A stretch of DNA of 64,000 nucleotides from Escallonia rubra (Eukaryota; Streptophyta; Magnoliopsida; Escalloniales; Escalloniaceae), in contig JAVXUO010001141.1 of assembly GCA_033065855.1 (NCBI GenBank), positions 124,001 through 188,000 of the forward strand, in the 5' to 3' direction. Below the pieces are notes generated by a model. That model was given only the letters and a program-made list of their open reading frames with translations, had not been told where the DNA came from and did not search any database. Position 1 is the first letter of the stretch, and every line of letters begins with the position of its first letter. Below are positions 1 to 64,000 of this stretch, in pieces. The position numbers were made by a program, and so were the translations under genes.

Positions 1-1043
1 TAGACAAACTGAGGGAAGGAAGAGAAAAAACTGAATTGGAGAGAACTTTTTAGGAAGAGTTTGGAAGGATTAGATAAGACCCAAGGTCGTTGATTTTACT
101 ATTACTCGCTCTCAAGTGTTAATGATTGCAGTTAGCTTGATTTCATGGCTGCATTTCAGTCATCCTATCAGCATGGAAAACTCAAACCTAGTTAACGCAA
201 AACTATTCCCTGATCCTACAAAGGGTTTTTTAATGACGACATTAATGACGTCCTAGAAATCAGCTTGATTGGTTGTCCGTGAATTCGCAACTTTACATCT
301 GATCTTTGGGCCGTCATTGGATTGGCCCTTCCAAATCTAAGAGCCTCTAATGTAAAATCCTCTATGTGGGGTGTCACATCTGATCTTCTACCTCTAGAAA
401 GAGTGCTTGATAAATTAGTTCAAAACCTAGCTAGAGAGGGAAAAAAAAGTTATGGTTCTACTCGTTTCTTTCTTCTTCACTCGTCTTTTTTCTTTCTCTC
501 CACCTTCCACATAGGTATGTCAGGCAAACAGGTGTGGACGATCCCCCTTATTCACAGTAACGTCGGATGTTGGAAGTATATTGTAGGAATATTTAAGGCC
601 AGTTGAAGAACTCAAGTACTTCTAGTATTTGAATTCTCCAAGGCCTCCACATGTCAATTTGGTTGTTTGAGGGGATTTACTCCAAAAAGCGTTTCACTGC
701 ACGGTTTTACCTAACCTTACAACGATGCCACTATTTATATGTCGTCTTTTGATGTGATACATGTTTTTAATTACATGCAACTCCTGTCCTTTCTTTACAA
801 AAACCATACTTCAATGCCAGTATTTCTTTTTTTTCCCCCCTCTTTTGATGTTAATGCATGTTTTCAATCCAATGTTACTTCAGTTCTTTCTTCACAAATT
901 TTTCCGACATTTTGACGCCTATCTGGACTTAAACTTCTTTCTGAGTCCAAGTTTATTAAGGAAAGTATTGTTCACGCCTCATTCCTGCATTTGATTGAGA
1001 ACATATAACTACACACAGACACACGTGTATACATATATGCATA

Positions 1044-1074
<31 letters not shown>

Positions 1075-1160
1075 ACCTTGGTAAAAGGAAATGTTTGCGC
1101 TGTGATGCTGAGAATAAAGAATCATTACAATGATGTGTTAGTAATGATGTTGAACCAAAC
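1..1160 (-). other. KEG intron 12, partial
   Basis: No exon resembling the next HERC2-like repeat (expected motif GWRGQSRDS) is present here on the minus strand, so this intron extends beyond the left edge. It is AT-rich with T/C homopolymer runs and one GT microsatellite. Confidence 0.8.
1049..1074. repeat. (GT)n microsatellite
   Basis: About 13 uninterrupted GT dinucleotides inside KEG intron 12, next to CA-type steps at 1013-1035. Confidence 0.95.
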
Positions 1161-1394
1161 CTTGGCTCTTTGACATCTGGTTTAAGTTGGACATGCTGGC
1201 CCCTGTCTAATGGAATCACTTTTATAACTTCGTCCGCCAGTACTCGAGCTTCTCCAGAACAAAATGACACAAGAAGATTGTCCTTGTCTGGGACACTTTG
1301 CACAAAACCAACACTCTTGTGTTTTGCCCCTTGCCAACCATAGGTTGGAGTTGTAATACTGCGTTTAAACTTCACCCAATCTCCAACTTGATAT
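1161..1394 (-). CDS. KEG: KEG exon 12: first HERC2-like repeat
   Basis: Acceptor TTTCAG|A. It encodes YQVGDWVKFKRSITTPTYGW, then the segment with VGFVQSVPD, SFCSGEARVLADEV and VQLKPDVKEP. The donor is probably CCAAG|GTTTGG at 1161/1160; a competing site five bases on (end 1156) cannot be excluded because the next exon is outside the window. Confidence 0.9.
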
Positions 1395-4300
1395 CTGAAA
1401 CAGCATTTTACACGGATTCTAATACAACTGCAACAGAACCAAGTAGACACTAGACAGGAAAAACCGAAGACTTAGGAACACTAATAGATACACCATACAT
1501 AGTTTTTCACTCACATTGTAGGAAACAAATGAACTCCCTTACTCACAAGTGCCTCCATCAGATCTTCCGAAATCCATTCCCGTGGAAGGGCCTCTAAAAA
1601 GTCACGTAAAGTTTTACCACTGTAATCAATCATAGAAACATAAGAACGGAATTCAATGGCACAAATCTGGGAGCTCCGTTAGCACGCCACATAACCCTTG
1701 AAATTAAACATAAAGAATCCATGTTTTGTTGTTAACACTAGCCAAGCCATATGAAGAAGACATTTCATTAAGCATCAACTTGCCTGTGATTCCTGACTTC
1801 GACAGCAGCATCCTTATATCTAAGCATAACAATTATCCAATCAAGGTTTTCACGTATCATCTTTGCTGAATCAGCGGCAATATGGAAAGCATCGTCACCT
1901 TCATCATTCTGGTAATGATGAGTTAATAGCATTAAAATGAAAGTCAAACAAAGAAGGTATTTATAAAATGGAATTGAGAGATTACCAACGAAAGGAAACT
2001 TACAGTTTGACATATTATGTGTAAAATTATTTTGGATGCGCTAAAAAAGAAAGTAATTTCTTGAAAAGTAAAGAAAAGAGATTCACTCCAACAAAAAGTA
2101 CAGTTAGAACAAAAAGGCAAGGATACGCGACCAGTTTTAATTTGTACTTTCTCGGTGGAGTAGTAACCTCAGGCTAGATTTTTTTTCCTTTCTCTCTGTC
2201 ACTTTGAGAGGGAACTGGGGAGTGGATAAGTAGACTTGGAAGTTAACTTATATCACAATTCACGGTATTGTATAAAGTTAGTTGCAGGAAGTGGGGGAGA
2301 CGAGAGAGTTCGATGTCGATGAGTCTATGGTAGTACTGCTTTCCATAAATGAACTCCAATAATTTTATCTAAGATCTGCTATTATGTTTTATTTACTTCT
2401 TTTTATGAGGAAGCTCAAATACTCATTCCCATCCTACTGCATGAAAACTCTCGAGTTAAACCTGCAATGAAAAGGAATTGAGCAATTACACGAAAAACCA
2501 AATTATTGACAAATCTCGGGTCATCTCTACATCATCCTGCCTTCTAATTTGGATAAAAGCAATTTGCCATTGAACTCTGAAGTGAGGACCACAAGACCGG
2601 AAATCTAGATGAAAACCCAGGCTATAGGACAATTTTCTTGTCATTAACGTACAAAGAAACTGTTTTCTTTCCTTCCAATATCTTCTGAACTATTTCAACA
2701 CTTTGGCTTTCTTACTAGGCACATTTGGTTACTTTAACAGAATGGTATAAACATGTCCTATTCGACTTGGGCTGAAGTTTTCAATGACGAATAGTAAAGA
2801 GCACCATCCCTGATTTAATATCCTAATAAACCAACAATATGTGGAGAGGTAAAGGAAACTTGCAAATAGCTTAACGCAAATGGGGGACCAAATACAAGAC
2901 TTGAACCAAACAACTTACATAATAAGAGTTCCAAAACCAGGCTGACTTGCCAATGGTCCTAGAAGCTTAGGGCCCATCTAGATACCTATTTAAATTTCAG
3001 TTGCCATTCCCTTACTCTGACACAAGTTTTCACAATTCAGGAAACAAAAACAAGGAAACTGCTTATCGTTTATTTTCTAATTTCACTCTGACCATGCAAC
3101 AATTTGGCTGTTTTCTAGCAAGATTTTCAAATACCTGGTCGAATATTGTTTTCCGGAAACAGCTTCAAAAGCAGAAGAAGAAAATAGAAAATAAACCCCG
3201 AAATACTAACAGTAAACAAAAGGATACCAATATGGGGCTTAACTTGTTAGAGAATAGGACTAGCAATACAAATCACGCCCAAAGCCATATCAACGAGACA
3301 GATATGTAGACCCAAATGAGGCTGAATAAAATAAAAGGAAAATAAAGATCATAAACTTGTATGCCCAAAAAGCCACGTTCAGTAGGAACTAGATGGTTTT
3401 AGTCCTTCTAAATAGGAAACATTCTCGTTCTTAACAAAACATTTGCTACAGGATGCCTCTGGACAGAGATAAAAAGATTAAAACATCAAAAAATTTGGGG
3501 AGAGTCGAGGTGAGGTTCGATTAGAAGCTCTTTGGATGAAGGAGATTTACACTGCTGGCCAGGATCCAATAATATAGGGAGTGCAACAGGTGATCAGGTG
3601 CAAAAAACAAGGGACAATGACATCCAAGACCACATCGCCACATGCTAAAAAAGCCTTTACTAGGAACCCAAGGAGGACAGAGCTGATATAAAGACTATTT
3701 GAAGAATAAGAGTCGGTGCACTTAACAGCAACAAACATTACTGCAATACCCTAGAGCGTATCATATGCCATTAGTGGCAATTAAAGGTTTGGGCCCACAG
3801 ATATAATATTAAAGAAAGGTGTAGTTGACACTTAATGGGTGTTCAATTTGGGTTTACTATAATCTACTTTTATTGGTGGGCAGCCAGTAAACAAAATATA
3901 ATGCAGAAACCTGTAAGGATTGTATAACACGTAGTATAAAAGGAAGTTTTAAGGGGGAGACTAGTTTTGCAGCACAAAGAGAGGGGAAGAGGCTAGGGTT
4001 TCGAGAAAAAGGAAGAAGCAAAAGATTTGTGGTTAAGGTAATTGTTCTCGACTTTTTCGTTAAAATCCCGATTTTAGTTCTGCTACCTTTTTTATCGTAC
4101 TCTTGGAATTCAATTACGAAATTTTTGCAATAGTTTTCAGGGAATATTTTGTACCTTATATCAATTGTACTCTCTCTGGTAAGGTAACTAGATGCATAAA
4201 ACTATCAAAAATCAAAAGGGGGAAACTAGGGCTTTATCTAAAGGAACTTCGAGATGCATTAAGTAAAGGTACGCTCCAAATTATTTTCCGAATTTTTTAC

Positions 4301-7300
4301 TGCAGATTCACGATCTTAAGGCAAACAATACATCTTTTGCACTCTCGAAGATAACTATTTTTTGAAAGGCGAAACGGATTTTACTAGATAAAAGTATTTT
4401 TAGCGATGATTTTGTGGTTTTTGATTCTATAATTCCTATAAGGCTTGAGACTGAACCTAGATGCTTTTAGAAATATAAACATCAGTTTCTAAGAGATCAA
4501 AATCAGTTTAGTGGGTTCTTATATCTAGGTTGGGTTGATATAAGTTGGTAAGATAGGATTTGTTATGAGTAGATGAGTTGTTGTGTCTGCACGATTTGAG
4601 GCGAGAGAAAATGACATTCGTGTTGTTCCTTTTTGAACAATAACTTTCTTGATTGTTGAGTGCTTTGAACCTTAGTTGCAGGAAACTTCTAAACCTTTAA
4701 CTCTCTCGAAAACTCGCTTTTGCGATCCCAAGTTAGGAGCTCCATGTGATCTCGTCCCAAGCTAATATGGGAACTCGATCCCGTTAGCTGGATAGAGATG
4801 CATGGAATAAGTGAGAGAATACCTGAAAATCAAGTCATTTTCAACTCAATTCCTTGTTTCTCTCTTCCTTCAAGTCCTTAAAGCCTCCTTGTTTATTGTT
4901 GCTGGCTATGTAAACTATACTAAACAATTGAGTGAGAGAATACCTGAAAATCAAGCCATTTTCAACTCAATTCCTTGTTTCTCTCTTCCTTCAAGTCCTT
5001 AAAGCCTCCTTGTTTATTGTTGCTGGCTATGTAAACTATACTCAACAAATGATAATACTCTTTACACATTTATTTATTCAAGCCGCTCCCAACCTCAGAT
5101 TCTTCTTGGTGCTTATGCTCCCCCGCCCCTGTTCCCGTTCCCGCCCCCACCCCCGCTTTGTGCAACTAAGCTTTGAACTCTCATGTTTGTTTTGGACTCT
5201 TAGAAGAACTTTATTGTCTGTCAAGCGATGTTTGTTGCACTCCGACTGACTAATTTAGTACCCAAAAACTAAGATGGATTTGGTCGTATGGCTACGATTG
5301 TTTGGGCCGTAGACTATAATGAATTTGGCTTTTAGGCTACGATTGTTATTAATCATGTCATAGTTATCCATGTGATGTTTTGAGCTGTATGCATCGATTG
5401 CCAGTTTGTGATTGTGATGGCCTTTTTCAAAATATAAGATCATTCCTACTCAGCCTATATTGTTGTTCTCTGCCATCCGTTTATGTGGTGTTTCCCTTGC
5501 TAACATTTGAGCTCACCAACCCCCCCCCCCCCCCCCGCCGCGCTTTGTGCAACTAAGCTTTGAACTCTCATGTTCGTTTTGGACTCTTAGAAGAACTTTA
5601 TTGTCTGTCAAGCGATGTTTGTTGCACTCCGACTGACTGATTTAGTACCCAAAAACTAAGATGGATTTGGTCATATGGCTACGATTGTTTGGGCCGTAGA
5701 CTATAATGAATTTGGCTTTTAGGCTACGATTGTTATTAATCATGTCATAGTTATCCATGTGATGTTTTGAGTTGTACGCATCGATTGCCAGTTTGTGATT
5801 GTGATGGCCTTTTTCAAAATATAAGACCATTCCTACTCGGCCAATATTGTTGTTCTCTGCCATCCGTTTATGTGTTGTTTCCCTTGCTAACATTTGAGCT
5901 CACCAACCCCCCCCCCCCCCCAAAAAAACATAATAATAATAATAAGAAGAAACTATAGGGCTCAACATTTTGGGGCAAAGCATCGCGTCGACACGACACG
6001 GATATGTACCGGACACACCACGTTGCCAATTAGAGAGGCATCATTGCAAACCAGTCACCATGTATAATTAGGGTTGTATACGAACAGAGTTCGAGCCACA
6101 CGGGGGCGTGTTCAAACTCGTGTTTGTTAAGAGCCAGGTATGGATGTTTGAACTCGGTTCGAGTCGTCAACGCAATACTTGGGCTCGGCTCGTTTGTCAA
6201 GAAATGCAAACCGAAGCAAAGACCGGAGAAGAGACTGCCGCAAACGGATTTCTGTACCTTCAAAAAGATTGATAACTTGGAGAAGATCCCAGATCTGGTC
6301 TAAGGTGATGTTTTGTGTGTTTCTGTGAGACATGGAGAGGTGTGTTTGTATCTGTGGAGTGACTATGTATGTGTTTGTGACATGGAGGTGTACGCGTCTT
6401 TACGTGCAGGAGGTTTTGTGTGTGTGTGTGTGTGGAGGAGTGCATCTGTGCGTCTGTGTAGGAGTTGTGTGTGGGGACTATGTGAAGAAGTAGAGAGGGA
6501 AGGGGGGGGAAAAAGTGTGGCTAAGAGAATTAAGGGGGGATGTTAGGGTTTTCTAAATGGATTGCGAGAGGAGTTGGGTTGCACATTTGGGCTTTCTAGT
6601 TGCACACTATGTTTATGGCTTGGGCTACATGAAAGAACTTTTTGGGTTTGTTATTGGGTTTAAGTAAATTGAATTTAGGCTTAACATAGTAATTTATTAT
6701 GAAGTCGAGCAGTTCACAAACATATTCCTGAACACTTTGAGGTCTTCACTCGGCTCGTTCCGTTCATACATATTATATAAAAGAACATGAACGAGCTCTC
6801 AAGTGAACGAACCACGAGTTGTTCGTGAACCGCTCAGTTCATTTATAGCCCTATCAGTATAATGAAGGTCTGAGGAAGATGAAGGGAAGAGTCCAGATCT
6901 AGGTAGGGGGGAGAGAGAACCATGGATGATGGAAAATGAAGGAAGAAGAAGATGAAGAGTCTAGATGTGGGTAGGGCAGTGAGAAAAAGAGAACCTTCAT
7001 GTGTTTTCCTTATCTTTTCCACCACACAGCATGAAATCATCATTAGAGTACTTGCTACTTTTTTATATTGTCTATATCCACCTCTAAAATTTGTACTAAT
7101 CTTCTATAAAGTACTAGTTGGAATAAGTATTCAGGATATACGGGTCCCCGTGTCTGTGTCCAAAATAGGATCCGTCTCCAAAATCACAAATAGGCGAGTT
7201 TGACATCGGACACGCGTCTGATCCGAACACCGACACTAGTTCATGTGACATAGCCCCTAACACCCTTCTTCCTCACAAGCTGACAGAATTATAAGCTGGT

Positions 7301-10300
7301 TGTTCAATGAGGTTGTTTAATGGATGCTCAGGAGTCTCAACACTTTATTTACTTGCTTTTCTAGTATGATAGCTAGCTGGCTCATGGATATGTAGTTTCG
7401 GCTATGGAATTTTAATTTGGACTTATTGGTTGGATGTTTAATTAAGTTTCAATGGAAGAATATTTAGTTGCCGTATTACACCTTTTTAGGTTGTTTTATC
7501 GTGGTTTGTTGTGTGAATGGATAGTTGTTGGTGTGGCCGGGCCCTTGGCGTTCGGGGCATTACGGTTACTATGGCACAAGGATACATCAGGTTCCTATAC
7601 TGCAGTCATCGAATAAAACAAGTGTGGAGTTAGGGAGCAAGCATGTGGCCAATTGGCAGTGCACACAAGATTGTTATAATTTGCTGATCTTGGAGGCGCC
7701 ATTACAATATTTTGCACGCACTTATACACTCATGGAACTTGAGAACCCTTTAACCACATAGAGCATCTTATGCATTCACTATACTTGCGTACCATTTAAT
7801 CATAAATTTGAGAACATATTATACATTCGTTGAACTTGCTTACCCATTGACCATAAATTTGACAACATAAGAGATCAAAGGCTCCGGTAAGGTTAAGTAT
7901 GAAAACAGGGTTTGCTTCCTAAAATTACATAGATATTCCTTCAGGAACAGAGCATAGGAGACACTACCCTAAAGAAGGTATGAGACTTGCTCAGCGATTT
8001 TGCCAAAATTCTATCTCCCTCATTCTATTTCAATATCAGTGAAGCAACATTGAATTCATTGTGGACCAGAAACGGTGCGCCCACCAAATATGGTGTATAA
8101 CATTAGGTTTGTTCAGCAGGAAACATTAGACATACTGTAGAGCAGATCGTATGAAGAAGGTTTGGAGAATCTCTTCACTTTCAAGATTGAGATGTGGGGT
8201 GTGGGTGTGGAGCATTGCAAACAGCACCGGAAGAATTACTGGCCCTTTTTATCCTTTTAGTCTAACCCGCAATTCTATGAAATTCTAGTGGAATCTGACC
8301 ACTATCCTAATGTCTTCTTATGCCATGAAGCGATATGTTTAATTGATTCTTGTTTTCCACCTTCCACGTGCTTGCCTACCTACTACCTAGAATGTAGCTT
8401 TACGTGCAAGTCTCTGGGGATGCATTTGTCTAGCATGTCCTCTTTGCAATCCGTGGTGGGGAAGTCCAGCAAAGCTTTGGTAGATATGTGCTTTCGGGAC
8501 GAGGAAATTAGTCGGGATTTTGAGACAGGCTAGTGACAAGAAGGCATTGAACTCACATTACTTGTTTAAGGGAGATGAATTTCACAAAGGCATATCTTCT
8601 CTGTCTGTAATCAAAGGCAATTGCCTGTGGTGACATAGATGCTGAAATGTTACGCAGTGAGATTAAGATAGTCCCGTCCATTGTATCGGACCAAAGAAAA
8701 TTCCATCAACTACGGCGACGGCACCGGAACCCCCAATAATCGCACCAACCACAATCATCTGGTCTCATCACCATTATTAAGATCCAGTCCCGAAACTGAA
8801 TATATGAATCTGAATGCAATGAGAGAGACGGTGGTGGAAGTTGTCCTGTGGAAGTATTTCTGAGTACTCCAATTTGTAATAGTTTATGCTTGTCAACACG
8901 GTAACCAACAGGTTGGTGGTAGATGATTAAATAACTCGTAATTTTCAAACCCGATCATTTATTTTGAGAGGCTACTTGCGCTACGGAATGTGGCCATAGA
9001 ACTTTAATGGATGATGGAGTCTATGAACGACAGCTTAGAGATTCTTTTGCTGCTGCAGAGAAGATATGCATCAGGAGAGGAGAGAAAAGTTCTGAAGTGC
9101 AGTAGAAACTTTTGACAAATAGTAAGTTCTGACAAACAACGTAGTTTGAGTGTGTGCCGCGGGCTAGTTGTCTTTGGTGACACAGAATTCCTGTTTTCAC
9201 AAATACCAGAAACTAGAAAATACTATTCAAGCCTCGACTGCAAGACAAACAAATTTTGTTTTACAACGCACATGGACCCTAATGTAAAGAGTCATGCCAA
9301 AAGGAACTCAATATGACATGACCCATTAGACCGATTCCAATCCTCCCTAGTTTGAAAAGTAAAGCCCTTAAATAATCGAGTAAGTGAAGTAAAACATATA
9401 GGCTGCTTTAATAACAGCACAATCAACCACCCAACAAGCTCGCAAGCAATCTTACCAGGGTAATAATCTCAGATAAATATTTGATTAGCAACAATTATCC
9501 TCCAAGGAGAGTAACAGACCTGCAAATTACAATTAGCCCCAGCAGATAGAAGCAATCCAACACATGATTTTGCTCCTCTGGCCAAAGCCACGTGAAGAGG
9601 AATGGTATTATGTACATTCCTTACATTCACATCAACACCGGCATCGAGAATAATCTGTTGAAGCAAATCCCCAATGAGGTTTAGCTGAACATATTTAAAA
9701 AACAGAAATATGGTACATGCTAGAGCAGTAGCTCTATTACTTTCTGAAGTAAAAATTCTGCCTAAAGAAAACAAAACTTGGCTCCAACCAATATGCATTA
9801 TCACCCTTCTATACATTCGTAAAACAGCCAAAACAGAGAGAAGAGAGAAGGGGAAAAAAGAGCTTCCCTGGAGACTTCTTGCTCCAACCGTTTTACACCT
9901 TTAGAGCTAAAGCGTTGCGTTTATCCATTGGCACTTCCATGACATAATCCCAATTGCTAAATTATGCATAAAGATCCCATATCCCTATGGCCATCTTTCA
10001 TTCCTCCTATAAAACCCACAGCTCCTCACACCAAGAATTTCCAAAGAGGCAAGCCTCAAGTACTCTGCCATTGAGAAACACAACAGAAGTCCCAGGGTCT
10101 ACCCATCCGACTTGCACATGAAGCACCAGTTGATATAGACAACTGCCTTCTAGGTGAAGTGACTCATTTGAAGAGTAACCAGAATCAGCATCCTCTACAT
10201 GACTTTTCAAGGCAAGGGATGGGCTTCACTTGTAAAAAATAGAGCATCCAAAACAACAGCTGAATCTTACAATCGGAACATTTCTTCGAAAAGAATGTGT

Positions 10301-13300
10301 TCCACGACACCAGCAAAGATTCCTTACACCTCCCAATATGGAATAAGGGCTCCAGAAAAACTTCTAACTGCACAAAAGCTCTACAGAGAAAACCTGAAAA
10401 GAGCACAACAAACTCCATAATCAATGATTTCTAAGTGCCCCTTACGGAGTGGTATCTGAACTTTCCTCCCTTGGGCATGGGTCACTCCAACTTCTTCAAA
10501 GCGTTCCACCACCGACCCAAAAAGCCTTATCCTTAAGGACGGACCACCCCTTCCCCCCCCCCCCGGGACTATAAACCCCCCACACTACTTCACTCATGGA
10601 GTAACTTCAAATTCTTAACGTTGAATACCTCTCATTAGAGTAACTGAACTCCAGGACACTTGGATGCAAAACCAATTGCAAATAGCAAACTTGGCAAATG
10701 GTAAATGAGACATCCTCTCGCCCCCAAATCCACATTCTCTAAAGTTAATCCCTATGTTTAGACCATAGTAGCAGGAAACTCCTCATATGGTGACTCTTCT
10801 CTCTTGGAAACTCACTTTTGCGATTCCAAGTTATGAGCTGATTGGTCTATATTAGTTTCTGATATACAGTTTGGTATACATCTACTGAAGTCTGAAGCAG
10901 TCCACAATTTATGAGGGAGACTACCAAAATACTTGAAAGAAGCTCCTTAAGAACTTCTTTAACCGTAGTGCACCGTTGCCTCTCCCAAATTTGATGGCCA
11001 AAACTACTTCCCCTTTCTGTTCTCCACACAGTAACTGGACAACGACCGTCAGAAAAAAATGTCCGATCACGTTTCCAGCAGAAAAGTTAAAACTAGCCTG
11101 CATCACAAGAATTTTGCCCAATCCGCCAACCTACATCCTCCAACTTCTCAAATAGCATCTCAGGTCTTCTGTTTTAGATTTCCCGCTTACACAGAGTACT
11201 AGCCTTCACCTTTAAGCAAGACATTCATTACCTTTGGTTCATCTTGGTCATGAACCCCCTCATATACTAATCTTCCATCTTTAAACACCTTGGTCACCTT
11301 TCCCCCTGACACAAACACCCCTGTTAGCACCATTTATGGTCGTGTTAATTTTAAGCCTCCGAATTTTCCCATCTTTTTTTCTTTCTTTTCCCAAGCCTAT
11401 TGTCTTCCCTTCCATCCGGCATGTCCTTAGTTTTTCTGAGTAATAGTAGCAACTTTAGTACTTTAAAATATTCCTCTGGTACGCATCACAGACAGGCAGA
11501 ACAGTTTGCCAAACTCCTTCCCTCGGCTTTTTCAACAATGGATAGGCCTCCCTCCCTCCCTCTCTCTCCAACCAGAAGGAAGCTAGTGGCTGCTTAAAAA
11601 TCCAACACAATGTTCAATAAATTGTTGTCTTCCTCATCCCCACGCTAATAAGCGCCCAATTCCTATCAGAGATTTCTCTATCTGGCACCTCAGACAAGTC
11701 TAAGAAGGCATGTTGACCCCAACTAGTTGATAGTCGACTGAGCAGCCTACAGAACAACTTCATCACAGCAATCTAGGTCATAAGCCAAACTCTAACAGAG
11801 ATTTCACCTCTAAACCGGAACAGGACAACACCCACTCCATGATAGCGCGTCTTATCATCATTGATCACCTCAGTTAAGAGGATATCATCTCCACTATTTG
11901 CACAACCCACAACTTTAATGCTCCCAGCTTCCTCCACACACTTGTTGACCACCTTGACCTCTCTTATCAGGCTCAACGAACCTAATTATCATCCTCCCAA
12001 ATCAATAATGCGATACGGAGATGATTGACTTAAGTACCAGCTCAAACACCAGCTTATCTAGAATCCTAACCACCCAGCTAGAGAGCAATTCAAAAACGGT
12101 TACTCAAGGTAGCGTGCCAAGTGCTGATATCCACTCTAAATGCAATTCATATCTAATTTGCCTACCTTGTAAGTATTGGCTTACCTTGACCAGCTCCACG
12201 TCGTTAGCCATAGCAGCGGTATGCAAAGCTGTTTGTCCGTGCTGGGTGTCTTGGGCAGTAGCATCAGCTCCAGCAGCAAGCAGTATCCTTACCAATTCTC
12301 TCCCGTCTGCAAGTGAAAAAAAAGTACTTAAGAAGCATGCAAACGAAGTTAAAAATAAAGGAAAGAAATCTTACTGCAACAAGCAAATTCAGGCCTTACC
12401 AGCTTCATGATTTTTCTTTAAAGCAGCTGCCATACATAAAGCAGTCCCACACGGGCTCGACAGATCAATAGCATAATCAATCTCTGCCCTCGATTCAAGC
12501 TCTAACCACCTCTTCACAACAGCAACATTCCATGTTGCTACGCATAAGTGCAGAGGTCTGCAACATGAAAAGACAAAAGAAATGTGATGCAAGAAAGCAA
12601 TTGATTAAATAACCAAAATCTGAAAACATTGCGTGTCCAGACATAACAACATCAGCTAGGCAAGAGAATCAGGAATCAAAATTTTCTCTTTTTAAGTCCT
12701 TTTGATAAAGATGTGTACAAGATATTCTCTCAAAACCCCTTCCTATTGTTAGCACGATCCTTATGCCAACACCTTTGTAACTAAACTAATCAAAGGAGCA
12801 TGTGTATCAGCCTCTACAAGCCAAGGAGCACGCTTTTTCTGACAATGTGCATTAGCCAATAGAACTGCAGACCAAATGGAATACAGACAGCTCGGGAAAC
12901 AATTTGATGGACTTGGATATGGGTGCGGATACCCAAACACATGATTTTTTAAATAGAGCAGGATGCAGATATGGCAGGAATACGTCGAATATTACATATT
13001 TTTGTATGAATTTTTGAACAGAAATATGGATCTATTGAGTTATGAAAAAGTGCATAAAAGATAAGTGACAAAACTCAACAATCTAACATGAACTATGCAT
13101 GACCATATATAGCATAATAGAAATAAGTCAAGTAGCTCAAAATTTTTAAAAGTAGCAAAGTTTAAGACCATAAATGCATCATATCATCAAACGAAATGAA
13201 GCTGTACGTGTTTTCCTATTGCATTCTTCTGTTGCCTTGTTTTTAGTTGTAAGTGCGTACCTAGAAAGTAGATATTTATGTTGACCTCCCAGAGACTTTT

Positions 13301-16300
13301 CAAAAATACTACTTCGACCCTTCAAGTACCGAATAGGTGTACCAGCCGTGTCCCTGGTACACCCACGCCACACCCAAAGTTCAGAAAATTAATGTAAAAA
13401 GACAAATAATTTTTGACATGCACGCAAGCCACACGTCCCCCCAATACGCACCAGGTGCTGGTACTTCGGCCAAAATGAAGCACCCGTGCTTCATAGCTTT
13501 CGAGACAACATTATGCACACCATCATAATAATACCCCGGAAGCACACATCAATTTTTCCACATTTCTCACCCCCAATCCCAAAGCATCCTGCCCGCTAAC
13601 AAAGATAAGAAATCCACTTTGGCATCTTGATGAAAGCACTTACTATCTGCAGCAAGCCAATGAACTAGGGCTCCCACGCGCTGAAAGTGTCAAAGAAGGA
13701 AACAATGCCACTAGGGACATTACCAAACAAAAGATCATATTGTAGATCATCAAAGAAGCAAAGATAAGACTAGACCTTATACAGTCTATATTTTGAAAAA
13801 TCCACCCATTGCTCTCTAGTTCCCTTCATTCCAATCAAATCTCACTATCTATCACTCCAACCGTCCTAGAGTTTACCATGTGCCTAAGACTCTTTCTCCA
13901 GATCATGCAGTAATTTGCCAAATAAAGCAAGATAGACAGACCTCCAATTTTTGAAGGCAGACAAACAGCATCTCAATCAACCAAATGAAAGTGCTCGTGT
14001 CACACTGTAACTAATAGCATACATCTCTCATTCCTTGGTTTTTCATTCCCGCCAAGTGTCACAACCTGCAAACGCTTCTTTTCTTAGTGTCATCCATATG
14101 CAAAACCCTAAGTAATCATTTGAGGAGGGAACTTCCAACGATTACTTTAATGTGTCCATTTGAGTGGACGACAGACGGAACCAAAGGCTACTGAAACTTA
14201 ACTAAAAGCACACGTCTCTAAATCCTTTGCTTCTTCTTCAGAGAGGTGTCAACGATGATAACTCCTGCAAACACTTCTTTTGTAATATCATCTCTATAAG
14301 GAACTAGGAAGCATCAAGACCTCATATGGATCAAGATATGGTGTCCAACACCTACCGACACCACACTGACACCTCCGGACATGTGTCCGATACCTCTCAG
14401 CCGTATCCGAATTTTTTATTATTACTTTTAATTGCCAGACACCGTGTTGGACACCTCTTGAAGAAGTGTCCACACCTATGGGGCCAAAATACAATATTCA
14501 AACTTATTTCAGGTTGTGTAATAATTGACAAATCTGGGGCCTTGCTACCGAAAGCATCCAAGCTTAACAGTCCAGAGGAAGATAGGTCAACATCTCCGAT
14601 CTCATTTACAGACCTCTCCTTCACGCCTTTGGTCCCATGTCTTTTTTCCCTTCTTTCTTGTTACTATTGAGAATCTAATCTTGGTACTGTTGAGACATTC
14701 AGTTGCTTTCTTGTTGCCGACCTCCTTTCCTGTTATTGTTGAGACTATTTCATGTTACCGTCTTTCTTTCTGATCCATTTTGAACGAAATTCAACTGCTC
14801 TAATTGACATTTATTTTCATCATAAATGTGGTATACACATATATAGAAATATATGAAAAAATCAGCGTGTCCTGCGGTGTCCAAATCTGGTTTTTTGGAA
14901 ATTGTGGTGTCGGTGTCGGACCCAATGTCAGTGTACGTGCTACCTAGATAAGGAACCCTTAGTAATCATCTGCATCTGCATAAGGAACTTCGTTGAATTA
15001 CTTAGAAGGCACCCAGGTGTATTCAAAACTTCCAGACTTAACAGTGTATAGCCCAACTTAGACTGAACAATCTCCATTGCCCAAGTGAAAATATTGTAAT
15101 TTGTGAAGAACTTTTGGCAGCAGTACAGATTTTGATGAGCTAGATATGTCTTTTACTTGAATTTTCACTTATAGGCATTTACATACTTCCTCTTCAAAGT
15201 ATCCATTAGTTCCAATATTCCTCACAAGTCCTCACAAATTAAGGCATCCTCGGTTGACAAAGGAAAACTCTCCACGCTAAGTGTTTCTTGAGCTATAAAA
15301 TGCGTTAAGTAGCACCCATAGGCATTTAAGAAGAGAGCTGGATATGTAACTTTCCTTCCATTTGAAAAGAAGGAAAAGCAGGAATGAGAAGCTAGGCTAT
15401 TAAGGGAAAAGAAACCCAACGACTGGGGAGAGGACAAGAAAACCCTAAGGATAGGGAGAACCAAACCAACATTGACGGCAATTAATGTTCACTATTATCA
15501 AAACTTCAAGTTGCATCATCCATTACATAAACAATAACTTAAGAGGAAACCACACAACTTCCTAAAACAGTAAAATCTCATAATAATATTCCAATAATCT
15601 CCGTTGGGCCTGGGCTTGCTCTTATGCTTGTCATACACACAGAGAGTCTTACAAGGGGCATCAAGTCCTTCTTGTTTACTCTTGTTTCTCCTCTATGTGT
15701 ATGACAAGCATAGTCGCAAGCCCAGGCCCATCAATGCTTATCAGGGCTTAATTTATTAGGACTTGAACTAGGAGATTTCTACTATTTCAGGATGCTAGTT
15801 AACTTACTTTTGAGTTACAGATTAGCCTATTTAGGCCTACATAATGATTTAGGCAGCTTGATAAATTGATAGCATTGCTAAATTGATTTCTTTCTTTCTG
15901 TTGGTTCCTTCTCCCTATCCTATGGGTTTTCATGCCTAGACGTACGAGTTTCTTCCCCTTTCCCTTGAGAGCCTAGCCTCTTGATCTTGCTTCCGCTTCT
16001 TTTCTACCCATTCTTTTCTAGCCATTTTATCTTTTACTCTAAAAACACTACATGTGCGAGATCACCCTTGCATCAAGATCCATTGTTGCCGTCATTCTAT
16101 TGTCAGCTTTCATACCCAAACCATTCCCCAAGCCACGTCTTCAAACCCAGCCACTAGAGTCAGCTACAAGAATAAAGCTACCGAATAAAGCTACCAAATA
16201 AACCACAGCAGCACAATCATCACCCGCATTGAATGCAACTCCTTATCGGTTAGGCCTTCCACATCGCCGACGACTTATGGCGCCTGAAATTCATGGGTCG

Positions 16301-19300
16301 TCATCAACCACTACACAATCTTCCACCATCACGTCATAACCACCTAGCCATATCATATCATTGTCAACCATTTTCTGCAGAACCACCATCTCTTTTCGCC
16401 TCCAGCTATCTTCATTAAATTCCCATGGGAGGTCTCACCATTGCCACCCCCTTACCGACGATGTATCCATTTGTTTCTGCTGCCAATGGAAAGGATTGCT
16501 GTTGTAACCAAATTCACTGAGAAGCTGAACCAGGACATTGGTTTAAAATTGCGACTCAATCAAGGAAAGAAAGTTCATGCAAGGAGATGTTTTTGTTTTC
16601 CGATTTTTTTGGCTGCTTTGGATAATGTGCTGAAGTCAGTCGACAATGGTTTAGAAAAAAGGGTACAAGTGCTATTGGAATAGCAAATAGCAAAGTGGGT
16701 GCTAGGTCATGACAGAGACCTTTTTAGTAATTGCAAGATCCTAGATTCAAGGAGAATCAGGCATCCTACCCCGTTTGGAGTAATCATTCTTCCGTTAAAA
16801 TGTCCTAGACCACTTTGTCCACCTCATAATTCTTAAGACCCCCGTATCAGTCCGCTCATAGGTATGATTTTGATGATTATGCCCTCAAATTTGATGGTCG
16901 TCTTCATCCTCAGACCTTAGTATTTTCCAAGCTGGTTAGACGATATGGATCATTGTTGTAAGTGGTATAGCATGTCTTGATCGTTAATTTGCTATCTTTG
17001 CTGGCAGAAACATGAGAGTAGTCAATGTTTGCTAGGCAATGGTATCACCTCGTGGAATAAAATGTTGGAGGAGAAATACCTTTCTCCATAATTCGTTAGG
17101 CATTAGCATTCTCTGGTAGGCCTCAGCAAATATTTGTCTAGAGTGCCTCACCTTTTTGCAAAATATAAAAGACTTTTGAGGTATCATACAGCTATAACAG
17201 ACAATAGGATAACCACTTCATAAGTGGATTAAGTCCTGAAGTTGAGAAAGAAGTAATGCGTCATGCATTTAGCACTTTAGAAAAGGCTTTTCTTATAGGC
17301 CATGGGCATGGAGAAGTTTCACCTACAACAACCTTGAAAAAAAATTTGAAATGATCCACAAGATCTCTACGCGATTCACTCTAAACTGCAGGCATGCATG
17401 AGACTATTTGCCTATCTGCATCCAAGAAGTCTCCTGATCGGATCGCATGTCAGAGTAACCTCATTGTTGCCTCACTTTGATATTCCCGCAAGGACTAGAA
17501 AATCATAGATGAGGTCGTTGAGGAAGAACTAGAATCTAATTTGATGTTTGCACCATCTGTCTGATAGTGTGTTGGCATTGGTGCACAATGAGGTTCTTTT
17601 GGTACAGCCTGTGTCCAAAGTTGACTTAGAACATAGAGGGCCTGTTTTTTTTCCTCTTGGGGCTCCCGCCGAGCCTAAGTTCACCTCTCACTTGAGCTCA
17701 CTCTTGTTACATTGACAGTGCTTAGCCCTATGTTTTGACCTAATCAAACAGTTCTCTGAGGCATCCAGAACCAATGACTCTTTCCTATTGTGCCATTTCT
17801 TGAAGCATGTTTTGTCCAATCCGTTTAAGTTTGCTAATTCATGTGCTTCGCCAACTTTTTAGTTCTCATGCCGATTTGCATTCGAACTATTCACGCAACA
17901 AATTTTTTGGTCATGTAGTAATGTTTCAAGTAGACTACCAGGTGGTGATATTACTCGTCTACTTTAGCCTTTGCCGCAGTATGACCACATTGATGTATCT
18001 TGTTAGGAGTAGTGCCTGTGCTTTCACTCTCGGGGCAAGAGTTCATCCCAAAAGAGGAGAAATGATGCAAAACAACGATTGTATGTAAGAAAAGAAAATA
18101 TTAGGAGTAGAAGTTCAGTGTGGTGGCGTAATAGGAGAAATAAAGCACCAAGTGAATCAGAAGGTGTTAATATTTAGTTAAAAACCATGTGCAGCGATGG
18201 CATTTGATGGCCCTTGTAAAACTATATTGCACAGCACGCAAAGGCGCAAGCCTAGGCTACTGAAGATTCTTATTGTTAAGATCTTAATCATGAGATTTTC
18301 ATAAATTTAACAAGCTCTATAGTTTCCTTTTCAATTATTAATTTTCGTATATAAATAGCCCACTATGGAATGAATTATGCAGCTTTGACGCCCCTACCGT
18401 TAGTTTTTGTCCTCCTTCTCTTTGTTCGTCAGGTTTTCTTCCCCTCTTCCCTCGAGAACCTAGCACCTTGTTGTTGCTTCCCCCTTCACTTCTACCCATT
18501 CTATCTATCCCTTTAATCCCTAAAAGTACTATATCACCACAAGACAGATTGTGAACACACTTTTCAAGATTTCTAAGTACTTGCTCAAAGTTTCTTTGCA
18601 GATAATTGTTAACGGTTATGTTGACTGACGATGATAAAAAAGCAAGTTTTGCAGGTGTCATCATCTTTGATACCTTGCTAAAAGGAATACCAAGGATTTC
18701 GAGATGAATGCTATTAGTTGGGGTTCGATCCTTTGCTTCCAATAGGAACGAGCATTAAAAAAATTGGAAAAATGAAAAAAAGAGTAGAGAATTTAATTTT
18801 ACATCATCAAATTAGATGATGAATCAAGCAGTTGTATCCAACAATTACATAAACTAAAGTCGAACTCAAAGAAACAGTCTTGTCCCCCATTCAGAGGGAA
18901 GTCCTAGCTAGGCAATAACCTACAACAAATCGCATCCTATCATATCTTTGTTTACTAACCAAATCGATGTTAATTTGGATCCAATTGCCCCGCCTCCTAA
19001 CGCTGATTTACTGAACATCTTTTTGTATATCGTCCAGCAGTTCTGTGAAAGAGGAGCGGGGGGTAACTTCAGCTTCTCTGTAAAAAAATTTAAAATACAA
19101 AGGAGCACATGTTCTTTTGGATGCCTTGTCTACTTAATCAACCTGCTGTAAATCTCCAAGCAATGGCCCCACCAAACTATGAGACGTCGTGGATCAGACC
19201 ACAAGGAATTAATTCTTTTGAATCCCCTAGGTCTGCCTTTGACCCGTTAGGGAAGATGACTTAGCACGGCACGCATAAGCTGGCTTGTAATACCTCATAC

Positions 19301-22300
19301 TAGTTTTGATGTTATATTGTCACACATTATCCCTTCAAGCATCTATACCCACCCTTATTTGTTAAGCTAATTTTCATTTCTCTCTCCCCTCTTCTGTCTC
19401 TTCCCATCTTTCTCCCTGATATAGTTCCCAGTTCCCAACTCGCAGTGACAACGATCTGCTCCAATGGCCATGGGACCACCACCAGCGAACAACCAACATC
19501 TCTTTTAGTACCTTTGTCATCTCTTCTTCCCTTCACCCTGGCTGCCACCATCGCCGCCAAACCCTAAGTTTTTCTCCATCTCGTGGCCAACCATTTAGGA
19601 GCTAATTCACTACCCTGAAACCACCATAAAAGATGCCAGCAACAATCAAAGTTCGAAGGCCGATGTACGGCAACATTATAATGGTTAGATTCCAAGCAGT
19701 AAGATGTCTGGAACATTTGTGTGTTATCCTTTTTGTTATCTTTTACTTATTCTTTTGTTTTCTCAAATTCGTTCTTTTCGTGCAAAAATATATATATGCC
19801 TCCATACATTTTCTCAATTTTCCTGAAAAGGAAGATGGAAAGTGAGATATAAAGTGAAAAAGAACGAAATAGGAAGGCATGAGTAAAGGGGAAATAAGAA
19901 CATTGATAAAGGTATCAGTTGAATTGAAGGGGTAATTGTGTCAACATAGTAAAAAATGAGTGTGAATTCTCAGTCTCACCCTTAAAATATCAGCATTCTA
20001 TGATATGTAATACTAGATAGACATCCTAAAACATGTTCACTATGCGTAAACAAACTGTTAATGTACAACCTCAAAAAGTTAAATTTTGGCCTAGTATCTA
20101 TATTCTTCTCTGAGCCTGATAGGTATTTACGCAAAGACGTATATGCTTCTCATGATTTTATTCACCAGAGCAAGCTATAACTATCATCAGCTCTTACAGT
20201 ACTCACTTGTGCCAAGTTCCAACTTCAGCTCTATGTATTTATATCCAAGAAACTTCAACCCAAAAGCTACCTATGGTTGCAATGTAGAGATAAAAGTTGA
20301 TAAAATAAACAACCTCATCTACTCCCCTCACCCCCACGGCACCCTCATCTACTCCCCTCACCCCCACGGCACCCTCACCCAAAAGAAATGAAGAAAGGAA
20401 ATCTCTAAATGTTTTCCTGTTAATTATTGGCATTGACAAAACATTACAAGAATTTTACCACAGAATTCTCATACTTACGTTAAATCTTTTGAGTTCAGGA
20501 TACCCATTGAACCACAGCCCCCATTCTCCAGTATAACCAGAGCACAGTCTGTATACTTCTTAGTAACGGCTCTATGTAGTACAGTTTCACCTTCGTCATC
20601 CACAGCATTTGGATCAGCCCCAGCCAATAGTAACTCCTGTTGGCATTCAAAAATACATTAAACATAAGAATGGGCAAGGACAACAGCAGAACCAAAAACC
20701 TTCATACAACCATTCCTCTTGTGCAGGTGGCAGACTTGTGGCTTTAAGATTTGACCACCTTTTAATTCAAATCTCGCCATCAATTAGTGCTACAATTTTT
20801 TACTTAAAGGCACCTTATCCTTCCTCAATACATACGACTGTTTTTTACGACAACCCAGTTTCTACACATTCATACACATACTGGTGAACAGAGGCACTAT
20901 AGAGTGACTTACGCGCATACAGTCTGGTTGGCCATGGTAAGCACAGACATGAGCAACAGATGGACCAAAGCCTTCCCTCAACCGAGATCTGACATTAGCA
21001 TGTCTTCTAATGAGAGCACGAACACATTCAGGGGATCCTGCTGCCAATGCAAAGACAAGTGGAGGATCTCCATCTTTGTCTAGGACATCCACATTGGCCT
21101 CTTTGTAATCCAAAATGATCTCAACAAGTTCGACACTACCCCGCCTACAGGCCAGGTGGAGAGCAGTTTGACCATCAGCATTCTGTGCTTCTAACAGGGA
21201 ATACAATGAGTCACCACTGTTTATTGACGCAGCCTTTGCAAGCAACTCTCTACATGACCAGTTGTCAAACAGGTTAAAGACAATATAGAACATATACTTT
21301 TAAACACAAAAGGTCAAATAGCAACTGGGCTGACCTAACACCGCAAGCATTACATTCAGAGACAAGTCGGTGTAGAAGACTTGGATTATCCTGAAAACTA
21401 TCCAAATCCACCGAAGGAGCTGGGGCCATCCCATTGGTTCCAGGAGAGATGGTGAAGTCACTGCATTTCAGACAAAGGTACTTCAATTTTAGAAAGTCAC
21501 TACATGTTCCAACAAAGTATGTGCTTATATATTACTAACTACTGCAGCAAAACACCCAATACCAAGAGAAAGTAACGCATTAGATAAACGGATGCAAAAA
21601 AGACAAGAACAATGGTTCCAAACCACATAAAGGTAAAACAAAATGGAGAGTGGAAACTCTATGTACACTTGTATACTATTGTTTCTGCTCCTGCAATCGG
21701 ACCAAGCTCTGAGCTAGAGTTGTGCTATCTGAATGACTGATACAAATAAGCAAGAGAGCAAAACACTTCAATAGAGTTCGTACTTTTCAGGGCTTGCAGG
21801 AGGACTGCGCGGTATCTCTTGCAGGTGGAGGAGGAATATTGTTAACATAGCATTAAAAGTCGGTCGTCTAGATGGCTTGACTTGCAGGCACTCACCGATC
21901 ATCTTCCACAACTCCCTTGGTATCCCAACACCTACTACACTTGCATATTGTGGAGGTTGTCTCCGCGCCTTGACTACAGCCCGATAAATTTCCTCCGAAC
22001 TTAAGCCAGCCCACCTGCATCATACCAAGAATTCACAACATTAGGGAAATTAAAGTTTTGGGAGTAGGGGAGATGGGGCAGGGGGAGGAAGACAATGCGA
22101 AACTTTAAAAGACAGAGCTAAAAATAGCTCATCCACGTACGGAATAGAACCGGTGCACATTTCCACCAACGTACAACCAAAGCTCCAGGCATCTGACTCA
22201 GCAGATATGCCAATGGCGTCATCCCAGAAGAGATTTAGTGGCTTCTTTACTGGCTGTTCCCATGCCTCCGGAGCTGTGTAGTTCGGGCTCAGCATTGTAC

Positions 22301-25201
22301 AATCCATGCATGAATGTATTCTAGAGGAATCACACTCAGCCCGGGATTTTCGGCAACCAGGTTTCTTCAAAATTGCCGGAAGTCCATAGTCAGAAACCAC
22401 TGCACGGCCATTTGCATCCAAGAGAAGATTGGATGGTTTTAGATTCATACAAACAACACCAGCAGCATGGAGTTCAGCCACCCCACGAGCAATGTCTGCC
22501 CCATATCTACAATCAGAGAAAAATAATTAATGAAAAGCAGGGTTATAACTTGCTCGTAGCTATTTTTCTCGGCTATAATAATCTGAACATGGTAGCACTC
22601 TCTCAGGCATCTCAAAGTAATTTGCCCATAAATACATAATCAAAATGGCAGAACGTGTTCATTAAAAAACTGAAATAGAACTTATCTTGAATAATCTAAA
22701 TAAATAAACATCAGCACTAGAAGATTTCAGATTCTGAGATAAGGCACGAAATAAAGCAGTTTAGCATGTTGATCGATATAAGCAATAAGTTTGCCTGATC
22801 TTAAAGTATTACCAACTTTAACATTGTGTTCGTATTAATGCTTGCGGACAAAGTATAAATTAATTTTTAATTAACACTTAAGGTCAAAAGAGACGGCTAC
22901 CAAATTCTGCAAGGAACCTGCAGATTCCAAAAGATACCATGTATGCTTCAAAGAAAAAAGCATCATTTTTCTATCCCTCTCCTCAGTCTACAACTCAGCC
23001 CGCACAAATGGACAGCACAACTGAGACAAAGTTGGATTTGGTGCAGACATTGTCTCCATTGGGTGTTCCCAAGTTAAAATTCGAAATGCAAGGTTTAGAC
23101 GTGCAATTGTATCCTCTCATTTCATCAATCTCTTCATCTCTTCCATCACTATGCATGTGTGATCTTCATAAGGGTCTCAAATCAAGGTCCTGGAAAGACA
23201 ACTAATCTGGCATTCAGAGTTGCTGAAAATGAATTGACAGCAAATATGTTTGGGTCCTAGAAGGGGTGAGGAGCTTCCCCACTTCTATTTTTTATGACAG
23301 CAGTGTGAACACAAGGTGGATCGGGTGGTATTAAATGGAAGTGAGGAGGTTATTCCGAAGTTCGAAGGCAGGAAACTTTCGGCGGCAAAGGAGAAATACT
23401 GTGATCTGTGCCGATTTCATGTTTTGTGATGTTTCTGTGAGATGGAACAATCTAAGTTTTGGCAGAAAGAATTTATGTTATACGGCGGACACAGTATGAA
23501 GATTGAAACTACTTCTAGAGTTGCTACTCCCTAAGTGTATCAATGGGCCCAGATTTACATTTTCGTTTTTGGAAAGCGGGGAATTTGTGAGAGAAAGCAT
23601 AATCCTTTTATTTCCCCTTTTGAATCTGAGTAATGCAACATTCACTAGATAAGAAGATATCGTATTGGCTAAAAACACCTGTATAAGTAAAACCTCGGCC
23701 TTTAACTTGCTTTAACATGAACTTTCCCAAGAGATAAAAAAATTGGATCTTCTGCAATTAAGGAACAATACGATTCACTTGCGAAGTCAAGCAAGCAAAT
23801 GCCCATCGCACCACGAGAGAGAGGGAAGGAGGAGGAGGAAGGGGGCGGGGGGGGTGGGGGGCGCAGCACTAACTAGCTAGTCACTTTATCATAATTACCC
23901 AATTCCTCAAGTAATCCAGTCAATAAGGTGTTTAACCTACCCAGTAAGCATTAACCACTAATCCACCAGTAAAGGAAATGTACATGCAAACAAACAAGTC
24001 AACGACCCCACTAAATGTTACATTCACAGCAACAAGTTTCTTTCTGGTGCTCAACTCATAACCTTGAAAACTCCACCAAGAGATGGGAGATTATGGCATC
24101 TAAAGCCAAGAACAATGAAATGGAAGAATCTGCATGCAAAATTATGTATAATTGCAAATTTAAGGTTAATTGAGGTTTCGGTCTCTCAGCTTAGGTGCAA
24201 ATGATTATGTAGGCAATAGTTTACATCATAGCAGAACATTTTATCTGTATGTCTAAACTCGCAGTGATATATAGCCTTGCGACCAGTGTTTTCACAACCT
24301 CAACAATGGTTGGTGAAAGAAGATGTGTCCAAAACAAGTCTAATAAACTAAAAACCAAAAATGACTGCCCAATCATTACAGCAACAGCAGGCCATCAAAT
24401 AGGAAATCCAGTATTAGCACAGTATCATGATGCGAGGAAGCAGTAATAAAAGCAATTTAAAACTGAATCAAACAACCTCAGGATTTGCTCAAGAGTGAGT
24501 CTCCCTTCGTTCCGCTGCATCTCCGTCAAGACCGACCCTTTGCACTTATCCATAACCAGCGCCAGGCACCCGTCCATCCTGGTCGCTCCGTGGAACGTGC
24601 ACACGTTCCGGCACCACATGGAAGACCGCCGCAGGCTCTCCAGCTGGCCCTGCACCCAGACCGAGTCCAAGTCCTCCCCTACCACCACCTTCTTCACTGC
24701 CACGCGGTGCCTGCACCGCCCCGCCCCACCTGAGAGCACAGCCGTCCACATCTCCAGCCCGTTCCTCCGCCCCTCCCCAATCCTCCGCACCAGGCGCAAG
24801 TCCTGGTGCGAGGCCAGCTCGATCACCGTGTCACCGCCGGCGCCGCCTCTGCCGCAGCCGGAGCTCTGAGACTGGCGGCTGGACTGCCTCCGCTGCCTTG
24901 TCTCTTCGTCGTCATCGTCCTCGTCATCGTCCTCCTCGTCGTCCGTCAAATCACGGTCAAAGGAGGGATTAGACGAGTGGATTAGACCTAGAATCGCGTA
25001 GTTCTTCTTCAAGCCTTGAACGGAGTTGCCGACGGCGGAGACGTGGCGGCAGCGGGGACAGGAGAGGGTGGTGTCGGTGGAGGCGGCGAACAAGCGGGAA
25101 AGGCAGTCCTTGCAGAAGCCGTGCCCGCACTGGAGCAGCAAGGGACAGCGTTCCTCCTCGTTGTACCGGTTCTGACACACGGAACAGCACGGAATCTTCA
25201 T
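1161..25201 (-). CDS. KEG: KEEP ON GOING-like RING E3 ubiquitin ligase/kinase, 3' part beyond window
   Basis: Twelve exons in consistent phase encode the first ~940 residues of a protein that in Arabidopsis is about 1,600 residues long. Domain order is diagnostic: RING-HC finger (Cys6, Cys9, Cys25, His27, Cys30, Cys33, Cys48, Cys51), acidic tract (~87-100), protein-kinase domain (Gly-rich loop ~141-144, VAVKK lysine ~170, DYG and APE motifs), ankyrin repeats (~500-830), then the first HERC2-like repeat (YQVGDWVKFKR). The family is a trans-Golgi/endosome-associated E3 ligase that ubiquitinates ABI5 and related bZIPs, repressing ABA responses. The start is the only ATG in frame before the RING cysteines. 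Every junction is GT-AG except intron 10 (GC-AG). The catalytic-loop HRD reads CMN, as I recall it does in Arabidopsis KEG. The last exons, with most HERC2-like repeats, lie left of position 1. Identification is from domain order and recalled family sequence, not a search. Confidence 0.96.
1515..1619 (-). CDS. KEG: KEG exon 11
   Basis: Acceptor TTACAG|T; donor ACAAT|GTGAGT. It encodes SGKTLRDFLEALPREWISE, DLMEALVSKGVHLFPT, which links the ankyrin repeats to the HERC2-like repeats. Length 105. Confidence 0.95.
1784..1908 (-). CDS. KEG: KEG exon 10: last ankyrin repeat, GC donor
   Basis: Acceptor TACCAG|AAT. It encodes NDEGDDAFHIAADSAKMIR, ENLDWIIVMLRYKDAAVEV and RNH. The exon must end CACAG so that AG+T gives the conserved Ser of RNHSGKT. 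The next bases are GCAAGT, so the intron is GC-AG. Length 125. Confidence 0.93.
3930..4040 (+). promoter_or_regulatory. TATA-plus-leader block, possibly from an LTR
   Basis: GTATAAAAGG near 3934 is followed by a purine-rich leader (GAGAGGGGAAGAGGCTAGGG) and a GGTAA splice-like motif, a layout shared with the LTRs elsewhere in this window. It is antisense to KEG. LTR ends were not found. Confidence 0.3.
4811..5052. repeat. 121-bp tandem duplication
   Basis: Two copies, starting GTGAGAGAATACCTG at 4811 and 4932, differ at only a few positions. Confidence 0.92.
5155..5921. repeat. ~370-bp tandem duplication separated by poly-C
   Basis: Copies start GCTTTGTGCAACTAAGC at 5155 and 5542 (period 387) and each ends CTCACCAAC plus a C-run (5520-5536 and 5907-5921). 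The copies are nearly identical, so the event is recent. Translations of the two copies are not genes. Confidence 0.92.
5969..6016. mobile_element. fragment of GTGTCGG-type TIR family
   Basis: GACACGACACGG and CCGGACACACC match the terminal repeats of the element at 14305-14947. With 7139-7252 it may mark one older element split by the 6069-6856 insertion. Confidence 0.4.
6069..6856. mobile_element. non-autonomous hAT-like element
   Basis: Left end TAGGGTTGTATACGAAC mirrors the right end (complement TAGGGCTATAAATGAAC), with GAACTCG/CGAGCC-type subterminal repeats. GTATAAT lies directly outside both ends (6062-6068, 6857-6863). The core has GT-rich runs near 6418-6432. No transposase. Right-end placement is uncertain by two or three bases. 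Confidence 0.7.
7139..7252. mobile_element. fragment of GTGTCGG-type TIR family
   Basis: CCCGTGTCTGTGTCC, CATCGGACACGCG and CACCGACACTAG recall the family seen at 14305-14947. The end ATGTGACATAG resembles the family's terminal step. Confidence 0.4.
9520..9654 (-). CDS. KEG: KEG exon 9: ankyrin repeat
   Basis: Acceptor CAACAG|ATT; donor CAG|GTCTGT. It encodes IILDAGVDVNVRNVHNT, IPLHVALARGAKSCVGLLLS and AGANCNLQ. Length 135 (45 codons), phase 0 both sides. It is followed by the 7.6-kb intron 9. Confidence 0.95.
9655..12184 (-). other. KEG intron 8 (2.5 kb)
   Basis: No gene recognised. It has a C-run at 10553-10564 and a segment at about 10741-10840 that resembles 4678-4745 of intron 9 (shared GCAGGAAACT and CCAAGTTA(T/G)GAGCT), so both come from one dispersed repeat. 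Confidence 0.7.
12185..12306 (-). CDS. KEG: KEG exon 8: ankyrin repeat
   Basis: Acceptor TTGCAG|AC; donor AAG|GTAAGC. It encodes DGRELVRILLAAGADATAQ and HGQTALHTAAMANDVELVK. Length 122, ends in phase 0. Confidence 0.95.
12400..12557 (-). CDS. KEG: KEG exon 7: ankyrin repeat
   Basis: Acceptor TTGCAG|A; donor GCTG|GTAAGG. It encodes PLHLCVATWNVAVVKRWLE and GTALCMAAALKKNHEA. Length 158, phase 2 in and 1 out. Confidence 0.95.
14305..14947. mobile_element. non-autonomous TIR element, MULE- or hAT-like
   Basis: Ends are inverted: TAGGAAGCATC at the left against CTAGGTAGCAC (complement of the right end), followed by matching CCGACACC and GACACCACA blocks. Flanks ATAAGGAAC at 14296-14304 and 14948-14956 form a 9-bp target duplication (8 bp if the terminal C belongs to the element). 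A 9-bp duplication favours Mutator-like, 8 bp favours hAT. No transposase is present. Confidence 0.75.
15604..15731. repeat. long near-perfect inverted repeat (hairpin)
   Basis: Arms 15605-15643 and 15692-15730 pair over about 39 nt with about four mismatches, around a ~48-nt loop. Core blocks are TGGGCCTGGGCTTGC and ATGCTTGTCATACACA. It lies inside a transcribed intron, so a foldback RNA would form. It could be a small MITE or a miRNA-like precursor. Confidence 0.8.
16400..18100 (+). pseudogene. possible decayed retroelement gag-like segment
   Basis: Short broken + strand frames read like capsid/gag relics (for example LSRVPHLFAKYKR near 17135-17175), riddled with stops. A diverged ~110-bp direct repeat lies on either side (about 15945-16055 and 18430-18540), which could be LTR remnants. 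No PBS, PPT or target duplication was found. Confidence 0.25.
20311..20372. repeat. 29-bp minisatellite, about two copies
   Basis: A CTCATCTACTCCCCTCACCC-type unit (29 bp) occurs twice, with a partial third, in KEG intron 6 just downstream of exon 6. Confidence 0.85.
20479..20636 (-). CDS. KEG: KEG exon 6: ankyrin repeat
   Basis: Acceptor AACAG|GAG; donor TTAAC|GTAAGT. It encodes ELLLAGADPNAVDDEGET, VLHRAVTKKYTDCALVILE and GGCGSMGIL. Length 158. It is followed by the 7.9-kb intron 6. Confidence 0.95.
20913..21249 (-). CDS. KEG: KEG exon 5: ankyrin repeats
   Basis: Acceptor TGTAG|A; donor CGC|GTAAGT. It contains DGQTALHLACRRGSVELVE and following ankyrin-type helices, then HVCAYHGQPDCMR. Length 337, ends in phase 0. 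Confidence 0.95.
21335..21460 (-). CDS. KEG: KEG exon 4: linker to ankyrin region
   Basis: Acceptor TGCAG|T; donor GTTAG|GTCAGC. It encodes DFTISPGTNG through LHRLVSECNACGV, the linker before the ankyrin repeats. Length 126. The preceding intron 3 (21461-21783, 323 bp) holds nothing recognisable. Confidence 0.93.
21784..22014 (-). CDS. KEG: KEG exon 3: kinase C-lobe end
   Basis: Acceptor GCAG| before G-TGG (WAGLSSEEIYRAVVK); donor GAAAA|GTACG. It encodes the kinase C-lobe tail (PRELWKMIGECL, RRPTFNAML) and the IPRSPPASPE linker typical of KEG. Length 231, in phase with both neighbours. Confidence 0.95.
22141..22506 (-). CDS. KEG: KEG exon 2: kinase catalytic core
   Basis: Acceptor TGTAG| at 22507; donor CC|GTACGT at 22140. 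It encodes YGADIARGVAELH, the catalytic-loop equivalent CMNLKPSN (Asp of HRD replaced by Asn), VSDYGL in place of DFG, and TAPEAWEQ. Length 366, phases 2 in and 2 out. Confidence 0.96.
23820..23866 (+). repeat. G-rich tract in KEG intron 1
   Basis: A GGA-rich run leads into almost pure G from 23841 to 23861, broken only by single C and T bases. It fits a G-quadruplex-forming sequence on the strand that is template for KEG. The rest of intron 1 (22507-24476) shows nothing recognisable. Confidence 0.7.
24477..25201 (-). CDS. KEG: KEG exon 1: RING finger, acidic linker, kinase N-lobe
   Basis: Codons 1-241 plus two bases. It starts at the ATG at 25201 and carries the C6-C9-C25-H27-C30-C33-C48-C51 RING-HC set, an Asp/Glu tract, a Ser/Gly-rich linker and the kinase N-lobe up to LTLEQIL. 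The donor is AG|GTTG at 24477/24476 (phase 2), joining to A|TAT of exon 2. The exon is distinctly GC-richer than the introns. Confidence 0.96.
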
Positions 25202-25251
25202 CTCCCCACCCTCTCTGGACGCTTCCCCTACTTTCTCTCCAATCGCAGTAA

Positions 25252-25308
25252 TTAATGTGGCAGATCTTGTGGACTGCTCGGAAATGGCAGATCGGTGCAG
25301 AGATTCAT
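25252..25308 (-). other. candidate uORF in KEG 5' leader
   Basis: An ATG at 25308 opens an 18-codon frame (MNLCTDLPFPSSPQDLPH) closed by TAA at 25252-25254, about 50 bases before the KEG ATG. Whether it lies in the mRNA depends on the unmapped transcription start, which the CT-rich stretch near 25430-25500 suggests is further upstream. Confidence 0.45.
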
Positions 25309-25530
25309 GGAGAGTGCTTGGAGTTCAGAGTTAAGAGCGAGAAAGAGAGGGTTGGGGGCTGGGGGATTTTGATTGATTGATTGAGCAGGAAAACGGAGAG
25401 TGTTTTAGAGAGAGAAAGTTGAGACAGGGTTTCAATTAAGAGAGGAGAGGGAGAGGAGAGAGAAAGAAAAGGAAGAAGCAGGGAAAGCTTTTTGGAGGGG
25501 TTTTCTACTCCTTTTCTATCGGTCTGCGCC
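25309..25530 (-). promoter_or_regulatory. KEG leader and likely core promoter, CT-rich on coding strand
   Basis: Read on the minus strand this is strongly pyrimidine-rich (CTCTCTCC, TTTCTCTCTC and similar runs), like the Y-patch and leader of plant housekeeping promoters. No clear TATA box was seen. The exact start site cannot be placed from sequence alone. Confidence 0.5.
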
Positions 25531-27442
25531 TACTCGCCCCCCACCTCTTTCTTTTCTTCCGCCCTGCGTTCACACCCCACCCCGTTTTTTCCCAATTTCA
25601 AATGTCCCCTGCTTAGGCCTCTTTTTCAAATTTCCACTCTAAACTGCATTTCTTTCCGTTTGACATTTTCTATTTGTATTTTTGTTTCTATTTTTATTTT
25701 TATTTCTATTTTTAGTTTCATTGTTTTCGTATTCAGCTACGGAATTCGGTTTTATTTTATCATTTTGACCGCTTTTTTTAGTTATTTGTTTAAGAGTTTT
25801 GTGTACCTATATTATTTTTATTCTTATTTTCAGTCATTTTTTTGACTAAATCGTGTACGTTTATCATTTTTTTAAAAAAAATCTCTTTTTTTCACCTCGC
25901 CTTTACTATTGACGCCGATGTTACTATATTATTATTATTGTTACCCCCCCTTATTTCTCTTCCAAAGTCTCACAATTGGGGCCACGTGTCAGGATTTTAA
26001 CGCAGTGTTTTTTATGAGATAGAGAAAGAGAGAAAGAGAGAGGGTTTGCTTTAAAGGTGATGTCGAAGATGAAAAAGATGAATAGTGACTCGACAATGAT
26101 CTTTTTTTCATGGCCAGAAAATGGTCGGAAAAACTTGCAAATCATGGATTTAAAAGATCAAGTATGATTCACGCATTTATAAATCGTGGAATTCTAGTTT
26201 GATGTGTTATTTGGAAGTAAAAACTTGTAAACAAAGAAACTTTTAACATTACATGTTGTTTGCGGACAGTAATAATTAAACATCACATTTATTTTCCACT
26301 TATCTTTATAGTCACTTAAAGTTACAGTAAGAATTCGTCGTCTTTGTGAAAGGTGTATCCGTAGGTCAAATAAACATTTTGAACTCCAATTTGTATTATA
26401 ACCACACTTGTAGTGTTTATAATCTTTTGGGCGACAAAAGAAAGGATTATGAAGTCCCATCTTTCCTCTGGAGAGTCATCACTCTTATTCGCTAATGATG
26501 CAATTCACACTAATGATGCAATTCACACTAATGATGCAATTTATTTATACACAAAAGGCGCAATTATGTTTATCCCTGAGATGTGCCAACTGTACAAATT
26601 GAAGTGCCAATAGGAATACTATCTTCCTATTTATGATATATATATAAATGGCATGTATAAATTTTTCCTTGAGAAATCTAAGGATGTTAAGTAGAGTTAT
26701 ATGTGTTGCAGTATTTTAGTTGTATACGGATCGAAATGCACTTTCATTAAATATAAGCTCAATAAATAATAAACAAAAATTGTTCATTTATGACTGCTTC
26801 TTTACACCGTAATTCCCTTATCTCTGCTTCTTTACACCGTAATTCCCTCTATATATGCGGCTCCTTAAAAAGTATTAATTAAACCCATTTGTCCATTTTA
26901 CATATATAGTGATGCCAAGAAAAGTGAGTTCGTATCTACGTGGAGGTGCCACAAAGGCTGCAATTCGAGTCAGCTTCCAAGTATGCAAAGTGAGAGACAA
27001 TGAGGGCGGAGTAAAGGCAGAGAGCAAGGCTTTCCAGACAGGCCGTGAGGAGTGGCAGTGCTATTGAGGCAAGACAGTGATGAACAGGGACGGCAGTCGA
27101 CAGTCAGTGGTAGGGTCCAAGTTGAGGTCTGATATCACGGTCGCTGATATGTCCAAAGTCACTAGATAATTATGTTTCTCTCTCTAGAATTCAAGAGCTT
27201 TGGATTCAAGAGTGAGAAAGTGAATTTGTGAAATGAAAAAATTTTCTTCTAAATGAGTTCAACAGTGCACTATTTATAGGCAAAAGTATGCATGTGTCAT
27301 CAATTACCACATGGCATCCCCTGGGAGCGACACGTCACCAAGGGGTCCCAAAAATACCGGTTCTCCGTTGGACTGTCGGTTCCCAAATTCACGTTGTTTT
27401 GTCCCACACAGCGTCGCTCTACCTGTCTGAGAAGACTGAATA
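25531..27442. other. upstream intergenic region of KEG
   Basis: AT-rich DNA without a supportable ORF. It holds T-rich runs (25670-25740), a GA-rich run (26016-26044), an 18-bp unit about three times (near 26490-26545) and a 28-bp tandem duplication (near 26795-26850). The last 250 bp before the TRIM array resemble repetitive DNA but are not classified. Confidence 0.6.
25982..25990 (+). promoter_or_regulatory. G-box/ABRE-like element upstream of KEG
   Basis: CCACGTGTC contains a palindromic CACGTG core and the ACGTGTC form of an ABA-response element. It sits about 780 bp upstream of the KEG ATG. One copy can occur by chance. Confidence 0.35.
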
Positions 27443-27581
27443 TGTAACGATCCGGTCCACAGCCCCACCACAGGGCATTGCCTCCCTCAAATGGGCTAGC
27501 CAAGTAGGTACTTATGAGTTCCTTGGTAAGGTCTTATAAGGGTCATCTCATACTATTCCACATCCGATGTGGGATATTACA
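27443..27581 (-). repeat. TRIM LTR 1 (3' terminal)
   Basis: 139 bp. It shares GGGTCATCTCATACTATTCC with LTR 4 and not with LTRs 2 and 3. Confidence 0.93.
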
Positions 27582-27802
27582 ATCTCCCCTCCTTATACCT
27601 TAGCGTCCTCGCTAAGGCTCGATCACACATAGCCTAGAACCTTCCTCTCTAGCCAATGTGGGATATACCCGGCTCACCCTTCGTTGCCCCAACCATCCTC
27701 TTGATGTGGGATATACCCGGGCTTGCCTTCGTTTCTCCCAACCATCGGCAACCCGACTGGATGGCCCAGCCCAAGCTTTCGAGAGTCGGCTCTGATACCA
27801 TT

Positions 27803-27941
27803 TGTAACGACCCGGTCCACGGCCCCACCACAGGGCATTGTCTCCCTCAAATGGGCTAGCCAAGTATGTACTTATGAGTTCATAGGCAGGGTCTTATAAG
27901 GCCAATCGTAAACTCTTCCACAACCGATGTGGGATATTACA
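27803..27941 (-). repeat. TRIM LTR 2 (internal)
   Basis: 139 bp. It carries the GCCAATCGTAAACTCTTCC variant shared with LTR 3, and the PBS lies beside it (27788-27802). Confidence 0.93.
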
Positions 27942-28162
27942 ATCTCCCTACCTTATTCCTTAGCGTCCTCGCTAAAGCTTGATCACACATAGCCCAGAAT
28001 CTCCCTCTCTAGCCAATGTGGGATATACCTGGCTCACCCTTCGTTGCCCCAACCATCCTCTTGATGTGGGATATACCGGGGCTTGCCTTCGTTTCCCCCA
28101 ACCAATGGCAACCTGACTGGACAGCCTAGCCCGAGCTTTCGAGAGTCGGCTCTGATACCATC

Positions 28163-28301
28163 TGTAACGACCCGGTCCACGGCCCCACCACAGGGCATTG
28201 CCTCCCTCAAAAGGGCTAGCCAAATAGGTACTTATGAGTTCATAGGCAGGGTCTTATAAGGCTAATCGCAAACTCTCCCACAACCGATGTGGGATATTAC
28301 A
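28163..28301 (-). repeat. TRIM LTR 3 (internal)
   Basis: 139 bp. It carries the GCTAATCGCAAACTCTCCC variant, closest to LTR 2, with the PBS adjacent. Confidence 0.93.
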
Positions 28302-28522
28302 ATCTCCTCACCTTATTCCTTAGCGTCCTCGCTAAGGCTCGATCACACATAGCCCAGAACCTTCCTCTCTAGCCAATGTGGGATATACCCGGCTCACCCT
28401 TCGTTGCCCCAACCATCCTCTTGATGTGGGATATACCCAGGCTTGCCTTCGTTTCTCCCAACCATCGGCAACCCGACTGGATGGCCTAGCCCAAGCTTTC
28501 GAGAGTCGGCTCTGATACCATT

Positions 28523-28661
28523 TGTAACGACCCGGTCCACGGCCCCACCACAGGGCATTGCCTCCCTCAAATGGGCTAGCCAAGTAGGTACTTATGAGTT
28601 CATTGGCAAGGTCTTATAAGGGTCATCTCATACTATTCCACATTCGATGTGGGATATTACA
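28523..28661 (-). repeat. TRIM LTR 4 (5' terminal)
   Basis: 139 bp. It resembles LTR 1 over the diagnostic block and is bounded by the GAATA duplication at 28662. Confidence 0.93.
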
Positions 28662-31254
28662 GAATACACCATGACAGCATGATCAGAGTAAGCCCGTTGC
28701 CCCAGCCACAGGTCCAAGCCCTTACTGAATCCCACAAGGTGCGTTAAGAGACGCGTAGAGAACCTGACAGCGGTGAGGGTTGCCCCGGTAGCCAACTGCC
28801 AGGTGGACTAGATGCGATGCCCTCCAAAGACCTGCTCCCATCTCGGAGTGACCCGGGGGTCATCGTCTTGGGGGCGCCGATGATCATCGGTAATGTGAGT
28901 GGACCTGGTCCCAACTCAATGTCTAGTGTCATGCAAGTCACCCCAGACGGCGATAACTTTGTGGTAACCAGCCTATCCCGCTACGAAGGGTCCTCGTGCC
29001 GGAGCACTGCGAGCGGAGCCCCCCGGAATGAAGACGGCGATAACTTTGTGGTAACGAGCCTATCCCGCTGCGAAGGGTCCTCGTGCCGGAGCACTGCGAG
29101 CGGAGCCCCCCGGAATGAAGACGGCGATAGCTTTGTGGTAACGAGCCTATCCCGCTGCGAAGGGTCCTCGTGCCGGAGCACTGCGAGCGGAGCCCCCCGA
29201 ATGTTGCACACTCCGGAGAGTGAGTCAAAGCATGTTCCACATCATTGGCGTGGGCACATGGTGTGGTGAATGAGCGTGGTGCCCGGAGGCATGTAACATG
29301 ATTATGGCGCACAGGCTCAGCGACTACCGTCGCGAGGGATGTTTGAGCATTGCAAACCATAGCGGGTTTGAGTGCGATAAGTGAACAAAGTGTCAAAGAG
29401 CCCTTACCCCGAGCTTGGGGTGGTCGACCCCTTGTGCATGGGGTGGCCGACCCTCCTCCGAAGACAATGTGGCCGACCCCCTTTTGAGGGTAAAGGCATG
29501 TTAAGTCTATTCCATGTATTTTTGTAAGGGAAATGGAGCCAAAGTTGCTACTTTGGCGACGAAAAATATACATCGTCATGAATTGCTGTGAAAGGATGAT
29601 GGTGAATGCACGTGACTTGGACGCGCACTTTGACCAGTTCGATGCTTTGAAAAATTAACCGTTGAATGCGTCGATGTGTCGCGCAAAATAGGACCCCCAG
29701 TGGGCCCTTAGGTGCGACCAAAGTAGGTTAGGAACACATAGTCATATATAAATTAGCATCACGATGAATATGTGAATGTATTTATATGTTAGTACAGTGC
29801 AAAAAAAATGTACTAGGAAGTACTCTTACCGTTCCTATGTATGTGAGCTTGTTCCGTAACAGTATATTCCAAAACAAGTTATTGGTTTTTACATTACTAC
29901 ATAATTCATGAACATGATTCTTTCTGTTACTAATTGAAAGAATTTATCGGACCCACCATTCTATTAAAGCGTTTTCATTTTTTATTGAACAATCACCTGA
30001 AAATACTATTTGAGCCGCCGTCCTTAGTCTCATTTGCAGTTTCACCAACACAGTTGAACGCGTCTGGTATAGTCGCTTGTCATTCTCTCATTTCTATTAA
30101 CTAGGGCAGGCAAACCTGGTTTTGCATCCTCAATACTAACACTATGTAGTTGATTGAGATTTCTTTTTTAATATAAATTGACAAACTTTAGCCAGAATTC
30201 TCAAGGGGAATAAGAGGTCTTGTTAGCACATCATGGTTACGCAACTTTGACAGCTATTAGGTCCTATTTTTTTAGATATGCCAGCAAATATTCAATGGTC
30301 AACGTTCAACACTGTTACTCCATTATACTAGGAGTGCACGGTCCAAGTTACATGCTGCACCTTTTTTCTTGAAAATACTCGAAGTGTTAGCAACGACGCC
30401 TCCCCTTTAGACAATGAATTTGGTAGTGCGTCGCTTCGCTCTGGGATCAGCCTTTATAATCCCTTAGGGGCTGGGGGTGCGGCCCGAGCTTCTTCACCTT
30501 TATAAGCGGGGGTGAGGGGGCCAAGGCTTTCCCCTTGGGTGTTCAACCCTAGTTTTCCCCCTTCAATGGGTCAGTTAGCCAAGGGGCGCCTTATCCTCGC
30601 CCCTCTAGGGTCTCTTCTCTTGCTAGGGGCTCCATGCCCTGTAACTTTCGTCGTCCCGCCCTAGCGCTGCGACGCCCGACAGCATCTAAATGTCATCTCT
30701 TGCTACACGCCCTTAGCACTGCTTCCCTCAATCACACCCATGCATTGTTCCTGTATCATGTGCTCTTGCACAACACCCATTGATCGCGTCCCTCGTGCCT
30801 TCTTCATTGAGTATGCACATGGCACTAGGAATACCCCACCGCGTACATGCATGTGCAACTTAAACAAAGGTGCACCCAACACTCCGCCACATTAAGACGC
30901 TCCTGGCGTTGGTCCATCTCTTCTCCATACTATGCACACTTTGCTTTGGTCGTGGAACATGCTTTGACCTGCTTTATGGAGTGTGCCGCATCCTTTAGAA
31001 TACACGGGACACTACCTCAAGAAGCACCGAGTGCCCTAGGATAGGAACTCATCTTCCAGTTAGATACGCAACTCCCTTACGACATTGCCTTGGCGCGCTC
31101 TCAGAACGTCGGCACAAGGACTTTCGCTGGATTGTTGAGTCCCCCATAACACTATTTCTATCAAGGAGCTCTGAGTGCTTTAGCATACAAGCTCCCCTTT
31201 TGCTAGATAGGCAACTCATCTGATGCACCACATTATCCTATCTGGTAAGTTACT
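28662..31254. other. decayed repetitive DNA, GC-rich in part
   Basis: 28680-29480 is markedly GC-richer than the surroundings and holds an 87-bp tandem repeat. 29580-30400 is AT-rich and featureless. 30400-31254 shares words (GGGACACTACCT, CGAGTGC) with 37165-37300, across the LTR element at 31255-37157, so the two flanks are one older repeat split by that insertion. No gene is supported. Confidence 0.6.
28946..29206. repeat. 87-bp tandem repeat, three copies
   Basis: Units start GACGGCGATA at 28946, 29033 and 29120, nearly identical. 87 is a multiple of three, so both strands stay open and read as 29-residue repeats (+: DGDNFVVTSLSR...; -: GGLRSQCSGTRT...). No start signal or family supports translation. 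Confidence 0.93.
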
Positions 31255-33328
31255 TGTAATACTCCAAAAATTTTCTTTTCCGTGTACGAAATTAGTATTT
31301 TTTTAATAAATAAGTTTGTGGTCTTTTGTTAAAAATAAGAAAATGGTTTGGGATTGTTTCTGAAATTTTCAATCAAATGAAAAGTGGTTTCATTCGAATC
31401 AAAATGAAGGGAAATGGTGTTTTGGAGTTTCTGAAGTTTTCGGTCGAATTAAAAGTTTTAATTCGAATGAAAATAAGTTTTCGGTCGAATGAAAATAGTT
31501 TGGCTTCGAATGAAAATGGGTTTCGCTTCGAATGAAAAGATTTTTGTGTGTAAAATGACGGTCGAATGCAACAAAAAAACAAATTTCCTGAAGTTTTCAG
31601 TCGATGAGCAGTAACTTTGAGTCGAATTAATAGTACTTTCGGTCGAATTAAAATTCATTTTCGGTCGAATTGAAAAAAAAAAATTTAGCCATTTTCATTT
31701 CTGTTGGTTTCGGTCGAATGAAACCAATACTTTCGATCGAATGCAAACTTGATTTTTTGTCCCATATAAATAGTCCTCTTATTTCCTCTCTAGCCTTTTT
31801 GGAGTTCTTTATTCCTTTTTCTCTTGCGGTGGAGAGAGAGAGAAAGAGAGAGAAGGGTTGAGAAGTTTGTTTCATTTTTCCCTTGCGGTGGACAGACAGA
31901 GAGAGAGAAGGCTTGGGAAGTTTGTTCCCTTTACCCTTGCAGTAGAAAGAGAGAAAAGAGAAGGTTTGGGAAGCTCTTGTTTTATAAAGTGGTGCTTGAG
32001 GATTTGCATTCTTAAAGACTTGATTAAGGTAAGGGTTTATTTTCGAAATTCGAATCAGCGATGGACCAATCACTCATGTAAGTCCTTAGTTTCTTTTTGA
32101 AATCCGAACTTCTTCAAATGGAGTGAAATGATTCTTCTTCTCCTTTTGATTGAACTTTGTTATGAATGACTTGTTCTCAATGCTATGATTTGTGGAAATA
32201 AAATTTCATTGAATTTGTTTGACCTCAGAATTTGACATATTGATATCGTTCGTTTCAGTGATTTATGATTGTTATTATTTCGTAAACTCCACTTATTGTT
32301 TGACAAGTCCGTTATTTGATAATATTATTTTGAAGCCTTTGAATATGGTTTGACATGTCCGATATTTGATAACGGTTATTTTGAAATTTTATTTTGGTAA
32401 CTTTATGAGCCATGTCACAGTGTATGTGACTTATTTCCGACTTACCCACGTGGAGTCAAACGTGGGCTAGCTCAAGGGAGTTGAGCTAGAGATCGCGATC
32501 TTACTTTCTGAACCGGCCTCATATGTCAGGAATGACGTATGTGACCACTTTCTGAATGGCTCTCTAGTGTCCGTCTCTGTACTCAGATATATTTTGACAT
32601 TTGATATTTGGTCTGCCAGTGTCTGTCTCCGTACTCAGATATATTTTGACATTTGATATTTGGTCTGGTAGTGTCTGTTTCCGTGCTCAGTCTGCTAGTG
32701 TCTGTTTTCGTGCTCAGATATATTTCGACATTTGATATTTGGTCTAACCTCTGTTCAGTTGAAACTGGTGTGTCTTTGAAATCTCGTCTTTCAGACATAT
32801 TTTGACATATGAAATCTGGTTTGATTTTCCGTTCCGTTGAAACATTTTGTGCTTCCAAAATTTTGTTCCTCATATATTTTTGTTTCTGTTTAATTGGTCC
32901 TTTGAGCGACCTTACTGGGCATTTGGCTCATTCCCTTAATGTTTTTTCCTTTCAAGTGATTAGTATGTGGGATTTCAGATTTGAAAGGCTAGCTGTGTGA
33001 CCAAGAGTTAGATGCCTTATTTCAGAGTTAGTATTGACATTTAAGTGTATTTAATCAAGACAAGTTGGTATTACTTAGGTTTTGTTTTGAAACTCCGTGT
33101 TGGAGAAATTTTTGGATTGTATAAAAGTTTTGGCACCTATAACAGTTATTGATATACTCTTGGGAGTTATTAGTGTATGCTCTGAATGACCGTTTGGAAT
33201 ATTTATGATATTTTAAAGTTTTCTGATTTCGTTTGGGAGACTTCTAATAATTTAAAGGTTTCCTCCAAATTCCGTTTATTCGACCGTTTACGCTCCGGGA
33301 ATTTTAATTAATTTTTCGGGGCGTTACA
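31255..33328 (+). repeat. 5' LTR of the LARD-like element
   Basis: U3 carries many copies of a TTCGGTCGAAT-type word (31375-31740), then TATAAATAG at 31765 and a GA-rich leader. It has about 150 bp more than the 3' LTR, owing to extra copies of short internal repeats (31885-31925 and 32590-32750). Confidence 0.94.
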
Positions 33329-35234
33329 GAATGGTATCAGAGCTTAGGTATGAGATTATGTAGACTCCTAAACCTAAGATATATGTGATTGGGATTAAAC
33401 CTTGAAAAGGTGGAATAAGTTTGGGGAATTTATTTCCTATTAGATTATAAGATTGAGATTTGGCCATAAACTTTAGATTTGGGTTGAGTACGCAATCATA
33501 GAACGAATGTTAGTTGTCTTTGGAATTCAAATATTTTCCCTATTAATCAAGGATAATAATTGAAGGATAGGACTATGATCTTTGGATGTTTATGAGTAAC
33601 TCTATCAGATAGTGTATGGAAAAAGGTTGTGATCTCAGGAAATAATTGATATAGTAACAGAGACTTCGTGCGGAATTTGAAAGGAAGATTTGGCATTACT
33701 AGATCATAATGCCCCATTAGTATAGATTACGGATATTTAAGAGTTGACATAATTTTCTGGATATGAAACACTTTGTGGTTATTTTGAAGGTATGGACTGG
33801 ACTGATTGTATTCCAATAATGCCAAGATGGATTGCTTTAGAAAATATGATGATTATGATCTTCTGGCGAATAACTCTGAAAACTAGAAGCTATCTGTAAA
33901 GTCTGTGACTGAGATATATAAATGATGTGATAGTTAAAGGCTTAAAATTTGGTGGATGCGCGATATATGTGAAATTAAGAATAATATGTTTTTCTCTTTG
34001 ATAAATTGGATAATAGTTTGAACTAGTTTGCTTTGAGGTATCAGGGTGCGCAGCGAAGCGTGGTGACCTTTGGTATGACGAGTAAGTGCTTATTGATATT
34101 GGTTATTCATATCGGCTAAGTCGATGTAGTATGCTTCAAATGTTTTATGATGGTTTTGATTTTGATGTCAGAATAAAATTAGATGGGGGAAAATATTGAT
34201 CATTAGGTGATCTCATGGTTTGATTATTGAATTGCTTAGACATTTTGTGGTTTTAATTTAGTTAAGCCTTAGATTTTGAGTTTTTGATCTTTTGTAGTTG
34301 AAAAGTATGGGCAAGAAGTTGGGCTTGATGTTGCCTTAAGAAACCGTGTGTTTGAAGTAATAAAATGTTTTTGGAGTATAGAATCTTGGGATATTCGATG
34401 TTGATGATTTGATCATGGATAATCATATTTAAAAGTCTAACAATGTGGGTGAAGCTTTGGACAGAAGGCGTACAAAGAGTTTAGCAACTTTGGTTATGAG
34501 TTAAACTCAGTTATCAGCGAAATATTATTAAGGACGTGTTTGAATGGCTCTATTGTGATTTTGTGCGGGCGTAAATTTTTTATTTGAAGATTATAGAGTA
34601 TAAATCATTTGTGATTAATATGAAGATTGGTTATTACTTTTGGTGTACGATTGAAGTTAAGCGTGTCACTGTTAGGCATTGTACCAAGGCTATGATTTGA
34701 TGTGTTATCATAATGGTGCAACGTGAGCCTGTCGGTATTGTATTGGTTTCAGATAATTTGAATTTTGACTGGGGTAACTTAATTCAACGTGTTTCATTTG
34801 TTAGCCAAGTATAGATACTTTGAGAGCAATCTGAATATATTTTGGGGATGGTGATGACAATGGAGGTTAAAAAGCTTAAGTTTGAATTTCGTAAAACGCA
34901 TCATATGGGATGTGAAATTGCTTAGTACTTGGTACACCTCAGGCAAAGTTAAACGAGTTATCCAAATTGTGTAAAGTATATGATTTGGTATATTATCAGA
35001 GTAGCGCAGTGGAGGTGTTATGTATTGAAGATTGATTTCATTTATTGAAATTTTGAATGCCGTAATTGTAGCTCAGTCCATTTCGTAGGCTAGTTAAGCC
35101 ATGCATGTTTCGAAGTCAGAAGTTGAGTTACTAGTATGAGGAATGTATTGACTCGTGTTGGAAAGCAAGAAGTTAGTTGATGATTAGGGAACATTTTAAA
35201 TTTCAAGGACTAAATTTTTTTAAGGAGGGGAGAA
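33329..35234 (+). other. internal region of the LARD-like element, non-coding
   Basis: Begins with the PBS and ends with the PPT. AT-rich; no frame resembling capsid, protease, reverse transcriptase or integrase was seen on either strand. Confidence 0.85.
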
Positions 35235-37157
35235 TGTAATAACCCGAAAATTTTCTTTTCCTTGTGCGAAATTAATATTTTTTTAAATAAATAAGTTTGT
35301 GGTCTTTTGTTAAAATTAAGAAAATTATTTGGATTGTTTCTGAAATTTTCGGTCGAATGAAAAGTGGTTTCATTCGAATCAAAATGAAGGGAAATGGTGT
35401 TTTGGAGTTTCTGAAGTTTTCGGTCGAATTAAAAGTTTTAATTCGAATGAAAACAAGTTTTCGGTCGAATGAAAATAGTTTGGCTTCGAATGAAAATGGG
35501 TTTCGCTTCGAATGAAAAGATTTGTGTGTGTAAAATGAGCTACTGAAGTTTTCGGTCGAATGCAAAAAAAAAATATCTGAAGTTTTTTGTCGATGAGCAG
35601 TAACTTTGAGTCGAATGAATAGTACTTTTCGGTCGAATTGAATTTTTTTTTGAACCATTTTCACTTCTGTTGGTTTCGGTCGAATGAAACCATTATTTTC
35701 GGTCGAATGCAAACTTGATTTTTTGTCCCATATAAATAGTCATCTTATTTCCTCTCTAGCCTTTTTGGATTCTCTATTCCTTTTTCCCTTGCGGTGGAGA
35801 GAGAGAGAGAGAGATAGAAGGCTTGGGAAGTTTGTTCCCTTTACCCTTGCGGTAGAAAGAGAGAAAAGAGAAGGCTTGGGAAGCTCTTGATTTCTAAAGT
35901 GGTGCTTAAAGATTTGCATTCTTAAAGACTTGATTAAGGTAAGGGTTTATTTTCGAAATTCGAATCAGCGATGGACCAATCATTCATGTAAGTCCTTAGT
36001 TTCTTTTTGAAATCCGAACTTCTTCACATGGAGTGAAGTGATTCTTCTTCTCATTTTGATTGAACTTTGTTATGAATGACTTGTTCTCAATGCTATGATT
36101 TGTGAAAATAAAATTCCGTTGAATTTGTTTGACTTCAGAATTTGACATATTGATATCGTTCGTTTTAGTGATTTATGATTGTTATTATTTCGTAAACTCC
36201 ACTTATTGTTTGACAAGTCCGTTATTTGATAGTGTTATTTTGAAGCCTTTGAATATGGTTTGACATGTCCGATATTTGATAACGGTTATTTTGAGATTTT
36301 ATTTTGGTAACTTTATGAGCCATGTCACAGTGTATGTGACTTATTTTCGACTTAGCCACGTGGAGTGAAACGTGGGCTAGCTCAGGGGAGTTAAGCTAGA
36401 GATCCCGATCTTACTTTCTGAACCGGCCTCATATGTCAGGAATGACGTATGTGACCACTTTCTGAATGACTCTCTAGTATCCGTCTATGTACTCAGATAT
36501 ATTTTGACATTTGATATTTGGTCTGCTAGTGTCCGTCTCCGTACTCAGATATATTTCAGCATTTGATATTTGGTTTGACCTCTGGTTAGTTGAAACTAGT
36601 GTGTCTTTGAAATCTTGTCTTTCAGACATATTTTGACATTTGAAATCTGGTTTGATTATCCGTTCCGTTGAAACATTTTGTGCTTCCGAAATTTTGTTCC
36701 TCGTATATTTTGTTTATGTTTGATTGGTCCTTTGAGCGACCTTACTGGGCATTTTGCTTATTCCCTTAATATTTTTCCTTTCAAGTGATTAGTAGGTGGG
36801 ATTTCGAATTTGAAAGGCTAGCTGTGTGACCAAGAGTTAGCTGCCTTATTTCAGAGTTAGTATTGACATTTAAGTGTAGTTAATCAAGACAAGTTGGTAT
36901 TACTTAGGTTTTGTTTTAAAACTCCGTGTTGGAGAAATTTTTGGATTGTATAAAAGCTTCGGGCCCTATAACAGTTATTGATATACTCTTGGGAGTTATT
37001 AGTGTATGCTCTGAATGACCGTTTGGAATATTTATGATATTTTAAAGTTTTCTGATTTCGTTTGGGAGACTTCTAATAATTTTAAGGTTTCCTCCGAATT
37101 TCGTTTATTCGACCGTTTACGCTCCGGGAATTTTAATTAATTTTTCGGGGCGTTACA
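35235..37157 (+). repeat. 3' LTR of the LARD-like element
   Basis: Colinear with 31255-33328, with TATAAATAG at 35731 and the same TTCGGTCGAAT array. It has one fewer GTGTCYGTCTCCGTACTCAG-type repeat. Confidence 0.94.
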
Positions 37158-37343
37158 TTACTCATTCAGGACACTGTCTCGACGCATGGGGTAGGCGACT
37201 CCTTTGTGACATTGACTCAATATTTGGGTAGGTGACTTATATAGGACACTACCTTGATGCACTCCGAGTGCTTTGGCACGAGGACTTACCACGGGATATA
37301 TGATTTTTCTAGAACATTACCTTTGTAAGTGTGATTATGTGAC

Positions 37344-40300
37344 TGTCATGGGGTGACTTTCGCATAGGCCAATCACCTATAACTTGAGGCAAGGCTCCTG
37401 GGTTGGTGGAAAGAGGGGAGAGTAGCCAGTGTGCTTCTTGATAAAAAACTATGAACAATGGCATTTTTGTGAATGTGGGAACTGGTTTTTGGTAAGAATC
37501 TTGGTGTGCGTGCTTTAGGATGGACACGAATATCAAATGGAGATTGTAGTGTGGATCATTATGGTACATAGAGCTTATGGCATGAAATTTGATGTGATTA
37601 GAGTCTTCAAAGGGGTAACTGTGACTTCCCATACAGGGTAGCGTCAAATACTGTCGCTTTGGACTTTGCTCTAAAAGGTACTATAAGGGGAGCATCGTAG
37701 TACGTGGGCATTGACTTCACCACTCCCTGTGCTTTTATGGGCAGCCATGGGGCATCAAGTGAGCGACTCAATGGAACTTGGGGCATGCTTTAGAACATTG
37801 AAAAATATGCTTGAAAGCTTCTATTTTAGAAAGTCCTTCTTGGTGGACATCGCCGACGGTGTGCGCCACTCTTGGGGCAGAGGCTGGAGATATGCACCCG
37901 TTATACCCCATATTATACTCAACCACATTGGGCATGCATAATGTGGCAGATTGGGCTATTAGTGTGCTTGCCCACCATGTGCCAAGGTGAGCATTGTCTT
38001 GGGTTCGACACACTCAATGGATGGACGGTAGTGGAGACATATTTGGTGGCAGGATGTAGTGCTTCAAGTGCGGGTATTAAAGTTGTTGGCATGGTGCTAA
38101 GGTAGGATGAGCTATTCTTGATGATGACCACATTAAGACATGTCAAACAATCTTAGAGCCAAGCTAGACAAGTGGGCATATTGTCATGCACGACAAGCAG
38201 TACGTCGGGCGCGTTAGCACTGCGTTGGCACACTACCGCGCATGCAGGCACGTCGTTCGTTTATGTTGGCATATGTCTAGTACATAGAGACACATTAGAC
38301 AAGATCGCGTGCACAGAATTTTGGATGTGCACATTAAGCATGACAAATGGAACATTAGTGCACTGAGTGCGAAGTGTTGTGGCATCAGGCTTTGTGGGTG
38401 CACTTATGTCGAATCTTAAGATGATCATTGTTTTTAGTCTCTTGAGACCATATCATGATTTTGTTATTCGTCTAAGGTCATAAATAAGCTTGGGCATGAT
38501 TTGTATGAATGGATGGTATTAGTGTGCTTCCAGATAAAATAGCATTGCCTTGTATAAAAGATGGTGGTTCATGACAAGGCCCGCATATTTTTGTGCCGTA
38601 GCGGAACGGTCGTGAGGATTCATGACACCCGCAGCCTACTTGTGTATGCTCAGCCTTCAAGCTCTTACTTATGTGGTTTGTCTTACACGATGAATTTGGT
38701 AGCAACCAAAAAGTTGTGTGCAGGTTTCTTGAACAGAGTTGAAATGGAGTGTGATCCTAAACAACACTTTATGTCCAGAGGAAGTAGGTTGGAAGGATCC
38801 TTTGCAAATGAAGGTGCTACTTTGGTAAGAGCTTGGCTCATGCAGAGCCTTCACTTGGTGGGGTGTTTGAGCATGGCATGTGTGGAGCCTACGAGAGTTT
38901 GGCCCATATGGGGAAAGATGGATGGAAATGAGTAGCCGTGGGGGCGTTTTGCACATGAGGTGTATTCTTCACTTGAACCAAAGAGGTATTCGTTGAAAAT
39001 AATGGTTGATTGTTGTAATACATAGCCAAGTTTAGTGATGGGCGTCCAGGAATGAGCAGTTTGTTGTGGGAGCAAAGTTATAGGGGTGTTGCAACAAGTC
39101 AACAGTTGCCGATCATTAAAAACATTAATGGATCAAGTGGGGAGGATGTCATATGATGACTGTGACAATGACAAACAAGGGTCTTTGCCTGTCAATGACA
39201 AACAAGGACATTTGCCTGTCAATGAAGGTAATATTGATGACTCAAGTGGGGGAGGATGTTAGTGGGTGACTTTGGCATAGGTTAATCACCCGTAACTTAA
39301 GGCAAGGTCTCCGGCGTTAGTGGTAAGAGGAAAGAGTACTCGGTGTGCTTCTTGATTAAATACTATGAGCAATGACAGCTTTGTAATTGTAGGATAAAGT
39401 TCTTGGCAAGAATCTCAATGTGCGTGTGTGGGATGGACATAAACATTGAATGGAGATTGTAGTGTGGATCACATATCTTTACGACATACAATTTTAATGT
39501 GATTATAGTCTTTAAAAGGGGCATTATGAATCCTCGAACATGATAAAGTCTACTATTGTCACTTCGGATTTTGCTCCTTAGGGTACTATAAAGGGGAGAA
39601 TGGTAGTTTGTTGGCATTGACTCCATCGCTGTCAACCCCCCCCCCCCCCCCCCCCTCGCCCCCAACCCAGAAGCAGAAGTTCACATGCTATTTCAAAATA
39701 TTCTTACTTACAGGTATAAGAACGTAACCTCAAAGATGTATTCAAAGCTCTAAAATGTAGTCCAAATTAAAGCACTCGCATTAACCACCACTCGTGGTAA
39801 CTATAGCAGAAGCCAAAATACAAACAAACATTATCCGAACTTAGTCCCCAATCTAACTAAAATTCATGAACTATTCCAAATTCTTGTTCTCCAAAGCCAA
39901 AATAAAAGTCTTGAAGCAAAGTAAAAACTCCAAGCTCTTCTATAGCTATTAACCTTTTCCTAAATATCTACTTAATTACCTGAAATGAGAGGAGAAAGAG
40001 AAATGAGCACGAAGCTCAGTAGAAACAAGACATACATACATACCCACAGGGTACAACGTTGGTCTCCAATGAGGTATAATTAGTTTAAAAAGGCAACATA
40101 TAGAATTGAAATGAAAGGTGCAAGGACGATAAATATTCTTAGAACGACATATATTCTAATGGGGATATTGAACCCAGAAAAGATCAATTCAAAGTCAAAG
40201 AAAAATTAAACTAATAACCAAATACAACCATGTGAAACGTGAGTGTAAATCATGTTAACCTAAGTACACAAAGGTTCCAAGTTCAAAGTTTGCATACCGG

Positions 40301-42105
40301 TTTCAATTTCTATTCATATCACTGCATCATGTTGATCCAAGCACGTGAACATTCTAAATACTAGTTCTATCCAAAAAGGGTCCAATGTACATCAAAATAT
40401 CTCAAAGGCATAATACCATACACAATAAAGTATCAAAAAGTTTACAAGCAATTAAGATGAATATTTCAAATGATTTCATAAGATACTAAATATTGGGTTA
40501 AAATAAAGAGAAAAAGTGTAAAATTGCAAGTCGAATAAAACAAATAGAATTCGTACGAGACTTTTGTATTTCAAAGAAGTTGCGTGGATTTAGGAGACAA
40601 AAAGGACGAACAATGAGAATCGGCGATAGGCATGATTAGTTACACACACAACACATTTGCTGAACTTAACATCAGCTTTTGAGGTTTCCGTGCAAATATG
40701 ATGGTCAAAGATTGACAATAGTGACTAAAGACAAATTTTATCATTAATGGATAAACGATATTAGTCAAGGGGATAATGCTACTGAGGTGGATAAGTACAT
40801 GAAACCATTACCACAAATTATGCAACTATCTTCGCAAAGTTGTGCAAGCCTCCAATAACATGGACTAAAGAATCAAATTAACTCATGTATATGTAAGCTA
40901 TATAAGCAAAGCTCTAGATAGATTCAAATCCTCCTCATAATAAACTTGGTTAAGGATTACTTCTCAATTATGGGCTTCTCTTTCTTACTCTCTCTCTTTA
41001 AGACGAAACTCCTTTTGTCGATAAAACACAAACCGATTAATCCATATTTCTCTAAACTTGGTAAATAACCCAAAAGATCTTTGAAAATCACTTACTCAAA
41101 AGTATCCCCAAGGTTACTAAAATTACTATTATAAGCTAAAACATAAATTTATAATAGATTTTTTGAAGTCTGACAACCATCCCATGTGCTTTCATGGGCA
41201 GGAGCATTAAGTGAGCGACTCAAGGGTTGGGGCAAGCTTAAAAGCATTGGAGATATGCTCGAAAGCTTCCACGTAAGAAAGTCCTTCTCCATGGACACCG
41301 CAGACGGGGTGTGTTATTCATGGGTCAGAGGCTATAGAGATGCACCCGCTATGACTCGGATTATATCAACCACATTGGGCATGCATATTATGGTCGATTG
41401 GGCTATTGGTGTGTTTGCGAACCATGTGCAAACGTGAGCATTGTCTTCAGTTCGACATGTTCACTGGACGAACTACAGTGAAGACATGCTTGATGGTAGC
41501 ATATGGTGCCTCATGTATGGGTATTACCGCTGTTGGCATGGTGCTTAGGTAGGCTAAGTTATTCTTAATCATGGCCACATTAAGACAAGTGAAGCAAGGC
41601 TTAGAGCCAAGTTAGACAAGTGGCCATGTTGTTTGGCCCGACAGGCACTACGTCGGGCGTGTTAGCACGGTGCTGCGATGGCACACGGCCGCACATGGGG
41701 GCACGTTGTTGGTGTATATTGGCAAATATCTAGTATACAAAGGATAATAGATACGACCTTGCGCATGGAATGATATGCATGATGAAATGCATGTTTGTGC
41801 AATGAGTGCAAAGCCTAGTGGCATGGGGTGTTGTGAGCTTATCTATGTGAGAATCTTGACATGATCATTATGTGCAGTCTCTTGAAACCTTATCGAGATG
41901 TTGCTATTCATCTAAGCTCATCAGTATGCTTTGGCGTGATTTTAATGCATAGCTAGTATAAATGTGCTTACAGAGAAAATAATGTTGCCTTGTCTAAAAC
42001 ATGGTGGTTAATGACACGAAGTAGGTTATGAATGTCATGAAGCATCACGATCATTCCGTTGTGGCATGAAAATGCAAGGGTCGTGACACTAGTCTACGTG
42101 CTCCA
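37344..42105 (+). mobile_element. probable older LTR-type element with ~1.3-kb direct repeats
   Basis: 37344-~38650 (TGTCATGGGGTGACTTT...) repeats, diverged, as 39257-39636 plus 41172-~42105, the second copy broken by 1.5 kb of unrelated DNA. A purine run (AAGTGGGGGAGGA) lies immediately before 39257, as a PPT should. Each copy has an ACTATAA TATA-like word. The 600-bp middle has no coding frame. No target duplication or PBS was confirmed, so a tandem duplication is the alternative. Confidence 0.5.
39638..41171. mobile_element. unclassified insertion within the second ~1.3-kb repeat
   Basis: Comparison with 37715-37725 shows 1.5 kb of extra DNA here. CTGTCAACC on the left and CTGACAACC on the right could be a 9-bp target duplication with one change. 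It begins with a C-run (39636-39655) and is otherwise AT-rich. No terminal repeats or ORF recognised. Confidence 0.4.
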
Positions 42106-44042
42106 GCTGTGGCTTTTCATCGGGACCCTTGGGGATCATCATCCCTAAATCACTCGAAGACACAAACAAGTCTCCGGAGGGCATAACACATATTCTACAT
42201 ATAGCTGGGCATCGGGCCTTTCCCATCATTGTTAGCTTATCTATGTACCTTGACGCCCCATGTGGGACTTAATAAGGGCTTTGGACTGGTGGCTTAAACA
42301 AGGGAGTTCTCTTGCCACAAAGAGATTTTGCAGTCACTTTTCCTCGGTAGATAAAGAAAAGTTGTGAGGGTTAAGCCGAACGAATATACAATCAGATAGT
42401 CCGTGGAACACCGACACATGTGTCCCCCTCGATGACATGTCACTCATAGGGTGCGCCACATGTCTTTTGATAACAAGGCATTTCACCTTGAGAACTGGAA
42501 TCAGACTTTGGAACTTGACATTTGCACCTCAGCATTGGACTCTCGGCTTTCATTCCGTATTCAATATGCACCCTCGCTCTTGTGGTGCTGCCACTCCTCA
42601 GGTTTTGTCTAGGCTGCCTTGATCTTTGCCCTTGTTCTATTTGTACTCTGATCCATATAATCACACTTGGCTTCTGACTCGGACTATATTCATTATGACA
42701 CTTTGACTTATGGAGTGAATCCACCTACTTGGTATCAAGAGGGAAATTCCCAACGTCATGCGGATTGAAATGGTCGATCAAAGATGCATGATAAACTATT
42801 GATATTGTAAAACGCTTAGGTGGAGCTAGGAGTCAGCCTTTCCAGTACTTAGGCCATGTGAGATGTCAACTAGAGGCAAAGGTCGGTGCCCAAACACATA
42901 GGCAATCACCATAAGAGATATTAACAACCTGTAACAACTACTATCCCTAAATTGCTGTTACTAAAGGAGTGGAGGCAAACAAGCACTCAAACTCAGGGTA
43001 AACCACAAGTATTAAAATATCTGTTTATCAAAACAAGAAAATATCGACTAGGGGAAGCAACTTGAACTTATAATACCTATCTTAATGTATCAGTGGATGT
43101 TGTTGCATATTGACAAGGTTTTACAATAGATCAATGTATATACTAGAATGAAATACACTTCGATACTTGAAACTATTATGTAAGTCTCGCTTCCGCACCT
43201 GCTTGCTTAATTTTGACACATAAAGGCATCATACTCTATCTAATTGACTAGTAAGTAACTATAAATGCTTCTCATCCAAATAATTAAAAGAATTAAACAG
43301 AATGACTATCATACCATCACTGCCGAATAACACTTATTGTTTAGTTTTTCTCTCTCCTCCGCTCATGTTTTTCCTTTTCTTCATTCCATTCTTCTTCAGT
43401 AAGATCCCCATCTCTATATGCCTCAATCCACTTGATCAACCTGCCGTACCTCTTTCCACCATAATAAAGTTTTATCTCACTTCCTCACCTTTTCTCTGCC
43501 TAAGTATCATCTTCCCATGCTACTCGCACCCCACCCTACATCCATCGCTGCCACATCACAAGCCCCACGATAACCACCGCCACCCACCTCCACTCCTTGA
43601 AAATAGCAGCTCTGCTACCAAGACCAACATCCTCGACGTCTCCAGCATCTTCCCACATCCTTCTAGCCACCCTCTATTACTCTCTTGATGTTGATGTTGA
43701 CATCACCACTTTGTTGCGGCACTACCACTTTATGTTCATTAAATATATGGGCAAATCTGGCATTTTTTAAGATGAATTGGGGTCATTCAAATTGGTGGGT
43801 CGACGATCGAGTCATGTTGGTGGGGAGATTAATGAAATAGAAATGGTGACAACCAATCGGCCGTTAGTTATGTGTTTTCATATGTGTATGTGCATGTGGG
43901 GGAGGTGGGTGGGTGGGTAGATGATGGGGGATAAGGGATGGGGTCGTGGGCGAAGGGCTACGATGGGGGCTGTGTGTGTGTGTGTGTTTACATGTATTGC
44001 CTGAAGGTATGTGCCGTATATAGTAGAGGATGGGGGACCACG
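42106..44042. other. unassigned intergenic DNA
   Basis: No supportable gene. TTGGTATCAAGAGGG at 42729 recalls a tRNA-Met-type PBS but no LTR was delimited. The 43302-43688 frame is low-complexity (Pro/Ser/His/Leu-rich). A short GT run lies at 43972-43986. Confidence 0.5.
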
Positions 44043-47000
44043 TAAAGATGTCAAAAAGGCCGCGCCGGCCTGCCCTAAATTGGCCCGGCGTGGCCCGACC
44101 CTGACGATGAATAATGCTGACCTTAACCTGTAGGGCCTTAGGCCAGGACTAGGGCCATGCCTGATTTTTGCCAATTTTTATCCTGTCCGGACCGGCCCAG
44201 AAAAGGCCCGGGTCAGGCCTTAAAAAACGGGTTGGCCAGAAATCGGCCTGGTTTTTAGGGCCTGGCCCGTTTTTAGGGGTAAGCCTGACCCCGACCCCGA
44301 CCCTGTTCTGGCCCGATCCACTGGCCTGCTTTTCCGCCCTAATATGGCCCATCCCTTTGGCCCTATATTTGACTCTAAAGTGGCCCTACCCCACTTGTTT
44401 TCAAAATTCAGAATTTTCCCCCTTCCCCCCAACGGCCATATTCCCCCTTTTTTGCAAAATTCCACTTTTACCCCCCCCCCAAAAAGCTATATAACGGCTA
44501 GTTTGTGGGGTATTTTCGTCCAACAAATTTCTAACAACTCTTTTATGTTGTTTTACACTTTTACCCTCCCCAACAACTATAAACAGCTAGTTTTAAGGGG
44601 CATTTTGGTCTTTTGTGAACTTTGAAGAATCTATAAATTCACACCCTTTCTTTCATATTTTTTACACCAATCTTCTTACTCTCTCTTATCTAAAATTCTA
44701 CATTTCTACAAGCTTTGCTTCCATTGTTATTTCTTATTAATTGATAACCCTCTCCAATTTTCAATTATAAGTATTAGTTAATTGTTTACTAATTACTACT
44801 CTTACTAAATTCTAATTACTAATAACTGTTCTTATTCCTTTGTTATTTATAATTCATTTGTTTACTAATTACTACTCTTACTAAATTCCTATTAATTACT
44901 AACTCTCTCCAATTTTGAATTATAAGTATTAGATAATTGTTATTTCTAATTACTGCTCTTATTCCTTTGCATTTAGTTACTCTTACTAGTTTTATTTTTC
45001 ATTCTAGTAAAAAAAATTTAGCGTCAAATATGTCTCGATTTTTTAAGAAAAAAAGCAAACGTGGATCATCATCACAAACATCATCGCCACCACAAGCATC
45101 AATCCAAGCACCACCACAACCATTCGATTTTGTAGTTCCGGCATAAATGAGTACAAGCTGTATAATAGATATTCAAGGCAATTGAGAGTTCAACCAAAAC
45201 ATTCTCGACATTGACTATATGCCCTCACAAGATACCCCGCACTTTAGTCAATGACGCAGCTCGGGTGGTGAACCTACTACTCCGGGGCAGAATTTTAACC
45301 CGATGAGTGGTCATCATGGAGAAAGGCCAAGCAATCCTTCCGGTAGTCCGCTAGTAGTCCAAAAGGCAAAAAAAAAAAAAACGAGTGTTGAATAATTTTG
45401 ATGATATTATGGTGGACGGCATCCGAAGAGCTCGATGTAAGTACTGTGCTAAATTATTTTCGTGTGGTAGTAGTAATGGAGATCTTAATAGGCATTACTC
45501 ACTGTGTGCATCTAAACAAGGCCGTGTCGAACCTAGTCAAACACAGTTATCTTTTGACAGTAAGTTATCTGTTTATAATATGCCGGAACAAAGAGACGGT
45601 CTTGCTGAATTTGTTATTCACGATGAACAACATTTTAGTTTGCCGATAATGCTAAGTATTCTAGATATATGAACACGTACGTGCAACCTTTGTACAAAAA
45701 AATTCATAGAAACAAAACTAGATCTGATGCACTTAAATAGTATAATGCGGCTAAAACACGTTTGATTAATTATTTTGATAATTTTGATGGTAGAGTTAGT
45801 CTTACTTCTGATGTTTGGAAATCTCCTTTTACTTTTGTTAGTTATGCTTGTGTGACGGCCCATTGGATTGATTCTGATTGGACCATGAACAAGAGAATCA
45901 TCATTTTCGAACTCTTTCCTTATCCGCATGATGCATCTAACATTGCTACTATTATAATTAATGCATGTAGCACTTTTAAAATTAAGAACAAGATTATGAG
46001 TATCAGTTTTGATACTGCTTCTGACAATAAAACTGCTATTTCAACCTTGAAAGAAAGCTTTCAACCTGTACTTGCTGGTGAGTTATTTTCATGTTCCATG
46101 TGTTTTTCTTATAATTAATTTAATTGTTCAAGATGGTTTAGCTGCTACAAGAGATATTCTTCTCAAAATAAGGGGTATGCAACATTTATTAATAGCTTGG
46201 GTCCGAGAACACAACAATTTAAGGTTTTGTGTGTTCAGTATAATTTGCCTCGTAGGAGACCACTTACAGATGTCGTCCATAGGTGGAACTCCACATATCA
46301 TATGCTTTTACATGTATGCGTATACAAAGATGTGTATATGCATTTCTTACTAACCACGTTCCTACAAGGCTTGCCAACTCACGCGAAATGGCAAATGGCT
46401 TCACATCTATCCGAATTTTTTGGAATATTTTACACGTCTACCAATTTATTATTTGGTACGCACTATCCCACCTCCCCTATTGCTGTAGTATAAATTCTCA
46501 AAATGACTACAATGTTAACAAATGGAGATATGTAGAACCCTTTCAGGATATAGTCGAACAGATCGATATCAAGTTGCATGGCGCGAAAGTCTCGATAGTA
46601 GAAATATCAAGACTAATGTGCTACGCGAATAATGACACAACCAGCCTTACAATGAAGGTGAGCGTGACATTTGAGGCTCTGTACAACCTATATCAAAATT
46701 TCAGTAACATGCGCGGACGAGCTACATCGTCGAGCGATGAAGTATATTATGGGTCATATCTTACCGGCTTTGAACATCTAGTGACAAGACAACTATCAGT
46801 GGAAGATACTTCTAGTTCCACATGTTCGCCTACTTATTCATCTTTTAATGAAATTGATTTATATGCAAATACTAATCATTATTCTTCTTTACCAATAGAA
46901 GAGCAGATAAATTTTAATTTGTTAACTTTTTGGGGAAAAATGAAAAAATGTATAAAACTTTATCCCAAATTATTTAGGATGTACTACCGGTGCAAGCCTC

Positions 47001-47661
47001 CACGACTGCTTCAAAGTTGGCATTTTTATCGAGTAGGAGGGTGTTGGATGACAGGAGGAGTCGTCTTAACGTTGAGTCACTCGAGTTATTTGTATATTGG
47101 AAGGATTATCTTGATGCGAAATATTACAAGCAAGATAAACCGATTGATGATAGGAGAAGCAGCGATTCGGACATCGAAACACTTTTGGATGATTAGGTAA
47201 TTTCCTTTTCTTTTCCTTTTCTCAAGTTTTTACTTTTTAGTATAAATTATTTTCAAACAAATTAAGTGTGTCTAAAATAAACAATGCACTTGAGAAAAAT
47301 AGATATTTTTTCTCATTTTTTTTGAAAAATGATATATAAAAAAATAGGTAATTTGGCCTGCTTGTTTACAAGCAACCAGTCTCAAGTCCGAATAAAAGGA
47401 GGAAGGCCTATCAATTGCGTTTATTTTGTGAGTTAATATTTTTGCAACACAAAATAGGAAATTTATAATCTAAAAAAAGGGCCCGGGCTCGGCCCTAAAG
47501 TTAGGGCCTAGGGCTTGGGCTTGGACTTGGACAGGGCCTCGATATCCCAGTCTTGGGCCCGGCCCGTTTTTCATGGCCCTAAGCCTGAATGGCTCGGGCT
47601 TTCATTTAGGCCCGCTGGACCCGGGCCAGGCCGACCCAAGCCTGGCCTTTTGACACCACTA
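44043..47661 (+). mobile_element. hAT transposon, defective
   Basis: Terminal repeats TAAAGATGTCAAAAAGGCC (left) and, as complement, TAGTGGTGTCAAAAGGCC (right). Flanks GGACCACG and GGACCACA (44035-44042, 47662-47669) are an 8-bp target duplication with one change. Subterminal 250-300 bp are very rich in GGCCC/GGGCC words, unlike the AT-rich interior, as in several plant hAT families. The interior encodes a broken Ac/Tam3-type transposase. Confidence 0.93.
45030..47196 (+). pseudogene. hAT (Ac-like) transposase, frameshifted
   Basis: Fragments in changing frames follow the family order: BED zinc finger at 45385-45560 (CKYC...LNRHYSLC); RNase-H-like core at 45669-46117 (LTSDVW, VTAHWID, KRIIIF); VQDGLA near 46125; RWNST near 46283; and the C-terminal dimerisation region at 46860-47196 (NFNLLTFW, RRVLDDRRSRL, LELFVYWKDYLDA). 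There is an in-frame TAG at about 45738, and frame changes near 45660, 46090, 46195 and 46500-46985. An early stop at 45146 separates the N-terminal basic segment. The intact protein would cut and join DNA at the element's ends. This copy cannot make it. Confidence 0.92.
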
Positions 47662-49564
47662 GGACCACAGGTGTGTGTCTATGGTTTTGTGTTGGGGATA
47701 AGGAGCAAGGGTTATTGACCGTGTGCATGTGTCGGGTGTGGCAGTTTTGGTATGGTGGGTGGTGGTTTGTGACAATGTTTGGTTTAGGTTTGGTAGGTGG
47801 TGATTTTGCTGTTAAATATGGAACTGGCGATCGAGAAAGGTGGGTGCTCACGGTGGATGGGTATCAGTGCTTCTTCCACTTATTCAAGGGGCAAATCTCT
47901 GAGTAAGGGAGACATGGAGTAGACTTGGAAGGGGCGCTGGCCTGGGAAGGAGGAGGTGAGTAGTAGATATCTTCTAAAGAGAAGATCCAATTTTTTTTAT
48001 GTTTAATATCATTCTTATTCATTTTTATTTTAATTATCTTCTTCATGTGTTAGACGAACTTACCCATAATTTGAGACTTAATTGACCGAGTTCCCTTATC
48101 AATTTGGATCGAAATCGCATGAGGTACTTATTTGTTGTATAAACAAGGAATCAGGTTTCAAGTGTGAGTATTAACACTTAGGAACTGAATTCAAACTTTG
48201 AGCTAATTTTGAGGTACTAAAGTCTATTTAACCCAGGGTACCCGCCGGGTAAATCAAGCAATTATTGATCACATGAGATTCTTTGTCGACATCTGTCTTG
48301 ATTGAAATTGTGATTTTTAATGATGACTTTCAATGTATCTACGCACTTGTCTTATTCAAACTATAAGAACAAACTTCCGTAATTGTATAAGCAGCGAGAC
48401 AATCGGCACCATCATGCTAATTGATGCTTTTTATTTGTTATATTATATTGCTTGATCTCTATTTGAGAGAGGACGAAGATGAGAGCTATGCGACACTTTG
48501 GGGGGAGGGGGGAAGAAAGGAACATGGAAAGAGATAGAAGATATTAGGGTTAGGTTTTCTTTTTGGGTGAAATGACAAACCTGCCTTCGAAAAATGTATT
48601 TTTTGCGCCACCTGAAAGGACATTATGGTAAATAAATAACCAATTTTGAATTATATGATACCAAAAGGGTATTTTGATCCTTAAAGTATGATTTTGGGCA
48701 CTAAAAAAATTCCCGCCCCAAAACACGGTTGAGTCGGTAGGAATCCATCAAATAGGCATAATTTCCATGAATAGGGAATGGTTTAGTAGACATTTTCAAA
48801 CTTAAACAAATGGATGTAAGTATAGGGGCCAAAGTGCAATTTTCCCCTTTATGTTTGCAAAGTCTAAACGAGTACCTACTTGTTTGCTATATAAAAAGTT
48901 AGACCTTTATTTGGCAAAATTGAAGACTTGGGGACTAATGTGAGACTTTTGTGTAGTTTTGAGGTATTGAAGTACTTTTACCCAAAGGTTTATATAATTA
49001 TCTAAGATTAATCACACACAGACATGTACATATCGAATTCTATTTCCCATTTAAAAGGAGCCATGATAGTTGTTCGATAAGTAAAAGGTCTGAACTCCTT
49101 TATGTTTTTTTAAAATTATTCAAATCTAAATGTTTCCTCGTGTTCAAATACCAACAATTTCACTTAAATAAAGTAAAAGTTCAAGGTTTCTTCTACACCT
49201 ATAGGCAACTAACTCCCCTTTTGGTTGCCCATATTTTTGCTTTCAATCCAAGATTTTCTCACTTAACAACCATTTTCAGATTTTATTTGTAATATTCGTA
49301 AAGTCTTCACAAGTACTACTGGAATTGGAATTCATTCCATTTATTTTGACAATTAAAATGCGTGAAACCGGTAGTCAAGCAAGTAGCAACATAGTGTTGA
49401 CTTCATACTTTATATGTCTTAGCTAGAAATTACACCCTCTATTCTCTGGATCTTTTTCATTTGACTTCTTGCAAATTTTTAGCATAAATTTTGGTACACG
49501 TATTTGTTGACTTTACTCGTTTTTTTCACCCTAACTTGGCTTGTCAAAGGTTACTTAAATATTA
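47662..49564. other. unassigned intergenic DNA
   Basis: No gene seen. Two diverged ~140-bp blocks (about 48100-48240 and 48850-48990) share TTTTGAGGTA(C/T)T and TTTAACCC-type words, suggesting a decayed duplication. Confidence 0.5.
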
Positions 49565-50534
49565 CTTTCTCCGTCCCAGAGTCATTGATCAGGTTTGACT
49601 TGAATAAAAATTAAGGAAATGGTCAATTGTCTTTAACTTTCCACTTTTAACCTTAATGTCTTTTTTCCTTCTCTTTTGTTCCACCGACAGTCACTCTCAT
49701 CTCCCTCTCTCTCTCTATAAATGCAGTTTGTGCATGCACGCGCATATACACACATAAAAAGTGAAAATTCTATTTAATCTTCATTACTCCGATTAGAGCT
49801 TATACGATGAAATTCAAACGGAGATTCCAAAAAAAAAATTCAAAACTAATCACTCTAGGCATCAAATTTGATTGAACTTTGTGGTGAAATTCTTTAAGGA
49901 TTTATGGAAATTGAAAATCCTAAATATGTAAATAACGCCGACAAACTAACTGACAAATGCAATTTGTTTTGAGCTTGATATTGTTGATATGATCATTATT
50001 TAGATCTATATCGTGAAGTCGTAGTGATCGTAAAAGGGGAGGCTCTGGCTGTTGGAGATGGTTGTGGCCGAAGAGGAAAAAGCAAGGCAATGGCAGTGGC
50101 AGTGGCAGTGGCAGTGGCAGTCAGAAAGGGGCGACATTAGTGGTGGTGGTAGAGGTGGTGATTGAAAGGAGATAATAGTGGTAGTCGAAGGAAGACATAA
50201 ACACAATGAAAATGAGAAAGAAGAGAAGCCAACGTGATTGTTAATCACCATGGATAGGCACCAAGAAATAGAAGAGAGGGATATGGAGGAGGAGGAGAAA
50301 AGAAGGTCGAAGACCATAGAGAAAGGGATGAGAAAAGAAGTGAGTAGAGAGGAGAGAGAAAGTGGTGGAGAAGAGCGACACCTTGTTCGCGAGGATAAAG
50401 ACAGATAAGTGAGAATATGGACAAAGGGTAAAAATGAAAAATGCAAACTAAAGCTTTCCTAATTTGGAAAGTGAACAATATTTTTGGGACAGTTAAAAAA
50501 GAAAAAGTGAGCAATAAAAATAGGATGGATGGAG
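49565..50534. mobile_element. Stowaway-like (Tc1/mariner) element
   Basis: TA flanks both ends (49563-49564, 50535-50536). Left end CTTTCTCCGTCCC and right-end complement CTCCATCCATCC match the Stowaway terminal consensus approximately. At 970 bp it is longer than usual, and the middle contains a (GGCAGT)n array. Internal frames are low-complexity. Confidence 0.55.
50086..50121. repeat. (GGCAGT)n minisatellite
   Basis: About six tandem hexamers. On the minus strand they read as a Cys-His repeat in a frame with no other support. Confidence 0.9.
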
Positions 50535-51768
50535 TAACTATGATTGCTATCTGAGATTGACTCGATATTTGCATGCTACAAAATTTATCTTAGTAATTTG
50601 CAAATAGCCAAAGAGAAAGATAAAAGGGAACAAACGGATTTCGTACTTCTGAAAATGGTATCCAAACAACATAATAGATGCTTTCACTATTTTTAAAAAA
50701 AGGCATCTTTTCATAGTTTCAGCAAATATGAAAATAAAGACAATAGAAAATGGTAACCAAATATCACCTCTTACTTTTTAATTAACCTCAATATCTCTCT
50801 GGTTTAATTGGGAGAATTGCATTACCAACAAGAGTATATGTAGTACGAGGATAACAAATATTACAAGCCTAAATGATGAAGATGATAATGCAATAAACGG
50901 ATTACAAAACAACACCATCAAAACCTTCACTACTATAACCTAACTTCACCACCTCCTATGACAGGCCTCCCATGCTGGATGTTGTAATTTGTTATACAGG
51001 CTGCAGTAGCACGACAAATAACCATCTTAAAGAATTCCTTATGTTTTTTTAAAACTGAGAGTGTGGAGCTTCATACTAGCAACATGTAAATCGAAAAATA
51101 TTGGGCTTGTGTGGAGCTAGGTGTTTACTACTACTGAGAGTGTGGAGCTTCATACTAGCAAACACGCAGACGTGAACACAAGAAATCCAAGTCAGTATAA
51201 ATCATAACATGCATGAAATTGCGAGAGCGAGCCCATATGCATATGAAGAGCGATAGCTTGGGCAGAATGGTCATTGGTTGCCCGTTGTTTCACTAGCAAA
51301 GAACTAATGCGATGGTTGTTCTGATCTAAAGTTATTAGTCCAATGCCACATGCGCATCAAACTGACATGCTAGCTAGATGTAACAAGAGGATTAATAAAG
51401 CTACACTGTGTAAAGGAAATTTGGAAGGGCGACTCATTTCTAACTCTAGTTCTAGCTGACATGAGCCTAATGGGTAAATATCTAGAGTGGTTGGATGAAT
51501 CGGGTAAAGTTTCAACTAACTTAGAAGTTTCAAATAAGATGTGATTGACATCTAGCCTATCATGGTTAAGATAATCTCATTTCTATGTTTCCAAATGAAT
51601 CACAAAGATATAACTATTGTATTACGCGATAAAATCGTGTGGATCGACCACTCCAATTAAAGTAGTACCCTCATTTTTCAGCGGAATAGCTATAGAATGG
51701 GCAGACCAAACTGTACAAAGGCAATGACGTTCTAGGAAGAGATGAGTAAGCATTTTCAGAGTTATGTT

Positions 51769-52320
51769 TAGGGGTGAGCACGGTTCGGTTGGTTCAGTTT
51801 GGAGGCTGAATACCAAACCGAACCGACCAACCTCAGTTTGAAAAAAAAATGAACTGTGATTGAACGGTTCGGTTTCAACGGATTGAACAGATGGATTTGG
51901 ACGGTTTAATCTGTTTGAGCCAAACTCAATTTTGGGCAAGTTTAGGCCCAAAAATTAATAACTTATACATGCTAATAAATTCCCAAAAAAAACTGAATTT
52001 TTACCATAATTAATACTTAGTGAGATGTAGGCGGCAAATAAAAAATGTGTGTTACATCAAGGGATTTAGGGTTTATCCCATTTTATATGAGTGGTTAGAT
52101 AACTATGTTAGTAAAAAATAACTAGGATTAGGTAAAAATATAGATATGTTATATTATATACAGTTGGTTCGGTTTAAAAAAAATTTCGAATCGAACCGAA
52201 TGTACGGTTTGGGAAAAAAAACCAAATCGATTGATTTTTAGATCGGTTTCGAAATAGACGGATTAGTTGGTTCGGTTTTCACGGTTGGATCGATTTCAAA
52301 GGTTTAAATGCTCAGCCCTA
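51769..52320. mobile_element. hAT MITE inside the LINE
   Basis: Ends TAGGGGTGAGCA and TGCTCAGCCCTA are inverted; GTTATGTT is duplicated exactly on both sides (51761-51768, 52321-52328). Subterminal CGGTTCGGTT/AACCGAACC words recur. No coding capacity. Confidence 0.94.
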
Positions 52321-53176
52321 GTTATGTTCACAAGAGACGCAGATATTATACTATGCCTTTCTAAACGATGAAGAGAGGTATGTAACAGAAGTCTATCAAG
52401 GAGAGTTTGCTAAGCTTGAATTTAAACTGAAATAGGAAAAGGCAACAACTTGCCAGACCTTTTAATAAGTATAACGACTGTTGGATAGGAATAACTTGGA
52501 TATCACAGTAGCTAAAGTTCTTTCTACTGATATAGCGCAAGATAGGCTGAGCGGATAGGAAAATCTTACACTTTCAAAAATGTTTTAGACCCTTTGGACC
52601 TCGCAGTCCACCCTCGATATATTAGTACTTAGGATATCTTCACCACTGTTTGTTGGAAAAATGAAGTTTGACTAAACCAACATTTCGTTCGCCTTTTACC
52701 AGTAAATCTGCTACATTAGCTAATGAAATGTGATTGGCCTTGTAAGTTCAAAGAGATATCGCTGATAATTGAGAGAGCTAATTACCTTCCCATAAAGGAA
52801 TTGTTTGTATTACCCATGTTTCACGTACTCCTAAGCAAATAGTCTCCCTTCTCGTGATTACTCTCCGCCATGCCCACGAAAAGTTTCATTGGCTTGGAGC
52901 ATTCATGAAAGCGCTACGCTCGCAATACTTAATCGTGAATATAGATGCAACCAAAAAGGTTGGTTGACGAAGAATCTTCATGCCTACTTTAGCAAGTAAT
53001 GCAACATTAAACAGTCTTGTATAAAAAAAACCTAAACCTCATTTATTTATCTCACTTACCAAATATCTAGAGTTAAGAAAAGATAAAAAAAAGCCTTGCT
53101 AATTTGAAAACTCACAAAAGTCCTAGCAACTTTAACATACTGCGGCAAGGATTCAATCTGCCCTCGGTGATTTCAA

Positions 53177-53213
53177 CAATATTATGTTGAAAGAGCCTTT
53201 CAACATAATATTG
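53177..53213. repeat. perfect 17-bp inverted repeat with 3-nt loop
   Basis: CAATATTATGTTGAAAG, AGC, then the exact complement. It is next to a 26-bp direct repeat (53211-53236 and 53270-53295). Confidence 0.95.
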
Positions 53214-53499
53214 GTTTGAAGATAGAGCTTTTGACAGAGCCCTATGAACGGTATATTCAATAAAGCTACTTGGTTTGAAGATAGAGCTTTTGACAGAACA
53301 TTCAAAGAAATGAGGCGATGGGACAACCTTGTACCAAATTAGCTTGGTGCGAACCTACAAATATTAGAGAAATGATTGACAAAATAATTCAGAATCTTTG
53401 ATTCAGTAGCTACGCAATCAATTAAGAGTTTTATGACCTATGTATTCAATATCCATTTCTTCCAATTATTGTAGATGTATAGAACAACTTTGTGTTTTA

Positions 53500-53515
53500 C
53501 CCCCCCCCCCCCCCC
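53500..53515. repeat. poly-C run
   Basis: Sixteen C residues within the LINE remnant; length may be affected by sequencing. Confidence 0.9.
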
Positions 53516-55564
53516 TCAATCGTCCACTTAGGATTTGAGTTATGTGCCCAATACATTGTTTCACAATAGAAGCATGTAGTCTCAATTGTTGATCAAGGTT
53601 TTCGCACATGTGGATTTGGCAAGCGAGATTGAAGGTATAAGATAAGCTATTTTGTATCTCCAATTCTCACAGAAATATTCTCAATTCTCTTTTTGTTCAA
53701 AGGAATCATAATCCAAATCATAATCTTTCTCCAGGCAAGCACTTGGAAGAAAGATGAACCAGTAACCACAATAGACCAAGCCACTTTGATAGTCTTCTTG
53801 CTTATGGACGAAGAAGCCAATATGCTTGGAATTGAGCGGATATTTTTGAAATGGTCCACCAAGGATAATGTCCAAGAGAATAGAAGCGTGATCGTTTTCG
53901 GTTATCGAAACCCTTATCAATTCTCCCAAAAGCGCAAGCTTCAGCTATACGGTTGCTAGTCCATGTAAGCATGGATCATGACCATTGAGCATTAATTAGT
54001 CCTACCTCTTAATTAAAATCAATAAAAGGAACAAGTTTAGGAATTGCATCTTTTGTGGCACACGATTTTTCAAATCGATAGAGCACTTGATTAAAGTCAC
54101 CTATAAGGACTATAAGACAACAAAACTGGCTAAGACTGATCTAATATGCTTCCGAGTTTTTTGGCGTTGCGCGACAACTAGTGTCATAAATAAATCCTAC
54201 AAGCCTAGATTGCCCTCCGAGTAACGAGGAGAAGATCAATATGATGACAGAATCAGAGTGCAATTCACAAGTGTATCTTGCCAACGCAACCAAAGACCTC
54301 CATTAAGTCCCACACTACAAGAAAAATTATTTTCTCAACAGACTTTTAGCGACGAACCAAAATTCATCGCTAAAAGTGACCTTTAACAACGGATTAATCA
54401 GTCGGTAGAGGTCTGATAGCTAAAGATATTTACCAACAGAATAGTATGTCGGTAAATATCTTAAGCGACAGGCCTCTACTGACAGATTTTTACTGACAAA
54501 AAATTCATCGCTAAATGTCTTTCTCAAAATTTTGATTTCCCGACAATTGTTTTGAATTTTGGAATTGATTTAGCGATGGATAATTGCTGACAGACTCAAT
54601 TCCGTCACTAAAAGTACTTTTTTCAAATTTGTGTATGATTTTTGGCTACGGCCAAAATTCGTCGCTAAAGTTATTAAACGCAAAAAAACCCTACTTCCCT
54701 TTCCCTTTCTCTCCTCGCCGCTTCTCATTTCTCTCTCTTATTCCCTCTCTCTTTTCTCTATTTCTGTCACCGACAGCTCCTCCGTCCATCTCCGGCCATC
54801 TCCGCCTCCTACCGGCCACCGTAATCCGGCCTCTACTCCACCCCCGCCCCTGTGTCTCCTCTTCGGCGACAGATCCGACTATTTCCCCACCGCCGCCACG
54901 TTGCACGCCACCCTTCCACCCATTCTCCAATTTTCCGCCCCCACACTCCACCCCGCCTTCGTCTCTGCTTGTCAGCTTAGCCCCGACAAGTACCCCACAA
55001 CTGTCATGCCATGCTACGCTTCCACTGGCCCCACCTCTATCGCCCCTATACTCCATCCTACCTCTGCCGCACCACCGCTGCCACCATGCTACCACATGAC
55101 GGTTCAACCCAGTCGCGAAGGCTTGAAAATCTGACGCGGATACACAACCACGCGCCACTGTCGCAGCCAACTGTACGTCACTGCTGCCTGCTCTGAACCT
55201 GCTTTTCTTTTCTGGCAATATGTATGTATTTTTCTACATAATAATAATGTGTTTAGATTTTTTTTGTAATTTTCGTATGTTGATAGTTAGAAATCATCAT
55301 ATGTTGGACATTTTAAATTACAATGTATTATACTGAATTGTTGTATTTATTTTGGTTGTAGGTAATATGCAATTGTTGTTAGTTTGTTAGTTTGCTGCTT
55401 TGTATGATATTAAAGCGATGGATAAAGTGATCCAAAATGATCGACTGTTAAAGCTAAAAAAAAAAAAACAATAACTATGCAGTGATAGTAATAATCAAAT
55501 GTTATGACTAATTAAAAGTTAAACAAAAAAAACTAAAACAATGACTGACTCTTCTGACAATTTA

Positions 55565-56400
55565 AAAGCAGTAACAGCATATGAAAAATCACAAATGACT
55601 AATTAAAAGTAATGATCGAGTAAAATCAACAGCTTTGAAGTAATCCTATGCCGTAAACCCTAAATCATAAATCATAAACTCTAAATGCTAAACCTTAATC
55701 CCTAAACATTAAAACTAAACCCCTACCTAATCCCTAACCCTAAACCCTAATTAAACACTAAACCTAAATACAACCCTAACCATAAACCCTAAACTCCAAT
55801 CAAACCCTAAACTAAACCAAACTCTAAACTAAACTCAAAATTAAAAGCACTAACAGCATATGGAAAATCACAAATGACTAATTAAAAGCACTGATTGAGT
55901 AAAATCAACAGCTTTGACCAAACTTGAAGTAACCCTAAGCCTTAAACACTAAAATCCTAAACCCTAAACCTTAATCCCTAAACCTTAAACCCTAAAACTA
56001 AACCCTAACCTAAACCCTAAACACTAAACCTAACCCTAAACCTAAACCCTAATTAAATCATAACCCAGAATACAACCCTAACCCTAAACCCGAATTAAAC
56101 CTTAAACCTTAAACCTTAAACCCTAAACTAAACTAAACCCTTAACCAAACTCGAACCCTAACTCTCAACCCTAACCCTATTCTTCAATTATAACCCCAAA
56201 TACACTCCTAAACCAATCTCTAAACTAAACCTTAAACCCTAAACCCTAACCCTAACGTTAAATATAACCTTAATCAAAACCCCAAACTGGAAAATTTAAA
56301 ACCTAAAGCCTGAACCCTAAACTCTAAACCCTAACCCCTAATACTGAACCCTAAACGATAAACCCTAACTTTAAATTGTTAATCCTAAACCGTGTCCCTA
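55565..56400. repeat. degenerate telomere-like (CCCTAAA)n tract inside the CACTA
   Basis: Dozens of CCCTAAA, CCCTAA and one-base variants, the complement of the plant telomere repeat TTTAGGG. A ~100-bp unique block (AACAGCATATG...CAACAGCTTTGA) opens it at ~55565 and recurs at ~55840, so part arose by segmental duplication. Confidence 0.85.
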
Positions 56401-57053
56401 TAAAGCAATATAACAATATCACAATCATGATGACACAATATCAAATTTGCTAAGAAATATCATATTCCATTGAGAAGTAAATTGCCTGTAGGCAAGCGAA
56501 TATTTGCTCTTACTATGTGAAGTCCTCTGACAACGAGTTGGTTATAGCTCGTTGTTGAGAATTTGAAATTGAATCATGTTGGTTATGGCATTTTCTTGCA
56601 AATTAACCTAATGATTCCATCATTCCAAAATGTTCATATTTTGGCAATATTGTTGCATATTACTAATTTTTAAATACATGCATGCACAAAACCCTTAGTT
56701 CCCATTCAAAGGTACTCATTACAAAGTAATACTTTGTAATGAACCTTTGCATGTCCAGTTTGGACAATTTGAAAAAGTTAAGTGTTTGTAAAACAGCGTA
56801 TTGACTAATGCTCCGTGTTTTATGTCTTGGAAATTTGTTAGACTTTTTCGTGTCTGTCTCCAGGGGCATGCAGATATGGTGTCCTACATCCATTAATCTT
56901 GCAAGAGCAAAGTTGGATGTTAGAAAACCTAATCGATGTCGTGTACTTGAAAACATACGGGGAGGTGCTGTTGAATTTTTTGTAGACATAAAACAAAGCA
57001 TAAGTCAGTAGCTATTTTATAGACATGTGCTCTTCTAAATGGCATATAACCAC

Positions 57054-57254
57054 TAGGGGTGCAACTTGGCGGGCTGGACGGGCCTAAGTCGTGCCCATGT
57101 CCAGACCAGCCCATCTACGGACCTAATAATATCTGTCTACACCGAGCCCATCAAAATTTTGGTGGACACGGGCAAAACAAGGAGAGCCCAGGGGTTGTCC
57201 ATGGTTACAAATTACGTTTTTTTGAACGATTTCGAAACATATCATTGACCAACC

Positions 57255-57322
<68 letters not shown>

Positions 57323-57515
57323 GTTAGCTAATAGTTAGACATGCTGGTTTTTCCACGGGTTGGATGGGCTTGTCGAAACCTTTGCCCATGTCCAGCCCAT
57401 ACTTTTGACGAGCCTAAAATTTTGAGCCCACGTCTACCACGGTCACTATAAATGTAAGTTCATTTCCATATTTCTGCGGGCTGGCACAGGTTGCCAGGCC
57501 CAAGTTGCACCCCTA
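57054..57515. mobile_element. hAT MITE nested in the CACTA
   Basis: Inverted ends TAGGGGTGCAACTTGG and CCAAGTTGCACCCCTA. Flanks ATAACCAC and AGGACCAC match at 6 of 8 positions, a worn target duplication. GGGC-rich subterminal words; a (TA)n run lies in its centre. No ORF of note. Confidence 0.85.
57258..57317. repeat. (TA)n microsatellite
   Basis: About 30 uninterrupted TA units in the middle of the hAT MITE. Confidence 0.95.
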
Positions 57516-57639
57516 AGGACCACTACCTATTAGAGATCGAATGGAGGAATACAGACGGGTTATCACATGCATTCATTTACATATCGACCCTACCTAATTA
57601 TTGGTTTTAATTTAAGGTGTTATATAATAAGCCCAGTGA

Positions 57640-58480
57640 TCATGTCGATCAATGGAAGTGGATGAAAAGGAAAAATTATGATGATTTCGAAGATCGCGTC
57701 GATTAATTTTTCGAGTTTGCTTATGCATCCTGAATTTGTCGACTTTGAGAAGATAAGGTGCCCGTGTAGAACATGTGAGTTATTGTGTTAGGAAAAAATA
57801 AGGTGGTAAAACATCATCTTCTCCCTTGTGGTTTTATGCGTGAATAAATAAGGTGGACTCAGCACGGGAAAACAATAATATTGTTATTCAATATAGCTAG
57901 TCAACCTAAAGTTAGGGTAGATGCACAATATGATTATCGAGATATTGTCGTAGATGATGGGCATGCTAATGTTGACTGGGGTGATTACAATGATGATGAC
58001 AATGCACAACAACCCAATAAGCGTGCTCATCAGTTTTATGATTTATTAAGAGACGCGAGGAGTCGTTGCGGGATGGAATTAGGAAGCAGACAAGGTTTTC
58101 TTCGGTTAGTAGGTTATTACAATTGAAATCCGACCAAGATCTGAGTAAGAAAAGATTTAAGGAGGTTGTAATGTTTATCAAGGAAATTTTGTCGGAGAGT
58201 GAGAAGTTGCCACCGTCATATTATGATGCAAAGAAAATGATGATGAAACTTGATTTGGGTAATGAGAGTATAGATGCTTGCAATAATGATTGCGTATTGT
58301 TTTAGAAAGAAATAAGAATTTGAAAAAGTATCCAATATGTGATCATTCAAGGTATATGCCAGACAACGGGAAAAAGAAAAAATATTGCATGGAAGGTATT
58401 GCGATATATTCTGGTTACGCCAAGGCTGTAGAGGATGTACTACTCATCCAACATTGTTGAACATATGAGGGCTCACACTG
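57640..58480 (+). pseudogene. CACTA TNP2 transposase, N-terminal remnant
   Basis: Frames with stops read like the transposase-associated domain and the start of the TNP2 domain: KRKNYDDFEDRVD, FFEFAY, the HHLLPCGF step near 57815, then FYDLLRDA, KEILSESEKLPPSYYDAKK and IDACNNDCVLF (58145-58304), and VEHMRAHTE near 58470. The catalytic C-terminal two-thirds is missing. The intact protein would bind the subterminal repeats and cut the element ends. Confidence 0.85.
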
Positions 58481-58589
58481 AGACTCATAGCAACGATACC
58501 CATGTGATGACACACCCCTGCTAATGGATTTTTAGCAATGAAATTTCCGTTGCTAAAAATAATGAAACTAGTGACAGACTTTTGCTAAA

Positions 58590-58906
58590 GGGATAATACC
58601 ATTTTAGTCTCCTGAACTATCCCTGTTTTTTTATTTTGGTCCCTGTACTTTAAATTTTTTTAAATCAGTCCTTGTACTATGTGTCGTCATTAATTTAGTC
58701 CTTCCGTTAGCATTTCTGTTAATAGTCAACAGGGATAAGGCTAGGGCTTGACTGAAATACCCCCAAATTTATAACAGAAATGCTAACGGAAGGACTAAAT
58801 TAATGACGACACATAGTACAATGACTGATTTAAAGAATTTTAAAGTACAAGGACCAAAATAAAAAAGCGGGGATAGTTCAGGGGACTAAAATGGTATTAT
58901 CACATG
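58590..58906. mobile_element. foldback MITE with very long inverted repeats
   Basis: Starting GATAATACCATTTTAGTC at 58592 and ending with its complement at 58901, the two ~130-nt arms pair almost fully around a ~50-nt loop (58722-58770). An exact 111-bp copy of host DNA lies on each side (58479-58589 and 58907-59017). Confidence 0.92.
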
Positions 58907-59455
58907 TGAGACTCATAGCAACGATACCCATGTGATGACACACCCCTGTTGATGGATTTTTAGCAATGAAATTTATGTTGCTAAAAATAATGAAACTAGT
59001 GACAGACTTTTGCTAAAAGTCTTTTTAAATTGAATTTTGAGAAAATTATAAAAATTAGGGAATTTAACTTTAGCGACGGAAAGTTCCATCGCTAAAAGTG
59101 ATGAGTTTTGTCGGTAAAAAGTGAACTTTTTTTTACGGACCACCAATTCCGTCTAACGACGGGTTTTTTTTACCCTAGGACTTTAACGACGGACTGTCTG
59201 TCGATAAATGTTTTTACCAGCAGATTTGAAACGAAAAATTCTATCGCTAACAGTAGATTTTCTTGTGGTGCCAGTGGATTCACGCTAGGGCTAGAAGTGA
59301 ATCCTTGCCTTTGAAAACTTGATCCACTATTTTGATTTGAATATGGTTTCTCAAAAAAATAAGATGTCAAGATTATGTGAACGGGTCAATTGAGAAGCTA
59401 TATGAACTTTACGAGGCTAATCAAAACCTCAACAATTCCAACTCAATGCTCTCAT

Positions 59456-59877
59456 GAACGATAAAAGAGTTGTACATGGACAACACCCAAAACCAGTCAA
59501 TGTCGATAAGAGGTCATTTGGATGGATAAGACCAGGGATGTAACCCATTTCTATGTATGGCAAAAACAAGGAGGTGGGGAGCTTAATTTAAGTTGACGCA
59601 ACGTGTCTGAAAACAACGGGACCTCTCTTCCATCTTTTCTTGAGAACTACATAGCGATCCACCTTGCAAACTTGTATCTTTTCCTCCAACAAAAGACATC
59701 ATGAGCAAGAGGAACATCTCAGAAAAACTTCTTTCCGACCAGAGATAGAATGACAAGAAGGAATCTCGTGATAAGGTGGATCCCATTGTACTTTATGCAC
59801 CTGGGAAGCTTCTTCTACCAATGATTCAACAATATCTATCTTAACACACAACTCCATTCTGCAAGCAACAGGGCATG
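59456..59877 (-). pseudogene. possible LINE ORF1 tail
   Basis: Lies just upstream of the LINE ORF2 start on the same strand. A frame at 59699-59860 reads RMELCVKIDIVESLVEEASQ, similar to the nucleic-acid-binding ORF1 of plant LINEs (ARVCVEIDL-type). It is cut at 59877 by the solo LTR. Confidence 0.5.
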
Positions 59878-62800
59878 TGTAACATCCCGGAATTTCCGGA
59901 ACGTTAGACAATCGATCGATGACACTGAGACAATTATAACCCCATAACCAAATGGATAGTCATCATCAGAGCAGCTAAACCTTTAATCAAACAATACTCT
60001 CAGTAGGATTTCATAAATGATACATCAAACTAAGTCTAGAAATTTTTTAAATAATACTCATTACCCGCACAGGGGTTCTAATGATCAATACCAAAATCTA
60101 ATTCCTTCGCTTTCGCTCGCTCGACTCTAATCCATATTCAGGTAACCTACTACTGGCTGTCACCTGGTAAAAGGAAGTCAAAGGGGAGTGAGCTTTTGAG
60201 AGCCCAGTAAGGTCGCACAAAGATTTAAAAATAAGAAAACGATATGGACGATTTGACATTTAAACCAATAGAAAATTTTGAAAGCGGAGAAACGGAGCGA
60301 TTCAAACAATCTTTCTATATACAATTAAATGATAATTTTAAAAGGGTTTTCAAAGAAAACCACAGCATTTCAATATAAACAAAGGGATGAGTATCAACTC
60401 AGTTCCCTTAAATCGATAACCATTTTTTTAAAACACTTAAAGTGCAATAAACATAAATAGGAAACGTTGAACATGAGCAGTACAGAAGCAAAGCCACCCC
60501 GGCAGTGCTCGATACGCTTTACATATGCATATGTACACTGACTAGTCCATCTAGGTACTAGTTAAACCCATCCAACAGACCATCCTTATGGCTCCCAAGT
60601 TACTAACTCATGTCAACATTGAGAAGAAATAAATAGAATTCAGAATGTTTTATGATAATTGAATCGATAAAACAAATGAGAACAAACAAAGAATTCCAAA
60701 CGATCGCTTAAGGTTCAAGTTAGGGTTTCATGGACAGTTTCAAAGCAAACGTTTTTATTTCAATCATAGAAATAAAAAATCAATGTATTTTGTAAAACTG
60801 TTATTATAAACATTTGAAATAGAATAACGAAATGGGGTTCGGAGAGAAATCCTTACCTCGATCCACGCTACGCAATGCTACGCAACCTCCATTATAATTC
60901 TTTGAATAAACCTAGATTGGCAATCCACATGTTAGAACATAATCTATACTAGTATACTATAAACCTAGTATCAACTACCCAAACGACGCTCACTTCTAAT
61001 CCCGGAATCGCGCAACTCAAACGGATCCTGCACACGACTAACCTAACCGAAAATTTTATACACTCCTTAACGTGTAATGACACTCTAAAATTTATAATAA
61101 ATTTCACTAAAATATTTTTATAGCTTAAAATATTAATAAAAGTCAGAATATGAATTTTCTGAATTTTTGAATATTTTTGAATATTTTCGAATTAAAATAA
61201 TTTCTTTAAATACAATAAAAACCCAATAATAGCCATAATTACTTCCAGTTGGAAAATAAGACCCATAATTTTTTTCACAGCTTTAGAATATGTATGAAAA
61301 TTACTGAAATCAAAATCAGAAATTAAAAGGCATTAAAAATATTTTTATATTATTCATTTTGCTAAAAACAATGCGATACAAAAACTATAGTAAATCAACT
61401 CTAAAATTTACGAAACTGAAACTGAGTTGTCCTTGTGATACAAAAACATTACTGAAATTTTTCCAAAACATTTTCATTAGTTCTAAAGACTCAAAAGAAT
61501 TTTATATGTCTAAACTTTCAGAAAATATTAAAAATACATACAATATCAGAAAAATATGAAAATTTTACAGTAATTATAATATTTCCCTAGGATCCTTCCT
61601 GTAAATTTTTAACATTTATCGACAAGTGTACGACACCCAACAGCCACGTGGTACAACTGTGCAAGCACACTGTACCACTTTACAGCATAAACCCATCACT
61701 GTTCATCATCTTCTTCTCCTTTCACCTTCTGTCCAACCCAGAACACACTCACCAGCTCACTGTTACTGTTCATGCAGCTTCACTCTCACCTCTAGCACAC
61801 TACAACACTCCATTTACATACATATATGCACACTATATCTACACATTCATTCTTACACTCACAACACTCATAACCATGCTCAAAACACCACCCATGAGAG
61901 CTACTGCCTCACTTTTCTGCCCAATATACAGACACCATTTTCACTTTGTTTTGTACTCACAAAACCCATTATTCACAGAATACTTCCTCACCCCTTAACA
62001 TACAAATACACATACACTCAAGTTTGCACCCAATACCAATTCGCATACCCTTCCCCTTTCACGGCAGTGGGTCTTTCCTCCTTTACTTTTCTTTTCTAGC
62101 TCTAAAAATTCAAAGTTCACAGCATTACACAGTCTACTCATGGCTGCTTCACTTCTCTCCCATTTCTTGTCCTTTAACCCATATGACACAATTTCATACA
62201 CACATTTCATGCATTATACTTCCACCAAAACACCATCTAAGTCACATGCACATCCAAAAAGTCACAGCAAAGTCACCCCCACTTCAGTTCACCCCATCAG
62301 TCAACCTAGTGTTTAACAAGAACGAAAAACCCAGAGACACAAGCATATTTAAAAAGTCACCAAAGAAACTACTTCCTATCGACACATTTCCATTTCACAA
62401 ACCCACACACTTGATATTCAAACACTGGCCATGCCTCATTATTCCAGATTGAGAACGATATCTAGTGAACAAAACCTCATCTTCAACCTCCAACAAAATA
62501 ATGCAGTCCAAGTACGCCGAACCGTCATTTGCGACTGCTCTCTTTCTCTCTCCCTGTAAACCCACATACGCACACAGTTCACATGCACAACCCAAAAACC
62601 CATTTTCTACCTCTCACTACGCTGCACCACCAGCCTACAGCCACTGTGTGTTGCCTGCTTTTACACTCATGCCCAAACTTCTCTTCACCACTGAAACATT
62701 CCCCAGTCCCTCTCCTCGGCAGCCATGGCTGCCTTGCAAACTTAGCCCCTTTTTCTCTCAAACCACACGGTACACGGTCACAGCCACCACGGGCCCCAAT

Positions 62801-63421
62801 ACATGCTAAAACACACATTTAATACAACCGATTCCCAGCCCCTTCTACTCCCTCTAGAACAAAGAATAATTAAATAAATAAGAGGAAAGAAAGAGAGCCG
62901 GAACTTACCCCAAAACTTGCCGGAGAACCTTCTTGTTCCGTCTCCTTCCTCTCTCTGAATCTCTCTCTCTCTCTAGATCGGTTTCAGAAAATGTGGGAAG
63001 AGCATTAGGTCGGCTGTAGCATCTTATTGGTGTATATATATAAGCAAAACCCTAAAAAGACAATTACTAAAAAAAAAACCCCTAAAGTTTTGTTAGTTAC
63101 TAAAAAATGTACCCACAACTTTTCTTTTTAATTATTACAAAATAGTCCAAAATTACTATTTACGATAGAATAACACACTAGGAAAATTTTAACGGACTGT
63201 TACGCTACCCTGCTTCCTATTTATCGCTAAAAGTCGCTAATTAGTATACCGATGCTAAAAACTAAATCGCCGCTAAAAGTTACAAAATAAAAATATCGGC
63301 GCTAAGTCAAAATCTATTTGCCGCTAAAAACACATGTCGATACTAAGTACATTAATGCTAAGAAAATAAATTGCCGTTTAAAACCCAAAATTAATCTGAG
63401 AAATTATTTCAAAGTGTTACA
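59878..63421 (-). mobile_element. very long solo LTR (3.5 kb), gypsy-like
   Basis: Runs TGTAACATCCCGG to AAAGTGTTACA between two copies of GCATG (59873-59877, 63422-63426). On the minus strand it has promoter order: U3 with TTTTAGCGGC-type repeats (63200-63370), a TATATATA box near 63036, a GA-rich leader (62940-62985) with a GGGGTAAGTT donor-like site near 62910, and GCGACCTTACTGGGC near 60205, also found in the LTR at 31255. No second LTR or internal domain is present, so it is a solo LTR. Frames at 61626-62822 on + are within it and are not genes. Confidence 0.85.
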
Positions 63422-63448
63422 GCATGCATGTTAATATCAATGCCTTTT

Positions 63449-64000
63449 TCTTAAGAAGATAAGGCATCCGTGTAGTACATGTGAGTTGTTGCATAGCAGA
63501 AAAAGAACGGTGGTAAAATGACATCTTCTTCGGTACAATTCTATGGCTAAATACACAAGGTAGATTCAGCACGAGAAAACAATAGTATTGTCATTCAACA
63601 TGGCTAGTCAAGCTAAAGTTAGGGTGGAGGCACAATATGATTATCAAGTTAGGCTGGACATGTTAATGTTGACTAGGGTGATTACCGTAATGAAGACAAT
63701 GCCCAACAGCCCAATAAAGGCGCTAATCAGTTTTATGATTTGTTAAGAGATGTCGAAGAGCCATTGCAGGATAGAATTAGGAAGCACATGCAGTTGCCTG
63801 TGGTTAGTAAGTTATTACATTTGAAATCGAACCAAGGCTGAGTGAGAAATATTTAACGAGGTTATAACATTTATCAAGGAAATTCTACCGGAGACTAAGA
63901 AACTGCCACTGTTGTATTATGATGCCAGGAAGATGATGATGAAACTTGGATTCGGTTACGAGAGGATTGATGCATGCAATAACGACTATGTACTGTTCTG
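63449..64000 (+). pseudogene. second TNP2 transposase remnant, cut by window end
   Basis: Colinear with 57748-58305: shared AAGATAAGG, CAGCACG(A/G)GAAAACAAT, AACAGCCCAATAA, CAGTTTTATGAT and ATGATGATGAAACTT. Read as protein it gives NQFYDLLRDV and similar, with many stops. Its terminal repeats are outside the window. Confidence 0.8.

Follow-up and report, generated by a model that had tools for sequence, protein, structure and literature searches.

The window, a stretch of 64,000 nucleotides from contig JAVXUO010001141.1 of the Escallonia rubra assembly, contains a tandem TRIM array in which four LTRs and three internal regions follow each other in one orientation. The two outer LTRs belong to one subfamily (A) and the two inner LTRs to another (B). 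The array is probably the product of a heteromeric TRIM cDNA that was reverse-transcribed from several RNAs of the two subfamilies and was integrated once. The likely mechanism is known in outline: a 2007 paper put it forward for grass elements with three LTRs, and a 2020 study suggested it for Cassandra TRIMs. The window array is an unusually clear four-LTR TRIM case of this already described type.

The array occupies positions 27443-28661, where four LTRs of 139 bp alternate with three internal regions of 221 bp at a period of exactly 360 bp (indels 0%, TRF score 2095). The element reads on the minus strand and LTR4 is therefore the 5' LTR and LTR1 the 3' LTR. The array is comprised of the following features.

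27438..27442, no strand: target-site duplication GAATA, left copy (the 5-bp flank overlap in the empty sites L093 and L094)
27443..27581, minus strand: LTR1, subfamily A, the 3' terminal LTR in the sense direction
27534..27540, minus strand: TATA-like box TTATAAG in LTR1 (LTR columns 92-98), with a putative promoter role
27540..27559, minus strand: A-type block of LTR1, sense-upstream of the TATA-like box and hence in U3
27582..27802, minus strand: internal region 1, polypurine end of A type (T9, A16)
27582..27594, minus strand: polypurine-tract-like stretch adjoining LTR1
27788..27800, minus strand: primer-binding site TGGTATCAGAGCC of internal region 1, two bases past the LTR
27803..27941, minus strand: LTR2, U3 of B type, with T at column 50 (27852)
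27852..27882, no strand: interval of a putative A-to-B switch in LTR2 (columns 50-80), where the TATA-like box would place the start of R
27942..28162, minus strand: internal region 2, subfamily B1
28163..28301, minus strand: LTR3, subfamily B
28302..28522, minus strand: internal region 3, with a polypurine end of B type and a body near internal region 1 (2 differences in columns 59-221)
28317..28360, no strand: interval of a possible second switch, B to A, in internal region 3 (columns 16-59)
28523..28661, minus strand: LTR4, subfamily A, the 5' terminal LTR in the sense direction
28662..28666, no strand: target-site duplication GAATA, right copy, as defined by the empty sites
27540-27559 and 28620-28639: the A blocks quoted by an earlier note on this DNA
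27900-27919 and 28260-28279: the B blocks quoted by the same note

On the minus strand each unit runs from the LTR (TGTAAT...TTACA) through the primer-binding site TGGTATCAGAGCC, the internal region and a purine-rich tract to the next LTR. The assignment to the TRIMs rests on the TG..CA ends, the position of TGGTATCAGAGCC two bases past the LTR, the purine-rich stretch ahead of the next LTR, the 5-bp target-site duplication, and short LTRs with a short internal region devoid of coding capacity, the longest ORF touching the array being 83 amino acids. We take TGGTATCAGAGCC to be a primer-binding site of the initiator-Met tRNA type. The 5S rRNA domain that marks Cassandra has no Rfam match in the window at the gathering score.

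The array has been inserted as one unit. The earlier note described four LTRs and three internal regions at an exact 360-bp period inside a single GAATA duplication, an arrangement on which the coordinates and TRF agree, and took the whole for one insertion. GAATA is found on both sides, and the left flank is part of a dispersed repeat (at least 40 matches scored). In each of the four host-repeat copies fetched, the two sequences that flank the window array abut directly, within 2 bases, and in two copies (L093 and L094) their overlap is precisely the 5-bp duplication. Because the site is unbroken in all four copies, entry of the array as one unit is well shown, and the note's reading stands. 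Merger of two adjacent insertions, which would leave no common duplication, is ruled out by the empty sites. Nested insertion is rejected as well: the 360-bp register is exact and no further duplication is seen at the inner borders.

Just to the right of the array, at 28945-29203, lie three tandem copies of an 87-bp unit that belongs to the dispersed host repeat. The array is situated about 2.2 kb upstream of an ORF (24425-25201, minus strand) that matches a RING domain and, weakly, a kinase. A Mind-bomb SH3 repeat is found at 956-1450 (minus strand), and the two loci probably are opposite ends of a single KEEP ON GOING-like gene. A direct repeat of about 2 kb (31255-33328 and 35235-37157, 86-90% identical) possibly represents the LTRs of an old retroelement. 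Degenerate telomere-like CCCTAAA repeats, internal to the contig, are present at 55654-56368.

The outer and inner LTRs belong to two distinct subfamilies. Of the 139 positions, 5 differ between LTR1 and LTR4 and 7 between LTR2 and LTR3, and the four cross pairs differ at 12-16. Eight columns split LTRs 1 and 4 from LTRs 2 and 3, and none favours 1+2/3+4 or 1+3/2+4. In a tree of 46 LTRs the A and B groups are separated with 100/100 support, LTR1 and LTR4 falling in A and LTR2 and LTR3 in B. AU tests rejected the constrained groupings 1+2 (p-AU 0.026), 3+4 (p-AU 0.002) and all four together (0.008). The pairing that the earlier note had recognized from its two sequence blocks is thus seen equally in the differences, the eight columns and the tree, and the grouping of neighboring LTRs, which would have spoken against it, is contradicted by the tree and the AU tests. 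In this tree, the resolution of which is weak, LTR1 and LTR4 are not mutual sisters. They are separated by four C/T or G/A differences and by a C/A difference at column 80, where LTR4 has the B-like state. Six of the eight diagnostic columns are sense-upstream of the TATA-like box. The other two, 82 and 87, are just downstream of it and would precede the expected transcription start.

The A and B blocks are family-wide variants. With up to 2 mismatches allowed, the 566-Mb assembly (3222 contigs) contains 68 matches to the A block and 750 to the B block, and none to the reversed-pattern controls for either. All 68 A-pattern places lie within the fetched regions, and the B places are represented by part of 100 among the 750. 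Single elements of both kinds were found, as the earlier note had proposed to look for. Among the complete single elements fetched, an exact duplication flanks 10 of 17 with two A LTRs, 5 of 14 with two B LTRs, the one untyped element (L029) and none of the three with mixed LTRs (L017, L026 and L075), each of which is without a duplication of its own. Two of the latter (L017:2056-2554 and L026:2088-2585) combine an A LTR with a B LTR and show no duplication, a pattern as expected of recombination between two insertions.

Several steps of reverse transcription would together give rise to such an array. In the sense direction the units are internal region 3 (B polypurine end) with U3 of B, internal region 2 (B1) with U3 of B, and internal region 1 (A) with U3 of A. 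The minus strand would be copied from the 3' end of an A RNA to the 5' R of the same RNA; then, in place of finishing, the nascent strand would switch to a B RNA at its R, a jump that would be repeated once more. In the normal last step the U3 of the 3' end, which is A, would be copied into the 5' LTR irrespective of the adjoining unit. The A type outside and the B type inside would be due to this copying. The proteins would presumably be supplied by an autonomous partner. Template switching as the way of joining, and the number of RNAs, are what we infer from this order.

The polypurine ends bear on the last step. The polypurine end matches the type of the adjoining U3 in 130 of 138 typed junctions (L102 is a further exception), which is unsurprising because both lie close together. 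The 5' terminal LTR adjoins no polypurine end. In the window array, L011, L012 and L071 it is unlike the polypurine type of its own unit and the same as the far end, which is predicted by copying of U3 from the 3' end and is not predicted by the joining of finished cDNAs. The 5' terminal LTR of L013 fits its own unit and the far end alike, and that of L009 fits neither. Four of the five informative mixed arrays with full ends follow the terminal rule, L009 being the exception.

LTR2 may be a hybrid, with A sequence in U5/R and B sequence in U3 and the change in columns 50-80, as judged from one site only: T50 is found in 1 of 140 B LTRs, namely LTR2 itself, versus 6 of 71 A LTRs, two of which are the window's own. 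Column 65 of LTR2 has another state that is unique among the B LTRs. Over columns 59-221, internal regions 1 and 3 resemble each other closely, with T155 and A192 in both. T155 is absent from 132 other internal regions compared. The exact 21-base pattern containing it occurs at 11 other places in the genome, of which 7 were read; six of these are divergent (80-87% to the window internal regions) and one is a young B element, L102, with both T155 and A192. T155 as a private mark of the window array is rejected by this genome-wide pattern search and by L102. The likeness of the two internal regions implies either RNAs from like sources or duplication of a unit in place, and T155 could mean such a local duplication. 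A second, B-to-A switch in internal region 3 is possible. It is not required, because B elements with a similar internal region exist (L030, L014).

The earlier note had also suggested a search for further multimers with one target duplication, and these were found at several loci. Their counts are lower bounds biased toward query-like copies, since each DNA search scored 40 of 1576-2490 candidates. Complete multimers with exact duplications are the window array, L011, L013, L014, L049, L057, L059 and L062. The layouts below are given in the window's orientation.

L011: A-B-B-A, exact duplication GTTAT, internal regions unlike the window's
L013: B-A-B-B, exact duplication GATTT
L014: five B LTRs, exact duplication CTCAA
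L049: four B LTRs, exact duplication GCACG
L057:221-2466: seven full LTRs and one partial, with two irregular junctions (an LTR-LTR junction and a truncated internal region), a single AGCAA duplication around all
L059: four B LTRs, exact duplication TTCTT
L062: three B LTRs, exact duplication CAATT
L071: B-A-B, duplication matching at 4 of 5 bases
L012: B-B-B-A-B, without duplication

L011 was rejected as a copy of the window array: its internal regions differ and its duplication is GTTAT. The 5' LTR of L062 was typed as mixed by the script, which is an alignment artifact; read by eye it is B. In L049 the terminal LTRs differ at 0 of 139 positions and the inner pair is identical, with two differences between inner and outer LTRs. 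The L049 internal regions differ at up to 9 of 213 positions (for the two least similar, Fisher p=0.010), a divergence that exceeds that expected of duplication after insertion. No flanks within 300 bp are shared between any two of 14 arrays, where more than 40 bp of flank is present; the two flanks of L062 resemble each other, and the flank of L052 is its own inverted partner.

Inverted TRIM pairs joined at their 5' LTR ends also occur, and one bracketing duplication was found in three of five pairs checked: L023:2062-3016 (GATAC), L034:2005-2975 (ATATG) and L075:525-1160 (TTTAC), each inside one 5-bp duplication, and not L035 or L036. L023 and L034 have truncated LTRs, and in L075 a solitary LTR is separated from an element by a spacer of 4 bases. 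These pairs suggest fusion before integration.

If an array is formed by reverse transcription, its terminal LTRs begin as copies of each other and its inner LTRs are free to differ, whereas growth in place from one element makes the inner LTRs mixtures of the outer ones. Fourteen arrays were compared on this basis: the eight with exact duplications, L071 (4 of 5 bases), and L012, L051, L052, L055 and L063, which are without. They were drawn from 17 script-complete arrays with at least 3 LTRs, from which L009 (one A and one B end, no duplication), L067 (a terminal LTR broken into two parts) and L081 (divergent and old) were dropped; L052 is joined to an inverted copy and only its minus-strand part was counted. 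The pooled terminal pairs have 59 substitutions versus 102.7 expected for random LTR pairs (p=6e-5). The values are 33 versus 54.6 (p=0.004) for the eight arrays with exact duplications and 54 versus 91.4 (p=0.0001) for the 13 arrays without the window. In the pooled arrays, the similarity of terminal LTRs thus tends to exceed that of LTRs paired at random. The difference is found in U3 (23 versus 58.3, p=0.0002) more than in U5/R (36 versus 44.3, p=0.058), and the signal comes mainly from mixed arrays. Addition of L009, whose ends have 20 differences, gives p=0.005, and addition of L009 and L081 gives p=0.009. Two statistics were tried and both are given; the second, with equal weight per array, has p=0.007 for the 14 arrays and 0.11 for the eight with exact duplications.

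Of the 14 arrays, 7 have the terminal pair as strictly the closest (the window array, L011, L012, L013, L055, L063 and L071). The terminal pair is tied in L049, and another pair is closer in L014, L051, L052, L057, L059 and L062. When U3 alone is compared, 8 arrays have at least 5 U3 differences, a cut-off picked after the data had been inspected, and the terminal pair is strictly the closest in 6 of them, the exceptions being L014 and L063.

The strongest rival explanation, which we regard as possible but rather unlikely, starts from a resident A element at GAATA. This element, perhaps locally duplicated, would at a later time have taken up its B units, either from B cDNA or circles through homologous recombination or from a B array through gene conversion, and the outer LTRs would be the original A. 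It likewise predicts A outside, B inside and one duplication, and integration into pre-existing elements has a precedent in yeast, cited in the part available of PMC11899658. The B sequence extends without a break over 435-508 bp, from LTR2 as far as the beginning of internal region 3, and is flanked on both sides by A-like sequence with T155 and A192 in common. However, both a local duplication and conversion from a B multimer are required. Common conversion also predicts some single elements with an A and a B LTR and an exact duplication, but none of 15 typed single elements with exact duplications is of this kind, and the three mixed ones lack a duplication of their own. Furthermore, in 10 of 13 arrays the per-base divergence of the most different internal regions is higher than that of the terminal LTRs, an excess individually significant only in L049 (p=0.010) and the window (p=0.047). 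The earlier note had attributed the array to reverse transcription of, or recombination between, co-packaged variants. Its single-unit insertion and its rejection of unequal crossing-over are upheld; the joining by reverse transcription is not proven, because a resident A element invaded by B also keeps A ends.

The mixing of the subfamilies may have been earlier still, if a multimeric transcript of an already mosaic genomic array was copied and integrated as a unit. This yields the same terminal rule, and concatenated Cassandra transcripts are reported in the part available of PMC7215508. We consider it improbable, as none of the fetched arrays, a sample and not a census, has the same unit order and variants, L011 having the same layout with different internal regions. 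A fusion of completed monomer cDNAs ahead of integration, by end-joining or annealing, is more improbable again: LTR-LTR junctions and inverted pairs do exist in this TRIM family (L057, L036 and L064; L023, L034 and L075), but each terminal LTR should match its own unit, and LTR4, of A type, adjoins internal region 3 with its B polypurine end. Simple unequal crossing-over of one inserted element, an account given for maize TRIM arrays (PMC4528315, in the part available) and a conceivable one for homogeneous arrays such as L059, has hardly any chance of being correct for the window array, where it is rejected, in agreement with the earlier note, by the tree, the AU tests and the simulation: it predicts inner LTRs that are mixtures of the outer ones, but LTR2 and LTR3 fall in another subfamily than LTR1 and LTR4, and local unequal exchange simulated at a single mutation level (2% per LTR) and restricted to neighboring LTRs gave a ratio of 1.25 versus 0.57 observed, with 0 of 3000 runs as low.

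A 2014 paper on pear Cassandra, the title of which names multiple LTRs and frequent inter-element recombination, may contain related observations. No subfamily mosaics in TRIM arrays were found among the titles and abstract openings listed from the open-licence literature. The proposed heteromeric cDNA has its closest parallel in the three-LTR complexes of Angela, Squiq and Opie (Sabot and Schulman 2007, PMC1950507), which have a single 5-bp duplication, external LTRs that are alike and an extra LTR inside, and for which R-to-R switching between co-packaged RNAs was proposed. The window array likewise has a duplication around the whole and external LTRs that differ at 5/139 versus 12-16/139 to the internal ones. 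Those complexes are long elements with three LTRs, whereas the window array has four LTRs, at least three units, a non-coding unit of 360 bp and two defined subfamilies.

Template switching was also named as one possible origin of Cassandra tandem arrays (Kalendar 2020, PMC7215508). These are TRIM arrays too, but in the available text their units are described as not differing, unlike those of the window, and their LTRs bear a 5S rRNA sequence that Rfam does not detect in the window. In the parts available, Gao 2016 (PMC4717578) described tandemly arrayed TRIMs and an inverted pair with one duplication, and the Wukong TRIM arrays (PMC4528315) were ascribed to recombination. In both, LTRs and internal regions alternate and many arrays have one duplication, as here; unlike here, those accounts, as far as available, contain no inner/outer subfamily test. 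Tandem LTR retrotransposons of rice and other plants also have one duplication (PMC11899658). These elements are coding, and in the available sections of that 2025 study, unlike in the case of the window TRIM, a subfamily mosaic was not used to decide their origin, on the chromosome or before integration, which was left open. For Onsen, LTR recombination products are consistent with a switch in R, according to the available part of PMC5668417.

The two subfamilies make the question of how such arrays originate testable, because their fixed U3 differences mark the end from which each LTR was derived. As a tentative generalization, most tandem TRIMs in E. rubra might be born before integration: in particles with many TRIM RNAs, each a few hundred bases long, repeated R-to-R jumps would produce heteromeric concatemers, and sometimes palindromic dimers, to be inserted whole by the integrase, and chromosomal unequal exchange would only trim or enlarge them later. 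If this is general, satellite-like arrays would be seeded in one step and TRIM promoters would be reshuffled.
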